A DNA stretch of 45,992 nt from Nitrospirota bacterium (GTDB lineage: Bacteria; Nitrospirota; Thermodesulfovibrionia; Thermodesulfovibrionales; Magnetobacteriaceae): contig JADFXG010000024.1 in NCBI GenBank assembly GCA_015233895.1, positions 1-45,992 of the forward strand, read 5' to 3'. The translations under genes and the position numbers were made by a program. The notes under the pieces are model-generated. The model was not told the DNA's origin. It did no database searches and worked only from the letters and a program-made list of their open reading frames with translations. Every line of letters begins with the position of its first letter. Within the stretch, counting starts at the first letter, position 1. Shown here piece after piece: positions 1 through 45,992 of this stretch.

Positions 1-59
1 ACTACCGTTACCGCTAATGCCAAAATAATTGTTAACAATATCGCTGTAAGTTTTTTCAT
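1..59 (-). CDS. Exported protein, N-terminal signal peptide only (cut by window edge)
   Basis: Only the first 19-20 codons lie in the window. The ATG is at 57-59 and is preceded by a clear ribosome binding site (GGAGGA on the minus strand, 67-72). The visible peptide starts MKKLTAILLTIILALAVTVV, which has the two lysines and hydrophobic core of a Sec signal peptide. The product is therefore probably exported, like the next two genes upstream on the same strand. Its function cannot be judged from this fragment. Confidence 0.6.
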   Translation of the reverse strand, partial: MKKLTAILLTIILALAVTV

Positions 60-100
60 TTTATTTTCCTCCATTTTTATATTTATATTTTAATTATATA

Positions 101-222
101 TACCGGGTTGCATTCAGAAGCATAACGAGGCGGCGAGGAGCAAGCGACGTAGGCGTACTTTTAGTACGTTGAGGAGCTTGCGACAATGCCAACAAAGTTA
201 GGCGATTGAAGGCTACCTGGTA
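101..222. repeat. MITE-like palindromic element, about 122 bp
   Basis: The two ends are imperfect inverted repeats: the first 26 bases (taccgggttgcattcag...) match the reverse complement of the last 26 at 19 of 26 positions. The centre folds again through GCAAGC/GCTTGC and GTAC/GTAC around the tttta loop. It has no coding capacity and abuts the stop codon of the exported-protein gene at 223. This is the form of a non-autonomous palindromic repeat; identity to a known family cannot be tested here. Confidence 0.6.
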
Positions 223-873
223 TTAATAACCGACTACAATACTCTTTCCGCCGGAGCCCGCCGTACTGTTATCCTGACAAACATAACCGGCTAAGTTCCT
301 TTTTGGGTTAGTAGTTCCCTGAAAGCAGCTTAACGTTACATTAGTACAGTTTAGTGCAGTTCCGGTTGAATAAATTGACAACACGCCGCCATAAGAATAA
401 GCGCTACTGCTCAGTTCCGATGTTAAATCAAGCGTACTGTTTCCAAACATCACCGAATAATCGCTAAACGTAATCATTTTTGTCATTTTTGAGTAAAGCG
501 GTGTTGACGGAAAAGTATTTACCGTACCCGCAGGGGTACCGGAGGAATTGGCTTTCACAGCAAAAGTCACCGCACTTGTGTTATCCGATGACTCATTAGA
601 TAACATGCAATAAGTGACGGCGCTTGAATCGGTATGGAAATATGGTAACGAGTAAATGACTCTTGAATGAGCAGATGACGTTATGTTGTCAACATTTACC
701 GTTGTTGTCGTTGTTGAGACTCTTGATGTAGTGGTCGTAGTTGCTGTTGAGTTATCGGACGTATCCCATGAATCTGTGTCCCACACTAAGCTGTCCCATA
801 AACTACTGGCTGCAACTACAATTGAGGGCAGTAAAATCAAAAACAACAACTGTAGTATTATATTTTTTTTCAT
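223..873 (-). CDS. Exported Thr/Ser/Asn-rich protein of unknown function
   Basis: The 216-residue product starts with a Sec-type signal peptide (MKKNIILQLLFLILLPSIVVAA), so it should be exported. A Trp/Asp-rich segment (residues 25-40) and a threonine-rich linker (about 44-60) lead into a domain of about 150 residues rich in Ser, Thr and Asn with four cysteines, possibly disulfide-bonded. The C-terminus reads GYVCQDNSTAGSGGKSIVVGY; a near-copy of this tail survives as a gene remnant at 3521-3631. I do not recognise a family. It lies in a run of three minus-strand genes for exported proteins, with a palindromic repeat directly at its stop codon. Confidence 0.7.
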   Translation of the reverse strand: MKKNIILQLLFLILLPSIVVAASSLWDSLVWDTDSWDTSDNSTATTTTTSRVSTTTTTVNVDNITSSAHSRVIYSLPYFHTDSSAVTYCMLSNESSDNTSAVTFAVKANSSGTPAGTVNTFPSTPLYSKMTKMITFSDYSVMFGNSTLDLTSELSSSAYSYGGVLSIYSTGTALNCTNVTLSCFQGTTNPKRNLAGYVCQDNSTAGSGGKSIVVGY

Positions 874-901
874 AAGATTTCTCCTGATTTATGGTTAACA
901 G

Positions 902-1819
902 CTATTGTTCAGCTTCTACTTTATCTTTCAGCTCTTTGACCTCTTTTGATAATGACGCTATTGTCTTTTGCTGTTCCTGTACAACCTTTGTAAGCAGAGC
1001 AACGACATCCATTGAGCTTAAGCCCTTTCTGTCCTTGGTTGCAACAATCTCAGGTACATCTTCCGCTATAAAACCAATATGTTTATCAGACTTATCGGTT
1101 TTATAATTAAATGTAACCGGTTTAAGCTGCTCAAACGCCTCAAGTGCTTTTTCAGAAGATAACTCTTTAATGTGCTCCTTATATGCTCTGCTTGAGGCAT
1201 TTGTCCAAACACCACCGGTTGTTACGTAGGCGCCTGAGCCCATGTGAAGTGGGTAGGTTGGGGATGTTGTGCCTATGCCAACATGTAGATCTTTATTAAT
1301 AATCATTGCATTGCACCAATCACTAGTACAACCTAATCCACTTCTTGCTATATCAAAACGTATCCCCATCTTATTGTTATCAATATTTCTTCCATCAGAA
1401 TAGAGAACCATCATACCGGCTGCATCACTCATACCAGTATTCTCTCTTGTAAGACCGCCACCATCAACACCATTTTCTGCAAAAAGGATTATACCGTAAT
1501 TACTTGTGTCTGTACTGTTTAAGGCAATTTTAGGATGTGCTTTTTTTATCTCCAAATGAGCACTGCCATCGAAACCAGCACTACCTGAAGTTCCAATCCC
1601 AACATTACCATTGTCATAATACAAATTGCTACTACTCAGTTCCCAACTTCTGTTAGCAAGGTAAGTAAAATTGCTGTTTACCTCACTGGATTTAGCCGTT
1701 GTCCCTGAGGTAAAGGTGTAAGGAACCGTAGCAGCGTATGCAACTACCGCCAGAACTAAAACCAATAAAACCACTAATGCACCATACTTAAACGACTTTT
1801 TCCCAATAAAACTTTTCAT
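902..1819 (-). CDS. Exported protein with C-terminal S74 (tail-spike type) intramolecular chaperone domain
   Basis: The 305-residue protein has an N-terminal membrane or signal segment (about residues 12-30, ending AYAA). A short region follows that resembles trimeric fibre proteins (NGNVGIGTSGSAG; GIGTTSPTYPLHMG). The C-terminus, from about residue 208, matches the Peptidase_S74 family: SSRAYKEHI, then LKPVTFNYK and HIGFIAEDVPEIV, ending in a coiled coil (about 270-305). S74 domains trimerise phage tail spikes and then cut themselves off using a Ser/Lys pair; Ser209/210 and Lys214 occupy those positions here. The signal sequence points to a cell-surface fibre, not a phage gene, and no other phage genes are adjacent. 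The family call is well supported; the role is inferred. Confidence 0.75.
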   Translation of the reverse strand: MKSFIGKKSFKYGALVVLLVLVLAVVAYAATVPYTFTSGTTAKSSEVNSNFTYLANRSWELSSSNLYYDNGNVGIGTSGSAGFDGSAHLEIKKAHPKIALNSTDTSNYGIILFAENGVDGGGLTRENTGMSDAAGMMVLYSDGRNIDNNKMGIRFDIARSGLGCTSDWCNAMIINKDLHVGIGTTSPTYPLHMGSGAYVTTGGVWTNASSRAYKEHIKELSSEKALEAFEQLKPVTFNYKTDKSDKHIGFIAEDVPEIVATKDRKGLSSMDVVALLTKVVQEQQKTIASLSKEVKELKDKVEAEQ

Positions 1820-1902
1820 GACATGCCTCCCTTATTTTGTTTTTGTATTTGAATTAATGAAAATGCCTTTGTGGATAATATGCCAATACGAAAATTGTCA
1901 TA

Positions 1903-1974
1903 GTAGGGGCAGCCCCCCGTGGCTGCCCTGATGGCTGTTATAATAATTGGGCAGGCACAGGGGCCTGCCCCTAC
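1903..1974. repeat. Dispersed palindromic repeat, copy 1
   Basis: The element begins gtaggggcag and ends ctgcccctac, so its ends are inverted repeats. Its second half (taataattgggcaggcacag and onward to cctac) is almost identical to the second half of the element at 24787-24860, about 23 kb away. Finding two copies shows that this is a dispersed repeat. The left halves differ, as expected for fast-decaying palindromes. Confidence 0.75.
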
Positions 1975-2125
1975 AACAAACATGACTGGATTCACGCTCT
2001 GTATGAGGTTGCAGGGAGCCAAAAATAGCAGGGCTTTGTGCGGAACTGGTTTTTCTTTTTTTACAGTGTGGTTTTTTACAGAATGGTTGTTACGGAGTGT
2101 TTTACTTAGACAGATTTTCGCAGCC

Positions 2126-2172
<47 letters not shown>

Positions 2173-2324
2173 GTACTGCTTAATTGATTCTTTTTCAGAG
2201 AACTATAAAACATAAACGCTTACTGCCCCCTCTCCCTGCCCGTGATGGAAATGACTTTAGCATATGTAAAAAAATAAGTCAAGAAAAAAATTATTTTGGT
2301 ATAATAAATTTTCTGTTTTATTTA

Positions 2325-2741
2325 TCAAATCGAGCAAGTAAACTCAATAAATCCAGCTCTTTTAAAATCTTCATCAAAAGAAAAATAATACTGCAATTCT
2401 CTGGCTTCCATCAGTACAAAACTCGTACAATCTGTAAAAGAATAAATCTTATCTGTATATTTTTTGAAGTACTCCCACGATCTTTTTTTGAGCGCTTCTG
2501 TAAGCCAGACAAACTCTACGATATTACTGCTTAAAAGAAACTCTCCCATTCTAACGGCTGTTTTGTGATTAGTTTTATTGGCAATAGCAGTAATCGTCTC
2601 GTCAAAGACAAAATCAGTCAGCAGAAGCGTTAATTGCGTTCTCTTAATAATTTCCATTTTCTCTAAGGCTGCTGCATGATACTGGTCAGCCTTATCAAAA
2701 AATGCCACTAACGCACTAGTATCAACAAAAACGATACGCAT
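2325..2741 (-). CDS. vapC: VapC-type PIN-domain toxin ribonuclease
   Basis: The 138-residue product is a PIN-domain protein of normal VapC length. It begins MRIVFVDTSALVAFFD, carrying the first catalytic aspartate (D7). The other acidic residues expected of the metal site are present: E48 (DETITA), D104 (SFTDCTSF) and D123 or D125 (FSFDEDFKRAGF). VapC toxins cut RNA, often tRNA, when released from their antitoxin. The gene starts 6 bp after the stop of the antitoxin gene at 2748-2999, the usual antitoxin-first arrangement. All catalytic residues are intact, so the toxin is probably active. Confidence 0.88.
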   Translation of the reverse strand: MRIVFVDTSALVAFFDKADQYHAAALEKMEIIKRTQLTLLLTDFVFDETITAIANKTNHKTAVRMGEFLLSSNIVEFVWLTEALKKRSWEYFKKYTDKIYSFTDCTSFVLMEARELQYYFSFDEDFKRAGFIEFTCSI

Positions 2742-2747
2742 ATCCCG

Positions 2748-2999
2748 TTACTTATCTTTTTGACAGTAGAGATACTTATCATGTTCTTCTGCCAGATCTC
2801 CTAATCCACTATTGATTATTCCACCCAGTGTGAATAAAGGGTCATTTTCCCAAATGTCAGCTTTGTTTAAATCAACAACTTCATTACTGGCGGGAATTTC
2901 AGTAATGGTAATAAACACTTCTTTCCCTTCCGGAAAATCTATTTCCTCCAGAGGCTCTATTACTCCGTGTGATATGCGGGCTTTAATTGTTGTGGTCAT
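2748..2999 (-). CDS. DUF104/AF2212-like antitoxin of the adjacent VapC toxin
   Basis: The 83-residue protein starts with TIKARISHGVIEPLEEIDFPEGKEV, the beta-rich opening typical of DUF104 (AF2212-like) antitoxins that pair with PIN toxins. The rest is acidic and probably wraps the toxin (about residues 40-75). A ribosome binding site (GGGAGG) precedes the start. It lies directly upstream of vapC with a 6-bp gap, so the two are co-transcribed, and the complex is expected to repress its own promoter. Confidence 0.8.
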   Translation of the reverse strand: MTTTIKARISHGVIEPLEEIDFPEGKEVFITITEIPASNEVVDLNKADIWENDPLFTLGGIINSGLGDLAEEHDKYLYCQKDK

Positions 3000-3112
3000 A
3001 TCGATAACCTCCCTTTCATGCTTGATTGTTTATAATACCACACCTTTTCAGTGAAATAATTTTCGCATGCGCACGCTTTCCAGAAGGTAAAATGTATCAA
3101 GAACTATCCTCT

Positions 3113-3343
3113 TCAGTAAATACCTCTTGACTCATGTATTATATTTTCAATATCGGATTCGGTTAGGCTGTTAAAACCCTTCTCTTGAGTAAGCCCTTCT
3201 GCATAAGCATATATTTCTTTTTCCTCAACTGGAATCAGTATTACCTCAAAAACATTGCCCACCTCCCATGCAGTATCAGCAGGAGGTGACAGATGCCCAT
3301 CAGGTAAAACCTTACTGATAAATCTCTTTATAGTTACAGCCAT
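3113..3343 (-). CDS. Small antitoxin-like protein without a toxin partner
   Basis: The 76-residue protein starts MAVTIKRFISKVLPDGHLSPP, which resembles the beta-strand opening of small antitoxins placed beside PIN toxins. It is followed by an acidic helical tail (EKEIYAYAEGLTQEKGFNSLTESDIENIIHE). A ribosome binding site (AAAGGAG on the minus strand) lies upstream. No toxin gene follows it; the next gene on this strand is the complete DUF104/VapC pair. It may be an orphan antitoxin left after toxin loss, or an anti-addiction gene. The family assignment is weak; that it is a gene is more likely. Confidence 0.55.
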   Translation of the reverse strand: MAVTIKRFISKVLPDGHLSPPADTAWEVGNVFEVILIPVEEKEIYAYAEGLTQEKGFNSLTESDIENIIHESRGIY

Positions 3344-3520
3344 AGCTTAAACTCCTTTCTAACGTATTTTACTTGCTGGTAACAGCCATACAAACATTTT
3401 TACGGTTGGAATCTGTTACCCATTTAATTATATCAAAATTAGCCATTTTCGACACTACTCATAATTCAAATCTGCGGGTTCGCGGCATTTTCCCCTGGAG
3501 CTAACTGAAGGTTACTCACT

Positions 3521-3631
3521 CTAAAAACCAAGCATAATTCTATTGCTGCCAGGGCCTGCTGTGCTGTCATCTTCACAGACATATCCTAAGCAGATTCCGT
3601 TTTGGACTGGTGGTTTCCTGATCTGCTGTTA
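3521..3631 (-). pseudogene. Remnant of the 3' end of an exported-protein gene related to the one at 223-873
   Basis: Read on the minus strand, this stretch encodes about 36 residues ending GYVCEDDSTAGPGSNRIMLGF and a TAG stop at 3521-3523. The tail aligns with the C-terminus of the 216-residue exported protein (GYVCQDNSTAGSGGKSIVVGY), with identical or similar residues at most positions. Two in-frame stops lie just upstream, and no start or signal peptide is present, so only the end of the gene survives. It suggests an older paralogue, or the far end of a rearrangement involving the VapBC region. Confidence 0.65.
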
Positions 3632-3664
3632 AAATTACTTTACCGTATTATACAAAACTTTTCC

Positions 3665-3694
3665 TTGACATTCATACAAAAGTTGTCATAGAAT
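3665..3694 (+). promoter_or_regulatory. Sigma70-type promoter for the hydrogenase operon
   Basis: A perfect -35 box (TTGACA, 3665-3670) is followed after 18 bp by TAGAAT (3689-3694), which matches the -10 consensus at five of six positions. Transcription would begin near 3701, about 45 bp before the start codon of the hydrogenase small-subunit gene at 3746. The position suits the whole operon to 9381. Confidence 0.6.
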
Positions 3695-3745
3695 TTTGCA
3701 TAGTTGTTTTATAAGTTGTCAGGTATTTTAATGACAGGAGGACAT

Positions 3746-4735
3746 ATGGCGGCAAAACCAAAGTTGAGTATGTACTGGGCTTCCTCATGTGGAGGATGTG
3801 AAGTTTCTTTAGTAAATATTAACGAAAAAATCCTTGATGTGGCTGCAAATTTCGATTTTTATTTCTGCCCATGTCTTCTCGATACTAAAAAGAAAGATAT
3901 TGAAGCACTTAAAGACGGTGAAATTGCTATAACTTTTTTTAACGGAGCCATCCGCACCGAAGAGAACGAGGAAATGGCACACCTTATGAGGAAAAAATCC
4001 GCTGTGCTCATAGCCTTTGGCTCATGCTCTTACGAGGGCTGTATTCCAGGCCTGAGCAACTTGCACACAAAGGCCGCTCATTTTGATTCCATATATCTGA
4101 ACAATCCAACTGTAGATAATCCGCTTGGTATTGTCCCTAAGCCTGAGACCACAGTGCCTGAAGGTAAACTGACAATCCCTGCGTTTTACGAAAAGGTGAA
4201 AACTCTTTCGCAGGTAGTAGATGTTGACTATTCAATTCCTGGCTGCCCGCCAGAGCCAAAACAGGTTTGGAATGTTATTGAGGCTGTGATTCAGGGTAAG
4301 ACGCTGCCGCCTAAGGGAAGCCTTCTGGGCGCCGGTAACTCCACGGTGTGTCAGGAGTGTGAGAGAAAGAAAGAAGACAAGAAGATAACGAGAATTTACC
4401 GCACTTACGAGATAATCCCGGATGTGGAGACGTGTTTGCTTGAGCAGGGGCTCCTGTGTATGGGAATAGCGACAAGTGACGGCTGTGGCGCACTGTGCCC
4501 AAAGGTTAATATGCCCTGCACGGGCTGCTATGGGCCCCCAGTGGGAACGCTTGATCAGGGAGCAAAGATGGTCGCAGCTTTGGGTTCCATCATAGACATT
4601 GGAGAAAAGAAGGGACTCAGTGAGGATGAGCTGGCAAGGCGTGCCGACCTTATTATAGATTCAATGCCGGATTACTCAGGCACCTTTTATAAATACAGCC
4701 TGGCAGGCTCCATTTTGGGAGGTAGAAAGGCATGA
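3746..4735 (+). CDS. mvhG: Group 3c-type [NiFe] hydrogenase small subunit (MvhG-like)
   Basis: The start at 3746 is chosen because AGGAGG lies just upstream; an upstream in-frame ATG at 3704 lacks a site. The 329-residue protein begins with KLSMYWASSCGGCEVSL, the proximal FeS ligand motif. Further cysteine motifs follow: FGSCSYEGC, IPGCPPEP, NSTVCQECERKK and the C-terminal CGALCPKVNMPCTGCYGPP. These fit the MvhG family, which passes electrons from the nickel site to MvhD and HdrA. There is no Tat signal, so the enzyme is cytoplasmic. The stop overlaps the start of the large-subunit gene by 4 bp, so expression is coupled. Confidence 0.88.
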   Translation: MAAKPKLSMYWASSCGGCEVSLVNINEKILDVAANFDFYFCPCLLDTKKKDIEALKDGEIAITFFNGAIRTEENEEMAHLMRKKSAVLIAFGSCSYEGCIPGLSNLHTKAAHFDSIYLNNPTVDNPLGIVPKPETTVPEGKLTIPAFYEKVKTLSQVVDVDYSIPGCPPEPKQVWNVIEAVIQGKTLPPKGSLLGAGNSTVCQECERKKEDKKITRIYRTYEIIPDVETCLLEQGLLCMGIATSDGCGALCPKVNMPCTGCYGPPVGTLDQGAKMVAALGSIIDIGEKKGLSEDELARRADLIIDSMPDYSGTFYKYSLAGSILGGRKA

Positions 4736-6213
4736 AGCGGATTTCAATAGACCCTATAACCAGGCTTGAAGGGCACGGAAAAATTGAGATATTTCTTAAC
4801 GACGACGGAGATGTCGTAAATACATACTTTCAGGTGCCGGAGCTAAGAGGATTTGAGCAGTTTTGTGTAGGGAGGCTTGCTGAGGAGATGCCTGTCATAA
4901 CAAACCGTATATGCGGTGTGTGTCCGGAGGCACATCATCTGGCCTCGGTTAAGGCGCTTGATGAACTGTTTGGCGTAACTCCTCCCGATGCTGCTAAAAA
5001 AATCAGAGAGCTGCTTTATATGGCATTTTATGTTACCGACCATACTACTCACTTTTACGCTCTCGGAGGCCCGGACTTTATCGTTGGCCCGGATGCCCCC
5101 CCTGCTGAAAGAAATATCCTTGGCGTAGTCAATAAGGTTGGCCTTGATATAGCCAAACAGGTAATCGGTTGCCGGGCACGGAACCATCATGTGCTTGAGA
5201 TGATTGGAGGGCGGGGGATACATCTGCCTGCCGGAGTCCCTGGTGGTTGGAGCAAATCCATAAGTGAACAGGAGAGAGCGGAGATAGAGGGGATAGCAAA
5301 GGAAAACATTGACTTTGCACTCTTTAGCCTTAAAGCCTTTGACGATATAGTGCTTAAAAACTCAGCATACCTTGACCTTATTACATCGGATATCTACGTG
5401 CATAACACATATTATATGGGATTGGTGGACAGCCAAAACAGGGTAAACTTTTATGACGGAATGGTAAGAATTGTTGACCCTGAAGGGAAAGAGCTTATAA
5501 AGTATCACCCGCGTGACTATACAAGCGTGATAGCGGAGCATGTCGAGGAGTGGTCATACTTAAAATACCCATACATTAAGAGTGTCGGCTGGAAAGGTTT
5601 TGTTGATGGGATGGACAGCGGCATATATGCTGCCTCTCCGCTATCCAGACTAAATGTGTCAGACTCCATGCCTACTCCAAAAGCCCAGGAGCACTACGAA
5701 AGAATGTATGAAACTCTGGGTTCTAAAAAGATAAACGGCAGGTATCAGCCGATTCATCACAGGCTTGTCACGCACTGGGCAAGGCTCATAGAGCTTCTCT
5801 ACGCCGCCGAGCATATGCTTGAGCTTGCAACTGACCCTGAAATTACATCCCCCAAAGTACGAGTGATTCCTGAGCGGATTGTTGGCAAGGGCGTTGGTTG
5901 TGTTGAGGCCCCCAGAGGCACACTAACCCACCACTACGAAAGTGACGATAAAGGGGTACTTACTATGGTCAACATGATTGTGGGTACAACCAATAACTAT
6001 GCCCCGATGACATTGTCCATAAAACGAGCGGCAGAGAAACTGATAACTAAAGGAAAAATCGTAGAACAGGGACTTTTAAATAAAATAGAGATGGCCTTCA
6101 GGCTATATGATCCGTGTCTTTCCTGTGCCACTCACTCACTGCCCGGGCAGATGCCTCTCATTGTCAACATAAGAAACAATGACGGTGAAGTAGTCCGTAG
6201 TTTTACACGATAA
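4732..6213 (+). CDS. mvhA: Group 3c-type [NiFe] hydrogenase large subunit (MvhA-like)
   Basis: The 493-residue protein carries both nickel-binding motifs: RICGVCPEAH near the N-terminus (C61, C64, H68) and DPCLSCATH near the C-terminus (C462, C465, H468). Twenty-five residues (SLPGQMPL...) follow the last histidine. In this family a tail is usually removed by a dedicated protease after nickel insertion, and such a protease is the next gene. The intact motifs predict an active enzyme that splits or makes H2 in the cytoplasm. The closest known relatives are methanogen MvhA and its bacterial homologues associated with HdrA. Confidence 0.9.
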   Translation: MKRISIDPITRLEGHGKIEIFLNDDGDVVNTYFQVPELRGFEQFCVGRLAEEMPVITNRICGVCPEAHHLASVKALDELFGVTPPDAAKKIRELLYMAFYVTDHTTHFYALGGPDFIVGPDAPPAERNILGVVNKVGLDIAKQVIGCRARNHHVLEMIGGRGIHLPAGVPGGWSKSISEQERAEIEGIAKENIDFALFSLKAFDDIVLKNSAYLDLITSDIYVHNTYYMGLVDSQNRVNFYDGMVRIVDPEGKELIKYHPRDYTSVIAEHVEEWSYLKYPYIKSVGWKGFVDGMDSGIYAASPLSRLNVSDSMPTPKAQEHYERMYETLGSKKINGRYQPIHHRLVTHWARLIELLYAAEHMLELATDPEITSPKVRVIPERIVGKGVGCVEAPRGTLTHHYESDDKGVLTMVNMIVGTTNNYAPMTLSIKRAAEKLITKGKIVEQGLLNKIEMAFRLYDPCLSCATHSLPGQMPLIVNIRNNDGEVVRSFTR

Positions 6214-6218
6214 AAAAA

Positions 6219-6710
6219 ATGGCGGAGAACTTAAAAACCATAATAATAGGGCTTGGAAATCCCATTTTGTGTGACGACAGTGTGGGCCCAAAAGCGGCAA
6301 GGTTAATCAGGGAGCGGCTTAATAACGATGTCTCACCTGAGCGAGGTTGTGTTTCAGTGTCTGAGGTCTATGCCGGAGGTATTCGCCTGCTGGATAAAAT
6401 AAGCGGTTATGACAGGGCTATTATCATAGATTCCATTGTAACCGGAGAGGCTCCGGGTACTGTTTACAGATTAACGCCGGAGAGTTTGCCTCAGACCAGA
6501 AATTGCGGCTCAAGCCACGATATGACATTTCCCATGGCACTTAGTATGGGAAAAATGCTTGGCATGTCTCTGCCCTCAGACATACAGATATGGGCAATTG
6601 AGGCAAAAGATGTCAACTCCTTTGGTGAGGAGCTATCCGGTGAAGTGGAAGGGGCTCTGCCCAATGTTATTAATGATGTTTTGACTACAATTAAGAGGCT
6701 AAGCGTATGA
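6219..6710 (+). CDS. Hydrogenase maturation protease (M52, HyaD/HycI type)
   Basis: The 163-residue protein opens with TIIIGLGNPILCDDSVG, the signature of [NiFe] hydrogenase maturation endopeptidases. The acidic residue in this motif, D71 (IIIDSI) and H99 (SSHDMTF) supply the nickel-sensing ligands. It should cut the C-terminal tail of the adjacent large subunit after the nickel is in place. It lies 5 bp after the large-subunit stop and overlaps the HdrA gene by 4 bp (ATGA), so it is part of the operon. Confidence 0.9.
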   Translation: MAENLKTIIIGLGNPILCDDSVGPKAARLIRERLNNDVSPERGCVSVSEVYAGGIRLLDKISGYDRAIIIDSIVTGEAPGTVYRLTPESLPQTRNCGSSHDMTFPMALSMGKMLGMSLPSDIQIWAIEAKDVNSFGEELSGEVEGALPNVINDVLTTIKRLSV

Positions 6711-8677
6711 AAATAGGAGTTTATTTCTGTAACTGCGGCTCAAACATATCCGACAAAGTGGACTCTCAGCAGGTACGGCAGGTAATCGAGGGACATGGCG
6801 ATGTGGCTTACTTTAAGACTAATGATCTCATGTGCTCAGATGACGGGAAACAGTTTCTAAGCGATGATTTGGCTGTAGAGAAACCGGACAGGATTGTCAT
6901 TGCAGCGTGCTCACCGCGTGAACATGAAAACACGTTTATGCGGGTGCTTACTGGCGCCGGAATGAACCCTTACCTAATGCAGATGGTCAACATAAGGGAA
7001 CAGGTGGCATGGGTAACGGACGACGTAGATAAAGCTTCTGCAAAGGCCGCGCACTTTATAAAGGGGGCGGTAAAGAGGGTAGGGTTTCATAAACCGCTTG
7101 AGAAAAAATCCATAGATATGTCTCCGGATGTTTTAATAATAGGGGCCGGGCCGGCTGGCTTAAAGGCGGCTCTCACCATAGCTGAAACCGGCAGAAAGGT
7201 GACACTCGTTGAAAAAAGCCCGGCAGTAGGCGGACAGCCAGTTCTCTACGAGGAGGTATTCCCTAACCTTGAGTGCGCTCCGTGTATGCTTGAACCTATT
7301 CTTAATGAAATCTTGCACGGCGAACACGCTGAAAATATAGAAATCCTTACGATGTCAGAGGTTGTGGAATTAACCGGTTTTTACGGTAATTTCATTGCTC
7401 AGATAAAAAAGACTCCGCGTTATGCCGACCTGCACCAGTGTATCGGGTGTGGCGAGTGCGTCAGTGTGTGTCCGGTTGATGTTAAAAACGAATTCAATAA
7501 CGGACTTGACGACAGAAAGGCGATATCATTGTCTTTTGCAGGAGCGCTCCCCAATGTCCCCTTCATAGACATGACGGCGTGTTTGAGGGCAAAGGGTGAG
7601 GACTGCAGGCTTTGTGAGCAGTCATGCCCTCTGGGTGAGGGGATAATACTGTATGACGATGCGGAGGAAATTGTAGAAAGACGTATGGGAGCGGTTATAG
7701 TGGCAGTTGGGGCATCGCTTTATGATGCCGGATTAATCCCTAAACTTGGGATTGGCACGGTGCCGGATGTTTACACATCCTTTGAATTTGAACGCCTGCT
7801 GTCCTCAACCGGCCCCACAGGCGGACAGCTTGTAACTAGCTCTGGTAAGGTACCAGAGTCCATAGCGTTGATACACTGTGTTGGCAGCCTTGACAGTAAT
7901 CACAAAGAGTACTGCTCAGGTGTGTGCTGCCAAAGCGCATTTAAGTTTAATCTTATGGTAGAGCACAAGCTGCATGATACGCACATCCACCACCTTTACA
8001 AGGAACTTGTGTATCCCGGAAAAGAGGAATTTTTCCTTTATAAACGCGCTAAGGAAAACCCCAATGCGGTATTTACTCGTTACCGGAACATCGCCTCACT
8101 TGAAATAACCGCTGCAGAGGACAAAGAAGGTGGTAGCATCATAATAAAGAATACTTTGTATGAAAAGGCAGCAATTAAAGCGGACATGGTAGTGCTGTGT
8201 CCGGCTATGGTGCCGGCTAAAGACACCGGTAAGCTAAATGAGGTACTGGGTACGACGTCAGATGTGTATGGGTTTTTTGAAGAGCTTCATGGACGGCTCG
8301 ACTCGGTCAGGAGTAAGGTGCGAGGGATATACATAGCAGGGGCTTGCCAGTCACCTATGAATATTGCTCAGGCGATGACTCAGGGAATGGCCGCAGCCGG
8401 ATATGTGCTTAACGGACTTGTACAGGGAAAGCAGCTTGAGATAGAACCGATAACTGCCTCTGTGGATGAGGAGCGTTGCTCAGGCTGTAGAATCTGTATG
8501 CTTTTGTGTCCATACCGTGCAATATCATTTGATGCGGGAAAAAAGAAGTCTATGGTTAATGAGGTGCTCTGTCAGGGCTGTGGAACCTGTGTTGCCGCCT
8601 GCCCAGCCGGTGCTATGAACAGTAACCATTTTACAAATGAGGCGATATTTGCTGAGATAGAAGGGGTGTTGGCATGA
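6707..8677 (+). CDS. hdrA: HdrA-like FAD and iron-sulfur protein
   Basis: The 656-residue protein has the normal HdrA length and layout. It has the N-terminal VYFCNCGSNISD segment, an FAD-binding site (IIGAGPAGLKAA, about 144-155, with VEKSPAVGGQP), a central ferredoxin-type cluster (CIGCGECVSVCP, 245-256) followed by the HdrA-type FNNGLDDRKAI region, and two C-terminal [4Fe-4S] motifs (CSGCRICMLLCP and CQGCGTCVAACP). HdrA uses FAD to split electron pairs between a high- and a low-potential acceptor. HdrB and HdrC are absent here, so the final acceptor is unknown. It overlaps both neighbouring genes by 4 bp. Confidence 0.9.
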   Translation: MKIGVYFCNCGSNISDKVDSQQVRQVIEGHGDVAYFKTNDLMCSDDGKQFLSDDLAVEKPDRIVIAACSPREHENTFMRVLTGAGMNPYLMQMVNIREQVAWVTDDVDKASAKAAHFIKGAVKRVGFHKPLEKKSIDMSPDVLIIGAGPAGLKAALTIAETGRKVTLVEKSPAVGGQPVLYEEVFPNLECAPCMLEPILNEILHGEHAENIEILTMSEVVELTGFYGNFIAQIKKTPRYADLHQCIGCGECVSVCPVDVKNEFNNGLDDRKAISLSFAGALPNVPFIDMTACLRAKGEDCRLCEQSCPLGEGIILYDDAEEIVERRMGAVIVAVGASLYDAGLIPKLGIGTVPDVYTSFEFERLLSSTGPTGGQLVTSSGKVPESIALIHCVGSLDSNHKEYCSGVCCQSAFKFNLMVEHKLHDTHIHHLYKELVYPGKEEFFLYKRAKENPNAVFTRYRNIASLEITAAEDKEGGSIIIKNTLYEKAAIKADMVVLCPAMVPAKDTGKLNEVLGTTSDVYGFFEELHGRLDSVRSKVRGIYIAGACQSPMNIAQAMTQGMAAAGYVLNGLVQGKQLEIEPITASVDEERCSGCRICMLLCPYRAISFDAGKKKSMVNEVLCQGCGTCVAACPAGAMNSNHFTNEAIFAEIEGVLA

Positions 8678-9150
8678 GCGACAATAATAACGGAGCAGGC
8701 GGGGGCTTTGAACCAAAGATAGTCGGTTTTCTGTGTAACTGGTGTTCTTATGCGGGAGCAGATAAAGCTGGAGGTTCGCAAAAGAGCTATCCGCCCAATG
8801 TAAACGTAGTAAAGGTAATGTGCAGCGGACGAGTTGACCCGCAGTTTGTACTTAAGGCGTACAGCTCTGGAGCGGACGGCGTATTGATACTGGCCTGCCA
8901 CCCCGGAGATTGCCACTACAAGGAGGGCAATTACAGGGCTATGCAGCGGCACCGAATGTTATTACGGGTACTCAATCAGCATGGTATAGAGAGTGAACGG
9001 TGCAGGTTTGATTATGTTTCAGCCGGTGAGGGAGACAGGTTTATTAGCGTCCTGACTGAAATGGTTGAAACGGTAAGAGCGCTTGGTCCACTAAGCAAAG
9101 CGATTATTTCAGACAACATCAGTAGTAATATAATCGAAAAAAGGAGTTAA
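8674..9150 (+). CDS. mvhD: MvhD-like [2Fe-2S] electron-transfer subunit
   Basis: The 158-residue product has the cysteine pattern of MvhD: FLCNWCSYAGAD (C21, C24), VMCSGRVDP, and ACHPGDCHY. This small protein links the hydrogenase to HdrA in heterodisulfide-reductase complexes. The first dozen residues (SDNNNGAGGG) are a flexible lead. It overlaps hdrA by 4 bp and sits 3 bp before the TusA-like gene. A hydrogenase-HdrA-MvhD order without HdrBC is found in some sulfate reducers and related bacteria. Confidence 0.9.
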   Translation: MSDNNNGAGGGFEPKIVGFLCNWCSYAGADKAGGSQKSYPPNVNVVKVMCSGRVDPQFVLKAYSSGADGVLILACHPGDCHYKEGNYRAMQRHRMLLRVLNQHGIESERCRFDYVSAGEGDRFISVLTEMVETVRALGPLSKAIISDNISSNIIEKRS

Positions 9151-9153
9151 AAT

Positions 9154-9381
9154 ATGGCTACGGTTGTGTTAGACCTTAAGGGTATGAAGTGCCCCCAGCC
9201 CACACTTCAAATGACGGTTAAGGTGCGTACGGAGTTGAAAGCCGGTGATGTTTTAGAGGTAGTTGCCGACTGCCCAACCTTTGCAAATGATTTAAAAGGA
9301 TGGGGCGAGAGGATGAAAAAGACCGTCCTTTGGGTTAAAGATGAAGGCGGCGGTGCTAAACGTTGTCAGGTAAAGATTTAG
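9154..9381 (+). CDS. TusA/SirA-like sulfur-carrier protein
   Basis: The 75-residue protein carries the family motif near its start: LDLKGMKCPQPTLQM, in which the cysteine of CPxP holds a persulfide. TusA-like proteins pass sulfur between enzymes in tRNA thiolation, molybdenum-cofactor synthesis or dissimilatory sulfur metabolism. Its place as the last gene of a hydrogenase-HdrA operon hints at a redox or sulfur-transfer partner for HdrA, as tusA genes also occur beside hdr-like genes in sulfur oxidisers. A ribosome binding site (AAGGAG) lies in the preceding gene's end. The family is sure; the role is inferred. Confidence 0.85.
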   Translation: MATVVLDLKGMKCPQPTLQMTVKVRTELKAGDVLEVVADCPTFANDLKGWGERMKKTVLWVKDEGGGAKRCQVKI

Positions 9382-9382
9382 G

Positions 9383-9492
9383 GGGGGTCAGCGACCCCCG
9401 GCGGTTTTAGGGTCAGCAACCCCAGGCAGTTAAGAGGTTGCAACTCCCCGGAGGTTTTGGGGTCAGCGACCCCAGGCAGTTTTGGGTTTGCG
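9383..9492. repeat. Tandem array of short hairpins after the hydrogenase operon
   Basis: Four and a half copies of a unit of about 25 bp follow the tusA-like stop codon. The first and fourth contain perfect hairpins (GGGGGTC-agc-GACCCCC at 9383-9399 and GGGGTC-agc-GACCCC at 9459-9473); copies two and three are degenerate. Each hairpin is followed by ggcagtttt or a variant. The array may end transcription, protect the 3' end of the operon RNA, or be a decaying tandem repeat. Confidence 0.75.
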
Positions 9493-9512
9493 TTTTTTAA
9501 AAGTGCTGTAGC

Positions 9513-9779
9513 ATGGAAAAAGCAAAGAGGCCAGGCAAGAGTTTTTTAATAAGCACGTTATTAGTAGTATTTTCGTTATTTTTTGCTCTGATATTTGTTG
9601 AGATATTCCTGAGGGTTGTTGAAAATGTGCTGCCGGTTTTAAAAAACAATATTGTCATAGGTTGGAAAAGTAACAGCTTAAAGGAAGAGCAAAATCAGCA
9701 GCTGAATTTCAAATATTTTACATTATTTAAGCATCATTACATGATGCAACACTTGACTAAACGAAAGAGTTATAATTAG
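9513..9779 (+). pseudogene. Probable N-terminal fragment of a membrane-anchored protein gene
   Basis: The 88-residue reading frame begins with a basic lead and one membrane helix (FLISTLLVVFSLFFALIFVEI) followed by FLRVVENVLP. This resembles the N-terminus of membrane-anchored SGNH-hydrolase-like proteins, which are several times longer. After about residue 50 the sequence loses protein-like character (KSNSLKEEQNQQLNF...HHYMMQHLTKRKSYN). No good ribosome binding site is visible. I take it as the truncated start of a lost gene; it could also be a small membrane protein. Confidence 0.4.
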
Positions 9780-9788
9780 AATAATTCC

Positions 9789-10721
9789 ATGGCTGACGTA
9801 GCTAATGAGGCAGAACTCTATGATGCGTGCAGGGTACTGTTTGGCACTGAAATAAAGGTTGACAGGAATTTCCTGGAGTACATCCAACCATCCGGGGTAA
9901 AGAGCGCATACAGAAAAATGGCACTTCTCACTCACCCCGACAGAGTGGCCGCACTGGGCAGTGATTACCTGAGAAATCTCAATGTGGATTTTCGGAGTGT
10001 TGCCGAGGCTTATGAAAAACTCAGCAAGTATTTAAAATTAAGAGAAAATGGCTACCAGTTAAGGGGTATTTATGCCTCAACAGCAGCTAACTACAATAGC
10101 AATTCATGGCAGTCAAGGGAGCGTGCAAGCACCACCACATCATCATCAGCAGGCAGCGGTAGCCGATACGGCAACACATGGCAAAACAAAAGCAGTCAAT
10201 TCGATACTCATGGCGGTTCTGCAACATCCTCAGCATCCAGCGAAAAGTATTCGTGGAATGCTAAGTCAACAGGGGATCGTTTCACTTTGGGCTCAAAAAA
10301 TTCTGCACACTTTTCGAATCAGTCACAAAACCAAAGCACCCTCCCACGAAGAGTGCTACGAATAGGTGAATACTTATACTACTCAGGACTGGTATCATGG
10401 AAAGACCTGATTGCAGCCATCGTGTGGCAGACAAAGCAGCGGCACAAGGTTGGTGAAATTGCCTCGCGGTGGGGTTGGCTTAGTGAGGATAAGATTTCAG
10501 AATTAGTAAGGGCCAGAAACAAAGGTGAAAAAATCGGAGAGGTCTTAGTTCGTCTTAAAATAATAACCCCGTTTCAATGTAATATGCTTCTTTGGCAGCA
10601 GCAAAAAAGCCAAAAACCTATCGGTGAATACTTTTTACAAGAGCACCTCTTAAAGGGCAATGATTTAAGTAAATATCTTAAATTTTTAAAAGACCATAAC
10701 TCTAATTTTAAAAAAGACTAA
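9789..10721 (+). CDS. J-domain protein with four C-terminal MshEN-like motifs
   Basis: Residues about 8-85 form a J domain with the HPD motif at H49-P50-D51 (LTHPDR), so it should stimulate an Hsp70 (DnaK) ATPase. A Ser/Asn-rich disordered linker follows (about 95-185). Residues 191-300 hold four tandem 24-residue motifs beginning R191, K220, K248 and P277, each with (I/V)GE at positions 2-4 and spaced by 4-5 residues. The first fits the MshEN/T2SS-E N-terminal pattern fully (R1, G3, L6, G10, L17, Q24). MshEN domains bind cyclic di-GMP. The stop codon overlaps the -35 box of a sigma28 promoter for the next gene. No strong ribosome binding site is seen at this start. The J domain is sure; c-di-GMP binding is inferred. 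Confidence 0.8.
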   Translation: MADVANEAELYDACRVLFGTEIKVDRNFLEYIQPSGVKSAYRKMALLTHPDRVAALGSDYLRNLNVDFRSVAEAYEKLSKYLKLRENGYQLRGIYASTAANYNSNSWQSRERASTTTSSSAGSGSRYGNTWQNKSSQFDTHGGSATSSASSEKYSWNAKSTGDRFTLGSKNSAHFSNQSQNQSTLPRRVLRIGEYLYYSGLVSWKDLIAAIVWQTKQRHKVGEIASRWGWLSEDKISELVRARNKGEKIGEVLVRLKIITPFQCNMLLWQQQKSQKPIGEYFLQEHLLKGNDLSKYLKFLKDHNSNFKKD

Positions 10722-10745
10722 AGTTTTATTAAAATTTGCCGATAA
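10719..10745 (+). promoter_or_regulatory. Consensus sigma28 (FliA) flagellar promoter
   Basis: The sequence TAAAGTTT, 11 bases, GCCGATAA matches the textbook sigma28 consensus at every position, with the exact spacer. The -35 box overlaps the TAA stop codon of the J-domain gene. Transcription would begin around 10752, giving a leader of about 70 bases before the start codon at 10821. The downstream gene should therefore be expressed with late flagellar and chemotaxis genes. Confidence 0.85.
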
Positions 10746-10820
10746 ATAGAGATAACAACGAAGCGGGTGAGTGAAAATATATTAAAATTCCTTAAAGCGA
10801 CATTTAATTAGGAGGTAAAT

Positions 10821-11591
10821 ATGTCAGTTGACAGCATTAGCGGTAGCATATCGTACACAAGTATCCAGATATCTATATCAGAGCAGAATTCCCAAAGTTC
10901 CCAAAGTTCTGGTGTTGCTCAAAATAATAGCAGTAATAACGGTAGTACAGCAGTGGGCGCAAGTCAGGGTGGTGGCAGCCAAATTCATGCCTTTATGCAG
11001 AGTATCATGCAGACTTTGCAACAGCTTGGAATCGTACCTCCTCCTGGCGGGCAGGGCACAGGCGCACCGGCAGGTGCACCAACCGGTACTCCAACTGCTA
11101 CACCGAACGCTCCACCGGCCAGTACGACGACAGGTACTCCGGTAGCCGATACAGACGGCGACCACGATGGCAGCAAATCCGGCCCAAGCAGTGGTAAGCA
11201 AGCTGTCCATGCTTTCATGCACAGCCTTTTTCAAGCCATTAAACAAGGCTCAATAGGCTCTCAATCGTCAACTACAGCTAATAGTAACACCAGCACAACT
11301 GCAAGCCCATTAAGTAACTACAGTGACCTTACAACAAAACTCCAGAGTCTTTTGCAGAGCCTTACATCTAACTCTACTGGAACAAACAGTGCCACGTCTG
11401 ATTTAAATAGCGCTTTCCAGAATCTGATAAAGACTTTTAATGGTAACGGCTCAGGAACAACAGACACTACATCAGGCAGTCAACCAACACTTCAGACGTT
11501 TTTGCAGACATTGATTCAGAATCTGACGGGCCAGCAGGGCTCCTCAGCTCCCATAGGTTCTGTAGGCAACATAGTTAACACTGCAACATAA
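10821..11591 (+). CDS. Low-complexity repeat protein under sigma28 control, unknown function
   Basis: The 256-residue protein has no Sec signal peptide; its first 50 residues are rich in Ser, Asn and Gln. Five short amphipathic segments of one pattern (about 55-69, 129-142, 170-181, 195-206 and 224-235; for example AFMQSIMQTLQQL and TFLQTLIQNLTG) are separated by Gly/Pro/Thr-rich linkers. A stretch with Asp at 110, 112, 114 and 116 resembles a calcium-binding EF-hand loop. A strong ribosome binding site (GGAGG) precedes the start, and a consensus sigma28 promoter lies upstream. The disordered Ser/Asn-rich N-terminus and promoter would suit a substrate of the flagellar export apparatus, but this is inference. 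I do not recognise a named family. Confidence 0.75.
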   Translation: MSVDSISGSISYTSIQISISEQNSQSSQSSGVAQNNSSNNGSTAVGASQGGGSQIHAFMQSIMQTLQQLGIVPPPGGQGTGAPAGAPTGTPTATPNAPPASTTTGTPVADTDGDHDGSKSGPSSGKQAVHAFMHSLFQAIKQGSIGSQSSTTANSNTSTTASPLSNYSDLTTKLQSLLQSLTSNSTGTNSATSDLNSAFQNLIKTFNGNGSGTTDTTSGSQPTLQTFLQTLIQNLTGQQGSSAPIGSVGNIVNTAT

Positions 11592-11616
11592 TTATTGTTA
11601 GTAACATAGTTTTTGA

Positions 11617-11651
11617 CCACAGATAGACATTGCGTTTATCTGTGGTTTATT
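11617..11651 (+). terminator. Hairpin terminator after the sigma28-controlled gene
   Basis: A stem of nine base pairs (CCACAGATA with TATCTGTGG) encloses an 11-base loop and is followed by tttatta. It lies 25 bp after the stop codon at 11591 and just before the stop of the convergent GmrSD-type gene, so it should end the plus-strand transcript. The T-run is short, so efficiency is uncertain. Confidence 0.55.
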
Positions 11652-13362
11652 ACTTTTCTTTTGATAACTCAGAAATCCGCCAAACTGCCGTAGCCTGCTG
11701 TGCAAGCCGCTTTTGCCTTGAAACAATCCGATCAGGTGTCCACTCCTTATTATCTAAGGCAATCCCTTTTGTAATTTCAAATTCGCTTTGTTCATAAAAT
11801 GTTCTCTTTTGCTGATATGACTTATTGCCGATGTCACGATTTGAACCTATTGTCCAAAGAGTCATATTCCCAATCCTATAGAGATAATTCTCCACTTGTT
11901 CATCCGTAAACTCCTGCCAGTTATCTTCAGGATTTTTTGGGAGAATATGCTCGACATTGTACTTATCACTGTTTTGATCGTAATCTTTACCCGAAACGTG
12001 TTTTTCGATTTCAAACAGAATATAGCGAACAACTTTTAAGTTTCGCGTAATGCGGAATTCTTTTTCAGTAAAAGCAGTGAGGAATTGCTCGTCTGATGGG
12101 TAAATAGAGCGTAAAGAATGGATTATGTCTTTAGCATTAATCAATTGCCCTTTTGAAATTTTTTCTGCTATAGCGTTATATACTCGTTCCTGTTCGTTTG
12201 GAGAAAGAGTGCCTATTACATTGTAACGAAACGAGGCAATAGTACACGCTCTGAGAATCCTTGTAAAATCGTCCTCGTTTAAAGCCTCAAGGGCAGCTAA
12301 CAACATGGAGTATGGTTGTTTCACATTGAACATTTTTAGTTGGCTTATGTACTTGCTCTGCTCTTTTGTCCACAAGGAGTTGTTGGCATCGCTTAAGGCT
12401 ATATAGATATCTGATTTATTATCCATTCTTCGTATTAATGTAAAAACGTCCGCTTTGTCTTTAATGTTTTTTCTGATAGTTTTAAAAAGCTCCGAGTGTC
12501 GTGTTAAGGGGTTATAGCTATTCCAAAAAACCCGAAGAAAATCGGGGACGCTTTCGCTGCCAAGCTTATCAACTATTATCTCCCAGAGATCCTCCAGCGA
12601 GCTGATTTCATTTTCATGGCTGCCTGAGCTGTCAACCACTGAAAATAGGTAGTTTTTTAACAAATCAGTAGCTGATAACCGCACACCCCGTGCATTTAGC
12701 GTCTCAAACACCGTAAAGGCATTTAGTTCATCTTTTACATAGATGAGTGTGAAAAAAAGACAGTCCGCTAATATATCAAGAAAACGAGCTAATTCAGCTC
12801 CGTCGGGATTTTTTTCGAATCGCTTATCAATCTTTTTGTCAAACCACTCAAAAGCTTTACGAAGTAATTGTTCCGAAGTCTTAAGTTTCCGATGGGGCAG
12901 TTTAACAAGAGGCACAATGTAGGTTTTATAAAATGTGTCATTGTGGCGATTAAGCTTTAATTTTGATTTTGAAACCAGTGTTACTGGGTCAAGGTATCCA
13001 ATGTAGGTACCTCTTAACGCATTAGCTCTGAGGTTATTGTTGTCTTCATCAATATTTTTCTTAATAAGGTTCTGAAGATTATTTAGTACGGCTAACACAA
13101 TTAGGCTCAAGGTAGTAATCCGCTGCTGACCGGCTATTATATTGTAGTTTTTATCGTCATTAGACTGTAACACCAGATAACCCATGTAATGGTTCTGCTC
13201 TCCATCTGGCACTACCGTTAGTAAAATATCCTGCCATAACTCATCCCATTCCACTTCTGTCCACGAGTAATCTCTCTGAAACCTTGGAACAGTATATACC
13301 AGACCGTTTCCCATTAGTTCTCTAAACGTTTTGGTTGATGTATTGAAATTAGTTACTGCCAT
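11650..13362 (-). CDS. GmrSD-type DUF262/DUF1524 restriction protein
   Basis: The 570-residue protein has an N-terminal DUF262 (ParB-like) domain with VPRFQRDYSW (about 25-34) and IIAGQQRITTLS (about 75-86). The C-terminus is a DUF1524 HNH-like nuclease domain: NVEHILPKNP with H472, then YRIGNMTLWTIGSN. This is the single-chain form of GmrSD, which uses a nucleotide to attack phage DNA carrying modified bases. A good ribosome binding site (GGAGG) precedes the start. It stands alone, between a convergent gene and the divergent mqnE. The core motifs look intact, so it is probably a working defence gene. Confidence 0.85.
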   Translation of the reverse strand: MAVTNFNTSTKTFRELMGNGLVYTVPRFQRDYSWTEVEWDELWQDILLTVVPDGEQNHYMGYLVLQSNDDKNYNIIAGQQRITTLSLIVLAVLNNLQNLIKKNIDEDNNNLRANALRGTYIGYLDPVTLVSKSKLKLNRHNDTFYKTYIVPLVKLPHRKLKTSEQLLRKAFEWFDKKIDKRFEKNPDGAELARFLDILADCLFFTLIYVKDELNAFTVFETLNARGVRLSATDLLKNYLFSVVDSSGSHENEISSLEDLWEIIVDKLGSESVPDFLRVFWNSYNPLTRHSELFKTIRKNIKDKADVFTLIRRMDNKSDIYIALSDANNSLWTKEQSKYISQLKMFNVKQPYSMLLAALEALNEDDFTRILRACTIASFRYNVIGTLSPNEQERVYNAIAEKISKGQLINAKDIIHSLRSIYPSDEQFLTAFTEKEFRITRNLKVVRYILFEIEKHVSGKDYDQNSDKYNVEHILPKNPEDNWQEFTDEQVENYLYRIGNMTLWTIGSNRDIGNKSYQQKRTFYEQSEFEITKGIALDNKEWTPDRIVSRQKRLAQQATAVWRISELSKEK

Positions 13363-13469
13363 CTCGGCCTCCTACCTAATAACACTTGTGATACTTTATA
13401 TTATACTATAGTTATATCAAAATTATATTTTGCATAAACAGTGCCTAATGTATTAAACTTAAAGAGTGT

Positions 13470-14531
13470 ATGATTAGTCGCATACAAGAAAAAGTCACAA
13501 CCGGTGTGAGGTTGACCCCTGAAGACTGTCTGATACTGTTTAACAGTGACGATATTTTTACAATTGGACAGTTGGCTGATTTTAAGTCAAAACAGATTCA
13601 TTTTGACAAGGTCTATTACTCAAGAAACCGCCATGTTAACCCAACTAATTTGTGCGTAAACCGGTGTAAATTCTGTGCCTTCAGCCGTTCAGCCGGAGAG
13701 ACGGGAGGTTTTGAATACACAGTTGCGGACATTATCAAAATGCTTCAACGCACGGATGAGTATTTTAAAGAGCTTCACATTGTAGGCGGCCTGCACCCCA
13801 AATGGCCATTTGATTACTACGTCAATCTTATAAGCCAAATAAAACTGAACTTTCCACACGTTTATATAAAAGCATTCACCGCTGTGGAGATAGACTATAT
13901 GTCAAGACTAAACGGTTTGGGAGTTGAGCAAACCCTTAAAATCCTGAAAAATTCAGGTCTTGATATGCTTCCTGGCGGAGGCGCAGAGATTTTTTCAAGC
14001 TCTGTCAGAAATGCCCTGTGCCCTGAGAAGATTTCAGCCTCGGAATGGTTACATATTCATGAGAAAGCCCACTTACTGGGAATAAAAAGCAACGCCACCA
14101 TGCTCTACGGACATATAGAGTCGTTTGAAGACAGAGTCAACCATCTGTCAGAACTTAGAGACCTGCAGGACAAAACCAACGGCTTTTTTGCCTTTATCCC
14201 ACTTTCTTATCAGCCAAACGGCAGGATTTCCGGCACTCGCTTTCCATCTGCCATTGATGACCTTAAAACAATTGCCATAAGCCGCCTGTTTCTTGATAAC
14301 TTTCCCCACATAAAAGCCTACTGGATTATGCTTGGCGAAAAGTTAACGCAGGTTGCCTTGCTCTTTGGCGCAAATGATATTGACGGCACTGTGATTCAAG
14401 AAAAAATCGCCCACAGCGCAGGGGCGGTCTCTGCAGAGAAATTATCTGTGTCTGAGATAGAAAATTTAATAAAAAAAGCCGGCAAAATCCCAGTTGAAAG
14501 AACCGCCCTCTATGAAGAGGTTACTGTTTGA
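13470..14531 (+). CDS. mqnE: Aminofutalosine synthase (radical SAM)
   Basis: The 353-residue protein is a radical SAM enzyme with the cluster motif CVNRCKFC (C62, C66, C69) in the context HVNPTNLCVNRCKFCAF. ELHIVGGLHP, MLPGGGAEIF and KAYWIMLGEKLTQ are typical of MqnE, which joins SAM to an enolpyruvyl-benzoate in the futalosine route to menaquinone. The gene overlaps mqnC by 3 bp, so the two radical SAM steps are co-expressed. Presence of this route implies that menaquinone is the respiratory quinone. The other pathway genes (mqnA, mqnB, mqnD) are not in the window. Confidence 0.92.
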   Translation: MISRIQEKVTTGVRLTPEDCLILFNSDDIFTIGQLADFKSKQIHFDKVYYSRNRHVNPTNLCVNRCKFCAFSRSAGETGGFEYTVADIIKMLQRTDEYFKELHIVGGLHPKWPFDYYVNLISQIKLNFPHVYIKAFTAVEIDYMSRLNGLGVEQTLKILKNSGLDMLPGGGAEIFSSSVRNALCPEKISASEWLHIHEKAHLLGIKSNATMLYGHIESFEDRVNHLSELRDLQDKTNGFFAFIPLSYQPNGRISGTRFPSAIDDLKTIAISRLFLDNFPHIKAYWIMLGEKLTQVALLFGANDIDGTVIQEKIAHSAGAVSAEKLSVSEIENLIKKAGKIPVERTALYEEVTV

Positions 14532-15562
14532 CCAGAATCACCAGGAAAGAAGCGCTGGAACTTTTTAATACCTCTTCAACTCTTGAACTTGGTAAAGCTG
14601 CCGACTCTGTCAGGACTTCACTACATCCTGATAAAACTGTTACCTTTATTGTTGACAGAAACATCAACTACACTAACGTTTGTGTTAATGAGTGTAGTTT
14701 TTGTTTGTTTTTCAAAAAACTAGACGACCCGGCAGCATATATTATAAGTGATGATGAATTATTTAAAAAAATTGAGGAGACTATTGCCTGCGAGGGCACA
14801 CAGATTCTCCTTCAGGGCGGACTGCACCCGGACCTTGACCTTTCTTTTTTCACAAGTATGCTGAAGAAAATTAAAGAAAGATTTAAAATCAACATTCATG
14901 GATTCTCCCCTCCTGAGATATGTGATATGGCAAAAAAGAGCGGGCTTTCCATTAAAGATACTCTTACGGAGTTGAAAACGGCAGGGTTAGACTCAATCCC
15001 TGGCGGAGGCGCAGAGATACTGTCAGACAGGGTACGTGAGGCTGTCAGCCCTAAGAAGATAAAATCAGGGGCGTGGCTTAGTGTAATGCGTGAGGCTCAT
15101 AATCTTAACATGAAAACCACAGCCACCATGATGTTTGGCTCGGTGGAAAGTGGTGAGGATATTGTCAGCCACCTTGATGCGATAAGAGCGCTTCAGGATG
15201 AAAGCAAAGGCTTTACCGCATTTATCCCATGGACATTTCAACCCGGAGACTCAGAGCTTGGCCAAAAGTCAGAGCTTGCAACCGCTGTTGACTACCTGCG
15301 CGTACTTGCCCTAAGCCGGCTGTATCTTGATAACTTAAAAAACATCCAGGTGTCGTGGGTAACACAAGGGTTAAAAATAGCCCAGACGGGGCTCAGGTTT
15401 GGAGCTAATGATTTTGGCTCCACTATGATAGAAGAAAATGTGGTTAGAGCCGCCGGTGTTACCTATACTGTGACAAAAAATGATATAATAAATGCTGTTA
15501 AGTCAGCAGGGTTTAGCCCGGCTCAGAGAGATACTTACTATAACGTTATAAAAAGATTTTAA
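14528..15562 (+). CDS. mqnC: Cyclic dehypoxanthinyl futalosine synthase (radical SAM)
   Basis: The 344-residue protein has the MqnC form of the radical SAM motif: DRNINYTNVCVNECSFC (C52, C56, C59). ILLQGGLHPDL, SIPGGGAEIL and IPWTFQPGDSEL also fit. It cyclises dehypoxanthinyl futalosine in menaquinone synthesis. The start is a TTG whose last two bases form part of the TGA stop of mqnE, with AAGAGG upstream, so translation is coupled. It is followed after 13 bp by a thioredoxin-reductase-like gene. Confidence 0.92.
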   Translation: MTRITRKEALELFNTSSTLELGKAADSVRTSLHPDKTVTFIVDRNINYTNVCVNECSFCLFFKKLDDPAAYIISDDELFKKIEETIACEGTQILLQGGLHPDLDLSFFTSMLKKIKERFKINIHGFSPPEICDMAKKSGLSIKDTLTELKTAGLDSIPGGGAEILSDRVREAVSPKKIKSGAWLSVMREAHNLNMKTTATMMFGSVESGEDIVSHLDAIRALQDESKGFTAFIPWTFQPGDSELGQKSELATAVDYLRVLALSRLYLDNLKNIQVSWVTQGLKIAQTGLRFGANDFGSTMIEENVVRAAGVTYTVTKNDIINAVKSAGFSPAQRDTYYNVIKRF

Positions 15563-15575
15563 GAGGTGTTAAAAA

Positions 15576-16523
15576 ATGTCTGAAGAGGAGCTTTTATACG
15601 ATTGTATAATAATAGGGGGTGGCCCGGCAGGTCTGTCTGCTGCTCAATACGCGTCGCGGCTTGCTCTAAAAACCGTAGTACTGGATAAATCAAAAACGGC
15701 AGGAGCACTTGCTTTTACAAATAAAATAGAAAACTATCCAGGTATTATTACACCTATAACTGGTGCTGAGCTCCTTGATATTTTCAGAACGCAGGCCGTA
15801 TCTTTTGGCGCTGAGTACGTGGAAAGCCAGGTTATAGGAGCGATGCTTGATAATCCCACAAAAGAGGTGTTTACGATGGAGGGCGTTTATAAGGGGCGCT
15901 CGGTCATAGTAGCCACAGGAGCCATGGGACGGAAACCATCGCTTAAAGGAGAAAAGGAATATCTTGGTAAAGGGGTAAGCTACTGCGCCGTGTGTGATGC
16001 CGCCTTTTATAAAGATAAAACTGTGTGCATAGTGGGAGAGTCTGATGAGGCTATAAAAGAAACCCTTTTACTCAGACGTTTTACAGATAAGGTGTTTATT
16101 ATTGCTCAGACGGAAAATCGCAAACTTCTTGAAAATCCTCAGTTGATTGCACAAAATATAAAGGTGCTTGTAAACAAGAGGATAGAGGAAATAAGAGGCG
16201 GTGAAGTAGTGGAAAGCATCGTGTTGATGGATAAGCCGTCAAATAAACAGGAGATTCTGCCAATGGACGGCGTGTTTATGTATCTGCATGGAAACGCTCC
16301 TATAGTTGATTTTTTGAATTTTGCCGTTGATATAAGTGATGACAAGTGTGTGATAACAAACAGAATGATGGAGACTAACCTTGAGGGTGTCTTTGCCGCT
16401 GGGGATGTCACTTGTGTTGAGGTCAGGCAGGTTCTTGTTGCTGCTGCAAACGGATGTTTGGCTGCTCTTTCGGCTGAAAAATATCTGCACCACAGAAAGA
16501 AAAGAAAATTAGTCTGGGGATAA
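15576..16523 (+). CDS. Thioredoxin-reductase-like flavoprotein with a degraded NADPH site
   Basis: The 315-residue protein has the thioredoxin reductase fold: an FAD motif (IIGGGPAGLSAA, 12-23), the redox pair CAVC (C137, C140) and a C-terminal FAD motif (GVFAAGDV). The NADPH-binding motif is altered: where typical enzymes have GGGDSA this one has GESDEA (154-159), and the HRR segment that binds the 2'-phosphate is replaced by AQTENR. Similar losses occur in ferredoxin-dependent or otherwise NADPH-independent thioredoxin reductases. A ribosome binding site (AAGAGGTG) precedes the start. It probably reduces thioredoxin-like proteins with an electron donor other than NADPH. Confidence 0.8.
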   Translation: MSEEELLYDCIIIGGGPAGLSAAQYASRLALKTVVLDKSKTAGALAFTNKIENYPGIITPITGAELLDIFRTQAVSFGAEYVESQVIGAMLDNPTKEVFTMEGVYKGRSVIVATGAMGRKPSLKGEKEYLGKGVSYCAVCDAAFYKDKTVCIVGESDEAIKETLLLRRFTDKVFIIAQTENRKLLENPQLIAQNIKVLVNKRIEEIRGGEVVESIVLMDKPSNKQEILPMDGVFMYLHGNAPIVDFLNFAVDISDDKCVITNRMMETNLEGVFAAGDVTCVEVRQVLVAAANGCLAALSAEKYLHHRKKRKLVWG

Positions 16524-16547
16524 ATCTTCAGTATGAAGTCTGATTTT

Positions 16548-16922
16548 TCAGAAATTGAAGTAAACAATCAGTATCCCTGTCAGAGAAAGAAGCGCCATAA
16601 ACAAAAGCGAGTAATTAATACGGTCAGAGTTTCTTTTCATTCTGATAGCATTTAGTGCAAGTCCGATTAAAGACAGGGCAAGGGTAACATTCATAGAAAC
16701 AAACGCATTTGAAATCATATCAGTATCCCAATATGTGCGGGCTGTGCTGTATAAGCCCTTAGGATCAAAGATAGTAGGGCGTTGTGGCATTGCTATACCA
16801 ATATACACAAGGGTGACTACAAATAAAATCCAGCACACCAAAGAGTCAACAAACACAAACTTGCTAATAGGATTACGGCGCTTGCGCCTTTCTTTTTTTG
16901 CCGGTTTCCTGTCCAGATCCAT
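16548..16922 (-). CDS. Small membrane protein, three predicted membrane helices
   Basis: The 124-residue protein has a basic cytoplasmic N-terminus (KPAKKERRKRRNPISK) and three hydrophobic helices (about 23-45, 73-92 and 101-123). I do not recognise a family. GGGGG at suitable distance from the ATG may be its ribosome binding site. The gene converges on the thioredoxin-reductase-like gene and lies downstream of the tRNA-Pro gene on the same strand. No function can be assigned. Confidence 0.6.
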   Translation of the reverse strand: MDLDRKPAKKERRKRRNPISKFVFVDSLVCWILFVVTLVYIGIAMPQRPTIFDPKGLYSTARTYWDTDMISNAFVSMNVTLALSLIGLALNAIRMKRNSDRINYSLLFMALLSLTGILIVYFNF

Positions 16923-16976
16923 AATACCCCCAATATTCAGGGTTTAACAGTACCACAGCCTCCATTAAGGCTTAAG

Positions 16977-17054
16977 TGGTCGGGGCGACCCGATTTGAAC
17001 GGGCGACCACTCGCACCCCAAGCGAGTGCGCTATCCAGGCTGCGCTACGCCCCG
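16977..17054 (-). tRNA. tRNA-Pro, anticodon GGG
   Basis: The minus strand folds into a complete cloverleaf of 78 bases with an encoded CCA end. The acceptor stem is CGGGGCG with CGCCCCG, the anticodon stem CTCGC/GCGAG encloses loop TTGGGGT with anticodon GGG, and the T loop reads TTCAAAT. The 5' end overlaps the last 24 bases of the MerR-type gene, whose TAG stop lies in the D-arm. Confidence 0.95.
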
Positions 17055-17465
17055 ATCTTTTTTTAATTCCTTAAGCAGGCTCCTGAGCCGGCCCTTGATG
17101 GATTCTATCGTTGCCCTGACATCTTCTCTATCTCTTACAATCTTCTCAGGTTGTAACGCCTCCTCATCTGCAAATTTGCCGGAAAGCTTCTTTCTCACTC
17201 CCTCAATAGTAAATCGTTCATCGTATAACAGCCGTTTTATGTCAAGCAACAATTCGATTTCTTTCTTTTGGTACATCCGTTGCTTAGACTTACCCTTACG
17301 GGGCCTTAAGAAATCAAACTCGGTTTCCCAGTACCTTAAAACATACGGCTCTAGCCCGGTTATGCTGCTGACCTCGCCTATTTTATAAAATAACTTCTGC
17401 AAGGCACCTAATTGCTCTGCATCATTTGATGCAGCAGGCCTTACTTGCTGGTTTGCCTTTAACAT
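17031..17465 (-). CDS. MerR-family transcriptional regulator
   Basis: The protein (144 residues from the ATG at 17465) has a MerR-type winged helix: FYKIGEVSSITGLEPYVLRYWETEF followed by RMYQKKEIELLLDIKRLLYDE. A helical, coiled-coil tail forms the dimer interface. The ATG is preferred over an upstream TTG at 17480 because GGAG lies 7 bp before it. The C-terminus (RGVAQPG) and TAG stop are encoded by the 5' part of the tRNA-Pro gene. A MerR-like gene after an IHF-alpha gene is a common order in Deltaproteobacteria and relatives. The target genes are unknown. Confidence 0.85.
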   Translation of the reverse strand: MLKANQQVRPAASNDAEQLGALQKLFYKIGEVSSITGLEPYVLRYWETEFDFLRPRKGKSKQRMYQKKEIELLLDIKRLLYDERFTIEGVRKKLSGKFADEEALQPEKIVRDREDVRATIESIKGRLRSLLKELKKDRGVAQPG

Positions 17466-17469
17466 TTTA

Positions 17470-17742
17470 CTACTCCACAATATTTTTCAAACTGTTGCAT
17501 GGATGAAATGTTACAACCACACGCGGTGTTATCTCTATATCTTCACCGGTCTTTGGGTTTCTGCCACGCCTTGATCTCTTTTTTCTTACATTGAATGTTC
17601 CGAAACCAGATATTTTTATTGACTCACCACCGGCAAGAGTCTGTTTCATTGTCTGTAGTATAGTCTCAACGATATCCTCAGATTCATTCCTGAGAAGCCC
17701 CACATTATCAAACAATGCGTTTATCAAATCCACTTTGGTCAT
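17470..17742 (-). CDS. ihfA: Integration host factor subunit alpha / HU-family DNA-bending protein
   Basis: The start at 17742 is chosen because GGAGGA lies just before it; the seven extra upstream codons lack a site. The 90-residue protein begins MTKVDLINALFDNVGL and has the DNA-binding arm SGFGTFNVRKKRSRRGRNPKTGE, diagnostic of the HU/IHF family. IHF bends DNA at specific sites and helps sigma54 promoters and recombination. The gene sits 5 bp upstream of the MerR-type gene. A second family member is encoded at 33071-33355 and could be its partner. Confidence 0.88.
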   Translation of the reverse strand: MTKVDLINALFDNVGLLRNESEDIVETILQTMKQTLAGGESIKISGFGTFNVRKKRSRRGRNPKTGEDIEITPRVVVTFHPCNSLKNIVE

Positions 17743-17800
17743 ATGTTCCTCCGGTTGCTGCAAAAACTCCCTGCATTAACAAAAAGTCAACTCTGTATGC

Positions 17801-18742
17801 CTATAGTAATATTTTAATAACTCTCTTGTCTTTCAGGGATTTTATAAAATCCTTATAATGTTCTTTTGCCTTTTCATCTTGGATCTCATTTTTGACGCTT
17901 TCTGAATGTTTATCCGGTGCATCAGACGATTGTTTGTCCATAAGTTGCACTATTTTAAAGCTGTCCTTTGAGTTAACCACCTTACTAAACTCACCAGCTT
18001 TCATTCCTACCACTATGTCTGCGACATCTTTTTCCATATCCTCCTTGTTGACGAATCCAATGTCACCTCCGTTTGAAACATTTGGGCCCTCTGAGTACTT
18101 TGCTGCAAGTTTTGCAAAATCAGCCCCTTTTGTTAACTCAGTATAAATCTCTGCCATCTTGTCTTCTATTTTTTTATCTTCCTGAGCATCATTTTTCTTT
18201 AAAATTAAAATCAACCGTATTCTGTATTTCCCCGGGTTTGAGCCAGAGTCGGGAGCAGCGCTGATGTTGTTCATGCGTGCTTTAACCTCCTCATCCGAGA
18301 CCATTACCTTTCCATAGATTTCGGCTGACGTTAACTTCTGTATGATAATTTGATCAGCAAACCGCTTCTTATACTCATCAAAAGTGAAGCCTTCCTTTTT
18401 CAGCAGTTCAGCAAACTCCTCTGGCGTTACTTTATACTTAACCCTTATATCATCAATAGCGGCATCCAGCTCCTTTTGCGAGAGCGCAATCCCTCTCCTT
18501 TGCGCCTCAGACAGTATCAGTTTCATCTCTATTAACTTATCCAACGCCTGCCTCTCTGTTGTCTTTAGAAACGCAAGCTTTTCGCTCTGCTTCATCCCCT
18601 TCAACTTGTCGGACATCTCAAATTCCATCATCCTGTACAGCTCACTCCACGTTATAACGTCCTTATCTATCACAGCAACCACGCGGTCAAGCATCACTGC
18701 CTCTGAGTTTATGGCAACAGCCAGCGCACAGATTAAAACCAC
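17801..18742 (-). CDS. SurA/PpiC-type periplasmic peptidyl-prolyl isomerase
   Basis: The product has a hydrophobic export segment, a SurA-like N-terminal chaperone region (DRVVAVIDKDVITWSEL; GFTFDEYKKRFADQIIIQKL) and one parvulin domain (about 170-270; FAKLAAKYSEGPNVSNGGDIGFV). It should help fold outer-membrane proteins. The coordinates use the first canonical codon, a GTG at 18740-18742, but this gives a signal peptide without a basic N-region and has no good ribosome binding site. A perfect AGGAGG (18775-18780) lies 5-8 bp before two in-frame ATT codons (18769, 18766). These add IRKSLTAV and complete a normal signal peptide, so the real start may be ATT. Confidence 0.85.
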   Translation of the reverse strand: MVLICALAVAINSEAVMLDRVVAVIDKDVITWSELYRMMEFEMSDKLKGMKQSEKLAFLKTTERQALDKLIEMKLILSEAQRRGIALSQKELDAAIDDIRVKYKVTPEEFAELLKKEGFTFDEYKKRFADQIIIQKLTSAEIYGKVMVSDEEVKARMNNISAAPDSGSNPGKYRIRLILILKKNDAQEDKKIEDKMAEIYTELTKGADFAKLAAKYSEGPNVSNGGDIGFVNKEDMEKDVADIVVGMKAGEFSKVVNSKDSFKIVQLMDKQSSDAPDKHSESVKNEIQDEKAKEHYKDFIKSLKDKRVIKILL

Positions 18743-18774
18743 CGCCGTTAAGCTCTTTCTTATAATAATATCTC

Positions 18775-18780
18775 CCTCCT
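18775..18780 (-). promoter_or_regulatory. Ribosome binding site pointing to an ATT start for the SurA-like gene
   Basis: AGGAGG on the minus strand lies 33 bp before the GTG at 18742, too far to serve it, but 5 and 8 bp before in-frame ATT codons at 18767-18769 and 18764-18766. No ATG, GTG or TTG occurs in frame between this site and the GTG. Confidence 0.55.
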
Positions 18781-18882
18781 TTGTGATATTACTCAGCTAA
18801 TACAAACAAATTTTGACATAAAAAGACTTTTAAAATCAATATGTACTGAAAATAAAAATAATTACATAAAACATACAAAATA

Positions 18883-19761
18883 CTACATTTGCATTTGTTC
18901 CTCAACTAATTCCTCCTTGCTGCTGGTGTCCATCAAAGAGGTTTTAGCAAAAATGTCCCCTCTGGAGTCGTCAACCTGCCCTCTTACCTGAGTTCTCAGT
19001 ATCTGGGATACCATCTGTGAGGAATCATTTTCTTGCTCTGAAAGATCTATCTTAGAGGTTATAGTTTCTATATTTTTACCGAGCGCTTTAAGACATTTGT
19101 CTATGAATTTATTAACTTTTTCGAAGTCCATAAGCACCACCTGAAGTTCCTCGGAATTGACGGCCTGCTCCTCAATTGCCTCCATTATCTTATTGTTGAA
19201 TCCTTTTATTTTTTCAAATTCATTAAGCAGCTCTGTAAATACTTCTTTATAGCCAAGGATATCTATCATTTGTCTTTTTTGGCTTGCTAAAATAGCTCGT
19301 AGTTGTTCCTCAGAGAGCCGTGGTGTGTTAGTAGCTGTCTCCTCGTGGTGAATTGCGCCATCGCCGCTTACGACTTGAAGCTTTGTAAAGACTGCCTCAA
19401 GCACACTCTCATACAAACCGTAGAGGTTATACCACAGGTTTTGATAATCCCCTTTCCCCTCGTCTAATGACCTAAGGGCAGCGTTGACAAAGTCCTGCTT
19501 TGCCTGATTAACGTGGTGTTCTATTATAAGTTTTACATCCTCTTCACCGAGAGTTTCTGAAGACTGATCTGTGTTTTCCGTTATTCTCTCCAGCTCTGAA
19601 TTGAGAGTGTTTCTGAATTCCGCCACGCCAAGGTCATCGCCGGCACTTTTTAACTTTACCGTGATGCGTTTTCCCCTTACAAAAAAAAGAATGCTAAGGC
19701 CAAAAAACAAAACACAAAACTCTATTAAGAATAAAAAAAAGATATAGTTTACTCTAACCAT
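18883..19761 (-). CDS. Membrane-anchored coiled-coil protein, partner of the VWA protein
   Basis: The start at 19761 is chosen because it overlaps the stop of the VWA gene by 8 bp and places a membrane helix at the N-terminus (YIFFLFLIEFCVLFFGLSIL). A longer frame from 19815 would overlap the VWA gene further. The remaining residues of the 292 are hydrophilic, helical and acidic, with likely coiled coils (EVFTELLNEFEKIKGFNNKIMEAIEEQ...). It ends VEEQMQM. I do not recognise a family. Overlap with the VWA gene suggests the two proteins work together at the membrane. Confidence 0.65.
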   Translation of the reverse strand: MVRVNYIFFLFLIEFCVLFFGLSILFFVRGKRITVKLKSAGDDLGVAEFRNTLNSELERITENTDQSSETLGEEDVKLIIEHHVNQAKQDFVNAALRSLDEGKGDYQNLWYNLYGLYESVLEAVFTKLQVVSGDGAIHHEETATNTPRLSEEQLRAILASQKRQMIDILGYKEVFTELLNEFEKIKGFNNKIMEAIEEQAVNSEELQVVLMDFEKVNKFIDKCLKALGKNIETITSKIDLSEQENDSSQMVSQILRTQVRGQVDDSRGDIFAKTSLMDTSSKEELVEEQMQM

Positions 19762-21214
19762 TTTTGTGCGCCTGTCTTTTCCTGTGTAATAGCTGCTGTA
19801 TGAAAACCTGTACATCTGATATTTTTGAGAAAGTATGTGAAAGCAGATTCAGATAAACTTTGATGTCATCTTTCCTTAGGTACCCCCATGCAGCAGTTAA
19901 GAAAATAAGGTTAACTGAAAGAAACACCACAACGGCCTCAGTAAAAGTCAGCTCCTTTTTTTGCTTTCTTTTAATTGTGCGAGAGGCGGTGTTCAATTCC
20001 TTTTCAGCCATCACAACAAACGACTTACCTCTTGTCAACGTTTTACTTGAAGCGTTTAGCATAATCCTGTAGAGCCCCTCCTCAGAGGGACGGAAAACTC
20101 CTCTTAAATTTCCGTTTTTTTCCACGCGTAAATCTGTTTCTGTTTCAGCTTCATCTTTTTTAGAGCTCAGCATGGTAAATTCCATACTTTTAAGGATATC
20201 CGGGTCTTTAACGTATAAGTTATCCATCTTAAGCCACGCATCAAAAACTATTTTACCATTAACAGGCACATAAGGGGCATCAAAATAGGACATTATCTTG
20301 AAGCTTGAGTTAACATAAGCCCTGTTTTGCGTACCCGTTACGAATTGAAGTGTCCATGGGCCGGGTTGAGGGTTTGTTATTCGTATAATATCGTACTTAT
20401 TATACGAGTGCCATGAAATGAATTCCGGGCTTTCATTGTCTAAATATTTTTTACCATCAGGATTAGCTAAAAATAATTTACTGTTTTTAGTTATTTTTTC
20501 ACCGACAATAGTTACCTCATAAATTGATTCGTCAACTATAAATTTACCTCTTTGAAATGGGATTAAGTCAGGTGATCTGAGCGCCTCATAAAGAATCACT
20601 GCGTTTGATGTATAGCTTTCTTTCTCGGCGACCGGTATGAAGAGCCCGCCGGTTTCCGCTGCCAGTTCAACAGCAGGATTATTCCTGACCATGCCGATGC
20701 CGTAAACCTTTATTTGTTTTTTATTTAAAGTTTCTATCAGATTGTCAATAATTTCAGTGTTAAAAGCCTCTTCTTTACATGATTTACCGGAAATCACTAC
20801 AAGTGTCAAGGTACTATAAGGCGGGTTTATCGAACTTAAATACTTGATGGTATCGCTTATAGCAAGGTGTAGATTTTTAGAGCAACTGCCGGATGACGTC
20901 AAATTATCCAAAGACGCCATAAGAGCGCCGTTGTTAAGCTTGCCGAGGGCAATGGAGACGGAGAGATTGTCGGTCAAAGCAGCGAGTCCAACCCTGTCGT
21001 TGGTATCCAGGAGATTGATAAACATTTTTGCCCCTGATACGGCATCCTTTATGTGTTGTTCAAACCCTGTGGTATCAAACAGCACAAAGACATCACTTGC
21101 CTCAGACATATCAAGAGGAGAGATCACAAGCACGAGGGCCGGAAATAAAATAAAAAACACAAAAAAAAATATCCTTATCACCCTTAGGGGCCTCCGGCTC
21201 TCAATGCTCTTCAT
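19754..21214 (-). CDS. Membrane protein with extracytoplasmic von Willebrand factor A domain
   Basis: The 486-residue protein starts with a basic segment and a membrane helix (about 12-30). A VWA-like domain follows (about 40-215; VFVLFDTTGFEQHIKDAVSGAKMFINLL, then DRVGLAALTD and VVISGKSC). The usual metal motif DxSxS reads DTTGF, so metal binding may be altered. A beta-rich region (about 225-400) and a second membrane helix (TEAVVVFLSVNLIFLTAAWGY) end the protein. Such proteins often sense or organise proteins at the cell envelope. It is the first gene of a two-gene unit with the coiled-coil protein. Confidence 0.75.
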   Translation of the reverse strand: MKSIESRRPLRVIRIFFFVFFILFPALVLVISPLDMSEASDVFVLFDTTGFEQHIKDAVSGAKMFINLLDTNDRVGLAALTDNLSVSIALGKLNNGALMASLDNLTSSGSCSKNLHLAISDTIKYLSSINPPYSTLTLVVISGKSCKEEAFNTEIIDNLIETLNKKQIKVYGIGMVRNNPAVELAAETGGLFIPVAEKESYTSNAVILYEALRSPDLIPFQRGKFIVDESIYEVTIVGEKITKNSKLFLANPDGKKYLDNESPEFISWHSYNKYDIIRITNPQPGPWTLQFVTGTQNRAYVNSSFKIMSYFDAPYVPVNGKIVFDAWLKMDNLYVKDPDILKSMEFTMLSSKKDEAETETDLRVEKNGNLRGVFRPSEEGLYRIMLNASSKTLTRGKSFVVMAEKELNTASRTIKRKQKKELTFTEAVVVFLSVNLIFLTAAWGYLRKDDIKVYLNLLSHTFSKISDVQVFIQQLLHRKRQAHKNG

Positions 21215-21328
21215 AAATTACCTTTAATATCGTGCTTTTTTACGTTTTCCTTTAATACGCTTCTTTAACATCTGTTGAGGGGTGATTTCACTGCTGCAAG
21301 TGAAACTCCATCAGACTTTTCAATGTCA

Positions 21329-21357
21329 TTGATTTTTTGACCCCTGTTACTTATTAT
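21329..21357 (+). promoter_or_regulatory. Possible sigma70 promoter for the MNT gene
   Basis: TTGATT (21329-21334) and TATTAT (21352-21357) are separated by 17 bp. Transcription would start about 6 bases before the ATG at 21370, making a very short leader, consistent with the weak ribosome binding site there. Confidence 0.4.
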
Positions 21358-21369
21358 AAAGAAGTTACT

Positions 21370-21690
21370 ATGATTATTAGTGAAGAGACCCTTAATGAAA
21401 TTGTTAAAAGGATAGCCTCTTTTTGCAGTCCTGAAAAGATAATCCTGTTTGGCTCCTATGCTTATGGAGCGCCGAATACAGATAGTGATCTGGATATTAT
21501 GGTTATAATGGATACAGTTTCCATGCCACATAAAAGGGCAGTATCTTTAAGGAAACTTCTGCGTGATATATCCATGCCAAAGGACATTATTGTAAAGACT
21601 CCTGACGAGTTTAAACGGTACAAGGATATAATAGGCACCGTTGTTTACCCAGCCGCCCATCATGGAAGGGTGATATATGAGCGAAAATGA
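21370..21690 (+). CDS. mntA: MNT-type minimal nucleotidyltransferase (antitoxin of a HEPN/MNT pair)
   Basis: The 106-residue protein has the minimal nucleotidyltransferase signature ILFGSYAYGAPNTDSDLDI, with GS at 28-29 and the metal-binding D40 and D42 in the correct GSx10DxD spacing. In HEPN/MNT pairs this enzyme silences the HEPN ribonuclease by adding AMP. The start at 21370 is preferred because an upstream in-frame ATG at 21337 lies at the predicted -10 region. Its 3' end overlaps the start of a HEPN gene by 14 bp, but that gene is truncated, so this antitoxin now appears to lack a toxin. Confidence 0.8.
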   Translation: MIISEETLNEIVKRIASFCSPEKIILFGSYAYGAPNTDSDLDIMVIMDTVSMPHKRAVSLRKLLRDISMPKDIIVKTPDEFKRYKDIIGTVVYPAAHHGRVIYERK

Positions 21691-21838
21691 TAAGCTTGAT
21701 ATTGTAAAAAGCTGGTTCCAAAAGGCAGAAAATGATCTTAAACGAATGAATCCTTTTTGTATAATCTTCAAGAAACATATTAATCGCCATAAATTGTCGC
21801 TGTCTTTATTTAGTCTAGCCCTACAGAGTTATTCTTAG
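21677..21838 (+). pseudogene. Truncated HEPN toxin gene
   Basis: The frame opens MSENDKLDIVKSWFQKAEND, the usual first helix of HEPN-domain toxins that follow MNT genes. After about residue 24 the sequence no longer resembles the family (RMNPFCIIFKKHINRHKL...) and it stops at residue 53. A full HEPN protein has about 120-140 residues and an RxxxxH active site, which is missing. The gene is therefore broken, most likely by a deletion or replacement near 21748. Confidence 0.65.
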
Positions 21839-22001
21839 GATACGTATTGGGATTTCCGGGCGCTAATTCTCATGTTGACTCACCGGAGCAAACGAACTTG
21901 TTTATTTTGTGATCGAAATGTTACTGTTCAAGCATCATATGTTATACCGACAATGAGCTGATTATTAATGGTTTTATGATATTATTGACTGGGGTGAAAA
22001 G

Positions 22002-23968
22002 ATGGAAAATAATTGGGACCCTTTAGACACAGAACTGGCTGCAGAAAGTTTAGCTGCCACGCTTAAGCGGCAAATAAAAAACATTTTAGATTCATATACC
22101 GGTTGGTATGACTTGTTTTGTGAGTTGATCCAAAACGCACTTGATGCTGTAGATCAGATGAGGAGATTATCAAGAAGTAGTGACTATAAGCCGTCAATTT
22201 ATATTATGATAGATTTGAAAGAAAATCTGCTTTGCGTTACAGATAATGGGATAGGCTTTACAGAAGACCAATTCAAAGGGTTTTTAGCTCCAAATGTTTC
22301 ATATAAAAAAGGTGATAACCGCGGAAGTAAGGGTGTTGGAGCTACATACATTGCATATGGATTTAATTATTTGCAATTTGGGACTAAAACTTCAGATTTT
22401 TCATTTCTGGGCACCTTACAGAGTGCCAGAGAGTGGGTCGAGGATTCAAGCGGCACTATTATTAGACCGAAAGTCCTAAAAGTAAACGATTCTTTACACG
22501 AATGTTTTAGAGATATTGATCAAGGCTCAACTTTTGTTTAAAGCTGACAGGTCAGAAAATAAGACCCAAGAATTTTGCATACATACACGCAAAAGATGCG
22601 GCGCAATGGTCAATGGTTTTACGAATAAAAACACCATTAGGTGGAGTTTATTTTAACGAAGAATATACACATCCTTTATGTTATATAAAAGTAATTGACG
22701 GCAATGGACACATCAGCGAAGAAACGCTAGAAAAATGCGAATATCCATACCCACATAAGCTTATATCAACATGTAAATCATATAATGATATTAAGAAAAA
22801 GAAACAAGAGCTTTTGGATAAAGGAAAAGATTCAGCAGATTTGCCAGATAGCTTTAAGCAGTTAAATGGAGTTTATAATTATTGGACCAATAATGACTTA
22901 ACAACAGCATTATTTGAATCGGCATTTGAAAAAGAAGACTATGCAACTATTAAAAAGCATAAAATCTCTTGCTACGGATTTATTTGTTATACTACTGATA
23001 TTTGGGATAAAATCAATGACGAAAGATTAAATTTGCGTAAGAAAAATAAAATATTAAGGGGTGGTTTGCAAATAGCAACAAAGAACATGCCGCAGGGAGA
23101 ATTGATAGAAATAAGCTTAGCAAGATATACTTATTTAAAAGATTTAACTTTAGTAATTGTACATTTTGACGATACTGTCCCTGATTTAGGCAGAAAGGGA
23201 TTCCAACCTGAGCTTGTTCAAATAGCACAAAAAATATCAGCTCAAATAATCAACTTGTTTGCAAAGATAAAGCGAAGCAATTTGAAAGAATCAACAGGTG
23301 CGGCAGTGAGTATTAGCGCAGAAAAAGAAATTTATGACTGGATAAAAGAACAAGAAGAACATGCTAATAAACATCCTCTTGTTATTAAGCGTGAAGATGT
23401 GTTTTTACCAACCAAGAACCCATCGTTGACGTCTGAACCATTAGTTGAGCAGGATGTTATAGTATTGTTTAGTCAGTTGCTTGCAGGTGGTGTAATAAGA
23501 GGAATTAAACTAATGGCTACGAGTCAATATAAACAATACGATGGAATTTATAAGGTGTTTATTACAAACCCTTTTGAACATCATATTTATGACAAGTCTA
23601 AAAACCCTCTTGGCATCGACAAGACATCGATTAGAGATGAATTGGAATCAAAACCAAAGATTATAGAGTATAAATATTCATTTGATGGATTGATCGATGA
23701 TTTCGATAGCAATGAAAAAGAACAAAAAGATGTTGACCTTGTAGTTGCTTGGGCAATGGGTAGTAAATGGAAACATAGGTATTCAATCACGAGTTTATTA
23801 CACTTCGATAATGTACAGCATCGGCAGTTTCATGGCGCTACTCACCTAATAAAAACTCTTTCAACTAGAGACAAAGCTTTCACTGCAATTATCCTTTCAG
23901 AATTAATTGCCTACATAAATGATCCAAACGGAGTCCAACAATTCCATAATGGTGAATATTCAGATTAA
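22002..23968 (+). pseudogene. Frameshifted GHKL (Hsp90-like) ATPase gene, possibly defence-related
   Basis: Two open frames, 22002-22541 and 22613-23968, encode consecutive parts of one protein. The first holds a GHKL ATPase site: FCELIQNALDAVDQ (E41, N45), VTDNGIGF (81-85) and SKGVGATYIAYG. At 22539 it hits a TAA, yet the second frame stays open from just before that point (KLTGQKIRPKNFAYIHAKD...) and continues the protein for over 450 residues. The far C-terminus (IIEYKYSFDGLIDDF ... DVDLVVAW) could be a nuclease-like domain. The gene looks AT-richer than its neighbours, as expected for a transferred gene. It may be inactive, or the shift may be a sequence error or programmed. Confidence 0.7.
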
Positions 23969-23996
23969 CGACTTTATATTAGATTAATATACCAAC

Positions 23997-24254
23997 TTGA
24001 GACCGTTGCAAAATTCCCAAAATGGGGGAAAAGTATTTCCCAATTAATACCGAGTAGCAGCCTAAAATATAATAATGATGAGATTACCACGTCGCTATCG
24101 CTCCTCGTAATGACGGATAGGTACACCCACGCACAGCCCACGCCGTCATTGCGAACCCCCGCAGGGGGTGTGGCAATCTCATCCTTTTTCTATAACATTT
24201 TGTTATATTTTTGAACTCAACTTTGGTGTTATAATATTTTTGCAACGGTCTCAA
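23997..24254. mobile_element. Nested MITE-like element, 258 bp
   Basis: Perfect 17-bp terminal inverted repeats (ttgagaccgttgcaaaa at 23997-24013, its complement at 24238-24254) bound the element. Inside is a second inverted repeat: gatgagattaccac (24077-24090) pairs with gtggcaatctcatc (24170-24183) with one mismatch, and taatgacgg pairs with ccgtcattg. It encodes no protein. It lies just after the broken GHKL ATPase gene. No target-site duplication is obvious. Confidence 0.75.
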
Positions 24255-24482
24255 ATTGTTTTCAGAAAGCGATGTATGATAAAAAGGTGTGTAGAAAAAT
24301 GACTCAGGCGGTGAAAGTAAAGAAATGTAGGGACAGGAAAGTAGAGACAGCTACCGGTTTATTAGATACATCTGTCGAACTACGTCACACAAGGCTGGTT
24401 TCATATCTTGACTTAGAAGGATAAGGAAACAGGCTATTTTTTAGTTACGACATATACTCTCTATAATGCTGTCCCCTCTCTC

Positions 24483-24511
24483 AATAGACAAAATATACCA
24501 TTTTGTCTATT
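24483..24511. repeat. Perfect 12-bp inverted repeat
   Basis: AATAGACAAAAT and ATTTTGTCTATT surround a 5-base spacer. It could be an operator, a hairpin or part of an eroded mobile element. There is no gene close enough to decide. Confidence 0.7.
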
Positions 24512-24644
24512 GTCCGAAATGCCGTATCAGAATTGACGCAGGTTTGCGAGGTGCTCAGACAACTAAACACTGGACAAAACGATGGATAAGCGCAAACACC
24601 TTTACCGGCCTTGAAGCGGGCTCTGTTAAAAAAACAATAAGGAA

Positions 24645-24661
24645 TCGGGCACCATGCCCGA
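24645..24661. repeat. Short GC-rich hairpin
   Basis: TCGGGCA and TGCCCGA form a perfect 7-bp stem with a cca loop. No T-run follows, so it is not a typical terminator. Confidence 0.5.
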
Positions 24662-24786
24662 ACAAATTAAATTTGCTCCGTTACGCCTGGATTTGCTGAT
24701 CACCTGAACTGGCGCAAATAACTGAAGCAATTTTTTAAAAAAACATTAATGAGTTTTGGTTACAAAGGAAAATGAAAATTATCACT

Positions 24787-24860
24787 GTAGGGGCGTACCC
24801 CTGTGTACGCCCAATAATGCCAGAAATAATAACTGGGCAGGCACAGGGGCCTGCCCCTAC
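24787..24860. repeat. Dispersed palindromic repeat, copy 2
   Basis: It begins gtaggggcgtaccc and ends ctgcccctac, with internal arms gggcgtac and gtacgccc. From taataactgggcaggcacag onward it is almost identical to the copy at 1903-1974. Two copies in 46 kb suggest a frequent genome-wide repeat. Confidence 0.75.
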
Positions 24861-25241
24861 AAAAAACTTTTATTCCGCCGGAGTTAGTAATGACAAAGTA
24901 TTTTCAGGTGAAAAGTTGACATTTATTTAACTGAAAGCTACTCTTTCTAAGGCGACTACGGACTTTTTCTTATTCATTCGATTTGCTGTTGCAACTGATT
25001 TAACGTTGTGCGTTTATTGCAAATACCCGGTTTTTTCTATGCTCTCATGAATTGACTTCATTATCAAGTTTTTTCGTTAATTTTTAAAAATCCCTCTTTC
25101 CCTTGTCTTAACTCTATATGTTATAATTACTGTGGTTCCGCTGACGTATTGGTGTGCGTCAGGTTTATGTATGAGAAAGAAGCATGTGAGAAGTTGAAAA
25201 CAGATAGATTTAACTTGAAAAATCAACATATAGGAGGCAGC

Positions 25242-26447
25242 ATGCATCAGAGGTTGTTAGCAGTTGTTTTAGCAGGCGGGGAGGGGAGACGGTTGTTTCC
25301 GCTTACGGCCATTAGATCGAAGCCATCGGTGCCTTTTGGCGGAAGATACAGAATCGTGGATTTCGTACTGAGTAACATGATAAATTCCGGTATTTACTCT
25401 ACATACCTTTTGGTGCAATATAAGTCTCAGTCTTTGATTAAACATGTGCAGGAAAACTGGAGTCAAACCTCTGTCTCAAAAGACCAGTTTATTACAATAG
25501 TGCCCCCTCAGATGCGAAAAGGACTTGAGTGGTTTCAGGGTACTGCAGACGCCGTTTTGCAAAACGTAAACCTCATCCAGCAGTACAATCCAACACATGT
25601 TGTCATATTTGGTGCCGACCACATCTACAGGATGGATATAAGCCAGATGCTGGACTTTCATATTAACTCAAACGCTAAAGTAACAGTGGCATCACGTCCG
25701 GTGCCTATTGAGGAGGCCTCAGCTTTTGGTGTTATCAAGACCGCTCCGGATGGTAAAATCGAGAGGTTTGAGGAAAAGCCTAAAAACCCGTCACCTATGC
25801 CCGGAGACCCCACAAAAGCGTATATTTCAATGGGAAATTATATTTTTAACACCGACACACTTATTGAATCTCTGGCAGAAGCTCAAAAAAGAAACGAAAA
25901 CGATTTCGGGAGCCATATTTTGCCACATCTGGTTAATAAGGTTAATCTCTACTCATACGATTTTTCACAAAACGTAATTCCCGGTACCGCTCCCTGCGAG
26001 GAGATTGGCTACTGGCGCGATGTCGGGACAATAAAAGCCTTCTGGGAGGCCCACATGGATATGCTTGGTGAAAACCCTGTATTTGATATATCAAATACCA
26101 AATGGCCGATACGCCCAGAGCTTTCTTTAGTGCCCTCGGCTAAGATTATTAGCGGTAACATTGAAAACTCCTTTATCTCAAACGGGGTTACGATAAAAGG
26201 CGCAGTTATTAAACACTCCTTCATAAGAAGCAGTGTGACGATTGAAGATGGCGTTGAGATAACTGATTCCATAATTTTAGAAAATGTACATCTTAAAAAA
26301 GGCTGCAAACTCAACAAAGTCATAATAGATAAGGGCAACATAATAGGGGAGGGTGAAAAACTCGGATTTGACAAAAACAAGGACAGATTTAAAATGCACA
26401 TAGATGAGTGCGGTATAGGTATTTTGCCTAAGACTGGATCAATTTAA
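25242..26447 (+). CDS. glgC: Glucose-1-phosphate adenylyltransferase
   Basis: The 401-residue product begins MHQRLLAVVLAGGEGRRLFPL, with the nucleotidyltransferase motif and SKPSVPFGGRYRIVDFVLSN. GADHIYRMD, FEEKP and a C-terminal left-handed beta-helix (SFISNGVTIKGAVIKHSF...) complete the GlgC family pattern. It makes ADP-glucose for glycogen or trehalose. The start at 25242 is chosen because AGGAGG lies 5 bp upstream; an in-frame frame from 25149 has no site and is not conserved. It is the first gene of a plus-strand series reaching 31400. Confidence 0.93.
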   Translation: MHQRLLAVVLAGGEGRRLFPLTAIRSKPSVPFGGRYRIVDFVLSNMINSGIYSTYLLVQYKSQSLIKHVQENWSQTSVSKDQFITIVPPQMRKGLEWFQGTADAVLQNVNLIQQYNPTHVVIFGADHIYRMDISQMLDFHINSNAKVTVASRPVPIEEASAFGVIKTAPDGKIERFEEKPKNPSPMPGDPTKAYISMGNYIFNTDTLIESLAEAQKRNENDFGSHILPHLVNKVNLYSYDFSQNVIPGTAPCEEIGYWRDVGTIKAFWEAHMDMLGENPVFDISNTKWPIRPELSLVPSAKIISGNIENSFISNGVTIKGAVIKHSFIRSSVTIEDGVEITDSIILENVHLKKGCKLNKVIIDKGNIIGEGEKLGFDKNKDRFKMHIDECGIGILPKTGSI

Positions 26448-26450
26448 CTC

Positions 26451-26888
26451 ATGACAGTTATTAACGAAACCCTGACCTTTAGCACAAGAGGGCGTTGTGA
26501 TTTAATAAACATAACCGAGCATGTCGCAGATGTATTAACCCGCTCTGGCATCAGACAGGGCACTGTCACGGTGTTTGTAGTGGGCTCAACTGCCGGTATA
26601 ACCACCTTTGAGTACGAGCCGGGGTTAATTAAGGATATGACGGATTTGTATGAAAAAATAGCGCCCTCAAAGTCCTCATACTCTCATGATGCCACATGGG
26701 GGGATGCCAATGGGTTTAGCCACATACGGGCTGCTTTTACCGGTCCCTCTCTGACCATCCCGTTTGAGGACGGCTCCATGTATCTGGGCACGTGGCAGCA
26801 AATAGTACTTGCCGACTTTGACAACAGACCAAGAAACAGAAGCATTGTTGTAAATATAATTGGCAATTCCCCTAAAGGGGATGCGTAA
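26451..26888 (+). CDS. yjbQ: YjbQ/UPF0047 family protein
   Basis: The 145-residue protein matches the YjbQ family along its length: RCDLINITEHV, GTVTVFVVGSTAGITTFEYEPG, HDATWGDANGFSHIRAA, and YLGTWQQIVLADFDNRPRNR. The conserved His/Asp/Glu residues of the putative active site are present. Family members can replace thiamine phosphate synthase weakly in E. coli, but the true role is unknown. It starts 3 bp after glgC, so the two share a transcript. Confidence 0.88.
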   Translation: MTVINETLTFSTRGRCDLINITEHVADVLTRSGIRQGTVTVFVVGSTAGITTFEYEPGLIKDMTDLYEKIAPSKSSYSHDATWGDANGFSHIRAAFTGPSLTIPFEDGSMYLGTWQQIVLADFDNRPRNRSIVVNIIGNSPKGDA

Positions 26889-26902
26889 AGGAGGAATAAG
26901 AA

Positions 26903-27172
26903 ATGGATGTTTCAGTAGTAAAACCAGATGAGAAAGAGCTAAAACAACTTGGTGTTAAGAGCTGGCCGATATGGAGCAAGGAGGCTTCAAAATTTGACTG
27001 GTCTTACGACAGCACGGAGGAGTGCTACATTTTAGAGGGAAAAGTGGAGGTTGTAACAAAAGACGGGAAAAAAGTTGAGTTTGGAAAAGGTGATTTCGTT
27101 ACTTTTCCAAAAGGACTTGCCTGCACGTGGGACATTAAAGAAGCCGTAAGGAAACACTATAATTTTAAGTAG
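26903..27172 (+). CDS. Small cupin-fold protein (DUF861/Cupin_3 type)
   Basis: The 89-residue protein is a single cupin barrel of the DUF861 type: GVKSWPIWSKEASKFDWSYDSTEECYILEGKVEVVTKDGKKVEFGKGDFVTFPKGLACTWDI in outline (residues about 17-78). The usual histidine of the first cupin motif is replaced in EECYILEG, so metal binding is uncertain. A ribosome binding site (AAAGGAGG) lies upstream. Its place between yjbQ and neuB suggests a carbohydrate-linked or storage-related role, which remains a guess. Confidence 0.8.
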   Translation: MDVSVVKPDEKELKQLGVKSWPIWSKEASKFDWSYDSTEECYILEGKVEVVTKDGKKVEFGKGDFVTFPKGLACTWDIKEAVRKHYNFK

Positions 27173-27206
27173 TGTCTTTAAAGTATTTGTAATAGCCGAA
27201 ATAGGG

Positions 27207-28172
27207 ATGAACCATGACGGGTCATTTGGACAGGCTAAGGCAATTATAGACAGTGCCAGCGGCTGCGGCGTTGATGCAGTTAAGTTTCAAACCCATATTT
27301 TTGAGGCCGAAAGCCTCCCCGATGCTCCAGCCCCGGAGTATTTTAAGTCCGAATCAAGAAAAGACTTTTTTGAAAGAACATCTTTTACCATGGATGAGTG
27401 GAAAGCACTTAAAACACATGCTAAATCCATAGGACTTGTCTTTATCTCGTCTCCGTTTTCCCTTGAAGCTATTGATTTACTTGAAGAGATCGGAGTTGAA
27501 CAATATAAAATCCCCTCCGGTGAGGTTTCTAACACTCCACTTCTTGAAAAAGCGGCAAAAACCGGTAAGAGAATACTTCTTTCATCCGGAATGAGCTGTT
27601 GGGAGGAGTTAGACAGGGCGGTTAATGCTATCATAAAATTTAACAATAACCTGACTGTCCTTCAGTGCACCTCGTCGTATCCATGCGGTTATGATGAGGT
27701 TGGTCTAAATTTAATCACAGAGATTACAAAACGTTACGGCCATCCTGCGGGACTTTCTGACCACACACAAACCATATACGCTTCACTGGCAGCGGTGGCT
27801 ATGGGAGCCACTGTGATAGAGAGGCATTTTACACTAAGTAAAGAGATGTACGGGCCTGATGCCAGGTTTTCCCTTGAACCAGCACAGATGAGATCTCTTG
27901 TTGAGGGCATACGGGCAATAGAGATTATGCTTAACACAAGGGTGGATAAAGATGAAAGAGCCAGAGGGCTTGGTAAAATGAAAATAATTTTTGAAAAGAG
28001 CATTGTAGCCGCTTGTGATATGCCAGAGGGCAGTGTGCTATCTTTAGAAAATATGGCATTTAAAAAGCCAGGTGATGGAATCCCTGCGGCACAGTACGAA
28101 TCAGTTGCAGGCAGAAAATTAATCAGAGCGGTAAAAAAGAATCACAAATTCGCACTTGAGGATTTTAACTAA
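27207..28172 (+). CDS. neuB: N-acetylneuraminate/legionaminate synthase family protein
   Basis: The protein is a NeuB-type synthase, which joins phosphoenolpyruvate to an N-acetylhexosamine to make a nonulosonic acid. GVDAVKFQTHIFEAESLP, YKIPSGEVSNTPLLE, VLQCTSSYPCG, GLSDHT and a C-terminal SAF (antifreeze-like) domain (SIVAACDMPEGSVLSLENM) are present. The coordinates begin at the first ATG, but the conserved strand VFVIAEIG lies in frame upstream, and no ATG, GTG or TTG precedes it before a stop at 27147. A GTG at 27172 would give MSLKVFVIAE if one base were added in the ctttaaag stretch. So the start is either frameshifted, mis-sequenced or non-canonical. Confidence 0.85.
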   Translation: MNHDGSFGQAKAIIDSASGCGVDAVKFQTHIFEAESLPDAPAPEYFKSESRKDFFERTSFTMDEWKALKTHAKSIGLVFISSPFSLEAIDLLEEIGVEQYKIPSGEVSNTPLLEKAAKTGKRILLSSGMSCWEELDRAVNAIIKFNNNLTVLQCTSSYPCGYDEVGLNLITEITKRYGHPAGLSDHTQTIYASLAAVAMGATVIERHFTLSKEMYGPDARFSLEPAQMRSLVEGIRAIEIMLNTRVDKDERARGLGKMKIIFEKSIVAACDMPEGSVLSLENMAFKKPGDGIPAAQYESVAGRKLIRAVKKNHKFALEDFN

Positions 28173-28174
28173 AT

Positions 28175-29362
28175 ATGGCAAAACGAAAAATAGCCGTAGT
28201 ATTGGGTTCAAGAGCAAACTATGCCAGCATAAAGTCTGTGCTGAGGGAGTTGAAAAACAAAAATCAGGTTGAGCTTCAGATTTACCTTGGCGCTTCGGCG
28301 CTTTTAGATAAGTACGGAAAAATAGAGCCAATTCTTGAGGCTGACGGTCTTAGCGTTAACGACAGGTTTTATATGTTGATTGAGGGCGAGACCCCTGAGA
28401 CTATGGCAATGTCAACCGGCCTTGGCATAATAAAACTCTCCGGCATATTTCAAAATAACCGACCCGATGTAGTCGTAACCGTTGGGGATCGATTTGAAAC
28501 CATGTCAACCGCCATATCTGCCGCCTATTTGAACATTCATCTGGCGCACACAATGGGTGGTGAGGTCTCAGGCACAATAGATGAATCCATACGGCATGCG
28601 GTTACAAAGTTTGCCCACATACATTTTCCGGCTAATGAAAAAGCCGCAGAAAGAATAAGAAAAATGGGAGAGAACCCTGCTCATATATTTGTCACCGGCT
28701 GTCCGCGTATAGACGTTGTTAAGGAAATTATTGACGCTAACAGAGCCGGAGAGGGTATTGAGGAGGAGTCTTTCTGGGAAAAATATAAGGGTGTGGGAGG
28801 ATTCTTTTCACTCAAACGCGAGAAATTCCTCCTTGTCATGCAGCATCCGGTAACGACTGAGTTTGAAGCAAACAGAAGACATATGTCTGAAACATTATCG
28901 GCTTTACAGAAACTTAAGATGCCTGTAATAATGCTTTGGCCAAACGCTGACGCTGGCTCTGATGAAATCTCAAAAGAAATCAGAACATTCCGGGAAAAAC
29001 ATAAAACTGACGATTGGCTGCATCTATTTAAGAATCTTCCTATGGACATTTTTATAAGACTTATGGATTCATGCGCTTGCATGTTGGGAAATTCAAGCAG
29101 TGCTATACGGGAGGGCGCAATTGTGGGAGTTCCTGCGGTAAATATAGGTTCAAGGCAGTCAGGCAGATGCAGAGGTTTAAATATTATTGATGTTGACTAT
29201 AATGCAGGGGAGATTTTTGAGGCAGTTAAGGCACAGTTAAGTAACGGCAAATACCCTGCCGACAATCTGTATGGCGATGGAAATGCAGGGACTGAAATAG
29301 CAAAAGTGTTATCGGAAACTGATTTAACAAACATTCCTGTACAGAAAAAAATAATGTACTGA
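28175..29362 (+). CDS. neuC: Hydrolysing UDP-N-acetylglucosamine 2-epimerase family (NeuC/LegG)
   Basis: The 395-residue protein starts KIAVVLGSRANYASIKSVL, as in NeuC-type hydrolysing epimerases. VTVGDRFETMSTAISA, LAHTMGGEVSGTIDESIRHAVTKFAHIHF, VTGCPRID, VMQHPVTTE and GNSSSAIREG fit the GT-B catalytic fold. It would release ManNAc, or the legionaminate precursor, from the UDP-sugar to feed NeuB. It begins 2 bp after neuB. Distinguishing NeuC from LegG by eye is not possible. Confidence 0.9.
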   Translation: MAKRKIAVVLGSRANYASIKSVLRELKNKNQVELQIYLGASALLDKYGKIEPILEADGLSVNDRFYMLIEGETPETMAMSTGLGIIKLSGIFQNNRPDVVVTVGDRFETMSTAISAAYLNIHLAHTMGGEVSGTIDESIRHAVTKFAHIHFPANEKAAERIRKMGENPAHIFVTGCPRIDVVKEIIDANRAGEGIEEESFWEKYKGVGGFFSLKREKFLLVMQHPVTTEFEANRRHMSETLSALQKLKMPVIMLWPNADAGSDEISKEIRTFREKHKTDDWLHLFKNLPMDIFIRLMDSCACMLGNSSSAIREGAIVGVPAVNIGSRQSGRCRGLNIIDVDYNAGEIFEAVKAQLSNGKYPADNLYGDGNAGTEIAKVLSETDLTNIPVQKKIMY

Positions 29363-29377
29363 AAGGCTGCGAAAAAA

Positions 29378-30097
29378 ATGGAAGTACTTGCCATAATTCC
29401 TGCCAGAGGGGGTTCAAAGGGAATACCAGGAAAAAACCTGAGACCATTGTATGGAAAACCTCTTATACATTATACGTTAGAAGCGATAAGGAAAAGCAAA
29501 ACCATTACTAAAGCAATCCTTACCACAGACAGTGATGAAATTATGGCGGCCTCAAGGGATTTTTCAAAGATTGAGATCCCCTTTAAGAGGCCCCCTGAGC
29601 TTGCCCGTGACAATACCCCTATGCTGCCTGTTGTCACACATGCAGTGGAATTTTTAAAAAACTCTCAAAATTACCGTCCCGACTATATTGTGCTCTTACA
29701 GCCGACATCTCCGCTAAGAACCCACATTCATATTGATGAAGCGCTGCAACTTCTTTTGATGCACAATGAGGCCGACTCTGTCGTAAGTGTAGTGGAATTA
29801 CCGCACAATTGTAATCCGTTTTCTATTATGAAATATGACGGAAAATATCTTCAACCGTTTATGCAATACGATGAGAGTAAGAATCTGCGACAGTTAAAAC
29901 CCCGCTTTTATGCTCGTAACGGGGCTGCCATTTATGCATCTACTTATGAGTGCCTGATGGTAAAAAAGAGTTTCTATGGAGATACCGTGCTGCCGTATTT
30001 TATGAAAAAAGAAGACAGTATTGATATTGACGATCAGTTTGATTTTAAGACAGCAGAGTTTTTAATTTCACAAAGGGCGAATAACTTTGCCAGTTAA
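29378..30097 (+). CDS. neuA: CMP-nonulosonic acid synthetase (acylneuraminate cytidylyltransferase)
   Basis: The 239-residue protein opens LAIIPARGGSKGIPGKNLRPL, the cytidylyltransferase signature. TTDSDEIM, RPPELARDNTP, LLQPTSPLRT and DQFDFKTAEFL complete the family pattern. It activates the sugar made by NeuB as a CMP-sugar for transfer. It lies 15 bp after neuC and overlaps the glycosyltransferase gene by 11 bp. Confidence 0.92.
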   Translation: MEVLAIIPARGGSKGIPGKNLRPLYGKPLIHYTLEAIRKSKTITKAILTTDSDEIMAASRDFSKIEIPFKRPPELARDNTPMLPVVTHAVEFLKNSQNYRPDYIVLLQPTSPLRTHIHIDEALQLLLMHNEADSVVSVVELPHNCNPFSIMKYDGKYLQPFMQYDESKNLRQLKPRFYARNGAAIYASTYECLMVKKSFYGDTVLPYFMKKEDSIDIDDQFDFKTAEFLISQRANNFAS

Positions 30098-31400
30098 AGA
30101 AGCCTATCCCAAAGTTCTGATTATCTCCCCTTGTGCTTTTAACCATATAACTGGAACAGGTATAACTTTTTCAAATTTGTTCTACGGCTGGCCAAAGGAA
30201 AATCTTGCTGTGGCAACCGGTGATACTGTTGAGGTCACAAAAGATATTTGTTCAAATTATTATTTTCTGACTGATGCCGAACTCCCTAAAATGTTTCCGT
30301 TTAACATTGTTAAAAATTTAATTTCCGCAAAAAAAAAACAAGACATAAACTATATCCCAAAAAATGTTCAACCCGTTAGCAGTAAAAACGATAGTTTAAT
30401 ACGTACCCTAAGCAGAAAAATATTTGGCAGTGCAGGAGTTCCGGAAACTGCTCATTTAACTCAAAAATTAGCTAAATGGATAGACGAGTTTAAACCCAAC
30501 GTGATTTATACGATAACAGGCAGCATAGGGTACCCTGAGCTGGTTCTTAAAGTGCACGAAAAGTTTAAAATTCCCATTGTCCTTCACATCATGGATGACG
30601 GTGTGATAGCGCCGGTTTTGACCGGAGCCTTTAGTGTCTATACAATGAGAAAATTTGAGGGAACCATTAAATTAATAATGAGTACCGCTTCAAGACGTGT
30701 TGCTATTTGCAGGGAAATGGCAGAAGCGTATGAAAAGAGGTATGGGTATTCATTTGATTACTTTCAGAGCACGGTTAGTGATGAACTATTGCTCTTGCCT
30801 CCTAATGACAAATCTGTTACTCAGGAAATATGTCTGATTTATTCCGGTTCTATTTTTTCGTATGCTCAACTTGAAAGCTTAAAAGATTGCTGCCGGAGTG
30901 TTATTGAATTGTCAAAAGACGGCTACAACATTAGCTTAAATATTTACACTGCTTTGGACATTTATAAGGATATTTCAGATGAGCTGCCGAAATCTGAGGG
31001 TGCAGTGCGACTGCATGATGCGCTCTTTGGAAATGAGTGTATGAATGTTCTAAGGGATGCGACGATTTTGCTGCTTCCGGTGAATTTTGACAGAAAAAGC
31101 GTAAATTATATAAAACTTTCAATGCCGACAAAAGTGCCTTTTTATCTGGCAAGTGGCACCCCTGTGTTGGTCTATGGCCCATCGGAGGTTGCTCAGGTAA
31201 AGTACGCAACTTGCGAGGGCTGGGGATATGTTGTTAACCAAAGGGGAGTGGAACGCATTAAAAAGGGACTTATTGAGTTAATAAACAATAGCGAATTAAG
31301 ACAAATTCTTTCAAAAAAAGCCCGTGAAATTGCCATGAAAAATCACTCCGACTCTGTGGTCAGAACCAAATTTCAACAGTTATTAAAAAATTGTAACTGA
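30087..31400 (+). CDS. Glycosyltransferase of the GT-B fold (group 1-like)
   Basis: The 437-residue protein has a GT-B form: an N-terminal half with SPCAFNHITGTGITFSNLFYGW and FKPNVIYTITGSIGYPELVLKVHEKFKIPIVLHIMDD, then a C-terminal half with CLIYSGSIFSYAQLESL, LRDATILLLPVNF and SMPTKVPFYLASGTPVLVYGP. The last stretch matches the donor-binding region of group 1 glycosyltransferases. The start is a TTG overlapping neuA by 11 bp, with AAAGGG upstream. It may transfer the nonulosonic acid or another sugar of the same surface glycan. Confidence 0.8.
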   Translation: MPVKEAYPKVLIISPCAFNHITGTGITFSNLFYGWPKENLAVATGDTVEVTKDICSNYYFLTDAELPKMFPFNIVKNLISAKKKQDINYIPKNVQPVSSKNDSLIRTLSRKIFGSAGVPETAHLTQKLAKWIDEFKPNVIYTITGSIGYPELVLKVHEKFKIPIVLHIMDDGVIAPVLTGAFSVYTMRKFEGTIKLIMSTASRRVAICREMAEAYEKRYGYSFDYFQSTVSDELLLLPPNDKSVTQEICLIYSGSIFSYAQLESLKDCCRSVIELSKDGYNISLNIYTALDIYKDISDELPKSEGAVRLHDALFGNECMNVLRDATILLLPVNFDRKSVNYIKLSMPTKVPFYLASGTPVLVYGPSEVAQVKYATCEGWGYVVNQRGVERIKKGLIELINNSELRQILSKKAREIAMKNHSDSVVRTKFQQLLKNCN

Positions 31401-31500
31401 TGTTTCTTAAGACACTTATTGTTAACCATTCAAAATTTTTTAATTTGCCCTATTGATTTTCTTTTTTTTGTTATGATAGCATATAATCGAACATAAATGG

Positions 31501-31914
31501 ATGATTATGATAGGTGATTATCTAAAGAAACTGCGGGAAGAAAACGGTGTTTCCTTAGAGGAGATTTCGTCAAGGACTAATATTAAGATAAGCTATCTGT
31601 CAGCCCTTGAGTATGAGGACTATAGCGCCTTGCCTTCAGAGCTGTATATCAGGGGGTTTATAACTTCTTATGTTAAATCACTTGAGTTAGACCCTGCAGA
31701 GGCAGTCAGTATATATACCGGAAACGGTGGAAACGGTAAAAAACCTCGCAAGAAAGCGCAATTGCCTCAGTGTGTCAAGCCTCTGAAGTTTCAACTCGAT
31801 GACGTCAAGAGTACATCAAAAAGCAAGACATACTTTTTTCTTACTATTACGCTGTTAATTGTTCTCTCAGTAATTTTAGTGCCTATAATTCTAAACAGCA
31901 AGTTAATTAAATAG
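31501..31914 (+). CDS. RodZ-like helix-turn-helix membrane protein
   Basis: The 137-residue protein begins with a RodZ-type helix-turn-helix domain: IGDYLKKLREENGVSLEEISSRTNIKISYLSALE, then LPSELYIRGFITSYVKSLELDP. A basic linker and one membrane helix follow (about 112-131). RodZ links the cell-shape protein MreB to the membrane, but the periplasmic domain of full RodZ is missing, so this is a short form. ATG codons at 31501 and 31507 are both possible starts. The gene converges on the cytochrome b6 gene with 14 bp between their stops. Confidence 0.8.
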   Translation: MIMIGDYLKKLREENGVSLEEISSRTNIKISYLSALEYEDYSALPSELYIRGFITSYVKSLELDPAEAVSIYTGNGGNGKKPRKKAQLPQCVKPLKFQLDDVKSTSKSKTYFFLTITLLIVLSVILVPIILNSKLIK

Positions 31915-31928
31915 AGTTTATTTCACTG

Positions 31929-32579
31929 CTACAGGTTAACCGTTATCCCCTGCCGTTTGATCATGTGGAAGTGTGCCCAAAGCAGTAGTGACATACAAAG
32001 AGGAAACCACAGGACGTGCATACTGTAAAACCTGATTAAAGTTGCGCCGTTTAAATCAACTCCTCCCCGTATAAGATACACAATGTGGCGTCCTATGAAA
32101 GGTACGGTTCCTCCCATGGATGTGCCCACCTCAGTAGCCCAGTAAGCTTTTTGATCCCACGGCAGCAGGTAGCCAGTAAATCCGGAGGCAAAGGCAAACA
32201 GAAGTGTCAGTGAGCCTATAACCCAGTTAAGCTCCTTTGGTTTACTGTACGCTTTGGAAACGAATACCCTCAGTGTGTGGCTAAGTATGAACACTATAAT
32301 AAAAGTAGCTGACCACTTATGGACAGAGCGTATAAACCAGCCCAAATGCACCTCTCTCTGTATCTTTACGATACTGGAGAATGCCTCGTGTTCTGAAGGA
32401 ACATAGTACATAGAAAGAAGCAGACCGGTAACTAACAAAAGCAGATAAGACGTAAAAGCAGCCCCGCCAAGACAATAAAAGTAGTTTAACCCATCAGGTA
32501 AAATAGCGCGTTTAAGGAACCTCCTGTGAGGCTTCTTTACATGAAACACATTGTCTATCCAATCAAATACTTTTCCCAT
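31929..32579 (-). CDS. petB: Cytochrome b6-type subunit of a quinol oxidoreductase
   Basis: The product (216 residues from the ATG at 32579, chosen for AAAGG 9 bp upstream) is a four-helix cytochrome b6. The two haem pairs are visible: HKWSATFIIVFILSH (13 residues apart) and HVLWFPLCMSLLLWAH (14 apart, the b6 spacing). GYLLPWDQKAYWATEVG is the quinol-site region. It should pass electrons from menaquinol with the Rieske protein encoded just upstream. Subunit IV and a cytochrome c gene are not found next to it. Confidence 0.9.
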   Translation of the reverse strand: MGKVFDWIDNVFHVKKPHRRFLKRAILPDGLNYFYCLGGAAFTSYLLLLVTGLLLSMYYVPSEHEAFSSIVKIQREVHLGWFIRSVHKWSATFIIVFILSHTLRVFVSKAYSKPKELNWVIGSLTLLFAFASGFTGYLLPWDQKAYWATEVGTSMGGTVPFIGRHIVYLIRGGVDLNGATLIRFYSMHVLWFPLCMSLLLWAHFHMIKRQGITVNL

Positions 32580-32592
32580 CCTTAGCAACCTT

Positions 32593-33057
32593 TCATATTT
32601 TAAATCCTACGAAAACCCTTCCGTTTTCCACTTTAAGGGGTAATCTTGTCAGAGGCTCAGGCGGAGGGCCGCCAAGCACCACACCCTCCGTGTCATACCG
32701 TCCTCCGTGGCACGGACAGATGAATTCATTCTTGTGCCGGTTATAGGTGACAAGACACCCTAAATGCGTGCAAACAGGCGAAAGCGCATAGATTTTCTTT
32801 GTATTGTTAACAATATAGACTACGCCAGCCATGTCTCTTGATAATTTTGACCCTGATTGGTCAGCCTTAAAAAGGTAGTCAACTCTTCTAACTCCTCTTA
32901 TGGGAAGCGCCTCTTCTTCCATTAAATCAAAAAATGTATATTTCTTCTGCCTTATACCTGTTGGGTATAAAAACCACGCCGTGATAACCGCAACAACTGA
33001 TGTTGTTAATATAAAAAAACCTTTTATCAGTTTTTTGATAAATTCCCTTCTTACCAC
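32593..33057 (-). CDS. Rieske [2Fe-2S] protein
   Basis: The 154-residue protein has the Rieske cluster motifs CTHLGC and CPCHGGRYD followed by GVVLGGPPPEPL. The N-terminus (VRREFIKKLIKGFFILTTSVVAVITAWF) is a twin-arginine signal anchor, so the cluster domain faces the periplasm. With the cytochrome b6 gene 13 bp downstream it forms the core of a bc-type menaquinol oxidoreductase. It starts 13 bp after the IHF-beta-like gene, in the same operon. Confidence 0.92.
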   Translation of the reverse strand: MVRREFIKKLIKGFFILTTSVVAVITAWFLYPTGIRQKKYTFFDLMEEEALPIRGVRRVDYLFKADQSGSKLSRDMAGVVYIVNNTKKIYALSPVCTHLGCLVTYNRHKNEFICPCHGGRYDTEGVVLGGPPPEPLTRLPLKVENGRVFVGFKI

Positions 33058-33070
33058 TTAAATTTTACCG

Positions 33071-33355
33071 TCAGGGTTTACTATTTATCATTTCCCTAAG
33101 TTCCTTGCCGATTTTGAAATGTAGTATTTTCTTAGCTGGTACGTCAACGACTTCACCAGTTTTGGGATTTCTCGCTTTACGTGCCAACCGTTCTTTCAAC
33201 CTGAAATTCCCAAAACCCCTTATTTCGATCTTTTCTCCCCTGCCCAGAGCATCCATCATGCTTTGAAAAAATGCTTCCACGATAATTTCAGTCTGACCTC
33301 TGGTCAACCCCGGAGCTTTTTCAGTAATCACATTTATTAGCTCTGACTTTGTCAT
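33071..33355 (-). CDS. ihfB: Integration host factor subunit beta-like protein
   Basis: The 94-residue protein is an HU/IHF-family DNA-bending protein: MTKSELINVITEKAPGL, RGFGNFRLKERLARKARNPKTGE and VPAKKILHFKIGKELRE. The position after rpsA and sppA is typical of the IHF beta gene in many bacteria. A run of five G's lies just before the start. It probably forms a heterodimer with the IHF-alpha-like protein encoded at 17470-17742. Confidence 0.88.
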   Translation of the reverse strand: MTKSELINVITEKAPGLTRGQTEIIVEAFFQSMMDALGRGEKIEIRGFGNFRLKERLARKARNPKTGEVVDVPAKKILHFKIGKELREMINSKP

Positions 33356-33419
33356 ACATCCCCCATTGTTTCTCTATACAAGTATTTCAAAACACTCTTT
33401 GCCATTATCTCAAAAAAAA

Positions 33420-34271
33420 TCAAAAACTCATAAGGTAATTTATCTTTAAACCAGGCAGCAGGTTTAAATTAAGCTTACTGGAAAGCAGGTCAGTGAGTGA
33501 GAAATCCTCCTTTTTTGACACAACATGCGGTTCTCCCTTAATTCCTGCCATTCTAGCGGCTTCGTATATAGCGTCCTGCAGAGTGCCAAGTTTGTCAACC
33601 AGACCAAGGGCAAGTGCCTGTCTGCCGGTAAAAATCCTGCCGTCTGCTATCTCTCTGACCTTCTCTATGGGCATATGGCGTCCCTCAGAGACGGCCTCTA
33701 TGAACTGGCTGTGTGTGTCATCAAGTACCCCCTGCAAAATTGCCCGCTCCTCTTTGCCAATTCCTCTGTACATGGAGGCAATGTCTTTAAACTTACCGCT
33801 TTTTACCACCTCACTGTTTACCCCAACCTTTGACATTAGCCCGCTGATATTTAATGTCTCCATAATTACCCCTATGGAGCCAGTAATGGTACCCTGATTG
33901 GCTATGATTTTTGTTGCCGGAGCAGATATGTAGTAGCCTCCGCTTGCTGCCAGGGAACCCATTGAAACCACCACGATTTTCTTTTTCCCAGTGGTCTTTT
34001 TTATCTCACTGTATATCTCCTGAGACGGCACCACTGCTCCACCTGGACTGTTTACTCTCACCACTATGGCCTTTATTGATGAGTCTTCCCTGTACTTTTT
34101 CAGCTCCTTAACTGTCTCTTTGGAACTTAATATGACCCCCTCAACTTTAACAAGCGCCACCTTCTCACCCAACGGTACATCGTTGGAAAGCGTTGCAAGC
34201 ACAAAGGCCACTGCCACTAATGTTATAAAGAGTCCCAGAAAAAACAGCATGATTTTTCTGTTCTTAGTCAT
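33420..34271 (-). CDS. sppA: Signal peptide peptidase SppA (short form)
   Basis: The 283-residue protein has one N-terminal membrane helix (about 7-27) and the SppA serine protease core: VKEL...IVVRVNSPGGAVVPSQEIY, then VSMGSLAASGGYYISAPA with the nucleophile serine, and the catalytic lysine in VVKSGKFKD. It degrades leftover signal peptides in the membrane. It follows rpsA after 8 bp. Confidence 0.92.
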   Translation of the reverse strand: MTKNRKIMLFFLGLFITLVAVAFVLATLSNDVPLGEKVALVKVEGVILSSKETVKELKKYREDSSIKAIVVRVNSPGGAVVPSQEIYSEIKKTTGKKKIVVVSMGSLAASGGYYISAPATKIIANQGTITGSIGVIMETLNISGLMSKVGVNSEVVKSGKFKDIASMYRGIGKEERAILQGVLDDTHSQFIEAVSEGRHMPIEKVREIADGRIFTGRQALALGLVDKLGTLQDAIYEAARMAGIKGEPHVVSKKEDFSLTDLLSSKLNLNLLPGLKINYLMSF

Positions 34272-34279
34272 CCTCTGTG

Positions 34280-35848
34280 CTACTTGCCCTTTAGCCCCAA
34301 CATACTTAAGCCGATTTTTCTCTGTTCAAAATCAAGCTTTATGATAGTTGCCACAAGGGAACTGCCCTCAGTGTAATCCTCGTCCCCGTTTTTAACCACC
34401 TCTGAGGCATACACCAATCCCTCGACACTGTCCTCTATTTCTACAAAAAGGCCAAACTCGGTCACTCGCAGTACCTTGCAGTTGACGTTGTCGCCGACTT
34501 TAAATCTCTGCGGAATATCGCTTACCCACGGATCTGGTTTCATCTGTTTGATTCCCAGAAGCATCCGCTTTTTCTCAGGCTCCAGAGATAACACCACAGC
34601 CTCCACCTTCTGTTTTAACCTAAATACCTCAGACGGATGCTTTATGTGCTTAGTCCACGATATGTCAGAGATGTGAATCAAAGCATCCACACCCTCAGGC
34701 ATTCCGACAAAAACCCCAAAGTCAGTAATTGTGCGGACTTTTCCGACTACTTTCTGCCCAACCGCATATTTCTGCGCTACAACCTCCCACGGCTTGGGTT
34801 TAAGCTGCTTAATGCCCAGTGATATACGCCTTTGAGCATTCTCTATCTTAAGTATAACAGCGCTGACCTCTTGCCCTATCTCCAGATATTTTGACGGATG
34901 TCCGGGTCTCGGTGACCAGTCAAGCTCTGAGACATGGACAAGCCCCTCCACTCCATCCTCAAGCTCTACAAAAGCGCCGTAATCTGTTATCCCCACAACC
35001 TTGCCTTCAACGGTGTTACCCTCAGTGTATCTTGCATCAATGTCTATCCACGGGTCGGCTTTTTTCTGCTTGTAACCCAGTGTGACTTTCTCTGTCTCCG
35101 GCTCATACTTAAGCACCAGGACGTCTATCACGTCGCCGACTTTGAAATAATCCGACGGATGGTTTATCCTGCCCCATGATATGTCTGAGATATGCAAAAG
35201 GCCATCCACCTCTCCAAGATCAACAAACACGCCGTAATCGGTTATGTTTTTAACCGTACCGGAGAGAATCTCACCCTCTTTGATAAGCTCAAGTGTAGTG
35301 CTTTTCTTTTTGTGTCTCTCCTCTTCTATCACAGCACGCCGTGACACTATTACGTTGTTGAGTTTGTTGTTGAGTTTGAGTACTTTAAACCTGCAATTTT
35401 GCCCGATAGCGTCGTCATACGATTTCAGCTGCTTTACGTCATACTGTGACCCCGGTAAAAAAGCCTTTACGCCGGATATATCAACAAAAAAGCCCCCCTT
35501 GGTTTTCTCCACAATTTTGCCCTCAAGGACTGTACCCTCCTCTAAAGAACGCTGAAGACGCTTCTGGGTTTTAAGAATCTTCGCTTTGCTCTTTGAAAGA
35601 GTAATTGTGCCCTCGGAGTCTTTTATGGAGGAGACCAGCACTTCTATGTCACAGCCCTCCTTTAACTCTTGAAGCTCATCCTCTGTGAAGTCGTCTATCG
35701 GAATAAACCCCTCCGATTTATAGCCGATATCCACTATAATGGCGTCGTGTTTTTTAGATACCACCTTGCCGGTTAGTATCATGCCTGGGCTTATGCTTTT
35801 AAAAGTCCCGGCGTAGAGCTGTTCTAAGTCGTTATTCTGTAATTCCAT
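34280..35848 (-). CDS. rpsA: 30S ribosomal protein S1
   Basis: The 522-residue protein has six S1 RNA-binding domains in tandem (about 17-85, 100-170, 190-265, 275-350, 360-440 and 445-520). The last four carry the GxVFVDL/GLVHVSE pattern, for example ITDYGVFVDLGEVDGLLHIS. S1 binds messenger RNA leaders and starts their translation. The start overlaps the 3' end of ispH by 17 bp, the usual ispH-rpsA arrangement of several anaerobic phyla. Confidence 0.93.
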   Translation of the reverse strand: MELQNNDLEQLYAGTFKSISPGMILTGKVVSKKHDAIIVDIGYKSEGFIPIDDFTEDELQELKEGCDIEVLVSSIKDSEGTITLSKSKAKILKTQKRLQRSLEEGTVLEGKIVEKTKGGFFVDISGVKAFLPGSQYDVKQLKSYDDAIGQNCRFKVLKLNNKLNNVIVSRRAVIEEERHKKKSTTLELIKEGEILSGTVKNITDYGVFVDLGEVDGLLHISDISWGRINHPSDYFKVGDVIDVLVLKYEPETEKVTLGYKQKKADPWIDIDARYTEGNTVEGKVVGITDYGAFVELEDGVEGLVHVSELDWSPRPGHPSKYLEIGQEVSAVILKIENAQRRISLGIKQLKPKPWEVVAQKYAVGQKVVGKVRTITDFGVFVGMPEGVDALIHISDISWTKHIKHPSEVFRLKQKVEAVVLSLEPEKKRMLLGIKQMKPDPWVSDIPQRFKVGDNVNCKVLRVTEFGLFVEIEDSVEGLVYASEVVKNGDEDYTEGSSLVATIIKLDFEQRKIGLSMLGLKGK

Positions 35849-36683
35849 TACCTGTTATGCCCCCTATATGATTAATTCTTTCTACTATCTCATTAATTAT
35901 CCAATCCGGAGTAGAAGCGCCGGCAGTTATCCCAACATGCTTAACTCCGTCAAACCATTCCGGTATAAGCTCGTCAGAGGTCTCTATGTGGTGTGTTTTT
36001 ACATCCAGAACGCGGCAGTGGTTGGCAAGTTGGGTGGTGTTAGCACTGTTTTTGCCGCCGGCTATTATCATCACGTCAACTTGTGAGGATATTTCACTTG
36101 TCTCCTTAAGTCTGAGCGCTGTGGAGTTACATATTGTATTAAAGACTTTCAACTCTTTGACTTTGTCTACAATATTTGAGAGTAATTTTTCCAGTGCAGA
36201 TACCGGCTGAGTCGTTTGAACGACAACACCGACTTTCATTTTCAGTTTACCTGGCATCTCGCCTTCTTTCAGCACAACAGCATCTGTGCCGGCATAACTC
36301 ATGATTGACTTTACCTCCGGATGGTCTCTGTCTCCGAGCACTATCACCTGATAATTTTCTTCTCTTAAGAGTTTAGCATATTGCTGAGCTTTTTTTACAA
36401 ACGGACACGTTGCATCCACAATTTCAAGTCCGGTGGTTGAAATCTTTTCATACATGTCAATCGGGATGCCGTGTGTACGGATTATCAGCGATTTTACACC
36501 GGGCTCAGGCTCTGTCACACACCTAAGCCCCTTTTCAGCTAACCGCTCCACCACCTGCGGGTTATGAATTATAGGGCCAAGGGTGCACACCCCGTCTCGC
36601 TTTGAAGCCATATCAAAGGCAATATCCACCGCCCTCTTAACGCCAAAGCAAAAACCGGCGCGCTTTGCCACAGTTACTTTCAT
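35832..36683 (-). CDS. ispH: 4-hydroxy-3-methylbut-2-enyl diphosphate reductase
   Basis: The 283-residue protein has the three cysteines of the IspH iron-sulfur cluster: GFCFGVKRA (C12), DATCPFVKKA and TICNSTALR. HNPQVV and RTHGIP supply substrate-binding histidines. It makes IPP and DMAPP in the last step of the MEP isoprenoid pathway, which feeds quinone tails and undecaprenol. It overlaps cmk by 4 bp and rpsA by 17 bp. Confidence 0.94.
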   Translation of the reverse strand: MKVTVAKRAGFCFGVKRAVDIAFDMASKRDGVCTLGPIIHNPQVVERLAEKGLRCVTEPEPGVKSLIIRTHGIPIDMYEKISTTGLEIVDATCPFVKKAQQYAKLLREENYQVIVLGDRDHPEVKSIMSYAGTDAVVLKEGEMPGKLKMKVGVVVQTTQPVSALEKLLSNIVDKVKELKVFNTICNSTALRLKETSEISSQVDVMIIAGGKNSANTTQLANHCRVLDVKTHHIETSDELIPEWFDGVKHVGITAGASTPDWIINEIVERINHIGGITGNGITE

Positions 36684-37321
36684 GCAAGTTCTCTCATTAT
36701 TTCACTTAGCACTGTCTCAATATCCTTATGGGATGTGTCTATCTCTATGGCATCGGGGGCTTTCATAAGTGGCGCTACCGTACGCTCTGAATCCCTCTTA
36801 TCCCGCTCCTGTACATCTTTAAGGGCATCAGCAAAACTTATTTTGCCGTTTAACTGATTGAACCGCCTCTGTGCTCTTATATCCTCATTTGCCGTTATAA
36901 AGAACTTACTACTGGCATCAGGAAACACAACCGTAGCCATATCCCTGCCCTCTGCCACAAGGTCTGCTCCGCTGCCGGCTTTTTTCTGCAACACCAGCAA
37001 AAAATCCCTAACCACCTTTTTTGATGAAAACACAGACGTATAATGCCCTGTCTCCGGTGTTCTGATACGCTCTGAGACATCTGCCTTATCAAGATATACT
37101 TTGCCATTAGAAAACTCTATATGTGTGTCTTTTAATATGTTCATAATTTTATCATCAGAAGCTCCGCCGTCAAGGCCTGCCAACATAAGTTTAAGGGCAA
37201 GTGCTCTATAAAGAGCGCCAGAGTCCAGATAATCATACCCCAGACGTTTGGCTAGCTCCTTAGCTACCGTGCTTTTTCCGGCCCCGGCAGGGCCGTCTAT
37301 GGCTATCACTTTTTTAGGCAT
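36680..37321 (-). CDS. cmk: Cytidylate kinase
   Basis: The 213-residue protein has the P-loop GPAGAGKSTVAKELAKRLGYDYLDSGALYRAL, the signature of CMP kinase, and VAEGRDMATVVFPDA and ERDKRDSERTVAPL of the lid and CMP-binding regions. It phosphorylates CMP and dCMP. It starts 5 bp after aroA and overlaps ispH by 4 bp. Confidence 0.94.
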   Translation of the reverse strand: MPKKVIAIDGPAGAGKSTVAKELAKRLGYDYLDSGALYRALALKLMLAGLDGGASDDKIMNILKDTHIEFSNGKVYLDKADVSERIRTPETGHYTSVFSSKKVVRDFLLVLQKKAGSGADLVAEGRDMATVVFPDASSKFFITANEDIRAQRRFNQLNGKISFADALKDVQERDKRDSERTVAPLMKAPDAIEIDTSHKDIETVLSEIMRELA

Positions 37322-37326
37322 AATGC

Positions 37327-38619
37327 TTAAACGATTAATCTCCTTAAATTTTCAAAAAAACCCGGATACGATATTTCCACAGAGGATATCCCACTTATAG
37401 TTGTCTCTCCTTTTGCAATGAGAGCGGCTATGGACAGAGCCATCGCTATGCGGTGATCTCCGTGGCTTTCAACTACTGCGCCATGAAGCTCCTGAGGACC
37501 CTCTATTGCAACTCCATCAGGGTATTCCTCAATAACGGCTCCCATTTTTCTTAACTCACCAACCATCGCTTTTATTCTGTCCGATTCTTTGACTCTTAAC
37601 TCCTCAGCTCCCCGTACCTCTGTAACTCCATGAGCACGGAGTCCAAGCACACACAGGATGGGGAATTCATCAATCAGTGCGGGAATATCGCTGCGACCGA
37701 GCGTTATAGCCTTTAAGCCGTCGGTGTATTTAACACATATATCCCCTTGTGGCTCATCCCTGTGGTCGCCGTCAATCTGAACTGCTGCATTTGCTCCCAT
37801 ATTGTTAAGTGCATCAAGAAACCCTGTCCTTGTCTTGTTTAACCCAACACCCCTTACCACTACCTCGGAGTCTGCAACAAGAGCAGCTCCGGCAAGAAAA
37901 AAAGCGGCTGAGGATATATCCCCTGGCACTGTTATCTCAGAGCCGGTTAATTTATTTGTGCCATCAATTTTTATGCGAAGCCCGTCAACAGATATATTTG
38001 CCCCAAAAGTTTTAAGCATACGTTCGGTATGGTCACGTGACTTAACTGACTCAATGACAGTTGTACGTCCTTCCGCATTTAAACCAGCCAATAGCAATGA
38101 GGACTTGACCTGTGCCGAGGAAATTGGCATTTTGTATGTTATTCCGGTAAGTTTGCCGCCTTTTACTGCTATTGGAGGATACCTGCCATCCTCCCGCCCC
38201 ATAAACTCAGCTTTCATCAGTCTCAGCGGTTGAGTAACTCTTGCCATTGGCCTGTTTCTAAGGGAACTGTCCCCTGTCAGCACCGAAAAAAAACTGCACC
38301 CGGAAAGTACCCCCAGTAAGAGTCTCATCGTCGTTCCTGAGTTCATGCAATCTATTACATCAGCTGGTTCTTTTAGTCCTTTTAAGTCCCGTCCAGCAAT
38401 AACGAGTTCATTTTTGCGCTCTGTTATATCTACTCCGAGCGCTCGGAAGGCATTTAGAGTAGCCTCAGGGTCACGGGCACTGAGGAAATTCTTAACATAA
38501 GAGGTGCCATTGGCAATAGATGAGATAAACACTGCCCTGTGTGATATGGACTTATCCGGCGGTGGTCTAAGCTCTCCTTTTAAGCAGCCGGCTTTTGACA
38601 AGGTTACGTTCTCAGACAT
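37327..38619 (-). CDS. aroA: 3-phosphoshikimate 1-carboxyvinyltransferase (EPSP synthase)
   Basis: The 430-residue protein has the EPSP synthase motifs PPDKSISHRAVFISSIANG, DCMNSGTTMRLLLGVL, DSSLRNRPMARV, RVKESDRIKAM and GDHRIAMALSIAAL. It makes EPSP in the shikimate pathway, the route to chorismate. It overlaps tyrA by 8 bp and is followed by cmk, as in many bacteria. Confidence 0.95.
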   Translation of the reverse strand: MSENVTLSKAGCLKGELRPPPDKSISHRAVFISSIANGTSYVKNFLSARDPEATLNAFRALGVDITERKNELVIAGRDLKGLKEPADVIDCMNSGTTMRLLLGVLSGCSFFSVLTGDSSLRNRPMARVTQPLRLMKAEFMGREDGRYPPIAVKGGKLTGITYKMPISSAQVKSSLLLAGLNAEGRTTVIESVKSRDHTERMLKTFGANISVDGLRIKIDGTNKLTGSEITVPGDISSAAFFLAGAALVADSEVVVRGVGLNKTRTGFLDALNNMGANAAVQIDGDHRDEPQGDICVKYTDGLKAITLGRSDIPALIDEFPILCVLGLRAHGVTEVRGAEELRVKESDRIKAMVGELRKMGAVIEEYPDGVAIEGPQELHGAVVESHGDHRIAMALSIAALIAKGETTISGISSVEISYPGFFENLRRLIV

Positions 38620-39502
38620 TGTCTATACAATCCTCTATGTTTGTGTGTAAGGAGTCATTCATTTTTTTTCTCAATGCTCTTGCATTGTCAAATTCCTTAA
38701 TGAGACCGTCTTTGCTTGAATTTTTTATATGAGTTAATATTGTGTTTAGTTTATCAATGTATATAGTGATGTGAGAAGTAATATTTTCGTTGTTTAGAAG
38801 ACATATGTCACTCCAGATTTCCGGAGAGCTCCCTGCTATCCTTGTAGTGTCTTTAAAACCCTTACCGGCGTATTCAAAAAAACCGTCATTAATTTCTGCG
38901 ACAACATTGACCATTGCGTATGCGGCGATGTGAGGCAGGTGGCTTATGGAGGAGAAAATCTCGTCGTGTTTTTCAGGAGTCAGTGTTTTAACCGAACATC
39001 CTATACTGCTCCACAGATTTTTAACAGTTTCAAGGGCAGTGAGGTCGGTTTTATCTGTAGGAGTTACAATGCAGAGGGCATTTTTATAGAGCTTGCCGGA
39101 GGATGCTTTCATGCCGGATTGGTCTTTGCCTGCAATTGGGTGGGCTCCCACAAAATGCACACCTTTTGGCATAAGTCCTTCAAGTGTGTAAACTAAAGAG
39201 CCCTTTACAGAGCCCACATCTGTCAAAATAGCGCCTTGTCTTAAATGCGGACTGATTTCTGTAACAAATCTCTCAAATGTGCCAACCGGTGTAGCAAGAA
39301 TAATCAAGTCAGCACCACTTGCCAGGCCGCTTAAGGTCATATCATAACAGTCTATTATCCCATTTTTCGTAGCCCACACCAGGGCGGCTTCATCTCTGCC
39401 AAAGCCGCATATCTTACGTGCGATGCCAAGTGTTCTGACCGCTCTGGCAAAAGACGCGCCCATAAGCCCTACGCCAAGGATTGCTATCTTTTCAAAGTAC
39501 AA
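38612..39502 (-). CDS. tyrA: Prephenate (or arogenate) dehydrogenase
   Basis: The 296-residue protein starts KIAILGVGLMGASFARAVR, an NAD(P)-binding fold. The catalytic-site segment GAHPIAGKDQSGMKAS and ISHLPHIAAYAMVN of the TyrA family follow. It makes hydroxyphenylpyruvate or tyrosine from prephenate or arogenate. No ACT or chorismate mutase domain is fused, so feedback control by that route is absent. It lies 18 bp after aroF. Confidence 0.92.
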   Translation of the reverse strand: MYFEKIAILGVGLMGASFARAVRTLGIARKICGFGRDEAALVWATKNGIIDCYDMTLSGLASGADLIILATPVGTFERFVTEISPHLRQGAILTDVGSVKGSLVYTLEGLMPKGVHFVGAHPIAGKDQSGMKASSGKLYKNALCIVTPTDKTDLTALETVKNLWSSIGCSVKTLTPEKHDEIFSSISHLPHIAAYAMVNVVAEINDGFFEYAGKGFKDTTRIAGSSPEIWSDICLLNNENITSHITIYIDKLNTILTHIKNSSKDGLIKEFDNARALRKKMNDSLHTNIEDCIDNV

Positions 39503-39520
39503 TAAAACCCCTGTTTACCT

Positions 39521-40546
39521 TTATATTTCCCGTCCAACAGCTGCCGCTATTGGTTTTAACTGCTGCATCATGGTACTAAATACCTCCGGTTTTAGTGATT
39601 GCTCACCATCAGAGAATGCCTCCTCAGGATTTGTATGAACCTCTATAATAAGTCCGTCTGTTCCAGCTGCTACAGCAGCCAAAGACATTGGAGGCACAAG
39701 ATCCCAGCGTCCAACAGCATGTGAGGGATCCACTATAACCGGCAGATGGGTTAACTGCTTAAGCACCGGAACACAACTTAAATCCAGCGTGTTTCTTGTA
39801 GTAGTCTCAAACGTTCTGATGCCTCTTTCACACAGTATCACTTTATGGTTACCGCGTGACATTATGTACTCGGCAGCCATCAGCCATTCCTTAATGGTGG
39901 CACTCAGTCCGCGTTTAAGTAATACAGGTTTATCGCAAGAACCAACCTCAAGAAGGAGGCGGAAATTCTGCATATTCCTGGTTCCTATTTGTATTATATC
40001 TGTGTACTTTAGCATAGTGGGCAGGTCCCTGGGATCCATTAGCTCTGTCACAATGGGCATACCTGTTTTTTCCCGTGCCTCGGCTAAGATTTCAAGCCCC
40101 TCCTCACCCATCCCCTGAAATGTATATGGTGATGTGCGCGGCTTATATGCTCCCCCTCTTATAAAGGAGGCTCCGGCCTGCTTTACCAGTTGCGCTATCG
40201 AAATTAATATATCACGGCCTTCTATGGCACAAGGCCCGGCAATTACCGGTATTTTATTCCCGCCGATTTTTATCCCTCGCACGTCTATTACTGTGTTTTC
40301 TTTCTTAAAGTCACGGCTGGCAAGCTTATAGGGTTTAACGATGCGCATAACATCCTCAACTCCGTGCATAGAGCGGATAGCGTTAACCTCATCGTCGGAA
40401 AATTTCGACGTATCCCCTATGACTCCTATCACTGTTCGCTCGGTACCTTTTGAGATGTTCACTGTCAGCCCCTTACTTTCAACTTTCTTAACTAAGTTGT
40501 CTATGGAATCCTGTGAAGCACTCTGTTTTAATACTATTATATCCAT
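39521..40546 (-). CDS. aroF: 3-deoxy-7-phosphoheptulonate synthase (DAHP synthase, type I-beta)
   Basis: The 341-residue protein has an N-terminal ferredoxin-like regulatory domain (about 1-70) followed by the synthase barrel: VIAGPCAIEGRD, FIRGGAYKPRTSPYTFQG, IQIGTRNMQNF, KPVLLKRG and VDPSHAVGRWD. This layout is the type I-beta form found in Thermotoga and Bacillus-like enzymes. It is the first step of the shikimate pathway. It starts 3 bp after hisC. Confidence 0.94.
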   Translation of the reverse strand: MDIIVLKQSASQDSIDNLVKKVESKGLTVNISKGTERTVIGVIGDTSKFSDDEVNAIRSMHGVEDVMRIVKPYKLASRDFKKENTVIDVRGIKIGGNKIPVIAGPCAIEGRDILISIAQLVKQAGASFIRGGAYKPRTSPYTFQGMGEEGLEILAEAREKTGMPIVTELMDPRDLPTMLKYTDIIQIGTRNMQNFRLLLEVGSCDKPVLLKRGLSATIKEWLMAAEYIMSRGNHKVILCERGIRTFETTTRNTLDLSCVPVLKQLTHLPVIVDPSHAVGRWDLVPPMSLAAVAAGTDGLIIEVHTNPEEAFSDGEQSLKPEVFSTMMQQLKPIAAAVGREI

Positions 40547-40549
40547 CTT

Positions 40550-41641
40550 TTATATAACCTCCTTGAAAATTCTAATGAAAGATTCATTTTCCTCTGGTAA
40601 TCCCACAGTTACCCTTAGTGCGTTTTCACCCATAGGGCGTACTATCATACCTTTTTGCAGCATTTTTTTATATATCCCGTTCGCATCTTTTTTTACATCT
40701 ATATATATAAAGTTGGTTTGAGTCTTAGTGAAATCCACATTCATTTTAGATAGTTCACTATAAAGAAACGCTTTCCCTGCCTCATTTATGGCAACTGAGC
40801 CGGTAACGTGTTGAGTATCGGTAAGGGCTGCAATGGCTGCAGCCTGTGCGAGTGAGTTGGTATTAAAGGGCTCTCTGACTTTGTTCATCTCGTTTATTAT
40901 CTCTGGATTTGCTATGCCGTAGCCGATTCTGAGTCCCGCCAGCCCATATATCTTTGAGAAAGTCCTCAGTATTAAAATGGCCTTGCCGCTCTTAAAATGC
41001 TTTATGCTGTCAGCATAAAAACTGTCCGCTACGTACTCAAAATAGGCCTCATCAACCACCACAAGGATGTCGTCTCTGACTTGTTCCATAAAGCCATCAA
41101 ACTCCTCTCTTGTTACAATAGTGCCGGTAGGGTTATTGGGGTTAGCTATAAATAAAATTTTTGTTTTTTTTGTGATTTTAGCGGCCATTGACTTAAGATC
41201 ATGGCGTTTGTCGGCAGTGAGAGCAACAGCAACCGGCACGCCGTTAACCTTCTGAGTGGAATTATGATACACGACAAAGGACGGATGCCCCATTACGGCC
41301 TCATCGCCTGGCTGCATAAAGGTTCGCGCCGCTATATCCAGTAGTTCGTTTGAGCCATGTCCAATTATTATCTCCTCGTGGCGGACATTTAAGTGAAGAG
41401 ACAGGGCAGAAATCAAGCGGTAACTACCACCGTCCGGATAGCGGTTTACAGTGGCAATAACTCTCTGTGCCTCTGCTATTGCAAGGGGTGAGGGCCCAAG
41501 GGGGTTTTCGTTTGAAGCCAGTTTTATGGAGCCTTTGATTCCCAGTTCCCTTTCCAGCTCCTCAATGGGCTTTCCCGGCACGTAGGGATTAATATCTGTT
41601 ATATGTTTCGGTGCTTTAATCAAAACCCTAAAGATCCCCAT
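40550..41641 (-). CDS. hisC: Histidinol-phosphate/aromatic aminotransferase
   Basis: The 363-residue protein is a class I/II PLP aminotransferase of the HisC type: IKLASNENPLGPSPLA, GHGSNELLDIAART, IANPNNPTGTIV, VVDEAYFEYV and the PLP-lysine region LRTFSKIYGLAGLRIGYG. Its place between pheA and aroF suggests that it acts on aromatic keto acids such as phenylpyruvate or prephenate as well as, or instead of, imidazole-acetol phosphate. Confidence 0.9.
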   Translation of the reverse strand: MGIFRVLIKAPKHITDINPYVPGKPIEELERELGIKGSIKLASNENPLGPSPLAIAEAQRVIATVNRYPDGGSYRLISALSLHLNVRHEEIIIGHGSNELLDIAARTFMQPGDEAVMGHPSFVVYHNSTQKVNGVPVAVALTADKRHDLKSMAAKITKKTKILFIANPNNPTGTIVTREEFDGFMEQVRDDILVVVDEAYFEYVADSFYADSIKHFKSGKAILILRTFSKIYGLAGLRIGYGIANPEIINEMNKVREPFNTNSLAQAAAIAALTDTQHVTGSVAINEAGKAFLYSELSKMNVDFTKTQTNFIYIDVKKDANGIYKKMLQKGMIVRPMGENALRVTVGLPEENESFIRIFKEVI

Positions 41642-41701
41642 TTACCACAGTAATATTTCATCCTGAATTGACGGCTTAAAAATAATGGTTTGAAAAGGTG
41701 T

Positions 41702-42787
41702 CTATTTTTCAATCGTATCCACCTGGGGATACGACCCTAAAATCTTTAAAAAAGTGCTTTTCTTTTTAACGGCAATGAGTGCTTTTTTGACTTTCTTATC
41801 CTCAATATGTCCCTCAAATTCAGCAAAAAATATGTACTCCCACGCCTTCCTTTTAGATGGCCTGGATTCTATCATAGTGAGATTTATGTTTTGTTTTTTA
41901 AACGGGGTAAGAATATCGTAGAGGGAGCCCGGCTGGTCCTTAGCGGAAAACATGATAAGTGACTTGTCGTGGCCGGAACGCTCCTGTGAATCTTTTGAAA
42001 TCACAAGAAACCTTGTCACATTGCCTTTAATATTTTCGATATTTCTTTCGATAAAGTTTAAATTATAGATTTTAGCGGCAAGATCACTGCTAATTGCGGC
42101 AGCACATTCCTCCCTTGAGGCAGTATCGGCAGCCTGTGCTGTACTTGTGGCATCGAAAATCGGAATTCCTAACATATTTTCCTCAAGCCACTTTCTGCAC
42201 TGTGCTGTCACCAGAGGAAATGAGTAAATTTTCTTTATCTCAGACCGTTCACAGCACTTAGAGAGCAGGTGGTGGTGAACGGACAAAAGAATCTCAGCAT
42301 AGACACTGAGGTCATAATCAATAAACATGTCAAGAGTGTAATTTATAGCGCCCTCATTGGAATTTTCTATTGGCACGACACCAAAGACGGCCGTTCCTGT
42401 GGCTACGTGTTCAAATACCTCTCTTATGCTGCCCGTGGGCAGGTACGAGCACGAGGAGCTGAAGTATCTCATCGTGGCCATATGTGTGTAGGTTGCCTGT
42501 GGCCCGAAATATGCGACAGTTAGCGGCTTTTCCAGAGAAAGAGTTGCGCAGAATACCTCTTTGAATATTATCTTTAGTGTGTCGTTTGGGAAAATTCCCT
42601 TGTTTGTCTTTACAAGACGCTCAATAATCTCTCTTTCCCTTTGGGGATTATAGAATTCAAGTTTATGGTTTTTCTTTATTTCAGCAATTTCAAGCGCTAT
42701 CCTGGCTCTGTCATTTAGAAGCTCCAAAATCCTTTCGTCAATTACATCTATTTTCTCTCTTAAAGGTGTTAATAAATTGTTATCCAT
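41702..42787 (-). CDS. pheA: Bifunctional chorismate mutase / prephenate dehydratase
   Basis: The start is set at the ATG at 42787, since the upstream TTG at 42796 is too close to the ribosome binding site AAGGG. The 361-residue protein has a chorismate mutase domain (about 5-85; LREKIDVIDERILELLNDRARIA), a prephenate dehydratase domain (VAYFGPQATYTHMA, PIENSNEGAINYTLD, NVTRFLVI) and a C-terminal ACT domain with ESRPSKRKAWEY, where phenylalanine would bind for feedback. It starts the twelve-gene run that ends at 31929. Confidence 0.93.
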   Translation of the reverse strand: MDNNLLTPLREKIDVIDERILELLNDRARIALEIAEIKKNHKLEFYNPQREREIIERLVKTNKGIFPNDTLKIIFKEVFCATLSLEKPLTVAYFGPQATYTHMATMRYFSSSCSYLPTGSIREVFEHVATGTAVFGVVPIENSNEGAINYTLDMFIDYDLSVYAEILLSVHHHLLSKCCERSEIKKIYSFPLVTAQCRKWLEENMLGIPIFDATSTAQAADTASREECAAAISSDLAAKIYNLNFIERNIENIKGNVTRFLVISKDSQERSGHDKSLIMFSAKDQPGSLYDILTPFKKQNINLTMIESRPSKRKAWEYIFFAEFEGHIEDKKVKKALIAVKKKSTFLKILGSYPQVDTIEK

Positions 42788-42816
42788 ACCATCCAATCCC
42801 TTCCTTACAATTAGTT

Positions 42817-42846
42817 ATAGTAACAAATATTTATCTTTTAATTCAA
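42817..42846 (-). promoter_or_regulatory. Predicted sigma70 promoter of the pheA-led operon
   Basis: On the minus strand TTGAAT (42841-42846) and TACTAT (42817-42822) are 18 bp apart. Transcription would begin near 42810, about 23 bases before the pheA start codon. No other gap in the twelve-gene run is long enough to suggest a main second promoter, though the 64-bp gap before sppA ends could hold one. Confidence 0.45.
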
Positions 42847-42971
42847 GTATATTTTATTTTTTATAAAATTTTTTTATAAGTATAGTGAATGAAGGGCAGA
42901 AAACAAGAGATGAGCGAGGCTGAGCCGTATTAGTAAGATGTTAGAGTTATACCTGATCCCCTTGAGGTAAC

Positions 42972-43002
42972 TGTAGCACCACCACAAAGCGGTGGTGCTA
43001 CA
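42972..43002. repeat. Strong 12-bp hairpin
   Basis: TGTAGCACCACC pairs perfectly with GGTGGTGCTACA across a 7-base loop. It lies 13 bp past the stop of the exported-protein gene at 43016 and may stop or protect its transcript. No T-run follows on either strand. Its tgtag...ctaca ends resemble those of the dispersed palindromes in this window. Confidence 0.65.
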
Positions 43003-43015
43003 AAATAATAAAGAC

Positions 43016-44374
43016 CTATTTATTTTCTAGTTGTCCTGAGACAACTAATCCTCGACTACCAAAACGTGGATTCAAATAAGTCTCTTCAATACTGAACCCA
43101 CCGGATTTTGCCCCTGCTGCAAATGGCACAGAAAGTTCTCCGGAATAGGACTCAGCAGCTTTTCCACAGTCATCATTAGTTGGTGAGGAAAACTCTTTTC
43201 TGACGTCACCTACCCAGACCGTAACTTTAAGTGTTGAATAAAAACTGCCATATTGTGAGTTACAAATAGGTTTTGTAGCCTTTACCGTCCATTTGACACT
43301 GAGTGGTCCTGTCCCAAGACGTCCAGAAATGCTGCGAGAATTCGTGAAACCGTCTGAATCCTTGCTTGCAGTAGCAGTGGCTCCGCTTACGCTGTAAGTA
43401 ATCTGCAGGCCGTTGAAAGGACTATTAGGAAAGGTACCGCTAATCTGACCTGAACCGGAGCCAGTTGGAGCGTTTCCACTAAGCGCATCCTTTTTCCCTT
43501 CGTCTGCGGTGCCCGATGTCTGTGTATTCGTAGTCTCATCTTTTTTAGGCTTTTTAGTGTCGGTGGGAGCTGGCACGATGTTAGTTTTTGCTGTATCAGT
43601 TTTCGCGGCCTGGGGTTTCGCCGTCGGGGCGGTGTTTTTTCCTGCCGCCAGTTGTTCCTTATACTTAAGCCATTTTTCGTGGATTTGTTCCGCCGTCATC
43701 CCTTGCATTTTAGGAGTGGACATTTCTTTGAACTGTTGCTTGGCCTCCCTTTCACCAAGCCAGTCTTTTAGACCGGAGGTAACTTTGGCAGCAGTTGCGT
43801 CCCAGGCCTCGCTGGCAAGATAACCGGCCGCAGCCCCGCCGGCAATAGTACCTGCAGGCCCTAATGAAGTGCCTAAAACGCCACCAGCGGCAGAGGCAAC
43901 GGTTGACACTGCCCATTTGCCGACGCCATCCGCTATGGTGATGAAACCCTGTGAATAAGACCCTTCAGCCATTTCGCCTGCAGCCGTGGAGGCATAACCA
44001 GCGTGATCGATGAGTTTGCCGCCAAACCCAAGTGTATTACTGGCACCTTTAAGATTGTCTCGGATTTCCAAATGGCTGGCAATGGTGGCGGATGATGCGC
44101 CCATTTTATCGGCACGCCATGCGGCGGCATGCTGGGCAAGTGAGGAACTGTCAACTGCATGTGCTGTAACCTCCCTGGTCAGGGAGATCATTGACCCGCC
44201 TACGTTGCCGTTGGCGAAATTGTTGATTCTGTTAACAGCATCACCTTGTGCATGGGCGATAGCAGGTGAGGTTAAGCAACTGACGGCCAATGTCACATAG
44301 CAAACACAAATGAAAAGAAATGGAAAACTAAAATGTACAGGTTTCACGCTGCGTATTTTCTTAATGTGCATCAT
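43016..44374 (-). CDS. Exported protein with glycine-zipper segment, unknown function
   Basis: The 452-residue protein has a long signal peptide or anchor (hydrophobic about 16-38, ending AIAHAQG). Residues about 155-195 are a glycine-zipper-like stretch (AAGGVLGTSLGPAGTIAGGAAAGYLAS) that could insert in a membrane. A Lys/Thr/Pro-rich linker (about 245-305) leads to a C-terminal beta-rich domain with two cysteines. No family is recognised. It overlaps the upstream exported-protein gene by 4 bp (ATGA), so both are made together and are probably partners. Confidence 0.7.
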   Translation of the reverse strand: MMHIKKIRSVKPVHFSFPFLFICVCYVTLAVSCLTSPAIAHAQGDAVNRINNFANGNVGGSMISLTREVTAHAVDSSSLAQHAAAWRADKMGASSATIASHLEIRDNLKGASNTLGFGGKLIDHAGYASTAAGEMAEGSYSQGFITIADGVGKWAVSTVASAAGGVLGTSLGPAGTIAGGAAAGYLASEAWDATAAKVTSGLKDWLGEREAKQQFKEMSTPKMQGMTAEQIHEKWLKYKEQLAAGKNTAPTAKPQAAKTDTAKTNIVPAPTDTKKPKKDETTNTQTSGTADEGKKDALSGNAPTGSGSGQISGTFPNSPFNGLQITYSVSGATATASKDSDGFTNSRSISGRLGTGPLSVKWTVKATKPICNSQYGSFYSTLKVTVWVGDVRKEFSSPTNDDCGKAAESYSGELSVPFAAGAKSGGFSIEETYLNPRFGSRGLVVSGQLENK

Positions 44375-45843
44375 AACTGCCTCCCTATCTTAACCAGCTC
44401 CTTCATTTGACCGATATAGGACGCCGAGAAACTGTGGTTTATAAAGTGCGCCTGACGCAGGCCGTATTTACCCTGGCTGGTCTGCAACCAGAGCACAAGA
44501 ACATTGTTAGGGTCTATAGGGTGGCTGAGAAAAATAAAACAATCATTCGGAGTTTTAAGAACAGAAACCACCTTGAACATTCCAATTTTTTTATTGTTGG
44601 CCTTGATGAAATCAAATGTCTCCTGAGAGGTCTGAGGGATGGTAGCAATCAGCTGAGTAAAATCTCCCATTTTGATGCTGCTCAACAGGTAGGAGGCGGC
44701 ATCACGGTAAACCTCAAACTTCTTGTCATCCTCGTAACGAACGAGTGCTGTGATGGCGCGCTCAAAACGCAGATTGGCTGCCACAATCATGGCTCTGGCC
44801 ACCTCCTTATTTTGCGTATTTTTATCGAAGCTACGCACCTGTTTTATAAAAGGTGAATTCCTATCAACCTTCCCGCTGTTAGAGAATATGTTTTCAAAAG
44901 CGACCAACGTTTCACCAACGGCAATCTGGATGGCCAGAAGCGGTGTGATGGTTACAGAGTTGCGTTCCCAAAGCGGCTGTGCCTCAAAGGGGGTCTTACC
45001 ATATTGGCGGATATAGTCGCCCAGTATCAGTTCGGCGCGGGTTATAACGAATCGATTTTTATCGTATTCCCAGAGCGTTATTATGGCGGTGTCGCTCCAT
45101 GGATGATAAAAAAGGACAACATGTGTTTGTTCCATAAGGTGGACAACGGTGTATGTAGCGGTGGCAATGTAATATTTCCAGCCAACGCCAGGAGGCGTCT
45201 CGGTAAACAAAGCGCTCTCAATGTCAGTAAACTCCTTGAGGTTGGAGACTGAACTATATTTTTTGAGCGCCGCAATGGGATCTTCTATAGCTTCAAGACG
45301 GAAATTTCTTATAGATTCAATAATTTGTTTAGAAGCCCCCTTCTGGCCTTGAGGCGATTCTTTTTTCACGCTATGAGGCGATGTTTCAGCTTCAACTCCT
45401 TTGATTTCAAGCATTCCCCTTCCACCCGATTGCCCATTCTGAGCCCATGTTGCAGGGTCGGAGTCAATCACGGTATATGACCCCGCAGGAATAACCACAT
45501 TAGGGTTTGCTATCCAGTTTGCATTTGGCACACCACCCTGACCAGGCGTGGTACTCACACCCCATGGCCCGAACATTTTACCGTCTGCTGACCGCAGTGC
45601 AATAGTTCCGCCTGCTGGTGTTCCCCTGCCATTATTCCAATGATATGTCATCACATAGGTGATTTTATAGGACTTTGATATGTTGAATACGGTTTGCTGA
45701 GTTGGCCCATTACCAACACCACCCGAATTCATCACACTAAGAATAGTCTCCTCCTTGACGCCATCTGCTTCTGTTAATGATGCCATGATAACAACCAGAA
45801 ACAACGACAACACAGATACAACTAATGATTTTACGCGTATCAT
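44371..45843 (-). CDS. Exported protein of unknown function
   Basis: The 490-residue protein has a Sec signal peptide (hydrophobic about 7-23, ending ASLTEADG) and a beta-rich N-terminal domain (about 30-150; ILSVMNSGGVGNGPTQQTVFNISKS, GGTIALRSADGKMFGPWG, IPAGSYTVIDSDPATWAQNG) that resembles small secreted jelly-roll-type modules. A larger mostly helical region follows (about 165-490). A strong ribosome binding site (AAGGAGG) precedes the start. No family is recognised. It is the first gene of a two-gene operon with 43016-44374. Confidence 0.7.
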   Translation of the reverse strand: MIRVKSLVVSVLSLFLVVIMASLTEADGVKEETILSVMNSGGVGNGPTQQTVFNISKSYKITYVMTYHWNNGRGTPAGGTIALRSADGKMFGPWGVSTTPGQGGVPNANWIANPNVVIPAGSYTVIDSDPATWAQNGQSGGRGMLEIKGVEAETSPHSVKKESPQGQKGASKQIIESIRNFRLEAIEDPIAALKKYSSVSNLKEFTDIESALFTETPPGVGWKYYIATATYTVVHLMEQTHVVLFYHPWSDTAIITLWEYDKNRFVITRAELILGDYIRQYGKTPFEAQPLWERNSVTITPLLAIQIAVGETLVAFENIFSNSGKVDRNSPFIKQVRSFDKNTQNKEVARAMIVAANLRFERAITALVRYEDDKKFEVYRDAASYLLSSIKMGDFTQLIATIPQTSQETFDFIKANNKKIGMFKVVSVLKTPNDCFIFLSHPIDPNNVLVLWLQTSQGKYGLRQAHFINHSFSASYIGQMKELVKIGRQL

Positions 45844-45894
45844 TTAAATCCTCCTTAACAACTGTCCCTGAATCACCGACAAAAAAAGTAAAAG

Positions 45895-45964
45895 ACCTCG
45901 TTGGCACCCGTGGATACGGGATGTTAGAATAAGTTACCAGACAAAAAACTAACACCAACGAGGT
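45895..45964. promoter_or_regulatory. Nested inverted repeats between divergent genes
   Basis: ACCTCGTTGG (45895-45904) pairs with CCAACGAGGT (45955-45964), and inside it CCCGT (45907-45911) pairs with ACGGG (45916-45920). The structure lies between the exported-protein gene ending at 45843 and the gene starting at 45974, ending 9 bp before that ATG with AGGTGA as its likely ribosome binding site. It could control translation of that gene or be the end of a mobile element. Confidence 0.55.
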
Positions 45965-45973
45965 GAACGTATT

Positions 45974-45992
45974 ATGGCACAAGGGACACTGA
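45974..45992 (+). CDS. Start of a gene cut by the right window edge
   Basis: The first six codons read MAQGTL. A ribosome binding site (GAGGTGA, 45960-45966) lies 7 bp upstream. Too little is visible to name a family. Confidence 0.5.

What the first reader, a model, noticed from the sequence alone, without database searches (positions are those of the whole stretch)
10719..11591. Unknown repeat protein driven by a consensus-perfect sigma28 (FliA) promoter
TAAAGTTT-N11-GCCGATAA at 10719-10745 matches the flagellar sigma28 consensus at every base with the exact spacer, 75 bp before a strong ribosome binding site. The gene it serves encodes 256 residues without a Sec signal, with a Ser/Asn/Gln-rich N-terminus, five repeated amphipathic segments and an Asp-rich EF-hand-like loop. 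It is not a recognised flagellin, chaperone or chemotaxis protein. It may be an undescribed late flagellar, adhesive or exported protein.
Basis: partly seen in the sequence, partly recalled or inferred. Interest (0 to 1): 0.75.

Follow-up and report, generated by a model that had tools for sequence, protein, structure and literature searches.

The report
Flagellum-controlled, probably secreted helical protein
A relative of magnetotactic bacteria switches on, together with its flagella, a gene for a previously unnamed protein that is cysteine-free, has a floppy start and five predicted helices, and is probably exported through the flagellum; the genetic switch is well supported, the protein's job is not known.

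Summary
TAAAGTTT-N11-GCCGATAA at 10719-10745 is an exact sigma28 (FliA) box, one of only two in the 3.7 Mb genome; the other precedes a FlaG gene. The genome encodes FliA beside FlhF and FlhG. Relaxed copies precede flagellin and FlgM-FlgN in the genus. The box recurs before the orthologous gene in 10 of 12 Magnetobacteriaceae loci with different neighbours, so this is very probably a late flagellar gene. Its 256-residue product belongs to a family without an accepted Pfam, NCBIfam or PDB match, found in Magnetobacteriaceae and in 35 of 399 sampled genomes of the order of Roseateles (Burkholderiales). Members lack cysteine, mostly start MS[IV]xxI, have five predicted amphipathic helices and end in a conserved GNxVxT-like tail. 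Only H1 and H2 are clearly repeats of each other; the 'EF-hand' loop is not conserved. Most Burkholderiales copies lack a sigma28 box, and some flagellated Magnetobacteriaceae lack the gene: an accessory, not a core flagellar part. Best reading: a flagellar-type-III-exported accessory protein, similar in character (not shown in descent) to FspA or harpins. Export and function are inferred.

The parts
10719..10726 (+). sigma28 -35 element TAAAGTTT (its first three bases are also the TAA stop of the upstream ORF 9789-10721)
   Evidence: kept in orthologous loci, also in L008 where the upstream stop lies outside the box
10738..10745 (+). sigma28 -10 element GCCGATAA, 11-nt spacer
10752..10752 (+). 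predicted transcription start (about 7 nt after the -10; inference only)
   Evidence: inference from the usual sigma28 geometry
10810..10815 (+). ribosome binding site AGGAGG
   Evidence: purine-rich RBS present in all 12 loci
10821..11591 (+). gene for the 256-residue protein (stop included)
   Evidence: homologues; dN/dS 0.16-0.20
10821..10880 (+). conserved low-confidence N-terminus MSVDSISGSISYTSIQISIS, candidate flagellar export signal (inferred)
   Evidence: residues 1-43 pLDDT below 50
10977..11024 (+). amphipathic helix H1 (residues 53-68)
11148..11183 (+). Asp-rich segment DTDGDHDGSKSG (residues 110-121), not conserved in position
11187..11258 (+). amphipathic helix H2 (residues 123-146), repeat of H1
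11307..11369 (+). amphipathic helix H3 (residues 163-183)
11388..11444 (+). amphipathic helix H4 (residues 190-208)
11490..11537 (+). helix H5 (residues 224-239), strongly conserved segment LQTFLQTLIQNL
   Evidence: its helical moment alone is not significant (p 0.22)
11565..11588 (+). conserved C-terminal tail GNIVNTAT (GNxVxT-like in most members)
11615..11647 (+). intrinsic terminator hairpin; the transcript is probably monocistronic
   Evidence: 14 bp stem, T-rich tail; 0.9 expected by shuffling; -22.9 kcal/mol, z -5.4

Best explanation
A late (class III) flagellar gene. FliA-RNA polymerase reads the box at 10719-10745 once FlgM has been released on completion of the hook, giving a short monocistronic mRNA that ends at the hairpin 11615-11647. 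The product is a soluble, cysteine-free protein whose low-confidence, probably flexible Ser/Asn/Gln-rich N-terminus acts as a flagellar type III export signal. It leaves through the flagellar channel loosely folded and then forms a small helical bundle outside the cell or on the filament, as an accessory factor rather than a structural part. Shown by sequence: the box, FliA, conservation of the box and the frame, composition, predicted helices. Inferred: timing, export and extracellular site. Confidence that the gene belongs to the FliA regulon is about 0.92; that the product is exported by the flagellum, about 0.5.
For: Exact box: 2 in the genome, reversed-pattern control 0; the other precedes a FlaG gene. 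FliA 243.9 bits over a cut-off of 189.6, beside FlhF/FlhG-like ORFs. Relaxed box upstream of flagellin (L075, L030), FlgM-FlgN (L082), FlaG and several small Ser/Asn/Gln-rich ORFs in the genus. Box in 10 of 12 family loci with changed neighbours, its 16 bases invariant while the surroundings drift (p 0.02 against L008). No Cys in the 34 members counted; no Sec-like stretch in the window protein. N-terminal MS[IV]xxI and C-terminal GNxVxT kept to Burkholderiales. Another sigma28-driven small ORF starts MSVNSIGGG, like MSVDSISGS here (L078). In the sampled order 33 of 35 genomes with a homologue have FliA against 236 of 364 without, Fisher p 1.2e-4, not corrected for relatedness. Precedent: Campylobacter proteins leave by the flagellar export system with N-terminal signals (PMC2764114).
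Against: No experiment. In 29 Burkholderiales loci the box is convincing only in L102 and L136, with part of it (GCCGATAG) in L107, so sigma28 control is not a family-wide trait. Two Magnetobacteriaceae loci (L010, L015) lack the box. Genera g2, g5, g6 and g7 have FliA but no detectable homologue, so the protein is dispensable for flagella. Lack of Cys and Ser/Gln richness also occur in intracellular low-complexity proteins. No flagellar or chaperone gene adjoins it.
Confidence: 0.5

Rival explanations
1. FliA-controlled but cytoplasmic: a small helical adaptor or stress/storage-like protein co-expressed with flagella, not exported.
For: Helices without a Sec signal; FliA regulons include cytoplasmic proteins (general knowledge); in this genus an actin-like gene also carries a sigma28-like box.
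Against: Conserved motifs at both ends of an otherwise poorly ordered chain and complete absence of Cys in 34 members suggest an exported protein.
Confidence: 0.27
2. A filament- or surface-associated structural accessory (sheath, glycan-binding or surfactant-like protein) that stays on the flagellum.
For: Late-gene control; amphipathic, little-charged helices with Ser/Thr/Asn/Gln linkers.
Against: No flagellin or hook-associated domain; no direct data.
Confidence: 0.15
3. The box is a chance match and the gene is read from another promoter.
For: Two overlapping sigma70-like hexamer pairs lie in the same AT-rich stretch; 5 such sites were found in the scanned region against 1.8 expected; most Burkholderiales homologues lack a box.
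Against: Exact 16/16 box absent from all controls and conserved in 10 of 12 loci.
Confidence: 0.05
4. A calcium-binding (EF-hand or dockerin-like) protein.
For: Asp-rich DTDGDHDG segment; DxDGDxDG-like segments recur in many members, at different places.
Against: No helix before the loop, position not conserved, no Pfam EF-hand match.
Confidence: 0.03

Closest known systems
FliA (sigma28) late flagellar regulon (flagellin, FlgM, FlaG)
   Same: Exact promoter, FliA encoded, same kind of box before flagellin, FlgM-FlgN and FlaG in the genus
   Different: The product matches no known regulon protein
Campylobacter flagellum-secreted non-flagellar proteins (FspA, Cj1242 type)
   Same: Flagellum-linked, N-terminal export region instead of a Sec signal (PMC2764114)
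   Different: Export is shown there and only inferred here; no sequence relation was tested
Harpins
   Same: Cysteine-free, acidic, Gly-rich, helical; harpins are type III exported (PMC6945534)
   Different: No Pfam match to any named family; control here is flagellar; no plant link. Resemblance in character only, recalled as a lead
De novo binary-patterned helix bundles (Syn-F4-Link, WA20, S-824)
   Same: Best, marginal profile hits in the PDB (E 0.028 to 0.63): a simple polar/nonpolar helical pattern
   Different: No descent; this only says the core looks like a generic helix bundle

Membership tests
FliA (sigma28) regulon | -35 TAAAGTTT and -10 GCCGATAA with about 11 nt spacer | tested here: met
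FliA (sigma28) regulon | FliA encoded in the same genome | tested here: met
   243.9 bits over cut-off 189.6, next to FlhF/FlhG-like ORFs
FliA (sigma28) regulon | Box conserved upstream of orthologues | tested here: met
   10 of 12 Magnetobacteriaceae loci
FliA (sigma28) regulon | FliA-dependent transcript | not testable with these tools
   needs 5' mapping or RNA-seq
Flagellar type III exported protein | No Sec signal or transmembrane stretch | tested here: met
   maximum 15-residue hydropathy 0.79
Flagellar type III exported protein | Disordered N-terminus able to direct export | tested here: inconclusive
   residues 1-43 pLDDT below 50; export itself not testable
Flagellar type III exported protein | Found outside the cell depending on the flagellar export gate | not testable with these tools
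   needs a secretome comparison
Flagellin / hook-associated proteins | Flagellin_N/C or other flagellar Pfam domain | tested here: not met
   no such match in the family
Harpins | Cysteine-free and acidic | tested here: met
   0 Cys, 9 acidic against 5 basic residues
Harpins | Homology to a harpin family | tested here: inconclusive
   no match in Pfam or NCBIfam scans; no harpin sequence was fetched
EF-hand | Helix-loop-helix with a conserved 12-residue loop | tested here: not met
   no helix before the loop, loop absent or displaced in relatives
VWA domain | Score over Pfam gathering threshold | tested here: not met
   19.9 bits against cut-off 23.8; seen in 1 of 36 members

The most novel reading that the evidence does not exclude
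An undescribed family of flagellum-exported, cysteine-free five-helix proteins shared by Magnetobacteriaceae and Burkholderiales: a non-structural cargo of the flagellar channel in free-living bacteria.
Probability: 0.4. Interest if true: 0.65.

Novelty: new variant of a known kind. Interest (0 to 1): 0.5.

Why it matters
Proteins exported through the flagellum without being part of it are known mainly from pathogens (my own knowledge; example PMC2764114). A conserved, FliA-controlled family in environmental bacteria related to magnetotactic ones would widen that picture and give a testable, recognisable family (N-terminal MS[IV]xxI, five helices, GNxVxT tail) where databases have none. It also maps part of the FliA regulon of a mostly uncultured lineage.

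Tried and rejected
Weak Pfam hits (VWA, Pex19, DUF1631, CDC37_N) are below their cut-offs or in very few members and disagree with one another: rejected as low-complexity noise. PDB sequence search: only AcrIIA6 at E 2 and designed helix bundles. The first AlphaFold model with 12 sequences was poor, pLDDT 44; the 36-sequence model reached 63. Foldseek against the PDB: no match with E at or below 0.001, best E 1.7; VIA-align best Z 4.0, not informative for helical bundles. Plasmid tblastn: none. PHROGs: none. Neighbours of ten Burkholderiales homologues, read by eye, showed no shared pattern. EF-hand reading rejected. A first repeat test failed on a division by zero and was rerun.

Full report
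What was checked. The box TAAAGTTT-N11-GCCGATAA lies at 10719-10745 on the + strand, exact at all 16 positions; shuffles of the window give none. The whole genome (3,711,429 bases, 65 contigs) holds two exact copies with spacers of 10-12, and the reversed-pattern control none. The second copy, on contig C3, precedes an ORF with a FlaG domain (PF03646, E 3.4e-9). The gene follows 75 nt later, with RBS AGGAGG and ATG at 10821, and ends at 11591; a strong hairpin with a T-rich tail follows at 11615-11647.

Is FliA there? Yes: contig C21, 243.9 bits over a cut-off of 189.6, after ORFs that read as FlhF and FlhG (these two names are my reading of the sequences). With a relaxed pattern, four genomes of the genus give 36 sites against 13 for the reversed control, so single relaxed hits are not all real (in G001 alone it is 6 against 6). 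The meaningful ones have flagellar genes downstream: flagellin (L075; also L030 with a two-mismatch box), FlgM with FlgN behind it (L082), FlaG (L080, L086, L089) and several small Ser/Asn/Gln-rich ORFs.

The family. A search of 60 relatives found homologues in 11 genomes, all in the family of the window; named records place this family with Candidatus Magnetominusculus, Nitrospirota. I infer from this, and from my knowledge of GTDB, that the family is Magnetobacteriaceae. Twelve proteins align, the others at 41 to 87 % identity to the window protein. In a sample of 296 genomes of the phylum only one genome outside that family has a match. All 19 genomes of the family have a FliA-type match, 18 over the cut-off, yet several lack the protein, so it is accessory.

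The promoter in relatives. Ten of the twelve orthologous loci compared carry the box (12 to 16 of 16 matches, spacer 11 or 12) 37 to 82 nt before the start; L010 and L015 do not. The second copy of a tandem pair in G015 also lacks its own box. The upstream gene differs between L005/L007/L008 and the others. Against L008 all 16 bases of the box are unchanged, while only 42 of 57 aligned flanking bases are.

Beyond the phylum. A profile search of the order of Roseateles (Burkholderiales) found homologues in 35 of 399 genomes. They keep the N-terminal MS[IV]xxI in most members, an Asp-rich stretch in many, the helical segments and a GNxVxT-like end. FliA is present in 33 of the 35 against 269 of all 399, Fisher p 1.2e-4, uncorrected for kinship. 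In 29 such loci a box-like site stands out only in L102 (12/16, 83 nt before the start) and L136 (13/16); L107 shares GCCGATAG at the same distance as L102. So FliA control is firm in Magnetobacteriaceae and occasional elsewhere.

The protein. No cysteine in 34 members counted and few charged residues; in the Magnetobacteriaceae set 49 to 63 % Ser, Thr, Asn, Gln and Gly; no hydrophobic signal in the window protein. AlphaFold with 36 sequences gives five helices of good local confidence (about 90), a low-confidence N-terminus and tail, and a mean pLDDT of 63 with pTM 0.54, so the helices are credible and their packing is not established. H1 and H2 are repeats of one another; the others share mostly an amphipathic pattern. 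No accepted Pfam, NCBIfam, PHROGs or PDB relative, no convincing fold match.

Mechanism. I commit to a late flagellar gene whose product is exported by the flagellar type III system and acts outside the cell as an accessory. Steps shown by sequence: promoter, sigma factor, conservation, composition, predicted helices. Steps inferred: timing after FlgM release, export, site and effect. The comparison with FspA-like proteins (PMC2764114) and harpins (PMC6945534) is one of character, not descent.

Verdict. Observation confirmed, interpretation partly supported, function open. Flagellar genes are reported in all magnetotactic Nitrospirota genomes (PMC8353452); whether the window's organism makes magnetosomes was not tested.

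Noticed in passing
L110 6939-9641 (G000 contig C5): A sigma28-like box (TAAAGTATCACTTGATTTTACCGATAA) 95 nt before a gene whose first 160 residues match Volactin (PF25216, E 3e-16), followed by a short receiver-like ORF and a MinD/FlhG-like ATPase; the same box and gene start occur in G002 (L079). Possibly a FliA-controlled cytoskeletal operon.
   Followed up: partly
L078, downstream of the box at G000:C2:130102-130128 (-); also L096: A 76-residue ORF with a sigma28-like box begins MSVNSIGGG, like the window protein's MSVDSISGS; no Pfam match.
   Followed up: partly
L032, L072, L081, L095: A 120-143 residue Ala/Asn/Gln-rich ORF directly after a sigma28-like box in all four genomes of the genus; no Pfam match for the window genome's copy.
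   Followed up: partly
window 9789-10721: ORF with a weak DnaJ-domain match (E 7e-6, just under the cut-off) whose stop codon is part of the -35 element.
   Followed up: no
window 11650-13362 (-): GmrSD-type restriction endonuclease, N- and C-terminal Pfam domains, convergent with the gene studied.
   Followed up: no
L012 1300-2656: Tandem pair of family members in G015; the second copy has no box of its own.
   Followed up: partly
L017 1316-1947: A family copy in G017 broken into two frames although it keeps a sigma28-like box.
   Followed up: no
L010, upstream of the family gene: Small ORF (MVAAAISGQANPYVAQQ..., His-rich middle) just upstream of a boxless family member.
   Followed up: no
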